Both the position numbers and the translations under genes were made by a program. DNA of 64,000 nt, taken from Pseudomonadaceae bacterium. Its GTDB lineage: Bacteria; Pseudomonadota; Gammaproteobacteria; Pseudomonadales; Azotimanducaceae. Numbering within the stretch: position 1 is the stretch's first letter; each line of letters opens with the position of its first letter. Location of the stretch: assembly GCA_024743175.1 (NCBI GenBank), contig JANSXA010000003.1, forward strand, positions 124,001 to 188,000, in the 5' to 3' direction. Under the pieces are notes generated by a model that saw nothing but the letters and a program-made list of their open reading frames with translations, had not been told where the DNA came from and did no database searches. Positions 1-64,000 of the stretch are shown here, piece after piece.

Positions 1-45
1 ACAACATATGAGCCTGCCGGTTTCTGATTTTGAATGGGTTGTGGT

Positions 46-1101
46 TTATGTGCGTCCGATCGCTTGTTCGGATAATGTCAGCGCTCGATCGATGCGGTTG
101 CGCATTTCTTCGAGGTCTATGCCTTCCGTACTTTTCTTGCCTTCGCAATAGCGTGCATAAACACCGTGCACAATTGCTGCAGTTTTCCAGCGATTGAAGG
201 CAGTGTAGTAATTCAATCGAGATAAATCTCGACCGGTTTTTTCAGCATAACGGTCTGCCAGCTCAGTTCGCGTCGGAAAGCCGGGCGGCGCCGTCGCGGC
301 TTCCGGTGGAATCGGCTCTGCATCTGTCGGATCCGGCCAGGCATTTAATGCATAGGCAAGATCAGCCAACGGATCTCCTAAGGTGGAAATCTCCCAGTCT
401 ACAACTGCCGCAATGGTGTGATCCGGGCCAATCAGAACGTTGTGCAGACCATAGTCTCCATGTACCACGCGTGCAGGCCCCTGGTCGGGCATATGGTCCA
501 AGAAGTACTGCTGCAACTCATGCGCACGTGGGTCGTCGTAATCTGCCGGCTCAACGGATGAGGTCCATGACCGATACCAGGTCTTGAGCTGGCGCCCGAC
601 GTAATTCTCTTTTTTACCCAGCTCGCTCAGCCCGACTTCGTCTGGGTCTACTGCGTGCAGTTGTGCCAGGACATCGATAAACGACAAAGCCATTTTACGG
701 CGCTGTGATTCAGGCACCCACTGACGTGTATCGTCGGAGGTGTAAAGGGGGTGTCCATTAACGTGGCCCATGACATAGAACCAGGCTCCCGTCACTTCCG
801 GATCTTCACAGAAACCGTAGGCGGCGGGCACCGGCACGTCGGTTTTCCCCAGCGCAGAGATCAGTGCCCATTCCCTCGACATGTCATGGGCTTTAGGCAA
901 CAGCTGCCCCTGGGGCGGGCGCCGGATAACGGCAAGTGCACCGCGGCTGTCTTCCAGTTGATAGGTTAAGTTGGAATGCCCGCCTTCAAGGCGGGTCCAT
1001 TTGAACGGAGGTTGAAGGTCAGCCACGTGCTGGCGAATCCAGTCTTCCACCGCGCCAACGTTATAACCCTCCGGGTGAGTTTCTGCTTGAGTCTCTGTCA
1101 T
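46..1101 (-). CDS. APH-family phosphotransferase (ACAD10-type kinase)
   Basis: A 351-residue kinase-like protein of the aminoglycoside phosphotransferase/choline kinase fold. The catalytic loop HGDYGLHN lies at residues 214-221 and the metal-binding VDWE at 234-237, followed by STLGDPLADLAY, which is typical of the subgroup associated with acyl-CoA dehydrogenases. It ends an operon-like pair with the acyl-CoA dehydrogenase directly upstream on the same strand (9-base gap). In that family the kinase is thought to phosphorylate hydroxyacyl-CoA substrates so the dehydrogenase partner can process them, as in mammalian ACAD10/11. The pairing suggests the same here, but the substrate is unknown. 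It is unlikely to be an antibiotic-resistance enzyme. Confidence 0.85.
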   Translation of the reverse strand: MTETQAETHPEGYNVGAVEDWIRQHVADLQPPFKWTRLEGGHSNLTYQLEDSRGALAVIRRPPQGQLLPKAHDMSREWALISALGKTDVPVPAAYGFCEDPEVTGAWFYVMGHVNGHPLYTSDDTRQWVPESQRRKMALSFIDVLAQLHAVDPDEVGLSELGKKENYVGRQLKTWYRSWTSSVEPADYDDPRAHELQQYFLDHMPDQGPARVVHGDYGLHNVLIGPDHTIAAVVDWEISTLGDPLADLAYALNAWPDPTDAEPIPPEAATAPPGFPTRTELADRYAEKTGRDLSRLNYYTAFNRWKTAAIVHGVYARYCEGKKSTEGIDLEEMRNRIDRALTLSEQAIGRT

Positions 1102-1110
1102 GATGTGGCG

Positions 1111-2358
1111 CTACCAGAGATCATATTTTTGCAGTTCCGCACGCCCAACCACCATGTGGTGTACTTCATCAGGGCCATCAGCAAAGCGCAGGTGCCGCAT
1201 ATCTGTATACAGGCCGGCCAGCGGGGTCCATTGGGACACACCGGCAGCGCCGTGAATCTGAATCGCCTGGTCAATAATCTCACAGACTTTTTCCGGCACC
1301 ATGGCTTTCACAGCGCTGACATAAACACGGGCTTCTTTATTACCCAATACGTCCATCGCTTTAGCGGCCTGCAGTACAGATAAACGCATGGCGTTTATCT
1401 CGATCCGCGCACGGGAGATCATCTCAATGTTTTTGCCCAGCTTGGCGATAGGTTTTCCGAATGCAGTCCGGCTGCCGGCACGTTTAACCAGCAGTTCCAG
1501 CGCCAGTTCCGCTTTACCGATGGAACGCATGCAGTGGTGAATACGGCCAGGCCCGAGACGCAGCTGAGAGATCTCAAAACCACGTCCTTCACCCAGCAGG
1601 ATGTTTTCTTTCGGTACCCGCACGTTGTTGAACTTCAGGTGCATGTGACCCCGGGGTGCATGGTCTTCACCAAAAACTTCCATGCCACCGAGAATTTCAA
1701 CTCCGGGTGTATCGATGGGCACCAGAATCTGTGATTGCTGGCGGCTGGGCGCTGCATCCGGGCTGGTTTTAACCATGGTGATCATGATCTTGCAACGTGG
1801 GTCGCCAGCGCCGGAGATGTAGTATTTCTCGCCGTTGATCACCCACTCATCACCCTCAAGCACTGCACTGGTACTGATATTTTTTGCATCAGAAGAGGGC
1901 AGCGCAGGCTCGGTCATCGCGTAAGCAGAGCGGATCTCACCGTCAAGCAGCGGTTGCAGCCACTGTTTCTTCTGTGCTTCGGTGCCTACCCGTTCCAGTA
2001 CTTCCATATTGCCGGTATCTGGCGCGCTGCAGTTCAGCGTTTCAGAAGCCAGTGGATATTTGCCCAGCTCAGCCGCTATGTAGGCGTAGTCCAGATTGTT
2101 CAATCCTTCGCCCGTGTCCGCATCAGGCAGGAAAAAATTCCACAAGCCCGATTCCTTGGCTTTGGCTTTGGCGCCGTCCAGCAGTTCCAGCTGACGCGGG
2201 TGCCAGCTCCAGCGATCTTCCTTACCTTCGTTTAAAGCCTGGAATTCATCAATGATGGGTTCCACGTTGTCAGCGATGTGTTTCTTCACTGCAGCCATCA
2301 GCGGCTGTGCCTGCTCTGACATGGATAATTCAAACAGGTCTGCTTCTAAATCTGACAT
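1111..2358 (-). CDS. acyl-CoA dehydrogenase
   Basis: A 415-residue flavin-dependent acyl-CoA dehydrogenase that would oxidise an acyl-CoA to the enoyl-CoA. Recognisable parts are the middle-domain segment YAMTEPALPSSDAKNI, the FAD-contact region around GSRTAFGKPI and the C-terminal DMRHLRFADGPDEVH. The ATG at 2358 is chosen because it has a strong ribosome-binding site (GGGAGAAGAGGGGAAG) just upstream; an upstream ATG at 2415 would add 19 unrelated residues. The APH-like kinase follows 9 bases downstream, so the two probably act together on hydroxy- or branched acyl-CoAs. The substrate chain length cannot be read from the sequence. Confidence 0.88.
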   Translation of the reverse strand: MSDLEADLFELSMSEQAQPLMAAVKKHIADNVEPIIDEFQALNEGKEDRWSWHPRQLELLDGAKAKAKESGLWNFFLPDADTGEGLNNLDYAYIAAELGKYPLASETLNCSAPDTGNMEVLERVGTEAQKKQWLQPLLDGEIRSAYAMTEPALPSSDAKNISTSAVLEGDEWVINGEKYYISGAGDPRCKIMITMVKTSPDAAPSRQQSQILVPIDTPGVEILGGMEVFGEDHAPRGHMHLKFNNVRVPKENILLGEGRGFEISQLRLGPGRIHHCMRSIGKAELALELLVKRAGSRTAFGKPIAKLGKNIEMISRARIEINAMRLSVLQAAKAMDVLGNKEARVYVSAVKAMVPEKVCEIIDQAIQIHGAAGVSQWTPLAGLYTDMRHLRFADGPDEVHHMVVGRAELQKYDLW

Positions 2359-2443
2359 CTTCCCCTCTTCTCCCTTATGGGTTGGTATATTGCTCTGATA
2401 CTCGATCATAACCATTTTTATACGCGTCTGGGGAGACTCTACC

Positions 2444-3307
2444 GTTCGTATTGCGACCTATAATCTGCAGAATCTGTTTCTTGCCGGAGAAGGCGCCCTG
2501 GACGTAAGCCTGCCGGTCAAAGGTCCTCTGACCCCAGCCAGACGTGTACGGCCGATGGCAAGAATGATTACCCAGGTGGCGGCGGATGTGATGCTGGTGC
2601 AGGAGGTGGGCTCACAGCGCTCTTTAGAGGTATTAAATGATTTGCTTCAGCAACCCTACCCTCACTGTGAAGTTGTGCCGGGTAACAGCCATCGTTCTAT
2701 TCACCTGGGTGTTTTGTCGCGGTATCCGGTGACGCTGAAATCTCACCGTCACGTACGATTGTCTGATGACACCGGCACCCCTCTGCACTTCTACCCGAGC
2801 GCTGACCATGCAGCCGCAGACGATGCCCAGCCGACTGGCTTTTTTCGCGATCTGCTGCAGATTGAATTACAGCCGAAAATGCTGCCACAAGTGACACTGT
2901 TTGGGGTGCATCTCAAGTCAAAGACCAATCCACCCTGGCAGCTGCACGGCGCCAATGTTTATCGAGCCGCGGAAGTACGCGCGTTACGTCAGGTGGTTGA
3001 ACAGTACCGTGCGCAACAGCCCGCCGTTGGTGTTGGGGTGCTAGGTGATATGAACGATCTGTTCCACAGCGATGTGCTTGCGCCTCTGCGTGAGTTTCCG
3101 TTACAGGACGTTATCGGCGCGCAGTTGCGCCAGGTGGGTCGTAATCCTTCAACTTACTGGCCGAAGCGACGCATGCGAATTGACCACATTCTTCTTGATG
3201 ACAATCTGGCTACTCAGCTGGTGCCAGACTCGGCGGTTATCCACGCCAACAATATGGCCCGCACGGCGTCCGATCATTACCCTGTTTCAGTGGGCATTTT
3301 CCCTTAA
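2444..3307 (+). CDS. endonuclease/exonuclease/phosphatase family protein, non-canonical start
   Basis: A protein of about 287 residues with the EEP fold. The N-terminal strand RIATYNLQNLF carries the conserved Asn, LVQEVGSQ carries the metal-binding Glu (about residue 54), GDMNDLFHSD lies in the middle, and ASDHYPVSV near the end has the catalytic Asp-His pair. The first ATG in frame is at 2555, but that would delete the RIATYNLQNLF strand. The frame is open upstream from 2399 and holds no ATG, GTG or TTG before 2555. A GGGGAG ribosome-binding site at 2430-2435 sits 8 bases before GTT at 2444, where VRIATYN begins, so I place the start there. Substrate (DNA, RNA, phospholipid or other phosphoester) is unknown. 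Confidence 0.78.
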   Translation, partial: VRIATYNLQNLFLAGEGALDVSLPVKGPLTPARRVRPMARMITQVAADVMLVQEVGSQRSLEVLNDLLQQPYPHCEVVPGNSHRSIHLGVLSRYPVTLKSHRHVRLSDDTGTPLHFYPSADHAAADDAQPTGFFRDLLQIELQPKMLPQVTLFGVHLKSKTNPPWQLHGANVYRAAEVRALRQVVEQYRAQQPAVGVGVLGDMNDLFHSDVLAPLREFPLQDVIGAQLRQVGRNPSTYWPKRRMRIDHILLDDNLATQLVPDSAVIHANNMARTASDHYPVSVGIFP

Positions 3308-3448
3308 AAGGTTGCGCTCGTGTGGCGAAGGGAGAGCATCTGAGCCAAGCTATATAACCTATGCTTGTTTGCGTATGGCTATTTATTATTATCATTAGTT
3401 ATTAAAACCCTTATAAATAGACGCATAAAAGAAGTAAGGCAAAGGGTC

Positions 3449-4252
3449 ATGGCAGACCGAAACAGCGATGTTAAAGACTTAACAAACGCTGCAGAACAGG
3501 ACACAACATCATCGCTCCAGGACTATGGCAACGCCGCTCAGGTAGCCTGGGGACGGTTTACCCGGGCGGAGCAGATTGACCTGTGGAATAAGCGCTTTAT
3601 CGACCTCAGTGCAACCGAACGGGTGGCCTGGGCGTTGCAGACCCTTCCTGGTGCCCCGGTAATGACGTCATCTTTCGGTGCACAAGCGGCAGTGAGTCTG
3701 CACATGCTGACGCAAATGAAAGCTGACATCCCGGTCATTCTGATCGACACCGGCTACCTGTTTCCCGAAACTTATGCGTTTGTTGATGAACTCACTGAGC
3801 GTCTGAACCTGAATCTGCAGATTTTTAAAGCGCACCGCAGCCCTGCCTGGCAGGAAGCTGCTGAAGGACAACGCTGGCTGCAGGGTGTTGAGGGTGTCGA
3901 AGCCTACAATCAGGAAAATAAAGTTGAACCCATGCAGCGTGCGCTGGCAGAACTCAACGTGGGCACCTGGTTTACTGGTGTACGACGCAGTCAGGCTCAA
4001 AGCCGTGAGCTGACCCCGTTTATTGCCAACGACCATGGCTATTACAAGGTCGCACCGTTAGCGGACTGGTCAGATAAAGATGTCTTCAACTATCTGCAGG
4101 ACCATGACCTGCCTTATCACCCGCTCTGGGAGAAAGGTTATGTGTCGATCGGTGACGTGCATACCACGCGAGCCTTACATGAGGTAGACAGCGAAGAAGA
4201 AACCCGCTTCTTTGGTCTGAAGCGGGAGTGCGGTCTGCACGAGGTGCTCTAA
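3449..4252 (+). CDS. cysH: phosphoadenylyl-sulfate (PAPS) reductase
   Basis: A 267-residue cytoplasmic enzyme of assimilatory sulfate reduction, reducing PAPS to sulfite with thioredoxin. The C-terminal ECGLHEVL holds the catalytic Cys261, and [10 protein letters not shown] and [13 protein letters not shown] match the E. coli-type enzyme. The Cys-Cys pair that binds the [4Fe-4S] cluster in APS reductases is absent, which points to PAPS rather than APS as substrate. The ATG at 3449 is preferred over 3365 because MADRNSD fits the usual N-terminus and an AAGGGT motif precedes it. Its TAA shares two bases with the stop of the convergent dehydrogenase gene. No other cys gene is in the window. Confidence 0.93.
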
Positions 4253-6201
4253 GGTCCAGCCTCAGCGGGTGATTGGTTTCCGGGTGCCTCTTTATCGGGT
4301 GCCTCTTTGCCAGGTGCAAAAGCCAGCAGCACATTGCCCGGCGCCTGGCCAAACATGCCATAACCCGAACTGACAAACAGCATCCCGTTAGCCGCGACGA
4401 TAGAGGCGTTATCAATAGCGCCGCCATGGCCTGTCACTCCGTTGACACTCTCAAACTCCCGCACCGTATCGTAGTCCCACAGTATTTTTCCGCTGTCAGC
4501 TGCAAAAATGCGTACAAATCCATCCAGGCTGCCCTGAACAACAGCACCGTCCACGGCCAGGGTGGCGCCTGAGAAACCGTACAGAAATTCGCAGTACGGC
4601 ATTTTGTCCTGGCGACTGTCACATTCAGGATAGGTACGATGACTCCACACAGATTCACCGCTGTCCACATCAATGGCGTATAAGCCTGGCTGCGGCTCAA
4701 ACCCCGGTCGCGGGCGGCCGGGGTCGCTGAGGCCGGCAAACACGCGTTTACCATCGTAAGCCATGCCCCAGTGGACGCCGCCGTTGGCGGTGCCGCGTCC
4801 CTTGTTCCAATGCCATAACACCGCACCCTGGTTATCCGGATCCAGAGCCCAGACGTCGCTGGATTTCTGTCCCGCAAGCAGTACGTCTTTGCCGTCACTC
4901 ATCTGCGCAATAATCACTGATGCACCAAAATCCACATCCCGCTCGACGCTGGTTTCAGGCGGACAGTTGGCAGAGCGGTTTTCACGCCGACAACCCGCCA
5001 GAAAGATGTCGTTGGCTGTAGCCTGGAATGCCCAGCGAATCTCACCACTTTTCAGGTCCAGCGCAAGAATGGCATCGGTGTGCGCATGGGCCGGTTCCGA
5101 TGTAGCCTCGCCGGTACCGACATAAAGCAGGCCCCGTTTCAGATCAATGGCCGGTGACGTCCAGATGGGTGCGCCGGAAGGCCCCCAGATCATCTGACCG
5201 TCACCCCGATCGCGGATCGGTTTTGCGTCAGGCATCGCATGCGTCAGCCAAAGGGTTTCGCCGGTGGCGGCATCCAGAGCCGCGACAGCGCCATGCGAGC
5301 GACAGCACACGTGTGTGGACTGGGCGCCTACCATGATTTCAAATTGTGAAATTGACGCATATATCACGCCGTCTACCAACTGTGGGGTGCCGGTGATAAT
5401 GGTTTCCGGGAACAGTTTCAGATCTTTACGCCATAGCCCGATACCTGTGCTGGCATCAACCAGGTGTATGCGACCGGCGGAGTCGCCAAACACGAGGGCG
5501 GGTGTCTGTGAGTTTGTTGTGCCGCCAGCAGGGTTGTTAACACGGCCAAAGGTCAGGCTGGTGCGTAAAGGCATATCCGATTCATAAACCCAACGGACAC
5601 ACGGCTGGTCGCTGATATCAATAGCGTAGAGTTGCTGGCTGTCGACTGGTGTGATGAACAATGTGTTCTCAACGATAGCGGGTTGTGACCTCATCATCGT
5701 GATATTCGGGAAAGCCAGAGACCATTTCAGTTCCAGGTTAGTCAGGTCGGCGGTGGTTAAACCCGCCTGCTCAGCGCTTAAATAGCGGTGGTTCTTCATT
5801 CCCAGGCCAAAGCCACTGACGGTGGCTGGCTCTTTCAATACAAGCGGTTTTTCAGCTGAGGCGCACATCTGCTGCGCTACCCACAGGTTGTCGTCCCGGG
5901 TTTGGCCGGTAAAAAAATCAATCAGGTCCGAACGCTCGTCGCTTGTGAGCATTTTGGCTTGTTCTTTCATGCGTCCGTCGTTGATTGCGTGAGCAATCAG
6001 TGCCGGAATCATGCGCTGCAGGGTCGCAAAGGAGCGCGATCGGCTTTCTTCAGGATTGTCATGACAGGCTGCACAATATTTGTCGTAGACAACTTTACCC
6101 GGGTGCACTGCCGGGATTGCGGCTGCAGCAGCAGGTTGTAAGGGTGCTGAAGCAACAACCAGGCCAGCAAGCACGAAAAATGTCCAACAGATTTTTTGCA
6201 T
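4249..6201 (-). CDS. cytochrome c-PQQ beta-propeller dehydrogenase (PVA dehydrogenase-like)
   Basis: A 650-residue periplasmic protein. It has a signal peptide (residues 1 to about 27), then one heme c site (CAACHD: Cys43, Cys46, His47), then a PQQ-type eight-bladed propeller with repeats such as [35 protein letters not shown] and [13 protein letters not shown]. An N-terminal cytochrome c followed by the propeller is the arrangement of polyvinyl-alcohol dehydrogenase-like quinohemoproteins; the [23 protein letters not shown] stretch belongs to the cytochrome domain. It probably oxidises an alcohol and passes electrons to the respiratory chain. The natural substrate is unknown, and no PQQ synthesis genes are in the window. 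It converges on cysH with overlapping stop codons. Confidence 0.85.
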
Positions 6202-6369
6202 TGATCTCCCCCTCTGTGCGTCTCCTTTATACCCGTTGGCGTGAATGTTGGGTAGAGTGCAGCAGCCGGGCTGGGAATCAAAAAGGGGTTGGACCGTGGA
6301 ATTTCGGAAAAGCGCGCGGATCTGCGGATCTCCGGCCGTTGATATATTTGTTACACGGAGACTGGAACC

Positions 6370-7803
6370 ATAGATCGAAGTTGGACAGCCCTGGCGTTAG
6401 TTGTCGCCTGTTTTGCGCTCTGGGTAACCGCAGACCTGGTGCAACTGTCGATGGCATTGGACGGTGTTATCTATAGTGCTATTGCCCAGTTTTTCGCCCA
6501 GGGGCAGGGAAGCTTGTGGGTTCTGCCGCATTTCGAGGCTGGGGTAGGCGGTTTTTACGATCACCCGCCGCTGGGTCTGTGGCTGCTTTCTTTCTGGGCG
6601 CAATGCTTCGGCAGCAGCTTCTGGGTTGAGCGCAGTTTCCTGCTGTGCCTGATTATTGTGTTCTGTGCAGGCCTAAGTGTGCTCTGGTGTTCGCGCACGT
6701 CGGCGCAGCCGGGTTCTGAAGAAAATACGCGCCCTGTGTCTGACTCCGGGCGTTATCACCTCTGGTGGGTGATGTTGCTGTTGTTGTGCATGCCGGTGGT
6801 GAGGTTCACCCTGGTCAATAACCCACTGGAAGTGCTGCTGGCGGTATTCACGTTGTGGTCTGTTGTGTTTGCCTGGTTTGGCATGTACAGACCCTGGTTT
6901 AATCTGCTTGCTGGATTGTTGATTGGTGCAGCTATTTTCACCAAAGGGCCCGTTGGCCTGTACCCATTGGTGGCGCCATTCCTGTTTGCCTGGTTTATTT
7001 TGGATGACGGCGTGAAAGCCGTGAGAAATTCGATGATTGCGGTAGTACCAATGCTGCTGCTGGCCGCCGGGATTGCACTCTTCGAGCCCGCACGTCAGGC
7101 AGCTCTGGCTTATCTGGATACTCAACTCATAGGCACGTTCAGCGGCTTGCGTGCACCGGAAAATGGTAGGCTTTATCTGCTGGGTCAGTTTGCCAGCAAT
7201 ATTGCGGTTGCCGGTGGTGTCCTGTTGTTGTTCAGTCGTGCACGTTTCGACATCCGTTTGCCCAGGGTAGCCAGCGCATACCTGCTGATCGGTTTATGTG
7301 CGTTCATTCCTTTGTTACTGAGTCCGCGACAATACAAACACTATCTTTTGTCCTGTTTGCCATACTTTGCGTTGTTCCTCAGCTTGATTGCGCGCCCGGC
7401 CTGGCCTGTAGTCAGGGTGCGTCTGCTGGTGGCGGTCCTTGTTATTGTTGCAGTGCTGATCGCTGTGCGGGCGGGGTGGAATTTTGGACGTCAGGGCAAG
7501 GATGCTGTTGAACTATCGGATGTGGCGGCGTTGACAGAAATCAAAGCAGAAAAGGCACAGGCGTCAGCGGTTGGGTTTTGTGATATTGCTCTGCGTCGTC
7601 GTGCTTATCTTGCGCGCTATGCGCAAGTTCAAGCTTACTATGTGCCATTAGCGGAGCTTGGCAGTTTGGGCTCGGGGGCTATCTATGTCTGTGCAGAAAA
7701 TCCAGGCAGCGGGTTTGTGCGGCTGCAAAGTTTAAATGAGGGGTTACAGATCTGGCAGCGCACGAGTGCTGGCGTTGCGCCAGCGGTTAATGCGCTGCCA
7801 TAA
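6370..7803 (+). CDS. GT39/ArnT-like membrane glycosyltransferase, ATA start
   Basis: A polytopic membrane protein of about 477 residues in the GT-C fold, using a lipid-linked sugar as donor. MALDGVIYSAIAQFF and FYDHPPLGLWLLSFW match the first periplasmic loop of ArnT/PMT-type enzymes, and many hydrophobic segments follow. The first standard start, GTG at 6439, lies just before that loop and would remove transmembrane helix 1. The open frame upstream encodes WTALALVVACFALWV, a good first helix, and has no ATG, GTG or TTG after the TGA at 6340-6342. A GGAGA motif at 6357-6361 is 8 bases before ATA at 6370, which I take as the start. The acceptor (lipid A or protein) is unknown. Confidence 0.75.
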   Translation: MDRSWTALALVVACFALWVTADLVQLSMALDGVIYSAIAQFFAQGQGSLWVLPHFEAGVGGFYDHPPLGLWLLSFWAQCFGSSFWVERSFLLCLIIVFCAGLSVLWCSRTSAQPGSEENTRPVSDSGRYHLWWVMLLLLCMPVVRFTLVNNPLEVLLAVFTLWSVVFAWFGMYRPWFNLLAGLLIGAAIFTKGPVGLYPLVAPFLFAWFILDDGVKAVRNSMIAVVPMLLLAAGIALFEPARQAALAYLDTQLIGTFSGLRAPENGRLYLLGQFASNIAVAGGVLLLFSRARFDIRLPRVASAYLLIGLCAFIPLLLSPRQYKHYLLSCLPYFALFLSLIARPAWPVVRVRLLVAVLVIVAVLIAVRAGWNFGRQGKDAVELSDVAALTEIKAEKAQASAVGFCDIALRRRAYLARYAQVQAYYVPLAELGSLGSGAIYVCAENPGSGFVRLQSLNEGLQIWQRTSAGVAPAVNALP

Positions 7804-7816
7804 GCAGGTCGTCAGG

Positions 7817-8395
7817 CTAGAAGCGAAAGCCGACATGGATACCATAAACCCAGGGGTCGATCTCAACTGTGCCGATGCTTGTGCTGTTCACTTTTGCATC
7901 TGCTTCAATATCGATATAGCGCACATCAGCGTTGAGGAACATGCTCTCGGTGAGGTCGATATCGACGCCAATCTGTGCCGCCCATCCCAACGAGTTGTCC
8001 AGTGACAGATCAGCACCATCCAGATCCTCTTCGAAGAAAATCGTGTAGTTCAAACCTGCACCGACGTAAGGGCGCACCGGCTGGTCGGGCATAAAGTGAT
8101 ATTGCACACTCAACGTTGGCGGCAGATGTTTGGTTTCGCCGATGTTGCCGCCACCCACTGCATCAATGTCATGCTTAAAAGGCAGTGCCGCAAGCAGTTC
8201 AACCGCCCACTGATCAGTCATGAAGTAGGTACCGTTAAAAGTCAGGGTACTTCCAGAGTCCACCTCTACCACCGGGTGATTGTCTGATTTTGGATCTACG
8301 ATGGAGGCGCCGACGCGAACCAGGAAGTCTCCGGCTTCAGCCCAGGCGCTGGTGCCATATGCCAGTAAAAGAGCGGTAAGCAGTAGTTTTTTCAT
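7817..8395 (-). CDS. ompW: OmpW family outer membrane protein
   Basis: A 192-residue outer membrane beta-barrel. It has a cleavable signal peptide (MKKLLLTALLLAYGTSAWA), then GDFLVRVGASIVDPKSD, and a C-terminal strand ending in Phe (GIHVGFRF), the usual signature recognised by the BAM complex. OmpW forms a small eight-stranded barrel with a hydrophobic channel thought to pass small hydrophobic molecules. A strong AAGGAG ribosome-binding site precedes the ATG. A perfect FNR box lies about 80 bases upstream, which agrees with the known FNR control of ompW in enterobacteria, so expression under oxygen limitation is likely. It is divergent from the FNR-type regulator. Confidence 0.9.
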   Translation of the reverse strand: MKKLLLTALLLAYGTSAWAEAGDFLVRVGASIVDPKSDNHPVVEVDSGSTLTFNGTYFMTDQWAVELLAALPFKHDIDAVGGGNIGETKHLPPTLSVQYHFMPDQPVRPYVGAGLNYTIFFEEDLDGADLSLDNSLGWAAQIGVDIDLTESMFLNADVRYIDIEADAKVNSTSIGTVEIDPWVYGIHVGFRF

Positions 8396-8440
8396 TATCC
8401 AAAGACTCCTTGGTTTTGCGTATGCATTAAAAGTGGTGCC

Positions 8441-8446
8441 AATCTA
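8441..8446 (-). promoter_or_regulatory. candidate -10 element of the ompW promoter
   Basis: Read on the minus strand this is TAGATT, four of six matches to TATAAT. It is placed so that transcription would start near 8433, about 41 bases from the centre of the FNR box, which is the spacing of a class II FNR-activated promoter. Confidence 0.45.
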
Positions 8447-8467
8447 GTACACGCGAAAAAAACGTGT

Positions 8468-8481
8468 TTGATCTGAATCAA
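8468..8481. promoter_or_regulatory. FNR/Anr box
   Basis: TTGATCTGAATCAA is a perfect match to the FNR consensus TTGAT-N4-ATCAA. It lies between the divergent ompW and FNR-type regulator genes. Relative to the candidate ompW promoter its centre is near -41.5, the class II activator position. It could also repress or autoregulate the regulator gene that starts at 8574. Confidence 0.85.
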
Positions 8482-8573
8482 ATCCGCTGCTGATCCTGCC
8501 CCGGGGATTGTCGCAACGGGGTAGGTAGTTTCCCTGGTATCGCAAGTTGACAAGCCACGACACAGTGCCAGGG

Positions 8574-9305
8574 ATGACAGCCACAATTCCGATCGCCCAA
8601 TCCAATATTCGGGAGCTCACGCCGTGTGAGCTTTGTCCGACCCATACAGCGTGTCTTGCCCAACGGGCAACTCCGTCACAGCAACACTGTCTGGTGGATA
8701 CACTGCAGATGGTTTCGCCGCTGCATGCCGGTGAATATCTCTATCGTGCAGGAACACAGGTACAAGGCCAGTACCATATCCGGTCAGGTATGGTGAAGAC
8801 TTTTGTAATCACCACAACCGGCGAGGAATGTGTCACTGGATTTTACATTGCCGGTGAGATGCTGAATTCCGGACGGTGCTCGGGCGTACATCGCGAATCG
8901 GCGGTTGCCTTGGAAACAGTATCTTTGTGTCGCCTGGATGCCCAGGCAATTGAGCGCCTTGGTAGCCAGGGCCTGTCTGTTGCAATGCTAGAAAATCAGG
9001 CTCAACAGGCCAGTTACGAAATGATGCACCAGGTCAATCTACGTCAGACCTCCGCGGAGAAGCGATTTGCTGGCTACTGCATGCAGTATGGTCTGCGCAG
9101 GGTACAGCTGGGTCTGGATGAGGCTGTTTTGCCGACACCCATGAGCCGCACAGATCTGGCAAGTTATCTGGGCATGAAGCTTGAAAGCCTGTCCAGGGTC
9201 ATATCGCGTCTGCAATCGCGAGGCTTGATTGCCGCGCGCAGGGATCAGATTACTGTGTTGCAGGCAGCAGAGCTTGCGGAACTGGCCAACCACCTGCGTT
9301 ATTGA
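8574..9305 (+). CDS. fnr: FNR-type [4Fe-4S] oxygen-sensing transcriptional regulator
   Basis: A 243-residue Crp/Fnr family regulator. From the ATG at 8574 the N-terminal cysteines are Cys18, Cys21 and Cys27 (C-x2-C-x5-C, the E. coli FNR spacing), with the fourth ligand at Cys119 in ALETVSLCR, equivalent to E. coli Cys122. A cyclic-nucleotide-like beta-roll follows, then a dimer helix and a winged helix-turn-helix. Its recognition helix LESLSRVISRLQ keeps the Glu-x-x-Ser-Arg that reads TTGAT-N4-ATCAA. That box lies 90 bases upstream. A TTG at 8547 could extend the protein by nine residues. It should sense oxygen and switch on genes for low-oxygen growth, ompW among them. Confidence 0.92.
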   Translation: MTATIPIAQSNIRELTPCELCPTHTACLAQRATPSQQHCLVDTLQMVSPLHAGEYLYRAGTQVQGQYHIRSGMVKTFVITTTGEECVTGFYIAGEMLNSGRCSGVHRESAVALETVSLCRLDAQAIERLGSQGLSVAMLENQAQQASYEMMHQVNLRQTSAEKRFAGYCMQYGLRRVQLGLDEAVLPTPMSRTDLASYLGMKLESLSRVISRLQSRGLIAARRDQITVLQAAELAELANHLRY

Positions 9306-9392
9306 ATTGAACACGCAGGGCTGCTTCTCAGCAGGCTTGGCAACCCCTGCGCTAAGCGATATGGTCAATGCTCTTGTTCACTGAGTGTTGTT

Positions 9393-10508
9393 ATGTTGTT
9401 TAAGAGTGCCTCTGTACCCGTTGCAGAGTTCGAAGAAAAGAGTGGCTGGACGTTCAAGCCTGAAGGTGCGTGCAAAGGCGATGTCTGTATTCCTCTGTCA
9501 GCTGACGTGCTTGAGTCGGAAACTCTAGAGCTGGAAGCCATCACCGAGGCTCTGGGTTTACCAATGCTGGTGGATGAAAAGCATGGTTTGTATGCCGCAG
9601 GCCCCGAGTCAATCGGTGCGCGAGCACTGGTCACCGCTGATGCACCCAGCCTGGTGCTGCCGGACCTTGATGGCCAGCCGTTTGACCTCGCCAGTCTGCG
9701 TGGCCAGAAGGTGATGGTTTACGCCTGGGCACCTTACTGAGGTTGCTCTAATGACCTGCCCGTGTGGCAGGACCTGCGTGATGAACTCCATAAGCAGAAT
9801 TTTGAACTGGTTACTGTAGGCCTGGACACATTGGGTGAACAGGGTTGCCGTACTTATATTGAAGCGGCGGCACCACAACATCCGGCGTTGATTGACCAGC
9901 ACCATGTGCTGGCTGAAAAATTCGGCGTGATCAATATTCCCAGCGCGATCTGGATCAACGAACAAGGGGTCATTGTGCGACCGGCTGAAGCAGCACCTGC
10001 GCCACCCCAACCGCAAACCCAACAGACACCCCCGCCTGCGGCTGATGCGCCACCTATGCCCGAGCGTTTTGTTGAAATGATGGGTGAAGCGGTGAAAATC
10101 AAGTCAGATGCAGAGGCTTATCACGCCGCTCTGCGGGACTGGGTAAAAAACGGTGCTGACAGCCGTTTTGCGCTTTCTCCGGATGAAGTCATTAACCGCT
10201 CGCGTCCGCGCAGTGCAGACGTATCGTTAGGACACGCGCACTTCGACCTGGCCAGCGCGCTGGAGCTGGCGGGCGCGCATGCGCAAGCTGTGCCGCATTT
10301 TCGTAAGGCCCATGAACTGGTCCCTGACAGCTGGACCTTCCGTCGCCAGGCCTGGTCGCTTGAAGAAAACCCGATCCCCGGCCCTATGCAGCGGTTCTGG
10401 CAGGGGCCTTCACCTGAGTCGCCGGAGAGCTGGCCTTATGAGGGCGATTGGTTAAGCGATGTTCGCAAGGTGGGTGCGGAGAACTACAGCGAGCCGTTTA
10501 AACCCTGA
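9393..10508 (+). CDS. redoxin-family selenoprotein (in-frame TGA = Sec116)
   Basis: A 371-residue protein if TGA at 9738-9740 is read as selenocysteine. Residues 1-90 form a conserved lead domain with GACKGDVCIPL. The thioredoxin/AhpC-TSA fold follows (APSLVLPDLDGQPFDLASLRGQKVMVYAWAPY), then Sec116-Gly117-Cys118 and SNDLPVWQDLRDELHKQ; NIPSAIWINEQGVIV carries the fold's cis-proline loop. After a Pro/Ala-rich linker, a TPR-like C-terminus follows (LASALELAGAHAQAVPHFRKAHELVPD). From memory, relatives of this family carry Cys where the TGA falls. The same frame continues 256 codons past the TGA, and a SECIS-like hairpin lies at 9755-9771. An annotation stopping at 9740 and restarting at GTG 9762 would split one gene in two. 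Its substrate is unknown. Confidence 0.85.
9755..9771 (+). promoter_or_regulatory. bacterial SECIS element for the redoxin gene
   Basis: CCTGCC (9755-9760) pairs perfectly with GGCAGG (9766-9771) around the five-base loop CGTGT. The loop begins 20 bases after the TGA at 9738-9740 and has G in its second position followed by U. These features meet the published bacterial SECIS rules: stem of 4-16 pairs, loop of 3-14, G among the first two loop bases, and loop 16-37 bases from the UGA. One A-A mismatch and a further G-C pair extend the stem. It would bind SelB while the ribosome decodes the UGA. Confidence 0.8.
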
Positions 10509-10516
10509 GATGCTGG

Positions 10517-11191
10517 CTATGGGTCGTCCTCAGGGCGACCCAGTTTTGCGTGCACATAAGACGTCAGTGAGGCGAGGGCACTTTCCAGTTCAGCAACCCT
10601 TTGCGACAGGTTTTCAGAGGCGGTTGTGGTTCTTTCAACCGGAGTGGGGTGAGTTGCTGCAGGCGCCGGCTTTGGGTCCGGCGCATCACCAAACAGGTGC
10701 TGATATTCGCTGTCTTTGCGGCCTGGCGTTCTGGGTAGTTGTGCAACACAGGGACCTTTGTCCAGATTCATCAATGCTTCCAGTTCACGGACTACTTCTT
10801 CATTATCTGCAAACGCGTACAAGCGACCGCTATTGGCGCGCAGTTCTCCTGGCGTCCGCGCTCCACGCAGCAGCAAAACGGTAATGATGGCGTACTGTGG
10901 CGGAGAAAACTGATAGTCGCTGAAGGGTGTATTGCAGAAGCGATGATCATACTTCTCCACCTGGGTCTTGAAATTCTCATCACTTCGCAGCAGGTGCTTA
11001 TCCTGCAGACTTCGTATAGCTCGCTGCACTTCACCGGGCTCCAGCGCCATAACGGGGTGTCGGGACGATTTCTGGTTACAGGCGTTCACCAGCGCATTCA
11101 AACTCAACGGATATTGATCCGGTGTCAGTACTGCTTTTTCCAGTAAACAACCCAGTACGCGCTGCTCGTGGGAATTAAGGTTCACAGGCAT
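10517..11191 (-). CDS. YceH/UPF0502 (DUF480) family protein
   Basis: A 224-residue cytoplasmic protein of the YceH family, which folds as tandem winged helices. Typical segments are LNSHEQRVLGCLLEKAVLTPDQYPLSLNALVNACNQK at the start and the QLPRTPGRKDSEYQHLF stretch before a variable, coiled-coil-like C-terminus (residues 185-215). Its biochemical role is not established. It is the last gene of a likely three-gene unit with the hydroquinone reductase (27-base gap) and the SDR gene upstream. Confidence 0.88.
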   Translation of the reverse strand: MPVNLNSHEQRVLGCLLEKAVLTPDQYPLSLNALVNACNQKSSRHPVMALEPGEVQRAIRSLQDKHLLRSDENFKTQVEKYDHRFCNTPFSDYQFSPPQYAIITVLLLRGARTPGELRANSGRLYAFADNEEVVRELEALMNLDKGPCVAQLPRTPGRKDSEYQHLFGDAPDPKPAPAATHPTPVERTTTASENLSQRVAELESALASLTSYVHAKLGRPEDDP

Positions 11192-11218
11192 GTTAAGTGT
11201 CCGCTGGTTGAGTGAGGC

Positions 11219-12160
11219 TCAGAGTTGGATCGCGTCGCGATTGTGCGGTGCGCTGAAATCCAACTGCGGGCCTTTCGGCAGTATGCCGGGTTTACCGGCA
11301 CCGTAGTAGATGCCTTTGATTGCGCTGACGTCGACAGTTTCAGCAACGCCGGGCAATTGATACAGGTCGCGGGTGTACGGCCAGAGATGTTCAAAGTCCA
11401 GCAACTGATTACGATTGCATTTGAAACGGCTGTAATAAGCCAGATCAAAGCGTATCAGCGTTGAGAACAGGCGCCAGTCAGTTTCTGTCACCTGGTTACC
11501 AAACAAGTATCGGCGAACGGCCAGACGATCATCCAGTTTATCGAGTGTGTTGAACAGGTTGTCGTAGGCTTCTTCGTAAGCGCTCTGCGACTGAGCAAAG
11601 CCGCACCGGTAGACGCCATTGTTCACGTCGGTATAGATGACCTGATTAAGCGCTTCGATCTCCGTGCGCAGCGTCTCAGGGTAGTAATCTGTCTGAGAGA
11701 CGCCTTCAATACCGTTAAACGCATCGTTAAACATGCGCATGATGTCTGCAGATTCGTTGTTCACAATAGTATTGCTGTGGGTGTCCCACAGGACTGGAAC
11801 AGTCACGCGTCCGGTAAACGCTGGATCAGCGTGGCTGTAAACTTCATGTAGATGTTCCACCTGCAGTAATGGCTCCGGCGGATTGTCGAAATGCCAGCCC
11901 TGATCCCCTGCGGCCGCGGCGGTACGAGACAGGCTGACAACGTCATCAAGGTTTTTTATGGATCGGTACAAGATTGTTCGATAGGCCCAGGGGCAGCCGG
12001 CGTTGACAAAAAGATGATAGCGGCCCGGTGCAGCTGGATAACGTCCGTCAGGTGCACCTATCCAATCGCGAAAGGTACTGTTCGGACGCTTGAATCTGCC
12101 ATCAGCCTGATGGCGAGGAAGGTCTTCAGCCTGCCATTGGCCCTTTATCAGCTGTCCCAT
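11219..12160 (-). CDS. glutathionyl-hydroquinone reductase (Xi-class GST)
   Basis: A 313-residue enzyme of the YqjG/EcfG family, which reduces glutathionyl-hydroquinones to hydroquinones with glutathione. The catalytic Cys56 is in NAGCPWAYRT, and the C-terminal GST helical domain follows, including FGNQVTETDWRLFSTLIRFD, a hallmark of the class. The ATG at 12160 (MGQLIKGQWQ) is chosen because it matches the family N-terminus; an in-frame ATG at 12352 would overlap the SDR gene. It sits 10 bases after that SDR and 27 bases before yceH, so it is probably cotranscribed and may serve in quinone or aromatic detoxification. Confidence 0.9.
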   Translation of the reverse strand: MGQLIKGQWQAEDLPRHQADGRFKRPNSTFRDWIGAPDGRYPAAPGRYHLFVNAGCPWAYRTILYRSIKNLDDVVSLSRTAAAAGDQGWHFDNPPEPLLQVEHLHEVYSHADPAFTGRVTVPVLWDTHSNTIVNNESADIMRMFNDAFNGIEGVSQTDYYPETLRTEIEALNQVIYTDVNNGVYRCGFAQSQSAYEEAYDNLFNTLDKLDDRLAVRRYLFGNQVTETDWRLFSTLIRFDLAYYSRFKCNRNQLLDFEHLWPYTRDLYQLPGVAETVDVSAIKGIYYGAGKPGILPKGPQLDFSAPHNRDAIQL

Positions 12161-12170
12161 GCTTGCGCCG

Positions 12171-13124
12171 TCAGGCGGCCTCAACCGAGGCTTGCATAGC
12201 GCTCTGCAGATGAGTGACCAGCTCAGAGCTGCTGTCACCCTGGCGTGTTCCACTGAAGAAATGTGGCGAACGCTGAGCGCGATCAAACCAGATGTTCTGA
12301 GGGTCACGCTGTTCGGGTTTGGTAAAGGCCAGCCATAGTGCCGTATCGGCACCCGCTTCAGGGTGCCTTAACAGGCGACTCAAGGCAGCATGAAATTCCG
12401 GCATCGCGGTTTCGACGCCAGGCGTGCTGACCCAGCCCGGATGCATGCTGTAGAAGTTGATCATATCGCCATAAGTTTGTCGCCAATGCTCGTTGAGTGC
12501 AACTTGAGCACGTTTATGACGAGCGTATGTCAGCGTGCCATCGTAGGGTTGATCACCCTGCAACGCCTCTATATCCAGGGCAACGTTGTACATACCACCT
12601 GAACTCATGTTGATGATCGTACTGCCGCTTTTCAGCCCGCCCAGGTTGATCAGTTGTTCGGTGAGGACATAGTGCCCCAGCACATTAGTCGCAAAACCGG
12701 TTTCGAAGCCTTCACTGGTTCGGGTTGGCTTGTCCAGCATAAGCCCGACATTGTTCACCAGTACGTTGAATGTAACGCCGTTGTTTTCGAAGTCGTTGGC
12801 CAGAGAGGTGACGGTTGCCATCAGCGATAGATCGACGCTGTGACTGACAATGCTGCCTCGGTTGGAAGTTACTTCATCTGCCAGTTGCTGCAGCTTGTCG
12901 GCGTTTCGCGCAACCGCGTGAACAGTAGCGCCGGCGTTGGCGGCGCTTAATGCCATTTGTCGACCAATACCGGTAGAGGCCCCCGTTATCAGCCAGGTCT
13001 GACCCGTAAAATCGAAAGATTCAGTCGACCATGTCAGTTTGCGCAGAGCGTAGCCAATGCGGGTGAAACTGGGCATGAACCAGGAGAAAAACAGCGCTCC
13101 ACGTGTGGCGTATGACGGTGTCAT
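12171..13124 (-). CDS. short-chain dehydrogenase/reductase
   Basis: A 317-residue NAD(P)-dependent oxidoreductase with a Rossmann fold. GASTGIG (about residues 48-54) is the cofactor glycine motif, NNVG follows, and the catalytic residues are in NMSSGG and YARHK (Tyr-x3-Lys). A 40-residue N-terminal lead with aromatic residues may be membrane-associated. It resembles the retinol dehydrogenase/DHRS12-like group. The ATG at 13124 has a GAGAAA motif before it; a TTG at 13163 would add 13 residues. It is the first gene of the unit with glutathionyl-hydroquinone reductase and yceH. The substrate is not known. Confidence 0.85.
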   Translation of the reverse strand: MTPSYATRGALFFSWFMPSFTRIGYALRKLTWSTESFDFTGQTWLITGASTGIGRQMALSAANAGATVHAVARNADKLQQLADEVTSNRGSIVSHSVDLSLMATVTSLANDFENNGVTFNVLVNNVGLMLDKPTRTSEGFETGFATNVLGHYVLTEQLINLGGLKSGSTIINMSSGGMYNVALDIEALQGDQPYDGTLTYARHKRAQVALNEHWRQTYGDMINFYSMHPGWVSTPGVETAMPEFHAALSRLLRHPEAGADTALWLAFTKPEQRDPQNIWFDRAQRSPHFFSGTRQGDSSSELVTHLQSAMQASVEAA

Positions 13125-13254
13125 AGGTTTCTCGGGTTTAAGAGTGTTGCCTACAGTGCCCAATTGTCGATCAAGGTGGTGTGAACGTTTCTGCTGCTTC
13201 TCTCAGCGTGCGCCGTTGCATGATATCTATGGGTGCCGTTTAACCCGGATGCCT

Positions 13255-15087
13255 CTAAAACGCGCTGTGTTTTGCCAGCACTTCTAAAAAAGAATCGCCG
13301 TACTGGGCCAGTTTGGCTTGGCCAACGCCACTCACTTCGAGCAACTGTTCCGCGTTTTTCGGCCGGATGGCGATCATTTCTAACAGCGTGGCGTCGTGAA
13401 ACACCATATAAGGTGGTATGTCCTGTTTTTCAGCCAGGCTGCGACGGGCTGCTTTCAAGTCTTCCATCAACTCTTCATCTTCCAGTTCCAGCTTGTATCG
13501 CGCAGGTTTGCTGCGTGATTTAGCGGGCGTGGGGTCTTCTCTCAGCGCCAACGTGGTTTCTCCGCGCAACAACCCCCGGCTTGCACCCACCAGTCGCAGG
13601 GCACCGTAGCGACTGTGATCTACCTGTAAGTAGCCGCGCACAACAAGCTGTCGGAACACTGAGCGCCACTGCTGTTCTGACAGTGACCTGCCAATGCCGA
13701 AGGTTGACAGATTGTGATGATCGAACTGCTTGACCTTGTCTCGCAGTTGGCCACGCAAAACGTCGATGACATGACCCGCACCAAATCGCTGGCCTGTGCG
13801 GTAGACGCAGGACAGTGCTTTCTGAGCAATTTCCGTGGCTTCCCAGGTTATCGGCGGTGACACGCAGACATCGCAGTTGTCACAACGGGGTGCCGGACTT
13901 TCACCAAAATAACTCAGCAGGCTGGCCCGTCGACAGGTGGTTACCTCGCACCAGCCAAGCAATGTCTCGAGTTTGCCGCGTTCGACACGTTTGTGACTCT
14001 CGTCCGAGGGTGATTCGTCCACCATACGTGACAAACGTACAACATCCTGTAAGCCATAGACCATCCAGGCTTGGGCGGGTGCGCCGTCTCGCCCGGCCCT
14101 GCCGGTTTCCTGGTAGTACGCTTCCATAGATTTAGGCAGGTCAAGATGGGCAACAAAGCGCACGTCGGGTTTGTCGATGCCCATACCAAAGGCGATTGTT
14201 GCCACCATCACGACATTGTCTTCTTTCAGAAAACGGACCTGGTGCAACTGACGTTCTTCTGCGCTCAGCCCGGCATGATAGGGCAGCGCATTGATACCCT
14301 GCTGGCTCAGCCAGTGAGCGGTGTCGTTGACACTTTTACGTGACAGGCAATAGACGATACCCGCGCAGCCTTCGTAATCTTTCAGGAACGACATCAACTG
14401 TGCTTTCGGGTTTACCTTGGGTTGCACCGAATAAAATATGTTAGGCCGATCAAAGCCGCTGTTAAATGTTTTTGGTTTATGCAACCGCAGGCGCGCGCAG
14501 ATGTCCTCCTGGGTGCGCGGGTCAGCGGTTGCTGTCAGCGCAAGCCTGGGGACGCCGGGAAATGCTGCCCGCAGTACATCCAGAGACAGGTAGTCGGCCC
14601 GAAAGTCATGGCCCCAGGAAGACACGCAGTGCGCTTCGTCTATGGCAATCAGATTAACCTGACAGGTGCGTAAGGTCTCTAACGTCGACGGTTGCAGCAA
14701 TCGTTCCGGCGCAATGTACAGGAGTTGTAACGCACCGCTGCGGGCACGATCAATAACTGCCTGCTGTTCGTCATAGGCAAGCGTGGAATTCAGGTAGGCA
14801 GCCGATACCCCGAGAAGATTGAGGGCTTGGACCTGATCCTGCATTAGCGCAATCAGCGGTGATACGACCAGACCTAAGCCGGGCTGGATCATTGCCGGCA
14901 ACTGATAACACAGGGATTTGCCGCCGCCGGTTGGCATCAATACAAGGCTGTCGAGGCCAGCGCAGGTGTGCGCAATGATGTCTGCCTGTTGACCGCGAAA
15001 CGACGCGTAACCGAAAGTTTCCACCAATGTTCGCTGTGCGGCTGCCATGAGGGTTGGATTGGGTTCAGATGAATCTATTTCAGACAC
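13255..15087 (-). CDS. recQ: ATP-dependent DNA helicase RecQ
   Basis: A 610-residue 3'-5' DNA helicase acting in recombination and fork repair. In order: Walker A MPTGGGKS (51-58), DEAH box (150-153) in [16 protein letters not shown], helicase motifs [13 protein letters not shown] and [10 protein letters not shown], the RQC zinc site ([13 protein letters not shown], then CDNCDVC), the winged helix, and a C-terminal HRDC domain (about 530-610, [21 protein letters not shown]). The domain set and length are those of a full bacterial RecQ. It is divergent from the OmpA-like lipoprotein gene, with 94 bases between them. Confidence 0.96.
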
Positions 15088-15181
15088 GCTTAACTTAGGC
15101 TGATCGAAATTGAAATTGGGGATAAACTGGCTCTCCGTCAGGGGCGGACAATACCTTATCTACCGGCAGGGAACGAACGTT

Positions 15182-15823
15182 ATGGGAAATTTCATCAATC
15201 GGCGTGTTGTTATGACTACAGTCTCCACCATTTTAGGTGGATGTATTCTGGCGGGTTGTGCCACCAGTCAATATGTTAAACGTGATGAATTTGACGCTAC
15301 TGTGAGCGATCTGCGCGCCACGGACAGCAGTCTTGCAGACGACCTGCAGGGTTTTCGCAGTCAGTTCACAGAAATGACGCAGGATCTGCACGGCAAATTC
15401 TCCGGCTACGATGCCACCATCGCTAACCTGCAGGGGCGCCTGCGGGTTGAAATGAGCGCCCACTTTGCCTACGACGATGACGCGTTGCGAGCAGAAGACA
15501 AGCCTGCCCTGGATGAGTTCAGTGATGTGGTGCGTCAATACGATCCGAACGTCGTGGTCACTGTGGAAGGTTTTACTGATCCTGCCGGCGATCCGGATTA
15601 CAACCAGCAGTTGGGCCAGCGCCGCGCAGAAGCGGTCCGCCAATATCTGATTTCCAGCGGTGGGTTGCACCCGGAGCGGGTTCGTGCGGTAAGTTACGGA
15701 GAAGACAATCGGCGCATGTTACAACCCGGTAAGTGGGGCGATTCAGGCGCAGCTAACCGACGTGTTTCCTTGGTGGTTGATTATCTCGGGCTGGCACCTG
15801 GTGAAATCAACGCAGGCGGTTAG
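15182..15823 (+). CDS. OmpA-family outer membrane lipoprotein
   Basis: A 213-residue lipoprotein. The signal peptide ends at a lipobox LAGC (Cys26), so it should be lipidated and sent to the outer membrane. A short coiled-coil region (about 38-90) is followed by a C-terminal OmpA/Pal-like peptidoglycan-binding domain with VTVEGFTDPAGDPDYNQQLGQRRAEAV and the conserved Asp and Arg that contact diaminopimelate. It would tether the outer membrane to the cell wall. The ATG at 15182 gives the lipobox; the longer frame from 15110 lacks a better signal. It ends directly against the stop of the convergent esterase gene. Confidence 0.88.
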   Translation: MGNFINRRVVMTTVSTILGGCILAGCATSQYVKRDEFDATVSDLRATDSSLADDLQGFRSQFTEMTQDLHGKFSGYDATIANLQGRLRVEMSAHFAYDDDALRAEDKPALDEFSDVVRQYDPNVVVTVEGFTDPAGDPDYNQQLGQRRAEAVRQYLISSGGLHPERVRAVSYGEDNRRMLQPGKWGDSGAANRRVSLVVDYLGLAPGEINAGG

Positions 15824-16924
15824 TCAGCTCTGTGCGCTGTGTAAATCTTCCGGCACTGGCGCTGTGGCTGTAGCGGGCAGGTTCTCAACAAACTTCGCGA
15901 TGTGATCGAAGGCCTGTTTTGCTTCTGGCAGATCCGGTTCAAACACATGCCAGACATGCACCATGTGATTCCAGGTTTCCAGTTTTACCGATGAGCCCTG
16001 GGCATTGGCTTTGTTTGTATAACGCCGTGCATCACCCAGTAACATCTCAGCTTCACTGGCATGGATCAGCATAGGCGGCAATGCGCTCAAATCGCCGTGA
16101 ATGGGTGAAACTCTGGTGTCAGCAGGGTGTAAGCGCGTGCTGATCCACGAGAAATACAACAACACTGCACGTGGTAGCTTGATCATCTTACCCAGGGTAG
16201 GGCCCAGCAACGGGTCTGTGCCTGCGTTCTTCTGCAGGGTTGGCGAGCTGAACGTATTGTCTGTAGCGGGCGCAATGGCGATGACACCGTCAGCCTTGCG
16301 CAGCCCCTGGTCGCGCGCCCACGCGGTGACCACCAGCGCAAGGTTGCCCCCGGCTGAATCACCGGAAACAAGCAGTTGTGCGGGTGCGCCGCTTTGTTCA
16401 GGTCCGTTATCCAGAACATACCGATAGGCGTCCTGGCAATCTGCCAGACAATCCAGCCGGCCATGTTCCGGCAGCATCCTGTAGTCTACTGCAAACACGC
16501 TGACACCCAGCAGGCGTGCATACTTGGTAGTGATGGTGCGGTGGCTGAGTGGGCTGCCTGACATAAATGCACCACCGTGGATGTACAGCAGCCGTCTGTT
16601 CGGATCTGAATTCTCCGCCACAACCCACTCACCTTTCACGTCGGGCGTGTTTACAGTGGTCAGAGTGATGTCCTGAAGATCAGCACTGTCACCGATGCTG
16701 TCCATGGCGGCACGCATGCGGCTCAATCTGGAACCTGTGCCGGAACCCTGGGTCAATTTCTGCAGTTGCTTGATGACATCGCTGTGTTCCGGACTGGCGC
16801 GCCGTTCATGATTCTGCGGTACGTTAAGAGTCTGGTCGTATTGAGCAAGGCTCGGGCCACTGAGGTAAAAGTGCGCGAACGCCCAGCACAGAAGAACAAA
16901 CAGGACAAAAGACATGAACATCAT
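15824..16924 (-). CDS. alpha/beta hydrolase (hormone-sensitive lipase-like esterase)
   Basis: A 366-residue esterase/lipase of the HSL group. It has an N-terminal membrane anchor or uncleaved signal (MFMSFVLFVLLCWAFAHFYL), the oxyanion-hole motif HGGAF, the nucleophile elbow GDSAGG and a late His in WNHMVHVWH. It closes a likely three-gene operon behind the wax ester synthase and the GNAT gene (21-base gap), which fits a role in neutral-lipid or ester turnover. Its stop codon abuts the stop of the convergent OmpA-like gene with no gap. Confidence 0.88.
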   Translation of the reverse strand: MMFMSFVLFVLLCWAFAHFYLSGPSLAQYDQTLNVPQNHERRASPEHSDVIKQLQKLTQGSGTGSRLSRMRAAMDSIGDSADLQDITLTTVNTPDVKGEWVVAENSDPNRRLLYIHGGAFMSGSPLSHRTITTKYARLLGVSVFAVDYRMLPEHGRLDCLADCQDAYRYVLDNGPEQSGAPAQLLVSGDSAGGNLALVVTAWARDQGLRKADGVIAIAPATDNTFSSPTLQKNAGTDPLLGPTLGKMIKLPRAVLLYFSWISTRLHPADTRVSPIHGDLSALPPMLIHASEAEMLLGDARRYTNKANAQGSSVKLETWNHMVHVWHVFEPDLPEAKQAFDHIAKFVENLPATATAPVPEDLHSAQS

Positions 16925-16945
16925 GATGTCACCTGCAGGACCCGA

Positions 16946-17536
16946 TTAAACGCGCAATGTCCCTGCACTCTGATCGGTATGGCCGGTCACATCAAAAGAC
17001 ATAATCACCATATCCCGGGTTGTACCTTTACGATCCTGAACATAGTCAGCCAGTAAAGCCTCAGGTACAAATCCAAGGTGGCGGAAAGCAGCCTGGGCGC
17101 CACGCTGGTCAGAAGTCATGTGGGCGGTGATTTTTCTCAGCCCGAGCGCGCTCGCCAGATCGAAAATGTTGGATATCAGAACACGACCAAGGCCGCGGCT
17201 GCGATATTCAGGGTTAACGTTGACGCGGATTTCACCCATGTGTCGAGTCCAGGAGGTCGGATTACGGTGTACCGATGCATAGCCAATCAGGCCGTCGCTG
17301 TCGTAGGCAACAATTGAAAAAGTGTGGCCGGTTGCCAGATTCTGCACCCAGGCATCGACGACAGAATCTTCAGTGAGATCCAGGCGCAGAAACATCAGGT
17401 CTTCCTGTGGCAGCGCCCTTGCAAAAGCAAGGATGGCGTCTCGATCGCTTGCGGTCATCTGACGCAGTTCGACAGTTGCGCCATCAGGTAGCGCTACGTT
17501 TTTAGGATAGGCGTTGTAAACAGCTTCGTTGGACAT
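16946..17536 (-). CDS. GNAT family N-acetyltransferase
   Basis: A 196-residue acetyltransferase with the GNAT fold. The acetyl-CoA binding loop is in VNPEYRSRGLGRVLISN (R-x-x-G-x-G/A), preceded by DGLIGYASVHRNP. The order and length fit a single GNAT domain. It lies 13 bases after the wax ester synthase gene and 21 bases before the esterase gene on the same strand. The acceptor, whether a small molecule or a protein, cannot be told from sequence. Confidence 0.85.
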   Translation of the reverse strand: MSNEAVYNAYPKNVALPDGATVELRQMTASDRDAILAFARALPQEDLMFLRLDLTEDSVVDAWVQNLATGHTFSIVAYDSDGLIGYASVHRNPTSWTRHMGEIRVNVNPEYRSRGLGRVLISNIFDLASALGLRKITAHMTSDQRGAQAAFRHLGFVPEALLADYVQDRKGTTRDMVIMSFDVTGHTDQSAGTLRV

Positions 17537-17549
17537 AATTTCCTCTTCT

Positions 17550-19007
17550 TCAAGCCGACGTCGATTGCAGACTTGCGGTGCGTTCTCGGGCTTTTGCTAA
17601 TAAGTGATTGAAAGTTTCTGCGGAGGTTTCGGCTATACGTTCGACGTCAGGCATGAGTCGAGGCTCGCTGATGAAACCGAAAAACAGGGTTTTGTTGTAG
17701 CTCAAGATGGTGACGCTGAAGCCTACGTTGCCGGTCAGAACCAGCAGACCAATCTGGTCAGTAACAAGATGGCCACATAAATACTGAGGCACCTGCGCCC
17801 CAGGCACATTTGTACAGGTGAAGTTGTAGCCGATATTTGGTGGGCGGAAACCCTTAGGCAGCATAGGCATCGGAAAACGCGCAGCAAAGGCAGTAGGATC
17901 GTACTGGGTGCCCACCAGTTGAGCAGGCCACAGTGCAACCGGCCATGGTTCAGGGGCATTCTCCTGCATTAAGGTCAGCGCCTGAGCTTCCTGGTTCATT
18001 TTGATCCGATTGGTCTCCGCAGTAACAACAGCCAGACGCTGATCGGCTTCCATCGGCCATGCGGGTAATACTGGAAAAATGGCGGATACCTGGTTGCCTA
18101 AGGCACCTTCCTGGCTTTCTGTTCGCACATTCACCGGACACATGATGCGCATGTATTGATCTTCGGTTCGTTCCTCGTGATCCTGCAGATATTTGGCAAT
18201 GGCCTCAGACACCACGGTCAGAACTACGTCATTAATTGTGCCGCCCAGAGCGCGACGAATTTCCCTGATCTCGCCGAATGACTGTTTCATCCAGGCAAGC
18301 CGGCGTCTCGGTCCCACGACGCCGGCGTTGAACGGCGCGGTGACAACGGGCTTGGTAATGAAATCCGACATCACCTTTGTGGCCCGCTGCATGAGGTCGG
18401 TTTGGTCCCCACTTGTGCTGAGCATGCGGCCCCAATCTGTTTCTGCGAGGTCTTTCAGATTTTCGGACAGCGCGTTGTTGAACAGCTCGCGGGCACCCGG
18501 TGGCTGCTCTGGTCGCCAACTTTCTTTGGGCGGTTTAACAGGGTCGCCTTTGACATCAAAGTCGTAAATGATGGCCAGCAATTCAACACCGGATGCACCA
18601 TCGATCATGCAGTGATGGGTTTCGTGCAGCACCAGTGTTTTGTCCGGGACGCCGGTGATGATGTAGGTCATCCACAACGGTTTGCTGCGATCAAGTATGG
18701 TTTCGTTGATAGAAACAGCAGCGTCAACCGCATCTTCCAGTGCAGTACCGGCAGGTAGCGGAGAATGGATAAGATGGTTGGCCAGATCAAAGTCCGGATC
18801 ATCGACCCATTCCGGGTGCGCCAGATTCAAAGGTACCTGAGCAAGCTTACGCCGATAAGCAGGAAGCAGATGCAGCCGGTCGTTGAAGTGTTTGAAAACC
18901 TCTTCAAAGGACAGCTCACCTTCCAGAACATTGATAGAAGAAATATGCATGGGGCCGCTGGCCGACTCCATATAAAGAAATGACGCATCCGTAGTTGAAA
19001 GTCTCAA
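17550..19007 (-). CDS. wax ester synthase/diacylglycerol acyltransferase (WS/DGAT)
   Basis: A 485-residue bifunctional acyltransferase making wax esters and triacylglycerols from acyl-CoA. The catalytic HHCMIDG motif (131-137, HHxxxDG) is intact, and NINDVVL-like and PLAQLVGTQ-like family segments appear as GTINDVVLTVVSEA and WPAQLVGTQYDP. The usual N-terminus is (M)-x-LSPTDASFLY; here TTG at 19007 gives (M)RLSTTDASFLY with GGGGAGCAGGAA just upstream, so I choose it over the longer frame from 19202. It heads an operon with a GNAT enzyme and an esterase, suggesting storage-lipid metabolism. Confidence 0.92.
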   Translation of the reverse strand: MRLSTTDASFLYMESASGPMHISSINVLEGELSFEEVFKHFNDRLHLLPAYRRKLAQVPLNLAHPEWVDDPDFDLANHLIHSPLPAGTALEDAVDAAVSINETILDRSKPLWMTYIITGVPDKTLVLHETHHCMIDGASGVELLAIIYDFDVKGDPVKPPKESWRPEQPPGARELFNNALSENLKDLAETDWGRMLSTSGDQTDLMQRATKVMSDFITKPVVTAPFNAGVVGPRRRLAWMKQSFGEIREIRRALGGTINDVVLTVVSEAIAKYLQDHEERTEDQYMRIMCPVNVRTESQEGALGNQVSAIFPVLPAWPMEADQRLAVVTAETNRIKMNQEAQALTLMQENAPEPWPVALWPAQLVGTQYDPTAFAARFPMPMLPKGFRPPNIGYNFTCTNVPGAQVPQYLCGHLVTDQIGLLVLTGNVGFSVTILSYNKTLFFGFISEPRLMPDVERIAETSAETFNHLLAKARERTASLQSTSA

Positions 19008-19075
19008 GTTCCTGCTCCCCAGTTTCCGAAGTTGACTATCGCGGTTTGTTCCCGCTTTGTCCAATATCTTGGCAG

Positions 19076-19438
19076 TTAACGATAACGCACTTGTAACGGG
19101 ATGTGTTTGCCGGGGTTGTAACTGAGTTTTTCGGTGTAGGTTCTGCCGTCCCAGGTATAGGTCACGGCAAAAGATGTTGTGCCGGACCGATCTGCTGGGC
19201 ACCGATTGTCAAAATCCCAGCGCAGCTGTTCGATAAGTCCCTGAGAATGCGACGGTTTGGCTTTGAGAGAACATTGCGTGAGTGGCTGATGCAGCGGCTC
19301 AACCTTGAGTACCTGAGCGTAGACCGTTTCAGTGACTGTTGTTGGTGGTGCGGCAGAAGCAACTGTCGCGGCGGCCAGCGTGAAGCTGGCCAGCAGAAAA
19401 GTCAGCGCTGCGATACGAATTGAAACTGTTGGCATCAT
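19076..19438 (-). CDS. small secreted protein, UmoD-like C-terminal motif (last gene of envelope operon)
   Basis: A 120-residue periplasmic protein with a signal peptide (about 1-30, ending ATVASAA). It has ETVYAQVLKVEPL near the start and a C-terminal AVTYTWDGRTYTEKLSYNPG-type block ending IPLQVRYR. That pattern (YxVxYxYxGxxYT...PGxxIPV) resembles the C-terminal region found with glycine-zipper/UmoD envelope proteins. The protein at 24831-25223, the first gene of the same operon, has the same two blocks. The start codon overlaps the stop of the lytic transglycosylase gene (ATGA), so translation is probably coupled. Function unknown. Confidence 0.78.
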   Translation of the reverse strand: MMPTVSIRIAALTFLLASFTLAAATVASAAPPTTVTETVYAQVLKVEPLHQPLTQCSLKAKPSHSQGLIEQLRWDFDNRCPADRSGTTSFAVTYTWDGRTYTEKLSYNPGKHIPLQVRYR

Positions 19439-20160
19439 GGCAGCGCCCAACCCATATTGCGCAGCATCACGTGATCCTGCACGGTGAGGCCTGCATTGCC
19501 AACGTTCAGTACCACCGCATACCCTCCGTTTGGCCTTTGGGTTCTGACAACATCTACCGTTGCACCTTGAATATCTGCGTTCAAATGTGCTGCCAGACGG
19601 TCAGCTCTTATGCGTGAGTCAAAGACCACAAGGTTCTGGTGGCTCTTCGGCTGCAGGGCTTCAGGCACCAGACCTTTCTTGATGCGGCTCTGTTTGGACA
19701 GCACCTTTGCGGCGTAACGTTTGGCCCCATCGGGCAGGGTTTCACTGCCACTGATACGCGTTGGCCCATAGTTGTACGCAGCCAGCGCCGTTTGCGTATC
19801 CTTGTTATAGGTATGCAACAGCTCATTCAGATATTTTGCTCCCAGGCTAATGTTCAAACAGGGGTTATACAATTCGCCAAGCCGTTTAACGCCCAGATGT
19901 TTAGCAGTGCCTGGCCATTGGATCTGCATGATGCCATGCGCGTTGGCGCTCGACACCGCGTCGGCATCCCAGTTGCTTTCTGTTGCAGCGACCGCCAGCA
20001 ACAATTCCAGCGGCACTTTGTGCATCGCTGCTGACACTTCAAAACAGGACTGATAGGGGTAGCGCTGTGACGCCTTGGCCAGCGAAAACTGGGGGAGCGT
20101 CAAAATGGCGAAGAGGCACATACCTGTGATTGTCTGGCGTGTTGTATAACCTGGCATCAT
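19435..20160 (-). CDS. lytic transglycosylase, SLT domain
   Basis: A 241-residue exported murein hydrolase. After a signal peptide (about 1-30), the goose-lysozyme-like SLT domain begins: ATESNWDADAVS contains the catalytic Glu61, and HGIMQIQ, NISLGAKYLNELL and ALAAYNYGP are the standard SLT motifs. It would cleave peptidoglycan glycan strands with 1,6-anhydro-product formation. Its ATG overlaps the stop of the SPOR-like gene, and its stop overlaps the next start, each by ATGA. In this operon it is the evident enzymatic output, next to a SPOR-like protein and a proton-channel pair. Confidence 0.9.
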   Translation of the reverse strand: MMPGYTTRQTITGMCLFAILTLPQFSLAKASQRYPYQSCFEVSAAMHKVPLELLLAVAATESNWDADAVSSANAHGIMQIQWPGTAKHLGVKRLGELYNPCLNISLGAKYLNELLHTYNKDTQTALAAYNYGPTRISGSETLPDGAKRYAAKVLSKQSRIKKGLVPEALQPKSHQNLVVFDSRIRADRLAAHLNADIQGATVDVVRTQRPNGGYAVVLNVGNAGLTVQDHVMLRNMGWALP

Positions 20161-20708
20161 TGCGTTCCGGTAAACATCTTAACCTTTGTTGCTAACACCT
20201 GAGCCTGTTCGAGGCTGGTGTAGCGGTATGACACCTGATATCGGGCGGGTCCCAGCCTGGTCACTTCAAAGGGGTGATTGATATTCTGCGACAGGTAGTT
20301 GGCAAAACCGCTGGCTGAGGCTTCGCTATGAAATACCGTCCACACCGGCTGGCTTTGTTGCGTGGGCTGTGCTGTTTGCGCTGATTGTTCTCTTGGTTCT
20401 CTTGGTTCTCTTGGTTCTGTTGGTTCTGTTGGTTCTCTTGGTTCTGTTGGTCCCGCTGGTCTCGTTGGTTCCACTGGTGCGGCTGGATCTGACTCTGCAG
20501 CTGCACCTGTCAAGGCTGCCTGTGCCTGTGCCAGTTCCGGCTCTGCGAGACGCGCTCCAGATCCAGCCGCTTCCGGCAGTACATTGCCCGCTGGCACTGG
20601 CTGCGCAACAGAGCGTTCCGCAGTGCTGACGTTCTGTACAGAAGACCAATACCAGACCCCTGAAAAAGTTACCGCCACTCCGAAAATCAGACCCAGAACA
20701 AATCTCAT
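20157..20708 (-). CDS. single-pass membrane protein with Pro/Glu repeats and SPOR-like C-terminus
   Basis: A 183-residue protein. It has an N-terminal membrane anchor (residues 2-20, RFVLGLIFGVAVTFSGVWYW), a periplasmic low-complexity linker built of EPR/EPT tripeptides, and about 55 C-terminal residues (VWTVFHSEASASGFANYLSQ, then ARYQVSYRYTSLEQAQ) that look like a SPOR fold, the domain that binds denuded peptidoglycan. The ATG at 20708 has an excellent AGGAGG site and overlaps the previous stop (ATGA). The linker is encoded by a 9-base tandem repeat, so repeat-number changes would keep the frame. The SPOR assignment rests on pattern only. Confidence 0.72.
   Translation of the reverse strand: MRFVLGLIFGVAVTFSGVWYWSSVQNVSTAERSVAQPVPAGNVLPEAAGSGARLAEPELAQAQAALTGAAAESDPAAPVEPTRPAGPTEPREPTEPTEPREPREPREQSAQTAQPTQQSQPVWTVFHSEASASGFANYLSQNINHPFEVTRLGPARYQVSYRYTSLEQAQVLATKVKMFTGTQ
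20388..20468. repeat. 9-base tandem repeat coding for the EPR/EPT linker
   Basis: Nine units of a 9-base repeat, seven nearly identical (TTCTCTTGG or TTCTGTTGG) and two diverged. They lie in frame inside the SPOR-like gene and encode the Glu-Pro-Arg/Thr tripeptides. Each copy gained or lost changes the linker by three residues without breaking the frame. Confidence 0.9.
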
Positions 20709-22108
20709 CGTACCTCCTGTATTTCGCGAAGCCTGCCGCTGATTTTCTGTAAGTGCAGACTCTGCCAATCGAATCCATCGTGAACAGCCATGGACTGACT
20801 TGCAGAAGTGAGCCAGCTACTGGCCCGAACGTTGCTACGGTGGCACGCGCCGGGTGCTGCCTGAATGGTTTTTTGCAATTTGACGAAAGCCCGCTTATCC
20901 CTGCTGGCAATGGCGTAAACACCCGTTGTTAGAAGGCTGTGTGTGGGCAGACTGATCTGATATCGCAGTTTTCCACGCTGTCTGATTCGGGCAGTTGTGT
21001 CACAACTTGCCGGTTTGAGTTTTCGATTGTGAGTTCTGAATAACATCACGTAAGCGTCAGCTTCCAGTTCAACGGTCACTTCCACACACTCGGATTTTCT
21101 ACTGGTACAACCTCTGCTGCGTCTCCAGGACAGGTGCTGTAACAGAGGCGAGTTCACAACTGCAGCAGGCAATGTTTCTCTATCAGGCGGTTCGTTCACT
21201 TGTTCATCAGCTCGAATTCTCGCTGTATCGCTGGGTAAGGCAGAGCGCTCCAGGGTACTTTCGATATAGCTGCTGGCTACAATTTGAGGGGAATTTGGCG
21301 CACCCACCTGTGACAGCAGAATGACCCACTGAGGTGGCAGCTGCGAAGATGGCTGTTCCTGTCGGAGTTCCATCAACCAGGCGGCTTCGCCACGTTTTGT
21401 GGTGAAAATCCACTGCGGGCGTTTGCCCAGCTTCTGGCGCACCTCGCGGATGATGTTTGCTGCGGACAGTTGCATGTCAGTTGGATAGTCTTTGCGCAGA
21501 TAGATCAGTCCATCCACGCCTGCGGGTAAAGTACATTGGATCTGCTGCAGCAGATGACTTACCGTTTGAGCCTGCTGGTGGGGAGCGTATGGCGCTGCTG
21601 CAGATCCGTTGGCGACCCTGTCAGCCGGGTGCTCTAACAGTCGAAGCTGGTCGCGGGACAATTTCCCCCGCCAGCGGTAGCTGATGCCGCTCACCCATAC
21701 ACCCTGATCGTAATCCAATAACTTGATCTGCACCGTATGTGCGTTGCTGTTTGCAGCACTGATCGCAATACCAATGATGTATTGAGCGCTGTGCTCAGAG
21801 CGCAGGCACTTTCTGCTGCTGGTGGCCGAGATAATGTTGTTGCGACCCGCAGACAGAATGCTATGCGCCAGTGCCTGTTCGATATCCTGGTAAAGCTGAT
21901 TTTTTGCCGGGACTAACTGATTCAGATGTGCAGGTGAAAAGGCAACATTTGAGCCTTTGAATTTTGGGTGTTGGGACAGCTTCTTCGCCAGCGCAGGTGC
22001 TGCCTCACCTTGCAGCCAACGGTTAAACTCTGTGTTGTTACTGCTGGGTGCAGACCAGGTGTGGCTGCAGGCCAGAATCATTATGATGAAACTACCCAGC
22101 CTCAACAT
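20705..22108 (-). CDS. exported protein with DUF4384-like C-terminal region
   Basis: A 467-residue secreted protein that I cannot assign to a characterised family. It has a signal peptide (MLRLGSFIIMILACSHTWSA), then a region with EFNRWLQGEAAPALAKKL and YIIGIAISAANSNAHTVQIKL that resembles LPP20/CsgG-like envelope proteins. The C-terminal VEVTVELEADAYVMLFRTHN is like DUF4384. The ATG at 22108 is preferred, with AGGTG before it; ATGs at 22123 and 22132 are also possible and overlap more of the ExbD-like gene. It overlaps both neighbours in the operon. A periplasmic or outer-membrane structural role is a guess from context. Confidence 0.7.
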   Translation of the reverse strand: MLRLGSFIIMILACSHTWSAPSSNNTEFNRWLQGEAAPALAKKLSQHPKFKGSNVAFSPAHLNQLVPAKNQLYQDIEQALAHSILSAGRNNIISATSSRKCLRSEHSAQYIIGIAISAANSNAHTVQIKLLDYDQGVWVSGISYRWRGKLSRDQLRLLEHPADRVANGSAAAPYAPHQQAQTVSHLLQQIQCTLPAGVDGLIYLRKDYPTDMQLSAANIIREVRQKLGKRPQWIFTTKRGEAAWLMELRQEQPSSQLPPQWVILLSQVGAPNSPQIVASSYIESTLERSALPSDTARIRADEQVNEPPDRETLPAAVVNSPLLQHLSWRRSRGCTSRKSECVEVTVELEADAYVMLFRTHNRKLKPASCDTTARIRQRGKLRYQISLPTHSLLTTGVYAIASRDKRAFVKLQKTIQAAPGACHRSNVRASSWLTSASQSMAVHDGFDWQSLHLQKISGRLREIQEVR

Positions 22109-22745
22109 GTTGCACCTGTTCATATCGATCAATGTGAAGTTGTCCGTTGACGTTTGCTTCGATGTACTGAGAAATCTGCTTCTCGATTCTCGGGCTCAGT
22201 CCCACACCCCATTGCAGGTCTGCCTTTTCCTGCAGGTCAGCAGCTTCAAGGACATGTGACGGAATGGTTTGTTTATCTATTTCGTAAAACTGTTGCGGCG
22301 GCTTCGTGCTGTGAAAAGAATAGGTATCAGACGTGGTTAAAAAGGATCGTCCTGCGTAGGCATATAAAGTAATACGGCCTTTGCTGATCAGTCGCATGAA
22401 GTCTGCTTCGCTGGCGAACGCCAGAGTTAAACCCTTGGTAGTGTCACTTGGTGCAGCAGGTGGCTCAGGTTCAGGTTCTTGTGTTGGTGTTGGTGTTGGT
22501 GTTGGTGTTGGTTCAGGTTCAGGTTCCGGTTCTGGCACAGGTTCAGGTTGGCGCTCTGGTTCCGGTCGCGGATCTGACAGGACGTAAACCGCTGATTGTT
22601 GTGGTTCAATAACTTTCTCGACCCCCGGACTGTTGCGCACCATCGCCAGGACAGCAATCAGACAGAAGGCAACAATGGCCATGAAACGCATCACATCGGC
22701 CTGCAGGCTGTCTTCCTCCATATGCGCTAATCGGCGCCTCCTCAC
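22092..22745 (-). CDS. ExbD/TolR/MotB-like single-pass protein
   Basis: A protein of 217 residues. A short cytoplasmic N-terminus leads into one transmembrane helix, QADVMRFMAIVAFCLIAVLA, whose Asp17 sits exactly where ExbD, TolR and MotB carry the proton-conducting Asp. A long Pro/Glu/Thr linker follows (PEPEPEPTPTPTPT), then a periplasmic domain of about 110 residues that is not an OmpA domain. GTG at 22745 overlaps the stop of the ExbB-like gene (GTGA); ATG at 22721 is an alternative that keeps the Asp. With that gene it should form an ion-driven inner-membrane motor or channel. Confidence 0.78.
   Translation of the reverse strand: MRRRRLAHMEEDSLQADVMRFMAIVAFCLIAVLAMVRNSPGVEKVIEPQQSAVYVLSDPRPEPERQPEPVPEPEPEPEPTPTPTPTPTQEPEPEPPAAPSDTTKGLTLAFASEADFMRLISKGRITLYAYAGRSFLTTSDTYSFHSTKPPQQFYEIDKQTIPSHVLEAADLQEKADLQWGVGLSPRIEKQISQYIEANVNGQLHIDRYEQVQHVEAG
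22483..22512. repeat. 6-base tandem repeat coding for Pro-Thr linker
   Basis: Five exact copies of GTTGGT in frame inside the ExbD-like gene, encoding alternating Pro and Thr on the minus strand. A related GGTTCA/GGTTCC repeat follows and encodes Pro-Glu. It makes a stiff periplasmic linker whose length could vary without a frameshift. Confidence 0.88.
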
Positions 22746-23383
22746 AGCTGGGATCCGGGCAGGCGCGTGACGTTGGGGTTGGCTTGGGGGTCAGGCTGGA
22801 GCCGTTGTTCGATGCGCTGTGTTGCTGCAACCAGCTCCGCAATGTCCCGGCGCTCCAGTTGGTCATAGTAGTGTTGTAACATCGAGCCCAGAGTGATGGT
22901 CTTGCACAGGCGCATCAGATAACCGCCAACGGCACCAACAATAGTTGTGGTCAGTGCAAGCAGGATGCCGCCATCCACCAGCTTTCGCAGCACGTTGTCT
23001 GCGCTGTCGGCCAAAGCCATGTCAGGCTCACCCAGCGCGTATTGCAGAGCTGCGCGCATTCCTACAGCTGTCCAGACCACGCCAATACCAATGAACACCT
23101 GTGTCCAGACGTCTGACATCTGATCCAACGCGGAGATTTTTAGCGTCTCCTTCAGCTCACTGCCATTGTTGGACAGTAAGCCCTTGAGCCTGATCAGCGT
23201 GAAGATAAAAGCCAGCGCAACCGCTGCAAACAACCAGACTGAAAAGCCGAGGTTCAGCTGCAGCCAGTTGCTTGCAGTACTGATACCAGATGTAGAAATG
23301 CGGTCCTGGCCGTAAAGGGCAAGCCCGGTGAGGCCCATGCCTACCCCAGTGCCGTAACAGAACTGCTGCAGACCGCTTTGCAC
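22742..23383 (-). CDS. MotA/TolQ/ExbB-family proton channel protein
   Basis: A 213-residue inner-membrane protein. Hydrophobic segments lie at about 41-64, 93-115 and 136-160, with a possible further one at the N-terminus. The paired motifs GVVWTAVGMRAALQYAL and DGGILLALTTTIVGAVGGYL match the two pore helices of TolQ/ExbB/MotA (GTVxGM and the Thr-Thr of ALxTTxxG). It is therefore probably the channel ring of an Exb/Tol/Mot-type complex with the ExbD-like protein encoded next. It starts at GTG 23383, one base after the upstream lipoprotein stop. tonB, tolA, tolB and pal are not adjacent, so its force is probably used by the operon's own periplasmic proteins. Confidence 0.82.
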   Translation of the reverse strand: MQSGLQQFCYGTGVGMGLTGLALYGQDRISTSGISTASNWLQLNLGFSVWLFAAVALAFIFTLIRLKGLLSNNGSELKETLKISALDQMSDVWTQVFIGIGVVWTAVGMRAALQYALGEPDMALADSADNVLRKLVDGGILLALTTTIVGAVGGYLMRLCKTITLGSMLQHYYDQLERRDIAELVAATQRIEQRLQPDPQANPNVTRLPGSQL

Positions 23384-23384
23384 C

Positions 23385-23939
23385 TTAGCGTACGCCTACC
23401 GCCTCTGGATTGCCCGCTGCACAGGCGCGACAGGTGGCTTCCAGTACCAGGTCAGCTTCCTTGAGCAGGTGGTCTGCGCGATAGTAGGCAGATTTATCGT
23501 CGCTTGCCTTCAACAGGCCCACCTGTTTATCACGCAACTCATTGCGCATGTTCGACATGACTTCAGCCTGTACCGGGCACGCCTGAGCACAGGTGTTGTA
23601 GTCGCCGCTCAGGGAAACAAACTTAACGTTGAAGTAGCGGTTGTAGTACTCGCGTGCCTGACGTTGACTGATGACGCCCATCTCGTTGACCCGCAGCAGA
23701 TGGTCGCTGAAGCGCACTTTGTTTTCACTGTCCGGGTTTTCTTCAGCCATGGATAACAGCTGCTGAAAGTAACTGTCGAACTGGTATTCACAGCCACTGG
23801 CCAGTCGCTGTTCAACCTCGCTGATGGCTCGATCAAGGTTGCCGGGCAATGCCAGTGAGCAGTGGCTGCTGACGTTGGTTGTGGTGCAGCCGGCGGCGGC
23901 TGTAAGTAGTAACAGGCCTAAAAGCGTTATACGTATCAT
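23385..23939 (-). CDS. Cys-rich lipoprotein of unknown function
   Basis: A 184-residue lipoprotein. The signal peptide ends in TAAAGC, a plausible lipobox with Cys18. The mature part is largely helical and has several cysteines (SHCSL, SGCEY, NTCAQACPVQ and the C-terminal TCRACAAG), which could form disulfides in the periplasm. I do not recognise the family. A GGAGAT site precedes the ATG. It lies 14 bases after the coiled-coil gene and 1 base before the ExbB-like gene, inside the same operon, so it is probably a structural partner of the envelope complex. Confidence 0.72.
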   Translation of the reverse strand: MIRITLLGLLLLTAAAGCTTTNVSSHCSLALPGNLDRAISEVEQRLASGCEYQFDSYFQQLLSMAEENPDSENKVRFSDHLLRVNEMGVISQRQAREYYNRYFNVKFVSLSGDYNTCAQACPVQAEVMSNMRNELRDKQVGLLKASDDKSAYYRADHLLKEADLVLEATCRACAAGNPEAVGVR

Positions 23940-23953
23940 TTGTTTATCTCCGA

Positions 23954-24760
23954 CTACATTTCTAGCGGACTGACAAATTCTGTCTGTCCAATTTCGTAAG
24001 GGGGCGATGCGATAGGTGTAGCGTTTGAAGACTCTCCGAAGAGAATTTCTTTTACGCCGCCAACAACCGCGGACATTTCCGGGGTAATCAAACCGAAGGA
24101 CTGATTGAGCTGTTCCATCAGAGCTGCGCGACCGATTTCCTGCTGGGTTGCAGAGATCAGCACCGAGGCCTCTTCCATATCCAGGTAGATGTCTGCGGCA
24201 ACTACCGCCAGCGATTTGCTGGGACCGTTTTTGTGCGTCGCCACCAGGTCGTAGTATTGTTTAAATCGATCTGACAGGCGCACACCGGATCTACCCCGCA
24301 ATGCTGGTCGATCGGTGCGCCCCGTTGCCGTCTGCTGGCCGAGTAATTGCTCCTGCAGGGTGGTTGGCGTAGTCCGCTGTCCCAGTTCCTGGCGCAATCT
24401 TTTTTCCAGGCTGCTGCGCGTATTGTTTACCGCTCGTTCCATCTCCGGCAGGCGCTCGCCCATTGCATTAAGCATTTCCAGGTAAGTTTCGCCGAGCTGT
24501 TTAGCCATGCGTGTACAACCCTGATCGCCATCAGCACCGTCGCACAGGCTTTCGCTATATAGTTTCTGCTGCATGTCGAGTCTGGCAATTATCTCCTGGA
24601 GGTTATTTTCCATCTCGGCGGCGACACTGCTTGTCTCCCTGATGTCTTCCAGAACCGTGGTTGGGAAAAGTTTTATGACGGGCCCTGTGGGAGCGGCTGA
24701 AGCTGCTGTGCAGCTTAGAATGGCTGTCAGTAACAGGCTGGCGAGTAGGCGGCTGTTCAT
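23954..24760 (-). CDS. secreted helical/coiled-coil protein of unknown function
   Basis: A 268-residue exported protein with a signal peptide (MNSRLLASLLLTAILSCTAASAA). Long helical stretches follow, for example TSSVAAEMENNLQEIIARLD and LPEMERAVNNTRSSLEKRLR, likely coiled coils, with one Cys pair (SLCDGADGDQGC). The ATG at 24760 has a GGAGG site; the longer frame from 24829 lacks one and gives no signal peptide at its start. No family is recognised. The helical form and place in the operon suggest a periplasmic scaffold or stalk, but this is inference. Confidence 0.72.
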   Translation of the reverse strand: MNSRLLASLLLTAILSCTAASAAPTGPVIKLFPTTVLEDIRETSSVAAEMENNLQEIIARLDMQQKLYSESLCDGADGDQGCTRMAKQLGETYLEMLNAMGERLPEMERAVNNTRSSLEKRLRQELGQRTTPTTLQEQLLGQQTATGRTDRPALRGRSGVRLSDRFKQYYDLVATHKNGPSKSLAVVAADIYLDMEEASVLISATQQEIGRAALMEQLNQSFGLITPEMSAVVGGVKEILFGESSNATPIASPPYEIGQTEFVSPLEM

Positions 24761-24830
24761 TGGTGTCCTCCGATAATGATGTCTGACCATAGAGTTATTA
24801 ATCTGAATGGGTCCTGAACGGCAGTTCAAT

Positions 24831-25223
24831 TCAATGCAAGGTGGTAATTTCTACGGTGATAGGCATGCGACTGCCCGGTTTTGTAGCTGTCGTACGCGTG
24901 AAAACGCTACCCTGATAACGCAGAGTGACTTCGTAACCGATGACTTGTTTGCGGATAACGGGTCTGTTTTCCTGGCGGCAGCGTTTGGCACGGCGCTGCG
25001 TAACCCGACGCTCGTACCCGTGCCTGCTGTAGCGTTCTATCGAAGGCAACGTCTCCCAGGTGCATCTTTTAACAGGTGTGTAAACAGTTTCCTGTGAGTA
25101 GATGGGTTTGCTGGCAACAACATCGGCAAAGCTTGGGTAGGCGGTGGGTGGCGCGGCTGCAGAAGTTGAGTCGTGAGAAATAAAGGCCGTGGTAAAAACC
25201 AACAGCCTGGTAATTTTGTGCAT
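24831..25223 (-). CDS. small secreted protein, UmoD-like C-terminal motif (first gene of envelope operon)
   Basis: A 130-residue exported protein, the first gene of the nine-gene operon. A signal peptide (about 1-22) is followed by ETVYTPVKRCTWETLP and a basic segment, then a C-terminal block GYEVTLRYQGSVFTRTTATK ending in PG-x2-MPITVEI. The two blocks match those of the last gene of the operon (19076-19438). The extra cysteines (KRCTWE, AKRCRQ) may form a disulfide. A GGAG-CAAGGG site precedes the ATG. The promoter of the operon should lie in the 82 bases between this gene and abgT. Confidence 0.75.
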   Translation of the reverse strand: MHKITRLLVFTTAFISHDSTSAAAPPTAYPSFADVVASKPIYSQETVYTPVKRCTWETLPSIERYSRHGYERRVTQRRAKRCRQENRPVIRKQVIGYEVTLRYQGSVFTRTTATKPGSRMPITVEITTLH

Positions 25224-25305
25224 GCCCTTGCTCCGAAGCTTTGTCGGAACATGATATGAGCGGCTACCTAAACCTCAGCTGAATGAGCCCGCTGGATTGT
25301 CACGA

Positions 25306-26850
25306 TTACGGGTAGACGTAAGTAGAGGCCAGTCCCAGAGGAATGCCCAGCCACCAGTAGATGAGCAGAAACACACTCCAGCCGATCAACAGCGCTGCAG
25401 AGTAGGGAAGCATCATCGCGGTGACAGTGCCGATGCCGGTGTTTTTCACCCAGCGCTGGCAATAAGCGACTACCAGCGGGAAGTAGGGCATCAGCGGCGT
25501 AATGATATTGGTGGAAGAATCTCCTACCCGGTAGGCGGCTTGTGTCAGTTCTGGTGATAACCCAACCTGCATCAGAACCGGGACAAATACAGGTGCCAGT
25601 AAAGCCCACTTACCGGACGCTGAACCAACCAGCAAGTTAACAAATGCAGTCAGGAAAATAATACCAAGCAGAGTAACTGATCCAGGCAGGGCTAACGCCT
25701 GCAGAACGTCAGCGCCCTGCACAGCCAGCAGCGCTCCGAGATTGGATTGGCTGAACGCATAGGTGAACTGCGCGCAGAAAAAGATCATGACCAGGTAATA
25801 CGCCATGGTATTCATGCTGTTGGTCATGCCTCTGATAATGTCACGATGGTTGCTCACCGTGCCTGCTACATAACCGTAAACGGTGCCAGGGATAATAAAT
25901 AACAGGAAGATCAACGGGACGATGGACTGCATGATCGGTGCGGAGAATGCGGTGATGTCGCCATTCGGTGCGCGCAGGGGCGAGCCTATCGGGTAAACGG
26001 CCCAAACCAGCAAAGCAATGCCGATGACCATAGCCGTGCTGCCAGCCCATAAGCCACGACGCTCTGCAGGCGTCAGCGGGTCCATACGGCTGGCTTCCAG
26101 ATCATCGCCGTCGACTTCTGTGCCTCTCAGCCTCGGCTCAATCACTTTGTCAGTCAGAAACCAGCCTACTGCAACGACGAACAGGCATGAAACGCTCGTG
26201 AACAACCAGTTGGACAGCGGGTTAACTTCGCGGCTGGGATCAATAATCTGAGCAGCCGACTGGGTAAACCCCTGTAACAGAGGGTCTATGCCTGACGGTA
26301 TGAAGTTGGCGCTGAAGCCGCCGGATACGCCAGCAAAGGCGCAGGCGATGCCGGCCAGCGGATGACGGCCAGCGGCATAGAAAATAATACCGCCTAACGG
26401 AATGACCAGCACATAACCTGCATCTGCTGCGGTGTGGCTGACAATTGCCACTAACAGCAACATAGGGGTCAGAAGTCTGGCGGGTGTGATTGAAAGCAGC
26501 GACTTGAGACCTGCATTAATGAAACCGGTGTGTTCAGCAACGCCTACGCCAAGCATTGCAACCAGTACCACACCCAAGGGTGCAAAGCTCGTGAAGGTAG
26601 CCACCATGGTGGCCAGGAATGTGGCCAGCGCCTCACCGCTGAGCTGATTTTCAACATTCAGCTCGCGCGCGCCATCCAGCGCCGGGACGGAAAATGTGTA
26701 TCCGGAGAACAGCAGAGACAGCAGCCATACCAGCAGCATGGCCAGAAGAAACAGCATTGCCGGATCCGGCAGGCGATTGCCTAATCGCTCGACTGCGCCG
26801 AGGAACCGAAACACCAGTGTATTGTTGGAGCTTTTGTTAACTTCGCTCAT
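25306..26850 (-). CDS. AbgT-family transporter
   Basis: A 514-residue inner-membrane transporter with about 11-13 hydrophobic segments. LGNRLPDPAMLFLLAMLLVWLLS at the N-terminus and SHTAADAGYVLVIPLGG, GVSGGFSANFIPSGIDPLLQG and VGDSSTNIITPLMPYFPLVV are family hallmarks. Members take up p-aminobenzoyl-glutamate or export sulfonamides and related folate precursors by ion coupling. No abgA/abgB peptidase is adjacent, so direction and substrate are open. It lies upstream of the envelope operon on the same strand, but the 82-base gap suggests a separate promoter for that operon. Confidence 0.9.
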   Translation of the reverse strand: MSEVNKSSNNTLVFRFLGAVERLGNRLPDPAMLFLLAMLLVWLLSLLFSGYTFSVPALDGARELNVENQLSGEALATFLATMVATFTSFAPLGVVLVAMLGVGVAEHTGFINAGLKSLLSITPARLLTPMLLLVAIVSHTAADAGYVLVIPLGGIIFYAAGRHPLAGIACAFAGVSGGFSANFIPSGIDPLLQGFTQSAAQIIDPSREVNPLSNWLFTSVSCLFVVAVGWFLTDKVIEPRLRGTEVDGDDLEASRMDPLTPAERRGLWAGSTAMVIGIALLVWAVYPIGSPLRAPNGDITAFSAPIMQSIVPLIFLLFIIPGTVYGYVAGTVSNHRDIIRGMTNSMNTMAYYLVMIFFCAQFTYAFSQSNLGALLAVQGADVLQALALPGSVTLLGIIFLTAFVNLLVGSASGKWALLAPVFVPVLMQVGLSPELTQAAYRVGDSSTNIITPLMPYFPLVVAYCQRWVKNTGIGTVTAMMLPYSAALLIGWSVFLLIYWWLGIPLGLASTYVYP

Positions 26851-26915
26851 GCGAACCTGCTGAAGATGGGAGCAGGCCGCAGATTAACCGATGTGGATAA
26901 AGATGTTTACTGGTG

Positions 26916-27356
26916 TCAGACCCTGATTGTCAGCACGTCAGACTTTGCACCGTGTAAGACCGCGTTAGCGGTTGAACCCAGCAGTAAACCCAGGCCGTGT
27001 TTGCCGTGGGAGCCCATTACAATAAGGTCCGCGCCAAGCTGTTCGGCGGTTTGTTTGATTTCTGTTGCGGGAACACCGAATTGAACATGACGATCTGCAT
27101 CGTCGACGCCAAATTTAGTGCAGAGCTCACCCAGAGACTTCTCCACGCTGGCTCGGGCTTCACCCTCAAAATTCATTGCCGCAGCGGCCAGACCTGCTAC
27201 CTCGATACCCGTGTACGCCTGGGTCAGGGGGCGCACGATGGTCACCACGCTGAGTTTGGCGCCGTGGTCGTCTGCTGCCTGTTTGGCACGCATCAGTACA
27301 GCTTCTGCTTCTTCCGTTACATCTATCGCAGCAAGGATGTGGGTGTATCTAGTCAT
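26916..27356 (-). CDS. universal stress protein (UspA family)
   Basis: A 146-residue single-domain Usp. HILAAIDVTEEAEAVL opens the fold, and the ATP-binding loop is GSHGKHGLGLLLGSTANAVL (G-x2-G-x9-G-S/T-x-A). A CAGGAGAG site precedes the ATG at 27356; that site and the start overlap the last 8 bases of the cytochrome c gene, so the two are translationally coupled. Usp proteins bind ATP and aid survival under stress. The pairing with a cytochrome suggests a redox-linked response. Confidence 0.92.
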   Translation of the reverse strand: MTRYTHILAAIDVTEEAEAVLMRAKQAADDHGAKLSVVTIVRPLTQAYTGIEVAGLAAAAMNFEGEARASVEKSLGELCTKFGVDDADRHVQFGVPATEIKQTAEQLGADLIVMGSHGKHGLGLLLGSTANAVLHGAKSDVLTIRV

Positions 27357-27966
27357 TGAGCTCTCCTGGAGGATTAGGTCTCCTCTCAGTATCTTCTTCA
27401 GGCACAAAGAGGTAAACCCCTATGCGGACAAATGCGTTATTCACGGGTGCACCTGCTGTAATAGATGCCGGTATGGTTTGTTTGATGGGTGCCAGTTGCT
27501 TCAAAAACGCAGCAATATCGTCCAGATCCTGATCCTGCAGATACGCGTAATTGGGCCAGGGCATGACGGTTGTCGCCTGTTTGCCGTAGTGATCCATACC
27601 CGTGAGCAGAAATGTTTTGATGTCGTCTTTGCTCCAGCGACCCAGGCCTGTCTCTTTGTCAGCGGTCAGGTTGCCCGGGAATACGATGCCGGGGCTGATG
27701 TCGTCCAGGTCCTCTGTATAAGCAATGCCAATTCTCGAGCCTGCCAGCCATTGTCCAGTTGGGTTGCCGAGCAGTGCACCTTCAGTATGGCAGCCACCAC
27801 AGCCGAGGATGTTGGTCAGATACTCTCCGCGTTCAATCGAAGTCTCTGCGCTGCTGTTGGTCCAGGCAAAACTGATCAGGATGAGGGCGGTTAATCGCAC
27901 TGCCAGTCTGCGATACGAAGTGCTTCTGCGAGGGAAGAAAATTCTGCGAAGGAAAAAATTCTGCAT
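27349..27966 (-). CDS. periplasmic c-type cytochrome
   Basis: A 205-residue protein with an N-terminal signal/anchor (hydrophobic 23-36) after an unusually long basic lead. It has one heme c site CGGCH (Cys56, Cys59, His60) and a likely Met axial ligand in TTVMPWPNY. ADKETGLGRWSKDDIKTFL and GLLGNPTGQ-like segments are typical of the cytochrome subunits of alcohol or gluconate dehydrogenases. It probably passes electrons from a periplasmic dehydrogenase to the terminal oxidase. It overlaps the Usp gene by 8 bases. Confidence 0.87.
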   Translation of the reverse strand: MQNFFLRRIFFPRRSTSYRRLAVRLTALILISFAWTNSSAETSIERGEYLTNILGCGGCHTEGALLGNPTGQWLAGSRIGIAYTEDLDDISPGIVFPGNLTADKETGLGRWSKDDIKTFLLTGMDHYGKQATTVMPWPNYAYLQDQDLDDIAAFLKQLAPIKQTIPASITAGAPVNNAFVRIGVYLFVPEEDTERRPNPPGELND

Positions 27967-28103
27967 GATGTGGGTACCCAGTTGTTAGCTTCAGTGTATG
28001 TCCAGACCCTGCTCTTCACCCACCGTGGTTTATACGTAGCAGATTTATTGGCAGCTTCAGACGAGTCGGTTAACCTGTATGGCTGCACTGAAGGGGAAGA
28101 TAG

Positions 28104-30155
28104 ATGGGTTTGAAAGTCTTTGTAGTTCATGTCGTTGTGTTGGTCACACTGGCTTCGCAGCAGGCCACAGCGCAGCCCGCAGAGCGTCAACTCGATCGCG
28201 GCATCGATGAAGAAATTATCGTCTGGGGTCGCGCTCAAACCCAGAAAGGTAAAGCCATTTCTGCCTCGGAAGGTCTGGTGGGGTATGCGGACTTTGACAC
28301 CCGCCCGCTTGAGCGGGTCGGGGAGCTGGTTGAAGTGGTACCCGGTATGGTGGCCACTCAGCACAGTGGTGAAGGTAAGGCGAATCAGTATTACCTGCGC
28401 GGCATGAATCTCGATCATGGCACAGACTTCTCTGCGCATGTAGAAGGTATGCCCATCAACATGCGCGCTCATGCCCATGGACAGGGATATCTGGATCTGA
28501 ATTTCCTGATACCCGAAGTTATCAGTACGGTGCAATATGCCAAGGGCCCATACAATGCAGACCGCGGTGATTTTTCCACCGCTGGTACAACCTCATTTTC
28601 GGTTTATGACCGTCTCGACCGACCCTTCGTTGAAGCCACATATGGCAGTGATAGCTATAGACGGCTCGTGTCTGCTGGCTCGATGGGTTTAGGCGAAGGC
28701 AATCTCCTGGCGGCATTGGAAGTGGTCCGTGACGATGGACCCTGGCAGCTGTCCTCCGATATAAAGAAAAACAATCTGCTGGTTAAGTATTCGGGTCAGG
28801 CCGGTGATTTCAACACCCGCTTCCTGGTTTCTTTATACGATAACGAATGGCGTTCGACAGATCAGGTACCCAGGCGTCTGGTGAACAGCAATACTATTGG
28901 GCGTTTTGATTTCATCGACCCAACTCTGGGCGGTGATTCGAGTCGGACGTCGTTTATTGCGGGTTTAACGGGGGAGAGTCTTGAAGCCAGCATCTTTGCA
29001 AGTCGTTACAAACTGCGACTGTTCAACAACTTCACATATTTTGCGGGTGATCCCGTGCTGGGTGATCAGTTTGAGCAGGTAGATGACCGCTGGATCATGG
29101 GCGGTAACGTTCAGTACAGATTTGACGTCGGCGCTGACTCCACCCTGCGCATCGGTGGTGATCTGCGTATCGACGATATTTCGGATGCCAACTTATATGC
29201 ATCCAGTGCGCGGGTGCGCACGGCGACGGTGCGGGATGACAGCGTCGACTGGCTCAGTGCCGGCGCCTTTGCAGAGGTAACAACATATTGGACGGAACGG
29301 CTGCGTACAGTGGTGGGACTGCGAGCCGATTATTTCGACTATGAGGTTAATGCCAATCTGTCGGAAAACTCCGGCAAGGGAGACGACACCAATTTTGTTC
29401 CCAGCTTCGCATTGGCTTACCAGCTCAATGATTTAGTTGAAGTTTATGCAAACTGGGGCAAAGGCTTTCATTCCAATGATGTGCGCGGTGCAACCATCTC
29501 AGTCGACCCATTGAGCGGGGACCCGGTAGATACTGTCGATGTGTTTGTGGAGCAGGAGGGGGCTGAGCTTGGGTTGCGTTTTGAAGGCTGGCAAGGGCTG
29601 GCTGTAGCGGCAACTTATTTCTGGTTGGAGTCTGATTCAGAGCTGCTGTTTGTAGGAGATGGCGGAGCAACAGAACCCAGTGATGCCTCAAAACGTACAG
29701 GCGTCGAGGTAAGTGCATTCTGGAACATAAACAGTCGTTGGACAGCGGATATCAATGCTGCGTTTATTGACAGCAAATTTGTTGGTGTGCCCAGCGACCT
29801 CAGCAAAATACCAAACGCCAGAGATGAGGTAATTGGCGCCGGTATCACCTATGTCCAGCCTCAAGGGTGGACGGCAACGCTACGCTTGCGGCACTTCGGC
29901 GAGGCGCCACTGACAGAAGATGGGGCGGTCACTAACGGAGATACAACAATTGTTAATGCCGGCTTGCAGTATGATTTTGGTCGCTGGCAGGCAGGTCTAG
30001 AACTACTGAATGTGTTCGACGCTGAAGATGACGATATCGCGTACTACTTTGCCTCCCAGTTGCCCGGCGAAATAGGTCCAATTGAAGATGTGCATTTCCA
30101 TCCTGTTATTCCCTTCAGCGTTCGGGCCAGTCTACGTTGGGAGCTTGGGGATTGA
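28104..30155 (+). CDS. TonB-dependent receptor
   Basis: A 683-residue outer membrane receptor. A signal peptide (about 1-24) is followed by a plug domain with VELVEVVPGMVATQHSGEGKA-like start, NQYYLRGMNLDHGTDF and the SSTVQYAKGPYNADRGDF-type barrel entry. The 22-stranded barrel ends in RASLRWELGD; RVGLRADYFDYEV and VYANWGKGFHSNDVRG are typical barrel motifs. GGGGAAG precedes the ATG. It imports an unknown large ligand using the TonB system. No siderophore or vitamin genes are adjacent, and HAHGQGYLDLNF gives no clear substrate clue. Confidence 0.92.
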   Translation: MGLKVFVVHVVVLVTLASQQATAQPAERQLDRGIDEEIIVWGRAQTQKGKAISASEGLVGYADFDTRPLERVGELVEVVPGMVATQHSGEGKANQYYLRGMNLDHGTDFSAHVEGMPINMRAHAHGQGYLDLNFLIPEVISTVQYAKGPYNADRGDFSTAGTTSFSVYDRLDRPFVEATYGSDSYRRLVSAGSMGLGEGNLLAALEVVRDDGPWQLSSDIKKNNLLVKYSGQAGDFNTRFLVSLYDNEWRSTDQVPRRLVNSNTIGRFDFIDPTLGGDSSRTSFIAGLTGESLEASIFASRYKLRLFNNFTYFAGDPVLGDQFEQVDDRWIMGGNVQYRFDVGADSTLRIGGDLRIDDISDANLYASSARVRTATVRDDSVDWLSAGAFAEVTTYWTERLRTVVGLRADYFDYEVNANLSENSGKGDDTNFVPSFALAYQLNDLVEVYANWGKGFHSNDVRGATISVDPLSGDPVDTVDVFVEQEGAELGLRFEGWQGLAVAATYFWLESDSELLFVGDGGATEPSDASKRTGVEVSAFWNINSRWTADINAAFIDSKFVGVPSDLSKIPNARDEVIGAGITYVQPQGWTATLRLRHFGEAPLTEDGAVTNGDTTIVNAGLQYDFGRWQAGLELLNVFDAEDDDIAYYFASQLPGEIGPIEDVHFHPVIPFSVRASLRWELGD

Positions 30156-30246
30156 ATCGGATCAGGTCGTAGTTGCCATTTCATCAACATCTGCGGTACA
30201 AAAGTGACTACAAAACCCCTGCCCAAGCGACTAAAGTTAGATATCA

Positions 30247-30285
30247 GCGCGCTGACATTTATTGGGTAGCACCAATGAAGCGCGC
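30247..30285. repeat. nested inverted repeat downstream of the TonB receptor gene
   Basis: Outer arms GCGCGCT and AGCGCGC enclose an inner stem ATTGG/CCAAT with loop GTAGCA. It lies 92 bases after the receptor stop and 29 bases before the patatin start. There is no T-run after it, so it is either a weak terminator or an RNA processing hairpin. Confidence 0.5.
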
Positions 30286-30313
30286 AGTAACCCAGCCAGT
30301 AATGAGGTAGTCA

Positions 30314-31717
30314 GTGGGCGCAGCGGCAAGATTTGAAAATTATGATCAGTGGAAAACATTTGCACTGAACAAAGACCGGCTTTCAGGCGCTGAAAACTGG
30401 CGCACCCGTGATGAAAGCACACTTTACGATTATCGTGTGATCCGTCGTCGTTATGACGAGTTGGCCGAAGTGCGCGCCTCCGGCGATTCCCAGCGACTGC
30501 TGTTTTATATGCACGAAGGCTTCCACGGCAATATGGCGGGCATGGGTTCGCCAGCGTTGTATACGCGCACCAAATTCGGCACCAAAAATCTCATTACCCA
30601 ATACATCAATGAAATGGTTCTGGCGCTGCAGGATCTGGAATCCGTGTCTGATGATGAGATCAGCCTTAAGGAAAAATTCACATTTTTTAAGCGTGCTTCT
30701 GAATGTTTCGGTCGCACCGGGCTGATGCTCAGTGGTGCGGGTTCGCTGGGGCCGTTTCACATCGGCGTTGTGAAAGCACTGAATGAGCAGGGGCTGCTGC
30801 CTGACATTATCTCCGGCGCGAGTGCCGGGTCAATCTGCGCAGCGGTTGCCGGGACGCGGCCTGATGCCAGTCTTGAGCGGATGCTCAACACCGATGAATT
30901 TGTAAAATCCATGACCTCAGTAGACGGACAGAAGAGGTCCTCGAATCGCGTCCAGCGCCAGGATGTGGTGGAGATGTTGGAAGCGATGATTCCCGACATG
31001 ACGTTTGAAGAAGCTTATGAGGAAACCGGTCGCTACATTAATGTATCCGTAGCGCCGGCTGCGGTTAACCAGCGCGCCCGGGTTCTGAATGCCATTATTT
31101 CTCCAAATGCCTGTATCCGCGAAGCGGTCCTGGCATCCTGCGCAATTCCGGGCGTCTTTCCCGCTGTTACGCTGGCGGCGAAAACCCGAACCGGTGAACG
31201 CAAGCCTTATATAGCAACAAGAAAATGGGTAGATGGGTCAATCACCCACGATATGCCAGCGCGCAGATTGACGCGCCTCTACGGCGTTAACCATTTCATC
31301 AGCAGCCAGACCAACCCGTTTGTGCTCTGGACCCAGCAGGACCCCAACTCAACATCGCTGTTTGCGCAGTTGTCGTCTGTTTATCAAAGCGCAATGCGGG
31401 ATTGGTCAAAAGCTGTGTATCCGTTCACCATGAACCTGGTTCGTAACGTGTATCCAGCCAACATCATGACCCGCATGTGGTTTGGCCTGTTAACCCAGTC
31501 TTATACCGCAGATATCAACATTTCACCCACGCAACGCTTTGTGAACCCGGCAAAACTGTTATCTGTGCTCACGCCCCAGGAAACACTTGAGCTGATACGG
31601 GCGGGCGAAGAAGCGACCTGGCCAAAAATCGAAATGATCCGCAACTGCACAGCAGTCAGTCGTCAGATTGACGCCGCGCTGAAAGGCATAGAGGAATCAA
31701 TCGCGCCCGCTTCTTAG
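30314..31717 (+). CDS. DUF3336/patatin-like phospholipase
   Basis: A 467-residue lipase-like protein. An N-terminal DUF3336 region (about 1-130, WRTRDESTLYDYRVIRRRYD, HEGFHGNMAGMG) is followed by a patatin domain with oxyanion-hole GAGSLG, nucleophile GASAGS (Ser170) and the Asp of the dyad in KWVDGSI. This arrangement is found in bacterial relatives of yeast TGL3/4/5-type triacylglycerol lipases. With a WS/DGAT in the same window, a role in neutral-lipid breakdown is plausible. It starts at GTG 30314, with GAGG six bases before it. Its stop codon lies in the loop of a strong hairpin. Confidence 0.88.
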   Translation: MGAAARFENYDQWKTFALNKDRLSGAENWRTRDESTLYDYRVIRRRYDELAEVRASGDSQRLLFYMHEGFHGNMAGMGSPALYTRTKFGTKNLITQYINEMVLALQDLESVSDDEISLKEKFTFFKRASECFGRTGLMLSGAGSLGPFHIGVVKALNEQGLLPDIISGASAGSICAAVAGTRPDASLERMLNTDEFVKSMTSVDGQKRSSNRVQRQDVVEMLEAMIPDMTFEEAYEETGRYINVSVAPAAVNQRARVLNAIISPNACIREAVLASCAIPGVFPAVTLAAKTRTGERKPYIATRKWVDGSITHDMPARRLTRLYGVNHFISSQTNPFVLWTQQDPNSTSLFAQLSSVYQSAMRDWSKAVYPFTMNLVRNVYPANIMTRMWFGLLTQSYTADINISPTQRFVNPAKLLSVLTPQETLELIRAGEEATWPKIEMIRNCTAVSRQIDAALKGIEESIAPAS

Positions 31718-31724
31718 CGGGCGC
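31703..31724 (+). terminator. stop-codon-containing hairpin (probable terminator)
   Basis: GCGCCCGC (31703-31710) and GCGGGCGC (31717-31724) form a perfect 8-pair GC-only stem around the loop TTCTTA. The TAG stop of the patatin gene (31715-31717) straddles the loop and the first stem base. There is no clear T-run, so any termination would be weak or need a factor. Confidence 0.6.
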
Positions 31725-31769
31725 TCCCCGCATTCTTAGCGGGCGCATCCCGCATTCTTAGCGGGCGCT
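31713..31769. repeat. 22-base tandem repeat copying the hairpin arm
   Basis: Two full copies of CTTAGCGGGCGCTCCCCGCATT (one base differs, split here as CTTAGCGGGCG and CTCCCCGCATT) and a 13-base partial third copy. Each unit repeats the right arm of the hairpin at 31703-31724, so several alternative stems can form between the patatin and acyl-CoA dehydrogenase genes. Confidence 0.85.
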
Positions 31770-31783
31770 AGCGTCGTGTCTGC

Positions 31784-32974
31784 CTACAGACCCAGCACGG
31801 CTTTGGCGATGACATTCCGCTGAATCTCATTGGAACCGCCATAAATCGAAGCGGCGCGGCCGAAATTCAAGTCGGCAACCGCACTGACGGCATAGTCTGG
31901 TCCCGGTGGTGGCTCGTTGCTCTCGCCTCGTATCAAAGCCAGATCAAACGGCAGGGCATAATGAGCAACGGCTTCAACCCGCAACGTCTGCAGATCCTGC
32001 TGGATTTCAGTCCCCAGGATTTTCAGCATGGAAGCTGCGGCACCGGCATGACCACCGGCTTCTATCTGTGCGACGACGCGGGCCTCTGCCTGTTCCAGGG
32101 CATCAAGCTTTATTTCCGCGGCAGCCAGCCGAGCCATGAAGTCGGAACTGTCCGCCAGTTGGCCACCTGAACTGTCTGATTCATTTTTACTGATGTCTTT
32201 CAGCGCGGCTACTGCTCGTTTGGATCGCGCAACGCCGGCGATACCGGTGCGCTCGTGGCCCAATAAAAATTTAGCGTAGGTCCAACCCTTGTTTTCTTCA
32301 CCGATGCGATTCTCGACCGGCACGCGGACATCTGTGAAATACACTTCGTTGAGGTGGTGCATGCCATCGATGGAAACAATCGGTTTGACCTCTAACCCGG
32401 GTGACTTCATGTCGATCAGCAGAAAACTGATGCCCTGCTGCGGCTTGCAGTCCGTGTCAGTGCGGACCAGCGCAAAAATCCAGTCCGCTTTGTGCGCGTT
32501 GGTGGTCCAGATTTTCTGCCCGTTTACGACATAGTGATCACCATCGCGTACCGCGCTGGTTTTCAAAGACGCAAGGTCTGAACCGCTGCCGGGTTCAGAA
32601 TAACCCTGGCACCACCAGACCGAGCCATCGAGGATACCGGGCAGATGTTTTGCCTGTTGTTCAGGTGTACCGAACGTGTAGATGACCGGTCCAACCATAC
32701 CCAGACCAAAAGGCATCAGCATCGGCGCGCCTGCCAGTGCCAGCTCTTCAGAAAACACATGTTGTTGTCTTGAGGTCCAGCCTGTTCCACCCTGTTCAAC
32801 CGGCCAGTCTGGTGCGATCCACCCTTTCTTGTACAGGGCCTGGTGCCAGGCCGTGCCTGCTTTGCGACTGATACCGAATCCAAGGGCCGCGGCAGACAAA
32901 AGATCCGGCGTTAATGTATCTGCCAGAAACTGTCTTACTTCAGCGCGAAACGCTTCAATGTCTATGTCACTCAT
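31784..32974 (-). CDS. acyl-CoA dehydrogenase
   Basis: A 396-residue flavoprotein of the acyl-CoA dehydrogenase family. WCQGYSEPGSGSDLASLKTSA is the FAD/substrate loop, VVNGQKIWTTNAHKAD the middle-domain strand, and IYGGSNEIQRNVIAKAVLGL the C-terminal motif. It differs in sequence from the dehydrogenase at 1111-2358 and has no kinase partner. An insertion with DSSGGQLADSSDF before the C-terminal helices is typical of the large subgroup used in steroid or branched-acid degradation. The exact substrate is unknown. It converges on the patatin gene. Confidence 0.9.
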   Translation of the reverse strand: MSDIDIEAFRAEVRQFLADTLTPDLLSAAALGFGISRKAGTAWHQALYKKGWIAPDWPVEQGGTGWTSRQQHVFSEELALAGAPMLMPFGLGMVGPVIYTFGTPEQQAKHLPGILDGSVWWCQGYSEPGSGSDLASLKTSAVRDGDHYVVNGQKIWTTNAHKADWIFALVRTDTDCKPQQGISFLLIDMKSPGLEVKPIVSIDGMHHLNEVYFTDVRVPVENRIGEENKGWTYAKFLLGHERTGIAGVARSKRAVAALKDISKNESDSSGGQLADSSDFMARLAAAEIKLDALEQAEARVVAQIEAGGHAGAAASMLKILGTEIQQDLQTLRVEAVAHYALPFDLALIRGESNEPPPGPDYAVSAVADLNFGRAASIYGGSNEIQRNVIAKAVLGL

Positions 32975-33136
32975 GGTTTTGCTGTTGCCTTCATCTGGAG
33001 TTAAATACCGGGAAAGAGAGTATCACCAACCGTAAATCGTCTCGATAGGCTGTCAGACGAGAGTTGTCGCGCGTCCTGTTGAAATTTGTCTGGGATCGAA
33101 GCTTGACGAAGTGAGACATCCGGGTTAGCGTGTGCT

Positions 33137-33160
33137 GGTGTATTACATATATATAACACC
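33137..33160. promoter_or_regulatory. palindromic operator abutting the GntR start codon
   Basis: Arms GGTGT (33137-33141) and ACACC (33156-33160) flank an A/T-rich core with TATATATA. The right arm ends at the base before the ATG at 33161. The core could also be a -10 element (TATATA, 33148-33153) with TTAGCG (33125-33130) 17 bases upstream. It is the obvious site for autorepression by the YtrA-type regulator. Confidence 0.62.
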
Positions 33161-33511
33161 ATGACGGACTGGGACGAACGCACTCCAATTTATCTGCAGC
33201 TACGCAGTACGGTTCTGCAACGCATTATCAGTGGCTCGCTGGACGAAGGTGAGCCGGTACCGTCTGTTCGGCAGGTGGCAGCGGAAGAAAAAATCAATCC
33301 GCTGACGGTTTCCAAGGCGTATCAGATTCTGGTCGACGAAGGTCTGCTGGAAAAGCGTCGTGGCGTGGGAATGTTTGTGAATACCGGCGCTCGCGCCGCG
33401 GCTCTGGCTCAGGAGCGTGAGGTATTTCTCAACGAAGAGTGGCCACAGATAAAACATCGAATTGAAATGCTTGGTTTAAACATCGAGCGGTTATTGCTGG
33501 GAGATAAGTAA
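33161..33511 (+). CDS. GntR family regulator, YtrA subfamily
   Basis: A 116-residue repressor. The winged helix-turn-helix (about 12-72: PIYLQLRSTVLQRIISGSL, SVRQVAAEEKINPLTVSKAY) is followed by a short C-terminal dimer helix, the size of YtrA regulators rather than full GntR proteins. No Shine-Dalgarno precedes the ATG; a palindrome with a possible -10 abuts it, so the mRNA may be leaderless. Its stop overlaps the ABC ATPase start (TAATG). YtrA proteins usually control the ABC transporter encoded with them and often respond to cell-wall antibiotics. Confidence 0.9.
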   Translation: MTDWDERTPIYLQLRSTVLQRIISGSLDEGEPVPSVRQVAAEEKINPLTVSKAYQILVDEGLLEKRRGVGMFVNTGARAAALAQEREVFLNEEWPQIKHRIEMLGLNIERLLLGDK

Positions 33512-34359
33512 TGTCTGTCATCGCTGCGCAGGGTTTGCGCAAAAAGTTTGGCAACGTTCATGCATTGGATGGATTTGACCTGCAGGTTGAACCGGGGCGG
33601 ATTGTGGGTCTCATAGGTCCAAACGGATCAGGTAAAACCACGGCGCTGAAATCGATTCTGGGCATGGCCGCGCTTGATGCAGGCAACCTCGACGTGCTGT
33701 CTTTTCAGCCAAAGGCGCAACGCGCCGCGTTGATGCAACATGTCGCTTACATTGCAGACACCGGGATTCTGCCGCGGTGGATGCGGGTTAAAGATCTGCT
33801 TGAGTATGTAGATGCGGTGAATCCCAGTTTTGATATAGCACTGGCCCGTGAGGCTCTGGCCAGAACCGACGTGCAGCTGGAAAAGAAAGTGAAAGTGTTG
33901 TCGAAAGGTATGCACGTGCAACTGCACCTGGCGATTGTGCTCGCGATTGGTGCACAGCTGCTGGTTTTAGATGAGCCAACCCTGGGTCTGGATATCCTCT
34001 ACCGCCAACAGTTCTATGATGGGGTGTTGAACGACTATTTCAACGAGCAGCGCAGCATCCTCATAACCACACATGAAGTACGTGAAGTGGAGCACATTCT
34101 CACCGACGTTGTGTTTATCCACCGCGGTAAAGCCTGCCTCAGTCTGGCAATGGAAGCGTTGCCCGAAACGTTTTTCAAGCTAACCAGCCCGTCGAATCAA
34201 TCGCTACCCCCGGGTGCGCTGCAATCGCGGGCGACCCTCGCGGGTACCGAATCTATTTACAACAACGTGGACGCAGCACAATTGCAGCAATACGGTGAGG
34301 TCAGCACACCCAATCTGGCGGAATTATTTGTTGCAGTAGTGGAGAGCCAACATGTCTAA
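33511..34359 (+). CDS. ABC transporter ATP-binding protein
   Basis: A 282-residue ATPase. Walker A GPNGSGKTT (36-44), the signature region VLSKGMHVQLHLAI (a divergent LSGGQ with Lys-Gly-Met) and Walker B LLVLDEPTLGLD are present, followed by the switch His in TTHEVREVEH. It overlaps the GntR gene by one base and the permease gene by 8, forming a three-gene YtrA-type operon. With the permease it should form an exporter; the family often protects against membrane or cell-wall stress. Confidence 0.92.
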   Translation: MSVIAAQGLRKKFGNVHALDGFDLQVEPGRIVGLIGPNGSGKTTALKSILGMAALDAGNLDVLSFQPKAQRAALMQHVAYIADTGILPRWMRVKDLLEYVDAVNPSFDIALAREALARTDVQLEKKVKVLSKGMHVQLHLAIVLAIGAQLLVLDEPTLGLDILYRQQFYDGVLNDYFNEQRSILITTHEVREVEHILTDVVFIHRGKACLSLAMEALPETFFKLTSPSNQSLPPGALQSRATLAGTESIYNNVDAAQLQQYGEVSTPNLAELFVAVVESQHV

Positions 34360-35281
34360 GTTTATCGGCTTGCTGAAACGTGAGTGGCGTGAGCATGCAA
34401 ACGGTTTTCTGTGGGCGCCAGGTGCAATCCTCGCGGTCTTGTTGCTTGTCGGCGTATTCAGTCTGTTTGTTGATCCTGAAGTTAAGGGCGACATGAGTAG
34501 CGTAGAGCGACAGGAACTGGAACAGAGAATTGATGGGCAGGATGTCAGTGAGCTCAGTGGTCTGGAATTGCTGGCAGCGATGACACTGGATGCTGCAGGC
34601 AGTACCGATGCGGAACTGCGGGAGAAAATCACTGAGGCATTATCGTCTGTGGCGGTACCGTTTAATCTGGTGTTCTTTATTCTGGCTTTTTCCGTTCTGG
34701 TTAACTGCCTCTATGACGAGCGCAAAGATCAGTCGATTCTGTTCTGGAAGTCTATGCCGGTCAGTGATGTCGATACTGTGTTGAGCAAATGGGTGTTTGT
34801 CAGCTGGGTGGCACCGATTACAACCATAGCCGCGATCTGCCTGGCGCAGTTTTTTACCGTTGCCTTCATTTCAGCATTTGTTGAAGAGGGTATGGCTGGT
34901 CGTATCTGGAGTGCCAGCCAGATCTGGCTGCGCCCGTTTGATCTGGTGCTGCGTTTTGTCTTTTTAGGGCTCTGGCTCCTGCCTGTGGCGGGCTGGATTA
35001 TGTTTGTCTCTTCCTGGGCGAAGCGATTGCCAACTCTGATTGCGTTGGGTGCACCGTGGATTGTTACGCTCCTGGAACGGCTGTTTATCGGCAGCAACCA
35101 TTTTTCGCAGATGATAAGTAATCACCTGGCGCAGATGTACAACACCAGCCTGTCTTCTGCTGTTGATCTGGCCGCGCCGTTTTCGAGCTTCACGCAGTTG
35201 ACATTCTGGATAGGGCTGCTTCTTGGCGTAGCGCTGCTCGCTGCTGCAACCGTCTGTCGCCAGCGCATCAACGATGGTTAA
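34352..35281 (+). CDS. ABC transporter permease (ABC-2 type)
   Basis: A 309-residue inner-membrane protein with about six hydrophobic segments (for example FLWAPGAILAVLLLVGVFSL, VPFNLVFFILAFSVLVNCLY and FWIGLLLGVALLAAATV). ERKDQSILFWKSMPVSD is the usual cytoplasmic loop that contacts the ATPase in ABC-2 permeases. A large extracytoplasmic loop lies between the first two segments (about 45-100). It is the last gene of the GntR operon and ends 5 bases before the convergent LLM gene. Confidence 0.88.
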   Translation: MSKFIGLLKREWREHANGFLWAPGAILAVLLLVGVFSLFVDPEVKGDMSSVERQELEQRIDGQDVSELSGLELLAAMTLDAAGSTDAELREKITEALSSVAVPFNLVFFILAFSVLVNCLYDERKDQSILFWKSMPVSDVDTVLSKWVFVSWVAPITTIAAICLAQFFTVAFISAFVEEGMAGRIWSASQIWLRPFDLVLRFVFLGLWLLPVAGWIMFVSSWAKRLPTLIALGAPWIVTLLERLFIGSNHFSQMISNHLAQMYNTSLSSAVDLAAPFSSFTQLTFWIGLLLGVALLAAATVCRQRINDG

Positions 35282-35286
35282 ACAGT

Positions 35287-36291
35287 TTAAGCCTTAAGCT
35301 TGCTGAGTAATTCTTTGAGTTGCTCAGCTGGCAGGTCTGGAACGTGAAAGCTGGTGCGGCTGATAAGGTTTGCAAATCGACTGTTCATCTGCTCAACAAC
35401 CTCCTCGGGCGTGCCAACAATGCCGATGGTGTTGACCATGTCATCACTGATCAGCGCAGCCATGTCGTCTGTGCGGTGTTGACGATTCAGAACAATCAGC
35501 TCGTCCTGTAAATCTCCCCAGCCATGGATATCGAGCACCGGCTTGTAGGCTACAGTGCAGCCGTAAAAAGCGATGCGCCCGCGAAGCACCCTAACGGCTT
35601 TGTCGACGGCCTCATCGCTTCCGCCGGTGGCAATCATCGGCGCATAGTCCAGAACAAAGCCGTCCAAATCTCTGCCGCTGATGCGCAGCCCCTCCTGAAT
35701 GGCCGGGATGGTCACTTCAGTCATATACTTCGCAGACGAGAACGGGTGCATGATCATGCCATCAGCTATTTCAGCAGCGACCCGGGTCATCAGCGGACCA
35801 GTCGCTGAGAGAACGATTTTTGGCCGTGCACCGGATACGTTATCAGGCGTAAAAGTGGCAGGCATCAGATTGTGCTGATAGTACTCGCCCTGGTAATCCA
35901 ACCGTGCCCCGTCATACCAGCAGTCGTAGATTGCATTCATCGCCTCAATGAACTCACGCATCTGAGCGGCCGCCTTATGCCAGGGCATACTGAAGCGTCG
36001 TTGAATATGGGGTTTTACCTGGGAGCCAAGACCAAGCACCAGGCGACCATTAGAGAAGCTGTTCAGATCATGAGCCAGCTGAGCCATAGTCATAGGATTG
36101 CGGGAAAAAGCGACCGCCACGGAGGTGACGAGTTCGATGCGCCGGGTATGTTCTGCAGCCAGTGTCAGCGGCAGAAATGGATCATGGTTCAATTCAGCCA
36201 GGCGAATACCATCATAGCCCAGCGATTCAAGCTCAACAGCCTGGCTGGCAATCTGTCTCATATCCGCGGTGACGGGAGCATCAATTTTCAT
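35287..36291 (-). CDS. LLM-class oxidoreductase (F420-dependent type)
   Basis: A 334-residue TIM-barrel enzyme of the luciferase-like monooxygenase superfamily. LESLGYDGIRLAELNHDPFLPL, AVAFSRNPMTMAQLAHDL and GRLVLGLGSQVKPHIQRRF are features of the F420-dependent subgroup (TIGR03617-like). F420 is less common in gammaproteobacteria, so an FMN cofactor cannot be excluded. No F420 synthesis genes are in the window. Its ATG overlaps the stop of the pncC-like gene (ATGA). The substrate is unknown. Confidence 0.82.
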   Translation of the reverse strand: MKIDAPVTADMRQIASQAVELESLGYDGIRLAELNHDPFLPLTLAAEHTRRIELVTSVAVAFSRNPMTMAQLAHDLNSFSNGRLVLGLGSQVKPHIQRRFSMPWHKAAAQMREFIEAMNAIYDCWYDGARLDYQGEYYQHNLMPATFTPDNVSGARPKIVLSATGPLMTRVAAEIADGMIMHPFSSAKYMTEVTIPAIQEGLRISGRDLDGFVLDYAPMIATGGSDEAVDKAVRVLRGRIAFYGCTVAYKPVLDIHGWGDLQDELIVLNRQHRTDDMAALISDDMVNTIGIVGTPEEVVEQMNSRFANLISRTSFHVPDLPAEQLKELLSKLKA

Positions 36292-36806
36292 TGAATAGAT
36301 CTCTCCAGTGCCTGATCGAAGACAACCATCGCCTGTTCAGCAAAGTGCCACATGTTTGCTTCACGGTTGGTGTCTTGTGTAATCACGGTATGGGTCAATG
36401 TAACAGGGCCCGCAACAGCGATGACACAGGTTCCGGCAGGGTGACCGTAGGGCGCGCCGGTAGGTCCCGCAACGCCGAGCTCCGCAATGCCCCAGGTGGC
36501 ATCCAGCTGCGCCCGAGCGCGTTCTGCAAAAGCCTGCACCATGGGCTCCGTTAGCGGTTCCAGTCCTGCGACGTCCTGTTTGCGGATGCGCAAAAGTTCT
36601 TTGCGCGAGATCAGGGTGTAAACCACGCTACCGCCCAGGTAAAAAGCACTGGCCCCGGGTACCGCCAGAAGTTTGGCGGAAATGAGGCCCGCGGTAGACG
36701 ATTCTGCTACCGCAACGGTTTGTCCTGCTGATTTAAGGCGTTGGCTCAGGCGGGTGACTGTTGGGCTGACAAGCTTATGGACAGCGGGATTCGCAGGCTC
36801 AGGCAT
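36288..36806 (-). CDS. pncC: CinA C-terminal/PncC family nicotinamide-nucleotide amidase
   Basis: A 172-residue protein of the CinA C-terminal family, which deamidates NMN to nicotinate mononucleotide in NAD recycling. VAVAESSTAGLISAKL is the core motif, with YLGGSVVYTLISRKELL and GVAGPTGAPYGHPAG following. It lacks the N-terminal MoaB-like domain of full CinA. The ATG at 36806 (MPEPANPAV, GAGG upstream) gives the standard length; the frame stays open to 36971. It overlaps the LLM gene by four bases. Confidence 0.85.
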   Translation of the reverse strand: MPEPANPAVHKLVSPTVTRLSQRLKSAGQTVAVAESSTAGLISAKLLAVPGASAFYLGGSVVYTLISRKELLRIRKQDVAGLEPLTEPMVQAFAERARAQLDATWGIAELGVAGPTGAPYGHPAGTCVIAVAGPVTLTHTVITQDTNREANMWHFAEQAMVVFDQALERSIQ

Positions 36807-36984
36807 GGCAATTTGCCTCGATAAGTGATGGTCGCGAATATCCCACAAATTGGTTTGTATTTGTATCGAGATGTCAGGCGTGTGTTCTGCTCGCTTGACT
36901 TGTTGTGTCAAAACCCTCAGGGTGCGCGCTGCCGATCTTAAGTAAGACTCAGCGGTCCTCGCTGATGTCAAAGGAAAAAGAATA

Positions 36985-38229
36985 TTGAGTAACGATTTAT
37001 TTCAGAAGCTTGGCGTTAGCCAGAAGTTTCAGGCTGCCTTAGACGCAGCAAATTTTGTCACGCCTTCGCAGATTCAGGACCAGGCCATCCCGGCTTTGAT
37101 TGAAGGACGTGATGTTTTAGGTATCGCACAAACCGGTACCGGTAAAACTGCAGCGTTTGGGTTGCCCCTGCTGCAACGTCTGGATGCGCGTAACAAGCCA
37201 GCGCAGTCAAATCACCCTGTTGGTCTGGTGTTAGCGCCGACCCGTGAGCTGGCTATACAAATCCATACTGAGCTGACTGCTTTTGCCGCAGCTACACCGC
37301 TGCGTCTTGGCTGTATTTATGGTGGTGTCGGTCAGAATCCACAGGTCAAAATGCTGCGCAGTGGTTTAGATGTGTTGATCGCGACCCCTGGCCGCCTGTT
37401 AGACCTGATTAGCCAGCAGCATGTGAAGCTGGGTCATGTCGAGATTTTAGTCCTGGATGAAGCTGATCGACTCCTGGATATGGGTTTCATTCGCGACGTG
37501 AAGAAAATTGTTGCGGCAACACCACGCAAACGACAGTCGCTGCTGTTTTCTGCCACCATGCCTGACGCCGTGTCTGAACTGGCAGCGGAAATGTTGCACA
37601 AACCAGTACGGGTTGAAGTAGCGCCCAAGCAGGTAACCGTTGAGAAAATTGACCAGCGCGTAACCATGGTGGCAACGCCTGACAAGCTGGCGGCAATAGA
37701 ACACATTTTACGACGTGATGACGTTAAAAAGGCCATTGCGTTCACGCGCACCAAACATGGCGCAGACAAAGTTGCGCGTAAGTTGCGTAATGCCGGTATC
37801 AACGCCGAAGCGATCCACGGCAACAAATCTCAAAACGCCCGTAGCCGTGCGCTGGATGGATTTAAAAACGGCGATACCTGGGTGCTGGTGGCAACTGACA
37901 TCGCGGCCCGCGGTATTGATATCGACGGTGTCACCCACGTGGTCAACTTTGAACTGCCACATGAGCCGGAAAGCTACGTACACCGAATCGGTCGCACCGG
38001 AAGAGCTGGGGCGGCAGGTAGTGCATGGTCTTTAGTTGATCCCAGCGAAGTTAAACGCCTGCGCGCAGTCGAAAGACTGATCCGCATGCCGATTACTCAG
38101 GAAGATCTTGATATCGAGGTGACTGTGCCGGTTGAACGCATTGTTCAGCAGCAGCAGAAAAGTCATCAGGAGCAGGGTCAGAAGCGTCGACGACCGCGTC
38201 GTCGTCGAGCCAGTCGCGCTGCCGCCTAA
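36985..38229 (+). CDS. DEAD-box RNA helicase (RhlE-like)
   Basis: A 414-residue ATP-dependent RNA helicase. In order: Q motif (FVTPSQIQDQAIP), Walker A AQTGTGKTAAF, PTRELAIQI, DEAD in LVLDEADRLLDMGF, SAT in LLFSATMP, and in the second domain VATDIAARGIDIDGV and HRIGRTGRAG. A basic C-terminal tail (QKRRRPRRRRASRAAA) probably binds RNA. The start is TTG at 36985 with AAGGA nine bases upstream. It may act in ribosome assembly or RNA turnover. RhlE and RhlB cannot be told apart with certainty. Confidence 0.93.
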   Translation: MSNDLFQKLGVSQKFQAALDAANFVTPSQIQDQAIPALIEGRDVLGIAQTGTGKTAAFGLPLLQRLDARNKPAQSNHPVGLVLAPTRELAIQIHTELTAFAAATPLRLGCIYGGVGQNPQVKMLRSGLDVLIATPGRLLDLISQQHVKLGHVEILVLDEADRLLDMGFIRDVKKIVAATPRKRQSLLFSATMPDAVSELAAEMLHKPVRVEVAPKQVTVEKIDQRVTMVATPDKLAAIEHILRRDDVKKAIAFTRTKHGADKVARKLRNAGINAEAIHGNKSQNARSRALDGFKNGDTWVLVATDIAARGIDIDGVTHVVNFELPHEPESYVHRIGRTGRAGAAGSAWSLVDPSEVKRLRAVERLIRMPITQEDLDIEVTVPVERIVQQQQKSHQEQGQKRRRPRRRRASRAAA

Positions 38230-38247
38230 ACGGACCGCCGGGGGCTG

Positions 38248-39258
38248 TTAGGTCACCTCGCGGCACCCAACGCCGCGTAACAGCTGCAATAAGGCCTGAG
38301 TCTGTTCAGGCCCGACGCGTCGGTTAGGTACAAATCGGGCGTGTTCTGAACTATTGGCCTCTGTGTCGATCGTAATTCCCCACAGAGGATTGATGTCGTT
38401 AGGTACAGCTGCATAGCGGATGTCGATGATAAATCCGTAGGGTTCAAAAGGCGCCAGGTAGTCGTTTGAAAACCATCTGAATCGTTCTATGTCTTTAGCC
38501 TGCTGGCTGTTCAGATCAAGATCCGGGTAGTGATAGGCAACATCCAGCTTTTCGATGGTGCTACCTGCACACCACTGCCGCTCTGTTGTTACACGCACGG
38601 CATCAACATGATACGTGCCTTCAAACTCATACACCGACTTCCACAAAATGAGATTGGCAAAGCCGGGTTTTACTTCCAGCTGCGCTGGCACGTGACCTTG
38701 AGCAATGGCCATCTCGTAAGCTACATTACGGGCCCGATCATGCTGCCAGACGCCGAACGACAAATAGACCAGTGCCCAGATCACCCCGGCGCTGGCTATC
38801 CGAGGCTGACGCCTGCGCAGGGATACAATCACGCAGATCAGCAACGGCAGGGTAAACAGTGGATCCACAACGGAAACGTTGTTCCAGGCAACACGCATAT
38901 CGCTGAAAGGCCACAGAAGTTGAGTGCCATAGGTTGTGCAGGCATCTAACACGGCATGGGTGGCATAACCCAGAAAGGCTGCCAGGTAAGCTTGTTTGAA
39001 GCTGAGCGGGTGACGCCAGAGCTTGAACAGGGGACCAGCGACAATGAGCGCACCTATCGGGATAAAAATCAGGGCGTGGGTGAAATGACGGTGGTACTCC
39101 AGAAAAAGCAGCGGGTCTGTGCTGGAGTTGATGAATACATCCAGATCCGGTGCCATACCTGCCAGCAGACCAAACACCGCAAATGCCCGCACATATTCAG
39201 GTTTTGATGCACTCTGAGCAAGTGCGGCGCCGATGGCGCCTTGACTGACAGGATCCAA
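38248..39258 (-). CDS. YdjM/DUF457-type membrane-bound metal-dependent hydrolase
   Basis: A 336-residue membrane protein with about four N-terminal hydrophobic segments and a soluble C-terminus. MDPVSQGAIGAALAQS, GMAPDLDVFIN, EYHRHFTHALIF and GYATHAVLDACTTYGTQ carry the conserved Asp and His residues proposed to bind metal. Start is TTG at 39258, where the family-typical MDPVxQGAxGA begins; no strong ribosome-binding site is seen. The reaction is not established for this family. It lies 9 bases after the SDR gene on the same strand. Confidence 0.85.
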   Translation of the reverse strand: MDPVSQGAIGAALAQSASKPEYVRAFAVFGLLAGMAPDLDVFINSSTDPLLFLEYHRHFTHALIFIPIGALIVAGPLFKLWRHPLSFKQAYLAAFLGYATHAVLDACTTYGTQLLWPFSDMRVAWNNVSVVDPLFTLPLLICVIVSLRRRQPRIASAGVIWALVYLSFGVWQHDRARNVAYEMAIAQGHVPAQLEVKPGFANLILWKSVYEFEGTYHVDAVRVTTERQWCAGSTIEKLDVAYHYPDLDLNSQQAKDIERFRWFSNDYLAPFEPYGFIIDIRYAAVPNDINPLWGITIDTEANSSEHARFVPNRRVGPEQTQALLQLLRGVGCREVT

Positions 39259-39267
39259 TTCTGATGC

Positions 39268-40068
39268 TTAGCTGATGAACATCGCACCATTCGGGTACAA
39301 GGTACTGCCGGTGGTGTAGCTGGATTCATCACAAGCCAGATACAGCGCGCAATTGGCCATTTCCAGCGGTGTGCCGAGACGGCCCATGGGCGTCATGGCG
39401 ACCATCATTTCTGCGCCTTCTGCATCATCCTGCAGACCCTGGGTCATTGGCGTTTCAATAAAGCCTGGACCAATCGCGTTAACGCGTATGTTGTGCTCCA
39501 ACATCTCCATTGCAAACGCGTTGGTCAACATGGCTACTCCGGCTTTGGAAACACAATAATCCACCGCGCCGGGGAGGGCGACACGGGCAGCGGTGGATGC
39601 AATATTCACTATGCTGCCGGGATTACCGTTGGCGATCATATGCCGCGCAGCATATTTGTTGGTCAGCATGACGCCGGTCAGATTGATCTGCAGAACACGA
39701 TTCCAGTTTTCCAACGGTTGATCAATCAGCTGATGGTCAAGGGATTCATTTTCTGCACCACTGACGTAGTTGGCACCGGATACGCCAGCTGCTGCTACAA
39801 CCACATCAATGTGACCAAACTCGTTGATGGCCTGTTGCATCAGGTCTTCAATCTGCTCTGCAAAACAGACGTCTGCTTCAACCCAGGCAACTCGCCCGTT
39901 AGTGGTATTGCGGATTTCCTGAGCAGCTTCTTCTAATCGGGTGGCACCAATGTCGCTGATGACAATCTCTGCACCTTCTTCGGCAAAACGCAGGGCACAG
40001 GCTTTGCCGATACCGCTCGCGCCGCCAGTGATGACAGCAACTTTGTTTTCTAATCGGCCTACAGCCAT
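39268..40068 (-). CDS. short-chain dehydrogenase/reductase
   Basis: A 266-residue classical SDR. The cofactor motif TGGASGIG, the NNAG equivalent AAAGVSG, the catalytic Ser in NIASTAA and Tyr-x3-Lys in YCVSKAG are present, and GFIETPMTQ is the typical substrate-loop entry. Length and motifs fit a NAD(P)-dependent alcohol/ketone oxidoreductase. The ATG at 40068 has a GAGGAGG site. It differs from the SDR at 12171-13124 and is followed by the YdjM-like gene. Substrate unknown. Confidence 0.9.
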   Translation of the reverse strand: MAVGRLENKVAVITGGASGIGKACALRFAEEGAEIVISDIGATRLEEAAQEIRNTTNGRVAWVEADVCFAEQIEDLMQQAINEFGHIDVVVAAAGVSGANYVSGAENESLDHQLIDQPLENWNRVLQINLTGVMLTNKYAARHMIANGNPGSIVNIASTAARVALPGAVDYCVSKAGVAMLTNAFAMEMLEHNIRVNAIGPGFIETPMTQGLQDDAEGAEMMVAMTPMGRLGTPLEMANCALYLACDESSYTTGSTLYPNGAMFIS

Positions 40069-40210
40069 GGTCCACCTCCTCAAATCGGAGCAGTAGGTTA
40101 AGCGCTTTGATACTGGGAGTCGAGACTTCGCTTTTGTAGCCTGGAGGCGACTTGCTGGTCGTTGATGGCGGCGTATACTCGTTGGTAGTCAACGTTTAGG
40201 GAAGTGAGCG

Positions 40211-41074
40211 ATGCCGGAGATGAGGTTTCAGATAGAACCGCTGGACGCCAGTTTTGGAGCGAAGATTACCGGCATAGCATTGGCGGATCTGGATCAAGCT
40301 GAGTTCGATGCCCTTTACCAGGTCTGGCTGGATCGTGCCTTGCTCATATTCCCTGATCAACATTTAAGCAACGAAGCGCAGGTTGCCTTCGCAAAGCGCT
40401 TCGGTGCCCTGGAATTTGATCTGGCGCCGATCAGTAATGTGCGCAAAGACGGTAGCGTGCGTCGGGATGATGACAAAGATGATGTGGTGAAAATCCTCAA
40501 AGGCAATATGGGCTGGCACCACGACAGCACTTACATGCCCGTGCAGGCAAAAGGTGCGGTGTTTACTGCCCACACCGTACCCAGCCAGGGTGGCGAAACC
40601 GGCTGGGCAGATATGACAGCCGCCTATGAAGCGTTAACACCAGAGATGCAGACCCGCATTGCAGACCTGTCTGCGCACCATTCGCTGTACTACAGCCAGC
40701 AGAAAATGGGTTTTAAATCCAAAGAAGATGGCAGCTACAGCGGCTACGGGTTTCATGACGACGCGCCGCCACTACGACCGCTGGTTAAAGTCCACCCGGA
40801 AACCGGCCGCCGAAGTCTGCTGATCGGGCGCCACGCCTACGGTATACCCGGGTTAAACGAACAGGAATCCGAGACGCTGCTGGATGAGTTGAACGCCTTT
40901 GCGTGTCAGCCACCTCGCATCTACCACCACCACTGGCAAGTCGGCGACGCTGTGCTGTGGGACAACCGATGTCTGATGCATCAGGCAACACCCTGGCCGA
41001 TGCACGAACCGCGGGTGATGTATCATGCGCGTATCGCCGGAGACGAACGTACCGAGTTTGCGGCACCCGCCTGA
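40211..41074 (+). CDS. TauD/TfdA-family 2-oxoglutarate dioxygenase
   Basis: A 287-residue non-heme iron oxygenase. The His-x-Asp iron ligands are His103 and Asp105 in GWHHDSTYMP, and the distal His and 2-oxoglutarate Arg are in LMHQATPWPM and EPRVMYHARIAG. TTGxADM-like GGETGWADM is a family signature. Members hydroxylate taurine, aryloxyalkanoates or similar acids. GGAAGTGAG precedes the ATG. No sulfonate or herbicide genes are adjacent, so the substrate is open. Confidence 0.9.
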   Translation: MPEMRFQIEPLDASFGAKITGIALADLDQAEFDALYQVWLDRALLIFPDQHLSNEAQVAFAKRFGALEFDLAPISNVRKDGSVRRDDDKDDVVKILKGNMGWHHDSTYMPVQAKGAVFTAHTVPSQGGETGWADMTAAYEALTPEMQTRIADLSAHHSLYYSQQKMGFKSKEDGSYSGYGFHDDAPPLRPLVKVHPETGRRSLLIGRHAYGIPGLNEQESETLLDELNAFACQPPRIYHHHWQVGDAVLWDNRCLMHQATPWPMHEPRVMYHARIAGDERTEFAAPA

Positions 41075-41157
41075 TGTATCTAAGGGATATGAAGATCCTG
41101 TCCAAACTTTCTGGCGCGGACGTGCGACCTGAGAAACAATAATCACCGGATTCTGCT

Positions 41158-42042
41158 GTGCTTAAGATCAATGCGTTAAACAAAACCTACGCCAACGGAG
41201 TGCAGGCTCTAAATGATGTCTCGCTTGAAGTAGACAGCGGAATGTTTGGCCTGCTGGGACCTAATGGCGCGGGTAAGTCATCGTTGATGCGCACCATTGC
41301 CACACTGCAGACAGGTGATTCCGGCTCTGTGACATTTAATGGTGTTGATGTCGCCAGGCAACCCGAACAGCTTCGTCGCAAGCTGGGGTATCTGCCGCAG
41401 GAATTCGGCGTCTACCCGCGTATGTCACCTCTGACCTTTCTTGATCACATTGCCGTTATGAAAGGCGTGGCAGACCGTGCGGAACGCAAACACCTGGTCG
41501 AACAGTTGCTTGTACAAACCAACTTGTGGGATGTACGCAAGAAAAGTATGACAACATTTTCTGGTGGCATGAAACAACGCATGGGCATCGCGCAGGCCCT
41601 GATCGGCAATCCGGAGCTGGTCATCGTTGATGAACCCACTGCGGGTCTCGATCCGGTTGAGCGCCGGCGTTTTCACAACCTGTTAGCCAGCATCGGTGAC
41701 GACGTGGTGGTGATCCTGTCTACCCACATTGTCGAAGATGTTGCCGATTTATGCACCCGTATGGCGATTATGGCAGCGGGTAGCATCCTGCTGTCAGGTG
41801 AACCGCAGCAGCTTATCACCCAGCTGCAGGGCCGCTTGTGGCGAGTTGTGGTTGCCAGTACTGAGGTGGACGGTATTCGCGGTGAAATGGATATTCTGAC
41901 GACGCGCCGTATAGCCGGTAAGACAGAAGTCAAAGTCATTGGTAACACACCGCCAGTAGGCTTCGAACCGGCGCAGCCAAATTTGGAAGACGTCTATTTC
42001 GCTACTCTGCGTGATGCGGGCGAAAGCGTAGACGTAGACTGA
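41158..42042 (+). CDS. ABC transporter ATP-binding protein
   Basis: A 294-residue ATPase. Walker A GPNGAGKSS (34-42), signature FSGGMKQRMGIAQAL and Walker B LVIVDEPTAGLDPVE are intact. It starts at GTG 41158 and ends 7 bases before the permease/M1 fusion gene, so the two form a transporter. The ATPase is of the ABC-2 (drug/bacteriocin export) type; the fused peptidase partner suggests a role tied to peptide handling rather than simple export. Confidence 0.92.
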   Translation: MLKINALNKTYANGVQALNDVSLEVDSGMFGLLGPNGAGKSSLMRTIATLQTGDSGSVTFNGVDVARQPEQLRRKLGYLPQEFGVYPRMSPLTFLDHIAVMKGVADRAERKHLVEQLLVQTNLWDVRKKSMTTFSGGMKQRMGIAQALIGNPELVIVDEPTAGLDPVERRRFHNLLASIGDDVVVILSTHIVEDVADLCTRMAIMAAGSILLSGEPQQLITQLQGRLWRVVVASTEVDGIRGEMDILTTRRIAGKTEVKVIGNTPPVGFEPAQPNLEDVYFATLRDAGESVDVD

Positions 42043-42049
42043 TCCTGGG

Positions 42050-45000
42050 ATGTTAGACGTCTTTAAATTTGAGTGCCGCTATCAGCTGCGTTCACCCCTG
42101 TTTCTGGTTCTGTCCGTCGCGTTTTTTCTGTTTGCCTTCATGTTAATGGGTTCAGAAAGTGTCACCCTGGGTGGGGTGTCCCGCAGTCTGAATCTGAATG
42201 CGGCCTGGACCATCGTTTATACGCAGTTTTTCTTCAGCATTATCGGGATGTTTGGTGCGGTTGCAATTGTGTCCCAGGCCATCACCCGGGATTATGAATT
42301 CAATACAGCGGAAATCTTTTTCACCACGGGTGTATCTCCCCGCGGCTTTCTGTTAGGCCGGTTTTTCGGGGGCTTTGTATTTGCTGTCGGCGTTTGCGTA
42401 GCAGCCATGTTGGGCACTTTGTTAGCCTCGCTGGCACCCTGGTTGGATCCTGAGCGGGTAGGGGCGTTCAGTATTGCACCTTATCTGTACGCTCTGGCTG
42501 TGGTTACCGTGCCTAACATCTTTTTCTCCAGCGCGCTGTTTTTCACTTTGGCAGCCCTGACCCGGTCGATGCTTGCAGCCTTTATTGGGGCAGTAGCCTT
42601 TATTGTTCTCAACATTATTATCGGCAATCTGGTGGATCCGGAGCAGGTGGATCTTCTGGCGATGATAGATCCGTTTGGTCAGAGTGCCTTCAGTGATGTA
42701 TCCCGTTACTGGACGGTGTTTGAGCGCAATATCGAACTGGTGCCGGTCAGCGGAAATCTCCTCATCAACCGCGTGGCATGGATGTCGCTGGGTGTTCTGG
42801 CGTTGCTGTTCACAATCTGGCGTTATCGCTTCAGCCTTGATCCAAGTGTGTTACGGCGCAAATCTAAACGCGCCCGCAAAACAACACCTAAACCCGCACT
42901 GACGGCAAGGTCTGTAGAGCAGGTTTTTAACGCCGTTACACCCTGGCGGCAGTTATTTTCCCAGGTATCCATAGACCTCAGCGGCATATATCGCAGTGTG
43001 CCTTTCTACGCGATTCTGGGTTTTGCCCTGTTGAACGTGTGGGGTGGGTTCGAGGGTGTTGGCCGTTTTGTGGGCACCCCATTGTTACCTGTCACCAGTG
43101 GGCTGTTACGCGCGATTGGTGGTAGTTACACATTTTTCATTCTGCTGATTGTCATTTATTACGCGGGCGAAATTGTGCATCGGGAACGGCAGGCAAAAGT
43201 AGCCGAAGTGCTGGATGCAACACCTTTTCCCAATGTGGTGATGGTCGCCAGTAAGGTATTTACGCTGTGGTTTATGGTGGCGTGTCTGCTGCTGCTGGCT
43301 ATGGTTGCCGGCATCATTTATCAGGCGGTGCAGGGTTACACTCATTTTGAAATACCACTGTATCTGCAGTCTCTGCTGTTTGTGCAGGGTGGTAGCTTCT
43401 TCATGTTGTGTGTGCTGGCTGTTTTTATTCAGGTCTTAGCCGGCAACAAATACATCGGCATGGTAGCTATGCTGGCGGTTTTCTTTGTGCTTCAGGTATT
43501 GCCCAGCCTGGATTTTCAGCACGGTTTGTATCTCTTCAGCACGCCGCCTGTACCGCATTCTGATATGAACGGCTTTGGCCATTTCTGGCAACCCCTGATC
43601 GCATTTACCGCCTATTGGAGCGCCTTCTGTCTGGTGCTTGCGATTCTTGCTCATCTGCTCTTTCAGCGCGGCGTGACGGATCGGTTGAAACAACGCATAG
43701 CACTTGTGCCTGTGCGTTTCACCTCGCTTACCGGGTTGATGTTGACCTTTGCGGTTGTAGCTTTTGCCGGCATCGGCAGTTGGATTTTCTACAACACGAA
43801 TGTACTCAATACCTATATCACCACCGATGAGCTTGAAGTACAGCAGGCCGAGTATGAGAAAACCTACAAAGTACGAGAGCTGGATCTACGCCCGGAGATG
43901 TTGTCTGTAGACAGTACAGTTGATCTTTATCCGGATGAGCGGCGCCTGGAAAGTAAAGGCACCGCAGAGCTTGTGAACACCCATGATGTTGAGATCAGTG
44001 AGGTCATGGTGTCGACCCACCCTTTTATTACTGTCAATACGCTTGCGATCAGTGGCGCTCAGCGTGTAGAACATCGTGAAATTTCCGGCACCCATATTTT
44101 CCGCTTTGATCAGCCGCTGGTCCCCGGCGGCGGCGCTGAAATGAGTTGGGACATGACCTGGGACCATGAAGGCTTTGCCAACGTTAATGAACTGGCGGTG
44201 AGCGGCGGGTCCAGCACCCGTGTTGTGGCTAATGGCACGTTTGTGAACAACTCGGAGATTATGCCAAGCCTGGGTTACAACCGCGGTGCTGAAATTGGCG
44301 ATCCGGCTACCCGCAGGGAATATGATCTACCGCCGATTCAGAGGCTCCCTGAACTGGGCGATCCACAAACACTGAACCTGTCTCAGTTCACCGTTGCCCG
44401 TCGTACCGAGTTTCGCACCCGGTTCAGTACCTCTGCTGATCAGATTGCGGTTGCTCCGGGCTATCTGGTTGGCGATGTGATTGAACGTGACGGTCGCAGA
44501 ATCTACACCTATGAAATGGATGCACCCATCTGGCCGTTTTTCTCATTTCTGTCTGCGCGTTATGAAGTGGCGAGCGACGCCCACAACGGTATAGCGATTG
44601 AGGTTTACCACCATCCCGCTCACACTTTCAACATAGAGCCGATGATTCGAGGTACAAAGAAGGCGTTAGACTATTTCAGCAGGGAGTTTTCGCCTTATCA
44701 GTATCGCCAGTTCCGAATTCTGGAGTTCCCGCGCTATGCCAGTTTTGCGCAGGCGTTTCCAAATACCATCCCATTCAGCGAAGCCATAGGCTTTGTGGCT
44801 GACCTGACTGATCCTCACGCTCTGGATCCTGTGTTTTATGTCACTGCACATGAACTTGCGCATCAGTGGTGGGCCCACCAGGTTGTCGGTGCTGCCCAGC
44901 AGGGGATGACTGTTATTGTTGAAACCCTGGCTCAGTACTCTGCGCTAATGGTGATGGAGCAGGAATACGGGGAAGATAAAATGCGTCGTTTCCTGCGCTA

Positions 45001-45640
45001 TGAACTCGACAGCTATCTGAATGCTCGAGGGGGTGAACTCATCGAGGAACTGCCTTTGGTGAGGGTTGAGAACCAGCCGTACATCCACTATCGCAAAGGC
45101 AGCCTGGTGATGTACGCCCTGCAGGATGTGATAGGCGAAGATCAGGTCAATCTCGCTCTGCGGCGATTTATCGAAAAGTACGCCTATGTCAACGGTCCTT
45201 TTCCCACCGCCGCAGATCTTGTTGCCGAATTTCGCAGGGTGGCAGGGCCGGAACATCAGGCACTGATTACCGATTTATTCGAAAAAATAACGCTCTATGA
45301 CTTTTCTGTAGCAGATGCCGACGTAGAAAAAATTGATGACGAGTGGCAAATTTCCTTCAGTGTAGATGCCAGCAAGTTCTACGCGGATGGTGCTGGTGAG
45401 GAAACAGATGCGCCGCTGAATCTGACCGTCGATGTTGCTGTTTTTCCGAAACCTCAAGACACATTGGAAGACTATCAGCTGCCAGCGCCGCTGGTGTTCG
45501 AACGCCAGACGCTGGTCTCCGGAGAGAACCAGCTTGTCCTGCGGGTAAATGAGTTGCCCCATCGTGTGGGCGTTGACCCCTACAACAAGCTGATTGATCG
45601 GAACCCTGAGAATAATCTGCGCCTGTTGGACCTGCCTTAG
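42050..45640 (+). CDS. ABC-2 permease fused to M1 aminopeptidase
   Basis: A 1196-residue protein. The first ~590 residues contain two permease-like halves with about 12 hydrophobic segments. The last ~600 form an extracytoplasmic M1-type peptidase with the zinc motif HELAHQWW (His934, Glu935, His938) and the third ligand Glu958 in VETLAQYSALMVME. Fusions of this kind occur with an ABC ATPase encoded just upstream, as here. The permease and the peptidase probably work together on peptides at the membrane. The direction of transport and the substrate are not known. Confidence 0.92.
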   Translation: MLDVFKFECRYQLRSPLFLVLSVAFFLFAFMLMGSESVTLGGVSRSLNLNAAWTIVYTQFFFSIIGMFGAVAIVSQAITRDYEFNTAEIFFTTGVSPRGFLLGRFFGGFVFAVGVCVAAMLGTLLASLAPWLDPERVGAFSIAPYLYALAVVTVPNIFFSSALFFTLAALTRSMLAAFIGAVAFIVLNIIIGNLVDPEQVDLLAMIDPFGQSAFSDVSRYWTVFERNIELVPVSGNLLINRVAWMSLGVLALLFTIWRYRFSLDPSVLRRKSKRARKTTPKPALTARSVEQVFNAVTPWRQLFSQVSIDLSGIYRSVPFYAILGFALLNVWGGFEGVGRFVGTPLLPVTSGLLRAIGGSYTFFILLIVIYYAGEIVHRERQAKVAEVLDATPFPNVVMVASKVFTLWFMVACLLLLAMVAGIIYQAVQGYTHFEIPLYLQSLLFVQGGSFFMLCVLAVFIQVLAGNKYIGMVAMLAVFFVLQVLPSLDFQHGLYLFSTPPVPHSDMNGFGHFWQPLIAFTAYWSAFCLVLAILAHLLFQRGVTDRLKQRIALVPVRFTSLTGLMLTFAVVAFAGIGSWIFYNTNVLNTYITTDELEVQQAEYEKTYKVRELDLRPEMLSVDSTVDLYPDERRLESKGTAELVNTHDVEISEVMVSTHPFITVNTLAISGAQRVEHREISGTHIFRFDQPLVPGGGAEMSWDMTWDHEGFANVNELAVSGGSSTRVVANGTFVNNSEIMPSLGYNRGAEIGDPATRREYDLPPIQRLPELGDPQTLNLSQFTVARRTEFRTRFSTSADQIAVAPGYLVGDVIERDGRRIYTYEMDAPIWPFFSFLSARYEVASDAHNGIAIEVYHHPAHTFNIEPMIRGTKKALDYFSREFSPYQYRQFRILEFPRYASFAQAFPNTIPFSEAIGFVADLTDPHALDPVFYVTAHELAHQWWAHQVVGAAQQGMTVIVETLAQYSALMVMEQEYGEDKMRRFLRYELDSYLNARGGELIEELPLVRVENQPYIHYRKGSLVMYALQDVIGEDQVNLALRRFIEKYAYVNGPFPTAADLVAEFRRVAGPEHQALITDLFEKITLYDFSVADADVEKIDDEWQISFSVDASKFYADGAGEETDAPLNLTVDVAVFPKPQDTLEDYQLPAPLVFERQTLVSGENQLVLRVNELPHRVGVDPYNKLIDRNPENNLRLLDLP

Positions 45641-45744
45641 CCAGATAGTCGTTCCTCGGCGTGAATACAGCCAGGAAATGGTGCCTTGTCCTGGGTGGTC
45701 GAAAATTGCGACAATCTCCGATTGTATTTTCTCCGGAGACCAGT

Positions 45745-47244
45745 GTGAGTGATTTTGATGTAGTGATTGTAGGCGCCGGCATTTCCGGCATTGGTTCAGC
45801 ATACCATCTGAAAACTCTGTGTCCCGGTAAGACCTACACTATTCTTGAAAGTCGCGAAGACCTTGGTGGCACCTGGGATTTGTTCCGCTATCCAGGCATT
45901 CGCTCGGACAGTGATATGCACACGCTGGGTTACAGCTTTAAACCCTGGCGCGCTGCAAAATCTATTGCAGATGGCCCCGCGATTCGCGAATACCTGCATG
46001 AAACCGTGGCTGAGAACGATATCAGGCGCCACATTCAGTTCAATCAGACAGTGACCGCTGCAGACTGGTCCAGCGACGATCAGCAGTGGACGGTAACCGC
46101 TGAAACGGATAGTCAGAGCAGGACATTAACCTGCAATATGCTGCTGATGTGCAGTGGTTATTACAACTATGCCGAAGGATACACCCCGGAATTTGAGGGT
46201 ATGCACGATTACCAGGGTACGGTGGTGCATCCTCAGCATTGGCCTGAAGATCTCGATTATGCCGGCAAGAAAGTGGTAGTAATCGGCAGTGGTGCTACAG
46301 CCATGACGCTGGTGCCTGCAATGGCAGATCAGGCGGCCAGTGTGACAATGCTGCAACGCTCTCCGACCTATGTGGTTTCCCGACCTGATCAAGACAAAAT
46401 AGCCAACACACTGCGCAAAATTCTACCGGAAAACTGGGCGTACGCTGTCACGCGATTCAAAAACACGCAAATGCAGAATTTTATTTACAAGCGTTCACGA
46501 ACCGCGCCAGAGAAAATGAAGACTCAGTTGGTGGGGATGGTAAAGCAGGCCCTGGGACCTGATTATGATGTGGATAAACACTTCACTCCGTCTTACAACC
46601 CCTGGGACCAGCGCCTGTGCCTGATTCCCAACGCGGATCTGTTTGAATCTATCAACAGTGGCAAGACAACAGTGGTCACCGAACAGATTGAACGGCTGAC
46701 CGCAGAAGGCGTGCAGTTAAAAAACGGCGATGTGCTGCCAGCAGATATTCTGGTGACGGCAACGGGTCTGAACCTGCAGTTGCTTGGTGGCGCTCAGTTC
46801 AGTGTTGATGGCAAGCCGGTAAACTTTCCGGAGACAGTTACCTACAAAGGTATGATGTACTCTGACATTCCAAATCTTGTGCAGACCTTTGGCTACGTCA
46901 ATGCTTCCTGGACTTTGCGTGCTGATTTAACCGCAGAGTTCGCTTGTCGCGTCATTAACCATATGGATGAACGGGGTGTAACCCAGGTTACCCCTGTGCT
47001 GCGGGAGGAAGACAAAGATATGCAGCTTGGTCCGTGGATCGAGGATTTCTCCGCCGGCTACATGTCCCGTGTCATGCATCTGTTTCCCAAGCAGGGTGAT
47101 CGTGATCCGTGGCGCAATACCCAGGATTATCAGCTGGACAAGAAGATTATTCGCAAAGCAGCTTTGGAAGATGGGGCGCTGCAATTTGGGCCGCAGCCGC
47201 GTGCCCGGCAAGAAGATAACCAACAGGCCCGCTCCGCGGCCTGA
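45745..47244 (+). CDS. FAD-dependent monooxygenase (Baeyer-Villiger/FMO type)
   Basis: A 499-residue flavoprotein. VVIVGAGISGIGSAYHL is the FAD Rossmann motif, YQGTVVHPQHWP the FxGxxxHxxxWP signature of Baeyer-Villiger and flavin monooxygenases, and VIGSGATAMTL the NADPH motif. The enzyme should insert oxygen into a ketone or oxygenate a soft nucleophile with NADPH. GTG at 45745 with CCGGAGAC before it is chosen over a longer frame from 45661. A YaiI-like gene follows after 13 bases. Confidence 0.92.
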   Translation: MSDFDVVIVGAGISGIGSAYHLKTLCPGKTYTILESREDLGGTWDLFRYPGIRSDSDMHTLGYSFKPWRAAKSIADGPAIREYLHETVAENDIRRHIQFNQTVTAADWSSDDQQWTVTAETDSQSRTLTCNMLLMCSGYYNYAEGYTPEFEGMHDYQGTVVHPQHWPEDLDYAGKKVVVIGSGATAMTLVPAMADQAASVTMLQRSPTYVVSRPDQDKIANTLRKILPENWAYAVTRFKNTQMQNFIYKRSRTAPEKMKTQLVGMVKQALGPDYDVDKHFTPSYNPWDQRLCLIPNADLFESINSGKTTVVTEQIERLTAEGVQLKNGDVLPADILVTATGLNLQLLGGAQFSVDGKPVNFPETVTYKGMMYSDIPNLVQTFGYVNASWTLRADLTAEFACRVINHMDERGVTQVTPVLREEDKDMQLGPWIEDFSAGYMSRVMHLFPKQGDRDPWRNTQDYQLDKKIIRKAALEDGALQFGPQPRARQEDNQQARSAA

Positions 47245-47257
47245 TTTGATCTGTTAG

Positions 47258-47710
47258 ATGCAGATATGGGTAGATGCAGACGCCTGTCCCCGGGCAGTGA
47301 AAGAGGTGTTGTTTCGTTGCGCCAATCGCACTCAGGTGATGACTACTCTGGTGGCCAATCAGTTTCTGAAAACGCCGCCGTCTGCTTTTATTCAATCGGT
47401 TCAGGTGCCTGGTGGGTTTGATGTTGCAGACAATGAAATTGTTGCGCGATTGAACAAAGACGATCTCGTCATCACCGCAGACATACCTCTGGCAGATGAA
47501 GTGATTGCGAAAGGCGGTGCGGCACTGAATCCGCGAGGGACTTTCTACACCAAAGAGAATATAAAGGACCACCTGCAGCGGCGTGACATGCGTGAATCGT
47601 TGCGCGACAGTGGCATGGTGTCCGGCGGGCCGGATGCTTATGGTAAGAAAGAGCTACAGGCATTTTCTAATGCACTGGATCGATATGTAACGCAGCATAA
47701 GCGGGCATAA
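47258..47710 (+). CDS. YaiI/YqxD (UPF0178) family protein
   Basis: A 150-residue protein of the UPF0178 family with a PIN-like fold. WVDADACPRAVKEVLFR, ADNEIVARL, TADIPLADEVI and GALNPRGTFYTKENI carry the conserved acidic residues. A nuclease role has been proposed but is not proven. It lies in an operon-like run with the monooxygenase, DoxX and M20 genes. Confidence 0.93.
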   Translation: MQIWVDADACPRAVKEVLFRCANRTQVMTTLVANQFLKTPPSAFIQSVQVPGGFDVADNEIVARLNKDDLVITADIPLADEVIAKGGAALNPRGTFYTKENIKDHLQRRDMRESLRDSGMVSGGPDAYGKKELQAFSNALDRYVTQHKRA

Positions 47711-47731
47711 CAAAAACAAAGGGAGAGGGAT

Positions 47732-48133
47732 GTGGGGACACAAATAGAATTAGCGCAGAAGGTGTTACTGCTGGCTGGCAGAGCACTGCTTGGATTGTAT
47801 TTCATCGTGCCTGGCATTATGAAAGTGATGGGTTTTGAAGGCACTGCCGAGGCGATGGCCAACCAGGGTGTGCCAATGGTGACAGTGCTTCTGGTGCTGA
47901 CAATCATTATTCAGATTGGTGGCGGTTTCTGCCTTGCTGCAGGTATTCGAACCCAGGCGGTTGCGTTTGTGCTGGCAGGTTTGACACTGGTAATCAGTGT
48001 CTTCATGCATTCATTCTGGGCGATGGACGAAGGTGTTCAGCAAGCTCACGAAATGCAGAACTTCATCAAGAATATGGCAATTATGGCAGGCCTCATGTGT
48101 ATTGCTGGCACCGCCAAGCCCAGCAGAGAATGA
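47732..48133 (+). CDS. DoxX family membrane protein
   Basis: A 133-residue protein with four hydrophobic segments. LLLAGRALLGLYFIVPGIMK and FEGTAEAMANQGVPMV are the DoxX signature at the N-terminus. GTG at 47732 follows a GGGAGAGGG site. DoxX proteins are membrane partners in thiol or quinone redox systems, but the role here is not known. The last four bases overlap the start of the M20 peptidase gene (ATGA). Confidence 0.85.
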   Translation: MGTQIELAQKVLLLAGRALLGLYFIVPGIMKVMGFEGTAEAMANQGVPMVTVLLVLTIIIQIGGGFCLAAGIRTQAVAFVLAGLTLVISVFMHSFWAMDEGVQQAHEMQNFIKNMAIMAGLMCIAGTAKPSRE

Positions 48134-49548
48134 TGATGCGAAAACTACACGCTCTGGTGGTCGGACTATGTCTGAGTGCTGTATTTAGTGCGGCACAGGC
48201 AGCAAACCTCGATGCTGAACTCAACGCGTTCCGCGAACTGTATCGCGAGCTGGTCGAGATCAATACAACTCTGTCGGTTGGAAGCTGCACCAGGGCGGCT
48301 GAAGCCATGGCGGTTCATCTGCGCGGGGCAGGGTTTCCTGAGCAGGATATTCACATCATTGTGCCTGCAGACTGGCCCACTCAGGGGAATCTGGTTGCGC
48401 ACCTGCCTGGCCTTGATACCGGTCTCGAACCAATTTTGCTGCTGGCGCACATCGATGTGGTGGAGGCGAATCCTGATGACTGGGAGCGGGATCCGTTCAC
48501 GCTGATCGAGGAAGATGGCTACTTTTATGGCCGTGGCTCTTTTGATGACAAAGCTATGGCGGCGATCTTCATCGATGTATTGATCCGGATGAAGCAGGCA
48601 GGTTTCCAACCTGAGCGTACGATTAAGCTCGCGTTGACCTGTGGAGAAGAAACCCCCAACAATTTCAATGGCGTGCGTTATCTACTCGAACATCACAGAG
48701 ATTTAATTGATGCGCAGTTCGCCTTGAATGAAGGCGCTTTTGCGGTCGCCGGAGCAGATGGTCAGAAGATATACAATGGCATCCAGGCGGGCGAAAAAAC
48801 CTACCAGGATTACCACCTTGAGGTGCGAAACCCTGGCGGCCATTCTTCTCGACCGGTACCTGATAACGCGATCAATAGACTGGCTGCAGCTTTGACCCGT
48901 CTTGCGGAGTATCAGTTTCCGATCACCTTCAACGACACCACGCGAGCGTACTTCAAACGCATGGCAGCGCTGCATGGCGGTCAAACCGGAGAGGACATGT
49001 TGGCCATTCTGCAGGCGACACCTGATCCGGATGCGTTAGCTCGAATCACCGCTGATTCCAGCTTTAATTCGATGCTGCATACAACCTGCGTCGCCACTAT
49101 GCTGGATGCAGGACACGCCCCGAATGCGTTGCCTCAGCGAGCCTGGGCGAACGTGAACTGCCGAATTTTTCCAGGCCAGACGCAACAGGAAGTGCGACAG
49201 ATTTTGAGAGATGTGGTGAACGATACAGACATCGCGATCACGTTTGCAGATCCGCCGGAATCAACTTCGCCGCCACCACCCCTGACGCCTGAAATTGTTG
49301 GCCCCATGGAAGCCGTGAGCAAACAGATGTGGCCTCAGGTTCCAGTCATTCCCTTTATGCAGGCGGGTGGCACCGATGGGCGACTCCTTACTCCGGCGGG
49401 TATCCCAACCTACAGTATCAGCGGTATGTTTGCTGATCCGAATACAGTGGGTTTCCACGGGCTAAATGAACGTGTCCCAGTGCAGTCGCTTTATGAAAGC
49501 CGTGAGTTTCTCAGTCGCCTGATACGAGCCTATGTTGGCGGAGAGTGA
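48130..49548 (+). CDS. M20-family metallopeptidase, exported
   Basis: A 472-residue protein with a signal peptide (about 1-22, ending AAQA), so it acts in the periplasm or outside. Zinc site residues are visible in LLLAHIDVVEA, GRGSFDDKAMAA and LTCGEETPNN, and the dimerisation lid follows (EVRNPGGHSSRPVPDN). The C-terminal AGGTDGRLL and VGFHGLNERV complete the metal site. Three ATGs in a row begin at 48130, the first overlapping the DoxX stop. It probably trims peptides or acyl-amino acids; the substrate is open. Confidence 0.92.
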   Translation: MMMRKLHALVVGLCLSAVFSAAQAANLDAELNAFRELYRELVEINTTLSVGSCTRAAEAMAVHLRGAGFPEQDIHIIVPADWPTQGNLVAHLPGLDTGLEPILLLAHIDVVEANPDDWERDPFTLIEEDGYFYGRGSFDDKAMAAIFIDVLIRMKQAGFQPERTIKLALTCGEETPNNFNGVRYLLEHHRDLIDAQFALNEGAFAVAGADGQKIYNGIQAGEKTYQDYHLEVRNPGGHSSRPVPDNAINRLAAALTRLAEYQFPITFNDTTRAYFKRMAALHGGQTGEDMLAILQATPDPDALARITADSSFNSMLHTTCVATMLDAGHAPNALPQRAWANVNCRIFPGQTQQEVRQILRDVVNDTDIAITFADPPESTSPPPPLTPEIVGPMEAVSKQMWPQVPVIPFMQAGGTDGRLLTPAGIPTYSISGMFADPNTVGFHGLNERVPVQSLYESREFLSRLIRAYVGGE

Positions 49549-49735
49549 TAAGCTGGTAGCAGGTCTTGAAAAAGCACCTTTGCAAGCGCCGTCACACAGA
49601 TAGCGCTAACGAGGTGGCTGTTTCGCTAACTGTGTCAACGATCAGGATACCTTCCTGCACGGCATAAAGTTCTCCGATCTTTGCACCGCTGCGATGATCA
49701 TAGTCAGACCTGTTTTTCAGCGTTCAAACAGTCGC
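49549..49735. other. intergenic stretch between convergent genes
   Basis: 187 bases between the M20 and glutaredoxin-fusion genes. I see no terminator or RNA gene. On the minus strand a frame stays open for about 42 codons but has no start codon or ribosome-binding site. Confidence 0.5.
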
Positions 49736-50500
49736 TCAGGCCTTTGCCCACATCCATATCGCCATAGTGATCATCATCAGATTCTCCGTCAATGAAACGA
49801 ATCCCAGAGGAACGTTGCTGTTGCCGCCTACGCACGCGCATTTTATTTCACGTTTATCAACATAAACGGCTTTGAAAACTGATGCTGCGCCGATGGTGCC
49901 AATAAACAGTGCCAGAGGAACGGAGAACCAGGTCAGAACGCCGCCGATCATCAGCACGCCGGCAAATGTTTCGGCGAACGGATAAAAGTACCCATAACGC
50001 ACATACCGGCGCGCCAGCAGATCGTAATTCAGAAACATTGTGCTGAAGGATTCGATGTCCTGAAGTTTCTGAATGCCGAGCAGACACATTGAGATGGCGA
50101 TGAACCATTCTCCGACGCGGATAGACAATACAGATCCATAAGCTGCCCAGCTGACCGCTAACGCCATCAGTGCAGCGACAGAAAAGATGGCAATTACCGG
50201 CCGATAAGATGTCTCGCCTTCACTTTTAGCCGCTTTGCCAAGGTGCTCGCGTAAGTCGTCGTAACCGCCAATCCTCTGCTCTTCAATAAAGACTTGAGGG
50301 GTTGTGTCGACACTGTGTTTACTTCGAAAGGCGTCCGTTTCTTCCTGAGTTTCCAGCCAATGATCGTTGACGGCAAACCCTTCGCGCTCAAGCAGGTCTT
50401 TAGCTTTGAGCCCGTAAGGACAAAGGTGATCCTTCATGACCATGCGGTATAGATCCGCAGACTTCTGGTTGAGTTGATTCGCGTTGTTGTTTGCTGACAT
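49736..50500 (-). CDS. glutaredoxin-MauE/DoxX-like membrane fusion
   Basis: A 254-residue protein. The N-terminal ~80 residues form a glutaredoxin domain with CPYG in KDHLCPYGLKAKDLLEREGF, cis-Pro in DTTPQVFI and GGYDDLREHL. The rest has four to five hydrophobic segments of the MauE/DoxX redox-membrane type and ends with a Cys-x-Cys in KCACVGGNSN. Such fusions may carry electrons across the membrane to periplasmic thiols. A GAGGAG site precedes the ATG. It follows copB by 12 bases and is probably part of the copper operon. Confidence 0.82.
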   Translation of the reverse strand: MSANNNANQLNQKSADLYRMVMKDHLCPYGLKAKDLLEREGFAVNDHWLETQEETDAFRSKHSVDTTPQVFIEEQRIGGYDDLREHLGKAAKSEGETSYRPVIAIFSVAALMALAVSWAAYGSVLSIRVGEWFIAISMCLLGIQKLQDIESFSTMFLNYDLLARRYVRYGYFYPFAETFAGVLMIGGVLTWFSVPLALFIGTIGAASVFKAVYVDKREIKCACVGGNSNVPLGFVSLTENLMMITMAIWMWAKA

Positions 50501-50512
50501 GTAAAAGTCTCC

Positions 50513-51280
50513 TCAGAACCAGAACCTGACCCCAGCCACCCACGAGACCTGATCGCTGTCTTCACCCTCGGCACGAACAAAATCCTGTGTTTTGCCAAAG
50601 GTCCGATTCCAGCTTATGCCGATATAGGGTGCAAACTCCCGGGTTATCTCATAGCGAAGTCGTAGTCCTGCCGCAGCTGTAGATAGACCGGAACCCACGC
50701 CAATGTCTTCATCGTCGGAGAATGCGCCGTTCAGTTCGAGGCGCGGTTGAAGCATCAACCGTTGTGTCAGCCGAAATTCATATTCGGCCTCGAGACGCGC
50801 AGATAGATCACCCTCATCGCTCATGAACAGCTGACCGTCGAATTCAAACCAGTACGGAGCAAGGCCTTGAGCACCAATAACCGCATAGTTTCGCGATGGA
50901 TCCGGTTTTATGTCGTGCCGGATGCCTGCCTGTAAGTCCCAGAATGGGCTGATCGCCCGGCTGTAGAGCGCCTGCACCTCCGCTTCCTCGAAGCGCCCTT
51001 CATCGACTTCGTATTCACCTTCTGTTTTGAACCACAGCTTTTGAATATCTCCGCCAACCCAACCCTGCGCCTCCCACACGGATAGTGGATTTCCGTCGTT
51101 AGACTGGTATTCCAGACGCTCACCCAGAATCAGCGAATTGAGCTGGCCGCCGTGATTGGACTTCAGCGCAGCACGTGCCTTGGCCATTTCTGCTGGGTCG
51201 TAGAAGGCGTCAGCCGCGTTCTGGGCAAACACTGAGGATGCGATGAAAGTAACCAACAGTGAGATGACAACGCGGTTCAT
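50513..51280 (-). CDS. copB: copper resistance protein B (CopB)
   Basis: A 255-residue outer membrane protein with a signal peptide (MNRVVISLLVTFIASSVFA). The beta-barrel segments WVGGDIQKLWFKTEGEYE, YSRAISPFWDLQAGIRHD and YIGISWNRTFGKT are CopB signatures, and it ends VSWVAGVRFWF. It lacks a long Met/His-rich N-terminal tract, which is shorter than in many CopB proteins. ATG at 51280 overlaps the copA stop (ATGA). It works with CopA to sequester or export periplasmic copper. Confidence 0.92.
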   Translation of the reverse strand: MNRVVISLLVTFIASSVFAQNAADAFYDPAEMAKARAALKSNHGGQLNSLILGERLEYQSNDGNPLSVWEAQGWVGGDIQKLWFKTEGEYEVDEGRFEEAEVQALYSRAISPFWDLQAGIRHDIKPDPSRNYAVIGAQGLAPYWFEFDGQLFMSDEGDLSARLEAEYEFRLTQRLMLQPRLELNGAFSDDEDIGVGSGLSTAAAGLRLRYEITREFAPYIGISWNRTFGKTQDFVRAEGEDSDQVSWVAGVRFWF

Positions 51281-53052
51281 GTCGGAGCCACTTCGTCGCG
51301 AATGGACACGACGCGCATCATCCCCGCATGCATGTGGTACAGCAGATGGCAATGAAATGCCCAATCACCCACAGCGTCCGCGGTGATATCGACCGAAAGT
51401 TTTTCGCCGGGTTTGACAACAATTGTGTGCTTACGCGGTTTATATGGATCCGTGGCTTTTGCCGCTTCATTCGTCACAACATCAAAGAACATGCCGTGCA
51501 GATGAATCGGGTGTGGCATCATCGTGTCGTTCACCAGGGTCAGGCGCAGCCGTTCGTCTTTGTAGAAAACGATCGGGCCATCCACTTCAGAGAATTTCAC
51601 GCCGTCAAAGGACCACATATAGCGTTCCATATTGCTGGTGAGGTGCAACTCCATTTCTCGTTCAGGGTTACGGGTATCGGGATTCCGATCCAGGGCTTTG
51701 AGACCGGTATAAACCAGAACCCGATGCGGCGCATCCTCTAATCCGTTAGGGCGTTCCGCAAGGCGGTTGGTCGGGTTCATCGCCAAACCCACAACGCCGG
51801 GCCCCGTTGCGTGTTCATGTGTCCCGTTTTTGTTCATCGATGACTTGTCGTGGCCCATGGCCGCGTGGTCCATACCATCATGGGTCATCTGGCTATGATC
51901 CATTGTTGAGTGATCCATCGCCATATCTTTCATCGTCAGCGTTGGGCGCGGCCGCAAATCGGGAACAGGCGCTACCATGCCGAGTTCCGGGGTGAGTGTT
52001 GCGCGAGCGAAGCCGCTTCGATCATTGCTTTCAGCCATCAGCGTATAAGCCTGTCTGGCTTCAGGTTGCACAATCACGTCGTAAGTCTCGGCGACACCAA
52101 TCTGAAATTCGTCGGTTTCGACCGGCCTGACGTTCAATCCGTCTGCCTGTACTACAGTCATTGGCAGGCCTGGAATACGCACGTTAAAGATGCTCATAGC
52201 TGCCGCGTTGATAAAACGCAAGCGCACACGCTCTCCCGGTTTGAACAACCCTGTCCAGTTCTCCAAAGGGCTGTGCCCGTTCAGAAGATAGGTGTAGGTT
52301 GCGCCGGTGACGTCTGCAATATCGGTTGGGTTCATGCGCATCGCGCCCCACATCAAGCGCTCAGACAGCGCTTTATCGAAGCCTTCTTCTGCAGCATCAT
52401 CGAAAAAGTCATCAACGGTGCGCTGCTGAAAATTGTAGTTGTCGCTCATTTTTTTGAGCTTGGCAAACACCCGGTGCGGGTCTTCAAATGTCCAATCTGA
52501 CAGCACAATCACGTACTCGCGATCATAGGCCACAGGATCAGAACTCTTTGGCTCAATAACAATAGGCCCGTAGTGACCGAGCTGCTCCTGCAAACCAGAA
52601 TGGCTGTGATACCAGTAAGTACCCGCTTGAATCAGAGGAAACTCATAGGTGAAAGTTTCGCCTGGCTTGATACCGGGGAAGGTTACACCGGGTACGCCGT
52701 CCATCTGGAAGGGTAGCAATATGCCGTGCCAGTGAATTGAGGTATCAGCCTTCAGGTGATTGGTCACGTTCAATGTGAGTTCATCCCCCTCCCGCCATCG
52801 AAGCAGTGGTGCAGGCAGCTGGCCGTTAATCAATACGGCTCGCCCCTGCTCACCGTCGATGGTGTGCCTGGCTGCAGCAACGTGAAGATCAAACTGCGTG
52901 CCAGACAGTGTCTTTAAGCCGCTCAAATCAGTGTGTGTACCGCTGCGAGCCCATGCAGGCATTGTCGCTTGAAGCGCAAGCGCACCGCCGAACGCGGCGG
53001 TTTTTTGCAGGAAACGTCTGCGATCGATTTTTTTCTGGCGTAATCTGATCAT
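51277..53052 (-). CDS. copA: multicopper oxidase CopA
   Basis: A 591-residue periplasmic multicopper oxidase oxidising Cu(I). The Tat signal is DRRRFLQKTAAFGGAL. Copper sites are in SIHWHGILLP, GTYWYHSHSG, HPIHLHGMFF and WAFHCHLLYHMHAGMM (type 1 Cys-His-Met). A Met/His-rich stretch with MDHSTMDHSQMTH repeats lies near residue 380-410 and should bind copper. Start at ATG 53052 is chosen; the frame continues into the CsoR operator. It heads an operon with copB and the glutaredoxin fusion and is divergent from csoR. Confidence 0.95.
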   Translation of the reverse strand: MIRLRQKKIDRRRFLQKTAAFGGALALQATMPAWARSGTHTDLSGLKTLSGTQFDLHVAAARHTIDGEQGRAVLINGQLPAPLLRWREGDELTLNVTNHLKADTSIHWHGILLPFQMDGVPGVTFPGIKPGETFTYEFPLIQAGTYWYHSHSGLQEQLGHYGPIVIEPKSSDPVAYDREYVIVLSDWTFEDPHRVFAKLKKMSDNYNFQQRTVDDFFDDAAEEGFDKALSERLMWGAMRMNPTDIADVTGATYTYLLNGHSPLENWTGLFKPGERVRLRFINAAAMSIFNVRIPGLPMTVVQADGLNVRPVETDEFQIGVAETYDVIVQPEARQAYTLMAESNDRSGFARATLTPELGMVAPVPDLRPRPTLTMKDMAMDHSTMDHSQMTHDGMDHAAMGHDKSSMNKNGTHEHATGPGVVGLAMNPTNRLAERPNGLEDAPHRVLVYTGLKALDRNPDTRNPEREMELHLTSNMERYMWSFDGVKFSEVDGPIVFYKDERLRLTLVNDTMMPHPIHLHGMFFDVVTNEAAKATDPYKPRKHTIVVKPGEKLSVDITADAVGDWAFHCHLLYHMHAGMMRVVSIRDEVAPT

Positions 53053-53064
53053 GTCAGCAATACT

Positions 53065-53085
53065 ATATACCCCTATAGGGTATAT
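53065..53085. promoter_or_regulatory. CsoR operator between copA and csoR
   Basis: Arms ATATACCC (53065-53072) and GGGTATAT (53078-53085) flank CTATA. The C/G-run palindrome is of the form bound by CsoR/RcnR-type repressors. It lies 12 bases before the csoR start and 13 bases before the copA start, so one site can control both directions. Confidence 0.78.
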
Positions 53086-53096
53086 CAAGAAACAAG

Positions 53097-53369
53097 ATGA
53101 ATTTGGAAAAAGAGCCCACCGTCAAACGCCTCAATCGTATCGAAGGGCAGGTTAGAGGCATTGTGCGGATGATCGAAGAGGAACGTTATTGCATTGATGT
53201 GCTGCAGCAGATTCAGGCAATAAAATCAGCGCTTGCTAAGGTTGAAGATGCAATTCTGAAAGACCACTCAGCGATGTGTGTCGAAAACGCGATCGCCTCA
53301 GGGGATGAAGCAGAACAGCGTAAGAAATTTGCCGAGTTGATCGATTTGTTGTCGAAGGTGAAAACATAG
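53097..53369 (+). CDS. csoR: copper-sensing repressor CsoR (DUF156 family)
   Basis: A 90-residue all-helical repressor. The Cu(I) ligands Cys32, His57 and Cys61 have exactly the 25 and 4 spacing of Mycobacterium CsoR (Cys36, His61, Cys65), with Tyr31 next to the first Cys as in that protein. This points to copper rather than nickel or formaldehyde sensing. It would bind the palindrome at 53065-53085 and release it with Cu(I), turning on copA-copB and itself. Confidence 0.9.
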   Translation: MNLEKEPTVKRLNRIEGQVRGIVRMIEEERYCIDVLQQIQAIKSALAKVEDAILKDHSAMCVENAIASGDEAEQRKKFAELIDLLSKVKT

Positions 53370-53401
53370 TTGGAATCACTGCTCTTACCTCGAAGCAGCG
53401 C

Positions 53402-53758
53402 TCAGTTCAAATACGCCCAGGTATCGTGGCCGTCGAAATAGCGGACTCTAATATCAGCTATCTCACCAGGAACAAACATATTCAGGTTCACTGCCAAGCG
53501 ATCACTGTTTCCTTTTGGTGTGCTTGTATAGTGCGTGACACATCCACAGTTTGAACAATGATGAAAATCAATAAGGCGGTCGTCACCCCAGCAGTAGGTT
53601 AATGTCTTGTTCGAAGGCAAGACGACAGCAGTTTCAATAGTACAAAAAGCCCAGGTTGCTGCGTAGCGCCTGCATATAGAGCAGTTGCACCGCGTAGCCT
53701 CTGATGGCATCTGGCTCACTTCGATCTGAACGTTCCCACAGTGACAACTGCCTTTCAT
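53402..53758 (-). CDS. GFA/CENP-V family zinc protein
   Basis: A 118-residue protein with the GFA zinc fold: GSCHCGNVQIEV, CNCSICRRYAATWAF and HHCSNCGCVTHY supply the cysteines. Some relatives were described as glutathione-dependent formaldehyde-activating enzymes, but most have no proven function. GGAGAGAGAAGG precedes the ATG. It converges on csoR with a 32-base gap. Confidence 0.92.
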   Translation of the reverse strand: MKGSCHCGNVQIEVSQMPSEATRCNCSICRRYAATWAFCTIETAVVLPSNKTLTYCWGDDRLIDFHHCSNCGCVTHYTSTPKGNSDRLAVNLNMFVPGEIADIRVRYFDGHDTWAYLN

Positions 53759-53872
53759 CGCCTTCTCTCTCCCCCAGTTGTTTGTCGCATGACCTTGTTA
53801 GTGTAACCGCCGTCTAAGCAAATCTCTGTTTATATGGAGAACGAGCAATCCAGGTACACTGAAACCAAGCCC

Positions 53873-54634
53873 TCAAGCGCCATAAACTTCCATGATCCCA
53901 GTTGTATTACTGAGCCCGTGGGCCAGGGCAGCCGGCCAGATACTCCCGCGAGCAGCCAGTGTCAATCCTCCGTATATGAGACCGTTGATTGCGGAGCTGG
54001 CAATCCCGGTTGGCCCCTGGTAAGCGTGGATACATCCGAAAACGAGTGCTTGAAGCACCAGTGCAATCGCGAATGCTCTTCGATCTCCACCTAACGCATA
54101 CGCTATGCTTCGCATCAACACAATCCGAAAAGCCAGCTCCTCGCCGAACGCTGCAACGGTCCAGTTAAGAATAAGGAGCTGGGCCAGCGCCGCAGGAGAG
54201 CCAGACACATTTGAAAACCGTGTCAGATCTCGCTCAGAACTGAATAGGTGATCCCAGACAGGCGTAAGCCATGCACCACTCAGCTGAAGCATTACGATGC
54301 CAAGCAATGCCAGAGCGAGAATGTTCCATGGCTTGAGCGTTATTGTAAAACCAAAGCGCCTCATCGGTACGCCAGTTCGAATCAGCGATACTGCTGCCAG
54401 AATGGTCAGGCCAATGTAGATCAGCGTGGCGTCTGCGGCTAATGCGGGCGGATTGTCAGCCTGAATGTCGTAGAAACGTAGAGCGCCCACCAAAAGCAGG
54501 CCCAACCCGAAAACGGTTGCGATACCACCGATTTTCCACGAGTTGACTGCAGACACTGCCTCGGCACGTTCTCCACGGGACTGAGCGACGGCATTTGCTG
54601 CTGTTTCAGATTTGTCCTGGTTGCCTTCACTCAT
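53873..54634 (-). CDS. CPBP-family intramembrane protease
   Basis: A 253-residue membrane protein of the CPBP (Abi) family with about seven hydrophobic segments. The catalytic Glu-Glu-x3-Arg is in GEELAFRIVL, the second motif His in FGCIHAYQG and the third His in AALAHGLSNT. Its C-terminal half is clearly similar to the CPBP protein at 55385-56077, so the two are paralogs. It is divergent from the TetR gene. Substrate unknown; relatives process prenylated or membrane proteins. Confidence 0.9.
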   Translation of the reverse strand: MSEGNQDKSETAANAVAQSRGERAEAVSAVNSWKIGGIATVFGLGLLLVGALRFYDIQADNPPALAADATLIYIGLTILAAVSLIRTGVPMRRFGFTITLKPWNILALALLGIVMLQLSGAWLTPVWDHLFSSERDLTRFSNVSGSPAALAQLLILNWTVAAFGEELAFRIVLMRSIAYALGGDRRAFAIALVLQALVFGCIHAYQGPTGIASSAINGLIYGGLTLAARGSIWPAALAHGLSNTTGIMEVYGA

Positions 54635-54755
54635 GGCTTTCGAAACTCCGAATTTGCGGTATCACTATATCGGATAACCGCAACGGGTCTAATGAAGCCC
54701 GATTTCCCATGCCTGATAAGAAATAGGGCTTGCACTGATCTGTTTTCTTGATAAA

Positions 54756-54777
54756 GTGAACGTATATATACATTTAC
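54756..54777. promoter_or_regulatory. probable TetR operator
   Basis: A 22-base imperfect palindrome (18 of 22 symmetric positions) centred on the perfect GTATATATAC, with outer arms GTGAAC and ATTTAC. It lies 12 bases before the TetR start and downstream of a TTGATA -35-like hexamer (54748-54753), so binding would block that promoter. Confidence 0.65.
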
Positions 54778-54789
54778 TATTTAAGACGC

Positions 54790-55383
54790 ATGCTGAAAGC
54801 ACCCCAACAGAAAAGAAGTGAAGAAACGCTGCAACGAATTCTCTTCGTCTGCGAGGCGTTGATTGATCAAGGCAGGTTTGAACAAGTCAGCATGCAGGAG
54901 ATTGCCAGCGAGGCTGGCGTCTCCGTGGGTACGCTTTACAAAAGGTTCTCGGCCAAATCGGCAATTGTGGATTACCTCGTTGAACGCCTGCAGACCCAGC
55001 AGTATGAACAATTCATTATCGAACTGGCTGGGTGTGAAGCAGAACAGCTTGCAGATCGCCTGCGATATCTGACTGATTTGTTTTATCGCAGCACCAGCGA
55101 CTACTCCGGCTTGCTTCGCACGGTGATGATTTCGCACCTCCTCGGCAGTTCACCCATTTCGGATACGACAACTGCTCGCAGCGCTGGATTAATTGGCGAG
55201 GCTGCGCAATGGCTTGATCAAAGTGATTATTCACCCGGTGTCGACGCGTGTCAGAAAGCTGTCGCCCATGTCGCCTTCGCTTTCCAATACCGTGCCATCT
55301 ATCCCACACCAGACGCGCTGCTCGGCGCGGATGTCTACAAAAATCTGGTGTGTGAAATGGCGTTGAAATACTTAGGAGTTTGA
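54790..55383 (+). CDS. TetR family transcriptional regulator
   Basis: A 197-residue repressor. The N-terminal helix-turn-helix is MQEIASEAGVSVGTLYKRF (about 37-55), followed by a helical ligand domain. The palindrome 12 bases upstream suggests autoregulation. It shares an operon with the CPBP protease one base downstream and is divergent from the other CPBP gene, so it probably controls one or both. The ligand is unknown. Confidence 0.9.
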   Translation: MLKAPQQKRSEETLQRILFVCEALIDQGRFEQVSMQEIASEAGVSVGTLYKRFSAKSAIVDYLVERLQTQQYEQFIIELAGCEAEQLADRLRYLTDLFYRSTSDYSGLLRTVMISHLLGSSPISDTTTARSAGLIGEAAQWLDQSDYSPGVDACQKAVAHVAFAFQYRAIYPTPDALLGADVYKNLVCEMALKYLGV

Positions 55384-55384
55384 A

Positions 55385-56077
55385 ATGGAAACTACAGTGA
55401 CTTTACGTGAACCCTCTCGATTAGGATTGGTGGGGCAGATCGCTCTTGTTGTGTGTCTCATCCCGGTTGGGCTTACTTTAGGCGCGCTGACGGGGTGGCT
55501 AGTCCTGTCCCCCATCATGGGCATGGTTGTTCCCCTGCTCGCAGCAACCTGGTTTCTTAAGCGGGATGGCCTGGGGTGGCGTGATGTCGGATTTGCGAAG
55601 CGCATGCCGCTGCGTCGTTTTCTGGCTTTTACGTTACTTGCGACTCTGCTGGTTTACCTGGTCGCGGTGATGGTCGTAGGCGCCATCCTGGAGGCTGCGG
55701 GCCTGTCGGCGCAGGATACTTCCGGGCTGCAACAGTTGCTTGAGGGAAATACCCTTTATTTTCTGATGTTCTTGATTCCCGTGAGTTGGGGAAGCGCCGC
55801 CTTTGGTGAGGAAATGCTGGTACGAGGCTTTCTGTTAAACCGCCTGGAAGGCCTGAGCCGCTCTTCAGTTTTGGCGGTGATTGGGCAGGCGGCAATCTTC
55901 GCGCTTGCTCACACCTACCAGGGAGTGACTGGTGTGCTGATGATTTTTGTTGTCGGCCTAATATTCGGGCTGGTCTTTATCCGTTGTGGACGCAATCTGT
56001 GGCCTGTGATCGTAGCTCATGGTCTGGTTGATACCATAGCCATTACTTCCCTCTATATGGGGTGGGGTTGGGTGTAG
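55385..56077 (+). CDS. CPBP-family intramembrane protease
   Basis: A 230-residue membrane protein with about seven hydrophobic segments. Motifs are GEEMLVRGFLLNRLEG (Glu-Glu-x3-Arg), FALAHTYQGVTG and PVIVAHGLVDT. AHTYQG and AHGL match the paralog at 53873-54634 (HAYQG, AHGL). AGGAGT precedes the ATG, and the gene is one base after tetR. It may cut a membrane protein or prenyl peptide; no substrate gene is adjacent. Confidence 0.9.
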   Translation: METTVTLREPSRLGLVGQIALVVCLIPVGLTLGALTGWLVLSPIMGMVVPLLAATWFLKRDGLGWRDVGFAKRMPLRRFLAFTLLATLLVYLVAVMVVGAILEAAGLSAQDTSGLQQLLEGNTLYFLMFLIPVSWGSAAFGEEMLVRGFLLNRLEGLSRSSVLAVIGQAAIFALAHTYQGVTGVLMIFVVGLIFGLVFIRCGRNLWPVIVAHGLVDTIAITSLYMGWGWV

Positions 56078-56125
56078 AAGGCTGGCAAGGCGATTTTCGA
56101 GTTCCAGCACCACCTTGCCCTATCT

Positions 56126-56707
56126 TCAGCTATTTTGGCCATTGTGGCCAAGTCTGGCGAAATCGATCTCGTCAATTGAAGCCGCTTTGTTCGTACGACC
56201 CGGATACTTTACCCAGGTCATCACAGCGTTAAGATCATCGATGATATCGGCGGCCTCGATTGTTTTAGCGCCCAGCGACATTGACCCGGTTGTGTGTGCA
56301 TCGCTGACCAGTGTCAGGTCATAGCCACGGTCCAGAGCGCCATAAGCGGTAGCCCTTACACAAAAGTTGGTCGCGGCGCCTGTCAGGACAATATGACTTA
56401 TTTGCAGATCCGCAAGAATGGCTTCCAGGTCAGTTTCCTCAAACGATGATGCAAAACTCTTTGAGACCAGGGCTTCGTCACGGTCTGGTGACAACTCGGG
56501 TACCAGCGCCCAGCCCGGGCTGCCAGCCGTCAGCTCATCTTCTGTATGCTGAATCCAGATTACAGGTATCCCATGGGAGCGCGCCTCGCGAACAGCGGTT
56601 GCTACGTTAGAGATGATTCGAGATGACTCCCAGGCTTCCTGCATTACTGCAACTTGCACGTCGACGACGAGCAAGGCGCTCTTGGTGCTTTCGCGAACGG
56701 TTGCCAT
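56126..56707 (-). CDS. isochorismatase-like cysteine hydrolase
   Basis: A 193-residue hydrolase. The catalytic triad is Asp in LLVVDVQVAV, Lys in LVSKSFASSFEET and Cys in VLTGAATNFCVRATAYGAL. This is the nicotinamidase/isochorismatase fold without a second domain. GGAG lies nine bases before the ATG at 56707. It follows the nitroreductase and PNPOx genes on the same strand. The substrate is not known. Confidence 0.9.
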   Translation of the reverse strand: MATVRESTKSALLVVDVQVAVMQEAWESSRIISNVATAVREARSHGIPVIWIQHTEDELTAGSPGWALVPELSPDRDEALVSKSFASSFEETDLEAILADLQISHIVLTGAATNFCVRATAYGALDRGYDLTLVSDAHTTGSMSLGAKTIEAADIIDDLNAVMTWVKYPGRTNKAASIDEIDFARLGHNGQNS

Positions 56708-56760
56708 TGTCAGTACTCCATTAATTATCGTTCGCCCGTTCAGCTGCCGGGCTGTCTCAC

Positions 56761-57414
56761 TTAAACAAAGGTTGCCCACTGCTCCAACGGTGCGCGATCG
56801 GAAACAAGACTGTTCACGGGCTTGTCCGGGTTTTTATGTCCCAGCGCGATACCGCAGAACAACATCAGATTATCTGGCGCGCCAACAAAGTGGCGAACGC
56901 TGTTGGCACGCATGGCCCAGGCTTCCTGCGCGCAGGTATCCAGCCCCGCTTCCTGTGCCAGCAGCATGAATGTCTGCAGGAACATACCCAGATCTGACCA
57001 TTGTGGCGGCCCCATCTGCCGGTCAACGAAGCAGAACAAGCCAGCGGGTGCATCAAAGAAAGTGTAGTTGCGCGCCAGGTGCGCAAAGCGCGCAGCCTTG
57101 TCTTCTCTGGGTATGCCCAGCAGTGCATACATGTCTTCACCGACCTTAAACCGCGAATCACGATAGGGTGACGTGAGATCTTTTGGATAGATATCGTATT
57201 CCGGCGTGTCTTTGATGTCGGAAGTCTGCAGGAACTCCAGAAACTTACCCGTTGTTTCACCATTAACGACATAGATGCGCCAGGGCTGCACGTTGCCTCC
57301 AGAGGGTGCTCGAGCAGCCTTTTCCAGCAGCTGAGCAATCACTGAATCTTCAACCGGAGTATCTAAAAATGCCCGGATCGATTTTCGTTGCGCGACAGCG
57401 TCACTGACATTCAT
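56761..57414 (-). CDS. nitroreductase family protein
   Basis: A 217-residue FMN enzyme. RKSIRAFLDTPV at the N-terminus, ARAPSGGNVQPWRIYVV and LGIALGHKNPDKP-like C-terminus (FCGIALGHKNPDKPVN) are family motifs. It reduces nitro compounds, quinones or flavins with NAD(P)H. It overlaps the PNPOx gene upstream by four bases (ATGA) and may receive flavin or substrate from it. Confidence 0.92.
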   Translation of the reverse strand: MNVSDAVAQRKSIRAFLDTPVEDSVIAQLLEKAARAPSGGNVQPWRIYVVNGETTGKFLEFLQTSDIKDTPEYDIYPKDLTSPYRDSRFKVGEDMYALLGIPREDKAARFAHLARNYTFFDAPAGLFCFVDRQMGPPQWSDLGMFLQTFMLLAQEAGLDTCAQEAWAMRANSVRHFVGAPDNLMLFCGIALGHKNPDKPVNSLVSDRAPLEQWATFV

Positions 57415-58067
57415 GTGGAATCCTTCTTGCTGGGGGTTGATGTAAATTGCGGGTTTTGTCCATGAGTGCCGAGAGTATGCGCAGGTTGCGGCACAACATC
57501 CGCCACGGGTTCATAAGACTTCCATTCCGGCACCGGGGTTTCAACCCCCAGGCGGGGTACAAATTCAGAACGACCCTGGCGCTGCATTGGATGAATATAT
57601 CGGGGACAGTTAATCCAGGCGTTAGTAACCTCAACCACACAAGCCAACGCGGTTTCCGGCCATTGAGCGATCAATGTGGGCTCTTCGCTCAGCGTCGCGG
57701 TACCTTCGATGCGCAGGCGATTGGGGTTTTCGAAGTCGATGAACAGTAAGCCGACTTTGGCCTGGGCGGCGATGTTACCCATGGAATAGTACATGCCGTT
57801 GCCATCGTAACAGGGGAACGCTAACTGTGTCGGAGAAACAACCTTCACGAACCCCGGATCGCCGCCTTTGTAGGAAACTGTTGGAAATCCACTGTCGCTG
57901 ACACTAGACAGGAAAAAGTAGTCAGCACCTTGTACAAATGTCTGCGCTGCCTCGTCAAGTTCTGTTTGAACAATCAGCTCTTCAAGACGTGATGCCAGTG
58001 CCTCGCTGTCGAACTGCGCCTGCAACTGTCTTTGTGCAGGGCTGTAGAAAGGTGGATTTTTGCGCAT
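57411..58067 (-). CDS. pyridoxamine 5'-phosphate oxidase-like flavin protein
   Basis: A 218-residue split-barrel flavoprotein. QGADYFFLSSVSDSGFPTVSYKGGDPGFV and GLLFIDFENPNRLRIEGTATL are characteristic. Members include oxidoreductases for FMN or F420 as well as true PNPOx; this one lacks the usual pyridoxal signature, so the exact role is open. It is the first gene of a three-gene run with the nitroreductase and isochorismatase genes. Confidence 0.87.
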   Translation of the reverse strand: MRKNPPFYSPAQRQLQAQFDSEALASRLEELIVQTELDEAAQTFVQGADYFFLSSVSDSGFPTVSYKGGDPGFVKVVSPTQLAFPCYDGNGMYYSMGNIAAQAKVGLLFIDFENPNRLRIEGTATLSEEPTLIAQWPETALACVVEVTNAWINCPRYIHPMQRQGRSEFVPRLGVETPVPEWKSYEPVADVVPQPAHTLGTHGQNPQFTSTPSKKDST

Positions 58068-58160
58068 AAATGTTCATCCTTGTTCGCCAGCTGACCAGGT
58101 GCCTATGTTAACCTGCCCGTCTGATATTAATCTGCCCTGAAATGCTCTGGAGAAATAAAT

Positions 58161-59357
58161 ATGCGCGAAGCTGTCATTGTATCTACTGCTCGTACCCCAA
58201 TTGGTAAAGCTTATCGGGGCGCATTTAATGCCACCCCCAGCCAGGCATTGGGGGCCCATGCCATTCGTCATGCGGTACAGCGGGCAAATATCGACCCTGC
58301 AGAAGTAGAAGACGTGATTATGGGTGCAGCTATCCAGATGGGGTCCGCTTTCTCCAATACCGCGCGCCAGTGTCTGCTTGAAGCGGGCCTGCCGGACAGC
58401 GTGGCTGGCCAGACCATCGACCGCCAGTGTTCGTCTGGCATGATGGCCATTGGTATAGCTGCCAAGCAGATCATCAGCGATGGCATGGATGTGGCCATTG
58501 GTGGCGGGGTGGAGTCTATTTCCATGAACCAGACCGGCGATATGTTTGCCATTCCCAGCCCCTGGGCGCTGAAAAACAAACCCGCCCTGTATATGGCGAT
58601 GCTGGAAACGGCTGAAGTTGTGGGAGAACGTTACAACGTCAGTCGTGAAGCCCAGGATATTCTGTCTGCGAGCTCCCAGGCGCGTACAGCGGATGCTCAG
58701 GCGAGCGGTAAGTTTGATGACGAAATTGTACCCATGTCCACGGTCATGAAGTTTCAGAACAAAGAAACCGGCGAGGTCACCGACTCAGAAGTCACGCTGG
58801 ATAAAGATGAAGGTAACCGTCCAGGAACTACCGCTGAATCGCTGGCTGGGTTGAAGCCGGTTTTTTCTGGTGGTCAGGTGATTGCAGAAGGAAAACATGT
58901 CACTGCGGGTAATGCCTCACAGCTATCGGATGGTGCTTCGGCCTGCGTATTGATGGAAGCTGGCCTGGCTGAAAAACGTGGCTTGCAGCCCTTAGGCGCG
59001 TATCGCGGCATGGCTGTTGCGGGCACTAATCCAGATGAGATGGGTATTGGCCCGGTGTTTGCGGTACCCAAACTGCTGGAAAAAAATGGCCTGAAAGTGG
59101 ATGACATCGGACTGTGGGAGCTGAACGAAGCGTTTGCGGTGCAGGTTGTCTATTGCCGCGATAAGCTGGGTATTCCAGATGAGCTGTTGAATGTGAATGG
59201 TGGCGCGATTTCGGTAGGTCACCCCTACGGTATGTCGGGTTCACGGATGGTGGCGCACGCTCTGATTGAAGGAAAACGTCGCGGCGCCAGGTATGTTGTC
59301 TGCACCATGTGTATTGGTGGTGGCATGGGCGCTGCGGGCCTGTTCGAGGTACTGTAG
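58161..59357 (+). CDS. acetyl-CoA C-acyltransferase (thiolase)
   Basis: A 398-residue thiolase for the last step of beta-oxidation or for acetoacetyl-CoA formation. The nucleophile is Cys90 in [12 protein letters not shown], the active-site His is in [14 protein letters not shown] and the second Cys in [28 protein letters not shown] is the thiolase signature 2 region. A GGAGAAATAA site precedes the ATG. The acyl-CoA dehydrogenases elsewhere in the window suggest a catabolic role. Confidence 0.93.
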
Positions 59358-59376
59358 TCGAGCGAGGCTGGGAAAC

Positions 59377-60111
59377 ATGGCGCACAAAAATGACATGTAC
59401 GGCGACATCAACGCCCGTTCGGAAGATGATGACGGCGTAGCGCCTCCAATTCTCGCCGCCACCGTGGTTCTGCTGCGTGACGGCGAAGAGGGTGTTGAGG
59501 TGCTCATGTTACGCAAGAACTCGAAAATCACCTTTGGCGGTATGTGGGTTTTTCCCGGCGGCAAAATCGACCCTGCAGATCGCGAGCTTGGTACTGACGA
59601 CACCCATGCTGCCCGCATCGCGGCAACCCGCGAGACCCTGGAAGAAACCGGGCTTGTAGTCAGGCCTGACGAGTTCACCTGGTTTGCACACTGGACGCCG
59701 CCACCCGGTCCGCAGAAACGTTTTGCGACCTGGTTTTTTGCAACGTTGTTGGACAGTGACGATGAAGTCGTGATTGATGATGGCGAGATAAAGGAGCACG
59801 CCTGGGTCAGCCCGGCCAAAGCTCTGGAGCGACATGCTGCAGGGGAGATCGATCTGGTGCCACCCACCTGGGTGACGCTTTATCATCTCTCAAGGTATAC
59901 CCCCAGCACTTCGCTGATGTCGCGTTTAACGGAGCAGGAGCCCAGGTATTACGCCACACGCGTGGTGCAGAACTCTGAAGGCACACGCGTTGCGTTGTGG
60001 GAAGGGGATTCCGGCTATGAACCCTGGGATGCTGACGTCGATGGCGAACGCCATCGACTGGTTATGTCGCCAGGCGGGTTCATTTTCGAAAACAGTGTTA
60101 TTGAGTACTGA
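59377..60111 (+). CDS. Nudix hydrolase
   Basis: A 244-residue pyrophosphohydrolase. The Nudix box is split by an insertion: GGKIDPADRELGTDDTHA, then ARIAATRETLEETGLVV carries the REx2EE(T)G part. VTVVLLRDGEEGVEVLML-like opening (AATVVLLRDGEEGVEVLMLR) is typical of the NUDT7/19-like group, some of which cut acyl-CoA. That would suit the thiolase just upstream. ATG at 59377 is used; the longer frame lies inside the thiolase gene. Confidence 0.88.
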   Translation: MAHKNDMYGDINARSEDDDGVAPPILAATVVLLRDGEEGVEVLMLRKNSKITFGGMWVFPGGKIDPADRELGTDDTHAARIAATRETLEETGLVVRPDEFTWFAHWTPPPGPQKRFATWFFATLLDSDDEVVIDDGEIKEHAWVSPAKALERHAAGEIDLVPPTWVTLYHLSRYTPSTSLMSRLTEQEPRYYATRVVQNSEGTRVALWEGDSGYEPWDADVDGERHRLVMSPGGFIFENSVIEY

Positions 60112-60136
60112 CCTGAGTTAGTCAGTAATCATCTGT

Positions 60137-60478
60137 TCAGCCGAATGTTTCGCTGAACGCTTCTTCGTTGAACCCGACTAACAAGGTCTTGCCCACAACA
60201 ATAGTGGGAGAACGCATATTGCCGGTGGCGCCGAGCATGGCGTCTACTGCTTCCGCGGGTGCGTTTTTACCGCCTTTAAAGGTTTGTACTTTTTTACCTT
60301 TGGCTACGGTCATTTTTGAGGCTTTGGCCAGCAAGGCTTCAGCATCTTCACGCTGTAGTTTGCGACTGGCGGGAACGGTCTCTTTCACTTCTATATTACT
60401 GGCTTCCAAAAACTTGGATGCTTTGGTGCAAGTGGTTCAGCCGCCGCGGTAGTAGTACCAATCAACTTTTTTGCTCAT
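60137..60478 (-). CDS. ArsC/Spx-like selenoprotein (in-frame TGA = Sec14)
   Basis: A 113-residue protein of the ArsC/Spx/YffB thioredoxin-fold family if TGA at 60439-60437 is read as Sec. It begins MSKKVDWYYYRGG, then Sec14-Thr15-Thr16-Cys17, TKASKFLEASNIEVKE, and ends SPTIVVGKTLLVGFNEEAFSE. The family usually has Cys-x2-Cys or Cys-x2-Ser here, so Sec takes the place of the nucleophilic Cys in a U-x-x-C redox motif. A gene caller would start at TTG 60409 and lose the active site. A SECIS-like hairpin lies at 60402-60421. Arsenate reductase activity is not implied; the partner is unknown. Confidence 0.85.
60402..60421 (-). promoter_or_regulatory. bacterial SECIS element for the ArsC-like gene
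   Basis: On the minus strand, TCCAA and TTGGA (60418-60414 and 60409-60405) pair around the loop GTTT. An A-A mismatch and two further G-C pairs (GC with GC) extend the stem. The loop starts 23 bases after the TGA and its first base is G. Stem, loop size, G position and distance all meet the bacterial SECIS rules, as they do for the redoxin gene at 9755-9771. Confidence 0.8.
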
Positions 60479-60548
60479 GTCATTTTCTCTGATTAACGAA
60501 ACATCTATTGTAATTGCCAGGAGGGGAATCATCCAGGCTTTGCGTTTC

Positions 60549-62153
60549 TCAGGTGCGGGCTTTGATCAGGTCTGCGCAGCGCTCGGCCACCATGATGACA
60601 ACCGCATTCAGGTTGCCGTTGGTGATGCGGGGAAATATGGAGGCATCGACAACGCTCAAGCCATCAATGCCGTGCACCTGTCCTTCACTGTTGACCACCG
60701 AGGTATCGTCCTCACCCATGCGACAGGTGCCGCAGGGATGGTAGGCGCTTTCGGCATTCGCGCGGATGAAAGCATCGAGCTCTGCATCGCTTTGTGCTTG
60801 CGCGCCAGGTCGCAGCTCTATGCCCCGGTAAGGCTCAAACGCCGGTTGAGCAAATATTTCTCTCGCGGTTCGAATAGCCTGACGGAACACCTGCCAGTCC
60901 TCAGGGTGAGACATATAGTTAAACACGATTCGAGGATGGTGTTTCGGGTTGTTGCTGGCCAAGGTGACCTCGCCCCGGCTTTGCGACAACATGGGCCCTA
61001 CATGTGCCTGAAACCCATGTTGCTCAGCCTTGGCGCTGCCATCGTACTGCATGGCAGCAGGCAGAAAGTGGAACTGAATGTTGGGGTAGGGCGCACTGGC
61101 TTCACTTTTAATGAACCCGCCAACCTCAAAATGATTGGTTGCCCCCAGGCCACGCTGATTAACAAGCCATTGCACGCCGAGTTTCGCCCGCCCGAATAAG
61201 TTCAGATCTTTATACAGGCTGACGGGTTGCTCACAGGCTTGTTGCACATAGATTTCCAGGTGGTCCATAAGGTTCTGGCCCACGCCCGGGAGATCCAATT
61301 TGGGGCTGATCCCTACTTGCTGAAGGGCTGCTGCGGACCCGATGCCTGAACACATCAGCAGTTGCGGTGTGTTGATGGCGCCACCACACAGAATCACTTG
61401 GTCTGCGTAGAACGCTTTGTTCCTGCCTCTTTGCTCTGCATTCACGCCAATGGCTTTGTTACCGTCGAACAACAGATGTAGCGCGTGTGTACGAGTGTGA
61501 ATGGAGAGGTTGGGGCGATGCAGTGCAGGTCTCAGATATGCTCGTGCCGTTGACGCTCGGACGCCTTTATCAACGGTCATTGGCAGCGTGCCGAACCCTT
61601 CCTGTTGTGCGCCGTTCAGATCGGCGCTGAGATTGTGGCCAGCCTGGGCAGCGGCTTCCAGGAAAGTCTGATACAGAGGGTTGCTCAGTTCGCCGTCACA
61701 AACCGCGAGCGGGCCATCGCTGCCTTTGTAAGGGTCATCTGCCGTTGCGCCGGAGAAGTTCTGCGCTTTGCGGAAGTAGGGTAGTACTGTGTTGTAGTCC
61801 CAGTTCTTTGCGCCCAGCTCGGTCCAGGCTGCGTAGTCTGCCGCGTTACCGCGCACGTACACCATGCCGTTGATTGACGAAGATCCACCCAGAACCCGCC
61901 CCCGCGGGCACAACAGTCGTCGATTGTTCAGGTGGGGTTCCGGCTCACTCTCATAACCCCAGTTGAGGGTCTTGTTTTTTACCGGCAGATAGAAAGCGGA
62001 AGGCATCTGCACAATCAAACGGCGATCGCTGCCACCGGCTTCCAGCAAAGTGACCTGGCAATGCGGATCTTCGCTCAAGCGATTGGCCAGCACCGCGCCA
62101 GCAGAACCGGCGCCGATAATCAGAATGTTGCTGTGATGGGTGTTGCTGGACAT
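60549..62153 (-). CDS. GMC-family FAD oxidoreductase (choline dehydrogenase-like)
   Basis: A 534-residue flavin alcohol oxidoreductase. LIIGAGSAGAVLANRLSED is the FAD motif, RGRVLGGSSSINGMVYVRG and GAINTPQLLMCSGIG are GMC signatures 1 and 2, and the active-site His is in SAYHPCGTCRMG with the late Asn in FPRITNGNLNAVVI. Members oxidise choline, alkanols or similar alcohols. It is divergent from the PhyH-like dioxygenase gene. The natural alcohol is unknown. Confidence 0.92.
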   Translation of the reverse strand: MSSNTHHSNILIIGAGSAGAVLANRLSEDPHCQVTLLEAGGSDRRLIVQMPSAFYLPVKNKTLNWGYESEPEPHLNNRRLLCPRGRVLGGSSSINGMVYVRGNAADYAAWTELGAKNWDYNTVLPYFRKAQNFSGATADDPYKGSDGPLAVCDGELSNPLYQTFLEAAAQAGHNLSADLNGAQQEGFGTLPMTVDKGVRASTARAYLRPALHRPNLSIHTRTHALHLLFDGNKAIGVNAEQRGRNKAFYADQVILCGGAINTPQLLMCSGIGSAAALQQVGISPKLDLPGVGQNLMDHLEIYVQQACEQPVSLYKDLNLFGRAKLGVQWLVNQRGLGATNHFEVGGFIKSEASAPYPNIQFHFLPAAMQYDGSAKAEQHGFQAHVGPMLSQSRGEVTLASNNPKHHPRIVFNYMSHPEDWQVFRQAIRTAREIFAQPAFEPYRGIELRPGAQAQSDAELDAFIRANAESAYHPCGTCRMGEDDTSVVNSEGQVHGIDGLSVVDASIFPRITNGNLNAVVIMVAERCADLIKART

Positions 62154-62215
62154 CGCTGGCCATCATAGAGATGATCGCCGGGTGCTGCCAGCCAGGTGAT
62201 GTTTAAGGGGGTAAG

Positions 62216-63202
62216 GTGAGGCTGAATCATGAACAGCTCAGTTTTTTCAAGCGTTACGGGTACCTGCTGGTACCTGATGTTATGGATCAGGCACTGTGCG
62301 CGAAAGTGCGCGATGAAATGTGGGCTGCACTGCCACCTGATAGCCACCTGCGCCGAGATGAACAGGCAACACATGTCGGTCCGTTTCGTTCCGAAGATGA
62401 ATCCCTTGACTCGGTGCACACCCGACAGGGCTACCGCTGGTTAAATCGCGCTTTGGGCGTATCAGCCCAGGTCATTGAGCTGATCTACAGCGAAGCCATT
62501 TGTGCGATGGCTGAACAATTGCTTGATGGAGAACTGCGCCAGGCGGTTGTTGGCGGCACACCAATGGGTACCCAAGGTCCTGCCTGGCCGGGCGGGCCAA
62601 CAGATCCAGCAGTGGGTACCGAAGGTGCTCGGGGTGTGTATTGCACGTTACCCTATGGTGAGAGACCTCGTGAGCCCGATGCCTGCCACACCGACGGGCA
62701 CCCATTTCAGCTCGGTGTGGTTGGCTTGTTAGATGACACACCACAGGGTGGTGGTGCATTTAAAGTCTGGCCGGGGTCCCACGCTAAACTCTATCCAACG
62801 TTTAACTTGCGCTACGATCAACCGCGCATTCCATATTACGATCATCTACCCAGTTTCAAAGGCATTGTGCACACGCCTGAGTATCTCCAAGCCATCGAAG
62901 AGCTGAATGCTCAGGAACAGCCTGTTGAGTGTTATGGCTCTGCAGGGGATATTGTTTTCTGGCACCATCGAACGGCGCATATGGCCGGACACAACCATTC
63001 AGATGTTATTCGTCAGGCAGTGTTGGCGGATTTCTGGACAGACAAATTGGATGAGCTGCGTAGCAGCGCACCGGATGGCGATATGTGGCGAGACTGGTCC
63101 AGTGCCGTGCAGAATAGCGACACGGAAATAAGCCCCCGGTTTGCCAGACAACAGCGACTGCCTGGAAGTGATGCGCTTGCTGTTTCAGCGTTCAGGACCT
63201 GA
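62216..63202 (+). CDS. phytanoyl-CoA dioxygenase (PhyH) family protein
   Basis: A 328-residue non-heme iron, 2-oxoglutarate enzyme. Iron ligands are His and Asp in CHTDGHPFQLGVVGLLDD and the distal His in WHHRTAHMAGHNHSDV; GGGAFKVWPGSHAKLYP is the typical connecting loop. GTG at 62216 follows AAGGGGGTAAG. It would hydroxylate an unknown acid or natural product. The GMC enzyme on the other strand may act in the same pathway. Confidence 0.87.
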   Translation: MRLNHEQLSFFKRYGYLLVPDVMDQALCAKVRDEMWAALPPDSHLRRDEQATHVGPFRSEDESLDSVHTRQGYRWLNRALGVSAQVIELIYSEAICAMAEQLLDGELRQAVVGGTPMGTQGPAWPGGPTDPAVGTEGARGVYCTLPYGERPREPDACHTDGHPFQLGVVGLLDDTPQGGGAFKVWPGSHAKLYPTFNLRYDQPRIPYYDHLPSFKGIVHTPEYLQAIEELNAQEQPVECYGSAGDIVFWHHRTAHMAGHNHSDVIRQAVLADFWTDKLDELRSSAPDGDMWRDWSSAVQNSDTEISPRFARQQRLPGSDALAVSAFRT

Positions 63203-63211
63203 ACGCTGATC

Positions 63212-64000
63212 TCAGATTACCTGCTGATTCCGCGCGCCTTCCTGCATCGCGTGCATATCCGCGTTACGATCTCGAGCAAGCAGCACATAGACGGCAGGCA
63301 CCACGAATAATGTGAATATTGTGCCGATGCCGAGACCAGTGAAGATCACCATGCCCATCTGCGATCGGCTCACAGAGCCGGGGCCGGTGGCGAGCAGCAG
63401 CGGCACCATCGCCATCAGCATTGCCACTGTGGTCATAAGGATTGGCCGGTAGCGCGTGGCCACTGCTTTGGCCGCGGCGGCGCGTTTGTCGAGACCCTCA
63501 GTTTCCTGCAGGCGGTTGGCAAAATCGACGATCAGAATACCGTTCTTGGCGATCAGGCCGATGAGGGTGATGAGTCCGATTTGCGTATACAGGTTGATCG
63601 ACGCAAACCCCAGGTAAATGAACAACAGGGCGCCGGCGATAGACATGGGCACCGACACGAGAATTATCAGCGGGTCACGCCAGCTTTCATACTGTGCCGC
63701 GAGCACCAGGTAGATCACAAGCAGAGACAGGAAGAACGTGTACAGCAGCGCGTTGCCCTGCTGTTCGAGCTGGCGTGACTCACCCATGTAGTCGAAACCG
63801 ATATTCTCCGGAAGAATCGTCTGCGCGGTCTGTTCCATCCATGTCATGGCGTCGCCGAGTGACACCCCTGGTGCCATGAGGCCGCTGATGGTGATGCTGT
63901 TGAGCTGCTGAAACTGAGCGCGGACCGTGGGCTCGATCTCGTGTTTGAGTGAAACGAAGCTTGCCAGTGGGATCAGTTCGCCGTTGCCTCCGCGAATGCG
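63212..64000 (-). CDS. RND efflux transporter permease, C-terminal part (runs off the window)
   Basis: The last ~262 residues of an AcrB/MdtB-type (HAE1) pump; the frame stays open to the end of the window, so the N-terminal three-quarters lie beyond it. PTVRAQFQQLNSITISG and LAPGVSLGDAMTW-like segments belong to the second porter region. LVIYLVLAAQYESWRDPLIIL, IGLITLIGLIAKNGILIVDFANRLQE and RYRPILMTTVAMLMAMVPLLLATGPG are the conserved transmembrane stretches with the usual helix order. It should export drugs or other compounds with TolC and a membrane fusion protein that are not visible here. Confidence 0.92.
   Translation of the reverse strand, partial: RIRGGNGELIPLASFVSLKHEIEPTVRAQFQQLNSITISGLMAPGVSLGDAMTWMEQTAQTILPENIGFDYMGESRQLEQQGNALLYTFFLSLLVIYLVLAAQYESWRDPLIILVSVPMSIAGALLFIYLGFASINLYTQIGLITLIGLIAKNGILIVDFANRLQETEGLDKRAAAAKAVATRYRPILMTTVAMLMAMVPLLLATGPGSVSRSQMGMVIFTGLGIGTIFTLFVVPAVYVLLARDRNADMHAMQEGARNQQVI

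Follow-up and report, generated by a model that had tools for sequence, protein, structure and literature searches.

The minus strand of the analyzed window (the whole 64,000-nt stretch of DNA under study) contains a reading frame with an in-frame TGA codon, and the question raised by this locus is whether the codon ends translation or specifies selenocysteine (Sec). The frame opens at ATG 60478, encodes MSKKVDWYYYRGG, crosses the TGA at 60439-60437, continues as TTCTKASKFLEAS and closes at a terminal TGA (60139-60137). These coordinates, proposed in a sequence-only reading of the window, were confirmed on the sequence. When the internal TGA is counted as a residue, the product comprises 113 residues and carries the motif U14-T-T-C17, i.e. 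the UxxC placed at this codon in that reading. An ORF starting from TTG 60409 (translation table 11) encodes only 90 aa, spans positions +30 to +303 counted from the TGA and lacks the active site; a gene caller taking UGA solely as a stop would lose the active-site half of this gene. The identified features are summarized in Table 1. As argued below, the gene very probably encodes a thioredoxin-fold selenoprotein of the NF041106 family, with predicted SelB- and hairpin-dependent insertion of Sec, whose most likely role is that of a selenol/thiol oxidoreductase.

Table 1. Positions of the features discussed in the text (window coordinates, unless preceded by a contig handle).
Feature	Position	Strand	Remarks
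ArsC-like selenoprotein gene	60137..60478	minus	113 residues with Sec14, ends at TGA 60139-60137; NF041106 match
In-frame TGA, predicted selenocysteine U14, nucleophile position	60437..60439	minus	aligns with first Cys of Spx CTSC; conserved
TGC codon, Cys17, second residue of UxxC	60428..60430	minus	invariant in 48 alignment rows
SECIS-like hairpin GC-A-UCCAA-GUUU-UUGGA-A-GC	60402..60421	minus	compensatory changes and low synonymous diversity
TTG, possible start for a Sec-blind gene caller	60407..60409	minus	mechanical ORF
Nitroreductase-family gene	56761-57414	minus	Pfam PF00881
ResA-like WAxxUGC redoxin, predicted selenoprotein	9393..10508	plus	separate gene, same Sec system; NF041054, 489.8 bits (cut-off 300)
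selA	C7:276126-277424		518 bits, over cut-off
selB	C7:277463-279289		424 bits, over cut-off
tRNA-Sec	C7:279356-279444		71.7 bits, over cut-off
selD	C7:290569-291483		271 bits, over cut-off

With C substituted for U, the predicted protein matched the NCBIfam model NF041106, "ArsC family (seleno)protein", over the full length of the profile (108.4 bits; cut-off 85). A genome search with the same profile gave 100.8 bits for the window gene, also above the cut-off. The gene is a new member of an already catalogued kind of selenoprotein.

The distribution of this family was examined in several sets of genomes. Matches over the cut-off were found in 44 of the 97 genomes of the first set (own genome included), and each of the 44 genes holds exactly one TGA. 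Near relatives bearing names carry the label Pseudomonadales, K189A clade or Gammaproteobacteria. Nine over-cut-off matches, seven of them already seen, were detected in an order sample of 390 genomes; all have one TGA, as does a further match of 71.9 bits, below the cut-off. In a phylum sample (398 genomes) the window's own genome alone exceeded the cut-off. The second set was drawn from another phylum, that of genome G803, which was reached via a contig labelled Desulfuromonadales; here 30 over-cut-off loci were found, distributed over 28 of 395 genomes, again with one TGA in every case. In total, all 76 over-cut-off loci from 74 genomes, including the window gene, contain one TGA, and the sense codon in relatives that the sequence-only reading had named as evidence against itself did not appear. 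The codon lies at the U14 site in all 72 loci that were read (44 of the first set and 28 of the 30 in the second), and also in a contig of Desulfobulbus rhabdoformis.

The remaining weaker NF041106 matches scored 39 bits or less. No stop was found inside them in the 97-genome and phylum samples, nor among the order-sample matches listed, whereas five of the eight weak matches of the second phylum do contain a TGA (21.7 to 32 bits). L132 and the weak matches in genomes G1150, G1053 and G1188 are ArsC-like open frames of approximately 103 aa (24-32 bits) with one TGA inside, and possibly represent another selenoprotein family. L131 and L132, both below the cut-off and without the searched motif, were dropped from the reading of second-set sequences.

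A protein alignment of 48 rows was built from 43 of the 44 first-set sequences (L055 was omitted due to its X residues) and L063, L064, L067, L068 and L069. L060, L061, L062, L065 and L066, which duplicate genes under other identifiers, were left out of this alignment and of the nucleotide alignment described below. The invariant residues include W7, Y9 and R11, preceding the TGA, both residues of the UxxC motif (U14 and C17), A20, and K60, G61, N87, R89 and P91. Cys also occupies the C17 position in 29 of 30 second-set sequences, with Ser in the remaining one. One second-set member, L126, carries U-A-S-S instead of UxxC; the resolving Cys is thus not kept in every member.

Since the TGA is present in all 44 over-cut-off genes of the 97 genomes, its occurrence is not a matter of chance. 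A decaying gene in which the TGA arose by nonsense mutation or sequencing error, with a hairpin present by coincidence, would agree with the unexceptional folding of the window hairpin taken alone (see below). However, given these 44 genes, the protein conserved on both sides of the codon (W7, Y9 and R11; C17 and A20) and the same TGA and flanking conservation in another phylum, the probability of such an origin is negligible, and pseudogene and sequencing error were both rejected on the count of 44 out of 44.

In bacterial selenoprotein genes, the UGA is characteristically followed at a short distance by a conserved hairpin with a G opening the apical loop. The hairpin at 60421-60402 begins 15 nt past the TGA, and its first loop base is G60413. 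The sequence-only reading had located this structure and its loop G correctly, but the 23 bases that it gave separate the TGA from the loop G. Across relatives the structure is conserved in the manner of a bacterial SECIS, with thin covariation and no significance as a single sequence.

As a single sequence, the window hairpin is unexceptional: a 48-nt stretch gave a z-score of -0.75, with 47 of 200 shuffles at least as stable, and when ten codons were recoded synonymously, 354 of 2000 variants folded at least as well. When the 44 first-set hairpins were compared singly with synonymous recodings, the median was 0.175; four were placed in the best 5% and all 44 at or below the median of the recodings. 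The reality of the structure rests on conservation across relatives, and the hairpin, put forward as evidence from one sequence, has little weight in that form and gains it from the comparison.

Covariation was examined in a nucleotide alignment of the 44 first-set sequences with L063 and L064 (46 sequences, 42 distinct). Standard pairs fill 97.3% of the hairpin pair cells, and two-sided (compensatory) changes occur in three of the seven pairs, a number equalled by none of 500 shuffles. Nonetheless, these changes occupy just 3 of 294 cells, the count of pair types was reached by 37 of 500 shuffles and the RNAalifold covariation term is about zero. A structure slid by +1 had a higher covariation score (0.052, compared to 0.039 for the hairpin), but without two-sided changes.

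Since the covariation is thin, synonymous constraint constitutes the main evidence for the hairpin. Across the 44 sequences, synonymous diversity of the hairpin codons (+5 to +12) is 0.32 of expectation, compared to a mean of 0.93 for the 95 codons outside +1 to +14 (p 2.6e-6). Every other eight-codon stretch of the gene has a higher value, and the lysine codon at +8 shows zero synonymous diversity. Codons +1 and +2, located ahead of the hairpin, are likewise constrained (0.45 and 0.25). The SECIS-like hairpin of the sequence-only reading is supported by these pairs and codons.

Hairpins of the second set occupy the same position but differ in sequence; compared with their synonymous recodings, 28 of the 30 sequences folded at or below the median and seven were in the best 5%. 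The eight-codon synonymous constraint was not significant in this set (p 0.14), with constraint mainly at codons +7 to +9. L068, which seems to be the same gene as L112, is among these 30 hairpin sequences and was dropped for the second-set codon test and for the neighbour test.

Scans of the window with Rfam and for tRNAs gave zero matches. Past the terminal TGA, a strong hairpin (60102-60131, minus strand; -12.4 kcal/mol for 42 nt) was observed where the convergent gene 59266-60111 ends, and may be a terminator.

Analysis of the host genome revealed all the components searched for: selA, selB, selD and the tRNA-Sec gene (Table 1). An absence of Sec genes from this genome, the other finding that had been named as contrary to a selenoprotein, was therefore not observed. 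The co-occurrence of the gene with over-cut-off selB was examined in the 97 genomes: 38 contain both, six the gene only, 15 selB only and 38 neither (p 5.9e-9, a value inflated by kinship). For the window's family (61 genomes) the corresponding numbers are 38, 6, 10 and 7 (p 0.033), a modest link. In the six carriers without over-cut-off selB, selA was below the cut-off in three and gave no match in three; these assemblies are 68-91% complete and consist of 90-550 contigs. Of two distant carriers, selB exceeds the cut-off in G803, and G802 has only selB pieces below the cut-off.

These results bear on whether the TGA might be read as an ordinary amino acid, through a changed genetic code or near-cognate readthrough. 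Although the identity of the inserted residue is a prediction, such decoding is extremely improbable: 12 of the 44 genes terminate in TGA, the genome encodes selA, selB, selD and tRNA-Sec, synonymous constraint is strongest at the hairpin, and the Spx residue aligned with the TGA site is the first Cys of CTSC. A changed code was rejected on the basis of the 12 genes ending in TGA. Insertion of Sec remains the preferred reading, and the original proposal of a selenoprotein is borne out by the conserved TGA at a Cys-equivalent site, the conserved hairpin and the NF041106 match.

The ArsC/Spx-like gene had been counted as a second selenoprotein of the window, and the ResA-like WAxxUGC redoxin at 9393-10508 is indeed also predicted as one by NF041054. 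Its TGA is located at 9738-9740, and one TGA is present in each of the three over-cut-off genes found in 58 genomes (own included). A CCUGCC-GGCAGG hairpin was noted by eye past this codon, and two weaker TGA-containing relatives of the redoxin were seen in the same genome, on contigs C5 and C14. In a crude scan, coding-like codon usage was also seen on both sides of TGA codons at 11462 (plus strand) and 50515 (minus strand), which may be ordinary stops.

The ArsC/Spx relationship suggested for the predicted protein is reflected in its NF041106 score and in comparisons with solved structures. The 48-row profile matched PDB chains of 2m46, a putative ArsC-type protein (E 1.6e-8), and of Spx (E 1.1e-6), with U14 and C17 aligned with the cysteine pair of Spx CTSC. 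An AlphaFold2 model of the 113-residue protein (pLDDT 87.7) gave Spx 6gho as the first Foldseek match (E 3.6e-4, TM-score 0.55, rmsd 7.1, approximately 20% identity), closely followed by the ArsC-related protein 3gkx_B (TM-score 0.58). Spx and ArsC-related proteins are the nearest solved folds, with TM-scores of 0.52-0.58; the fold match is moderate, since just three Foldseek matches reach an E value of up to 0.001.

Two more specific functions were considered. A selenoenzyme form of arsenate reductase, as opposed to a thiol oxidoreductase of general function, would be in line with the Pfam ArsC match, which lies just above its cut-off (25.8 bits vs 24), and with the ArsC proteins among the weaker fold matches. 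This function is nevertheless unlikely: the 12 NCBIfam matches with E up to 1 do not include TIGR00014 (arsC), the profile search gave the putative ArsC-type 2m46 and Spx as the best relatives of solved structure, and a scan of ten neighbouring proteins named none from an ars operon. Arsenate reductase proper was rejected due to the lack of a TIGR00014 match up to E 1. ArsC arsenate reductase has arsenate-binding arginines; the sole invariant arginines in the 48-row alignment are R11 and R89.

By analogy with Spx, the protein might instead be a redox sensor binding RNA polymerase, in which a U-C switch would replace the C-C switch. In motif and fold the protein comes closest to Spx, but the score with the Spx/MgsR model TIGR01617 was only 36.2 bits, compared to a cut-off of 75, which makes a sensor of this type quite improbable; Spx proper was rejected on the same score.

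We return to a selenol/thiol oxidoreductase, the most likely function judged from fold and motif, in which U14 would be the attacking and C17, by inference, the resolving residue. SelB carrying Sec-tRNA, held by the hairpin just past the UGA, would insert selenocysteine at residue 14. In the presumably cytoplasmic protein, the U14 selenolate would attack a disulfide or other oxidised substrate, the resulting selenenyl-sulfide could be resolved by C17, and a cellular thiol, e.g. thioredoxin or glutathione, might recycle the protein.

The genetic context yields no firm partner for the selenoprotein. In 20 of the 44 loci, each from the window's own genus, the selenoprotein gene is immediately followed by a nitroreductase-family gene in the same orientation. 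In the window this gene lies approximately 3 kb away, separated by Nudix, thiolase and PNPOx-like genes, and no such neighbour was seen in the second set, for which reasons the adjacency was read as local synteny. A choline dehydrogenase gene is located upstream of the selenoprotein gene in the window, and none of the 12 largest neighbour clusters is common to both sets.

Homologs with C-x-x-C at the active site, which the sequence-only reading had proposed to look for, were found only as distant Spx proteins; none exceeded the NF041106 cut-off, which may itself exclude Cys forms. The presence of UGA in 76 of 76 loci from two phyla, with no Cys fallback found, would suggest a reaction for which Cys is no substitute, and it is conceivable, though doubtful, that NF041106 is an obligate selenoprotein family of this kind. 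A further caveat to this reading is the 2008 survey discussed below, with its 238 Cys homologues of what is probably the same family. With no Cys forms found over the cut-off, the family lends itself to the question of why certain proteins require Sec; in other respects it is unremarkable and belongs to a kind of selenoprotein that has been catalogued before.

Comparison with known systems revealed no difference between the window protein and NF041106 (ArsC_rel_Se_1): the score, the full profile length, the UxxC motif and the predicted UGA-encoded Sec are all alike. In the parts of the texts available, an "Arsenate reductase-like protein" with UxxC is listed under NF041106 (PMC13188914) and under COG1393 (PMC9312934), and the functions of these mostly predicted selenoproteins are described as largely uncharacterised (PMC13188914). 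The available part of the 2008 GOS selenoproteome survey (PMC2398784) gives "Arsenate reductase 2" (cd03032, UxxC), with 42 Sec and 238 Cys homologues. This entry shares the ArsC/Spx-type domain and UxxC with the window protein and, likened by these descriptions, is probably the same family, although zero Cys forms over the NF041106 cut-off were found here. The "Arsenate reductase" selenoprotein (TIGR00014), which carries UxxS according to the accessible portion of PMC13188914, has the ArsC superfamily in common with the window protein by name only; the latter has UxxC and no TIGR00014 match. A literature search of titles and the beginnings of abstracts found no relevant publication on an Spx containing selenocysteine. 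Spx of Bacillus subtilis possesses a CxxC redox switch. The window protein shares with it the position of the CTSC motif and the general fold, and differs in its approximately 20% identity, its score below the Spx/MgsR cut-off and the replacement of Cys by Sec.
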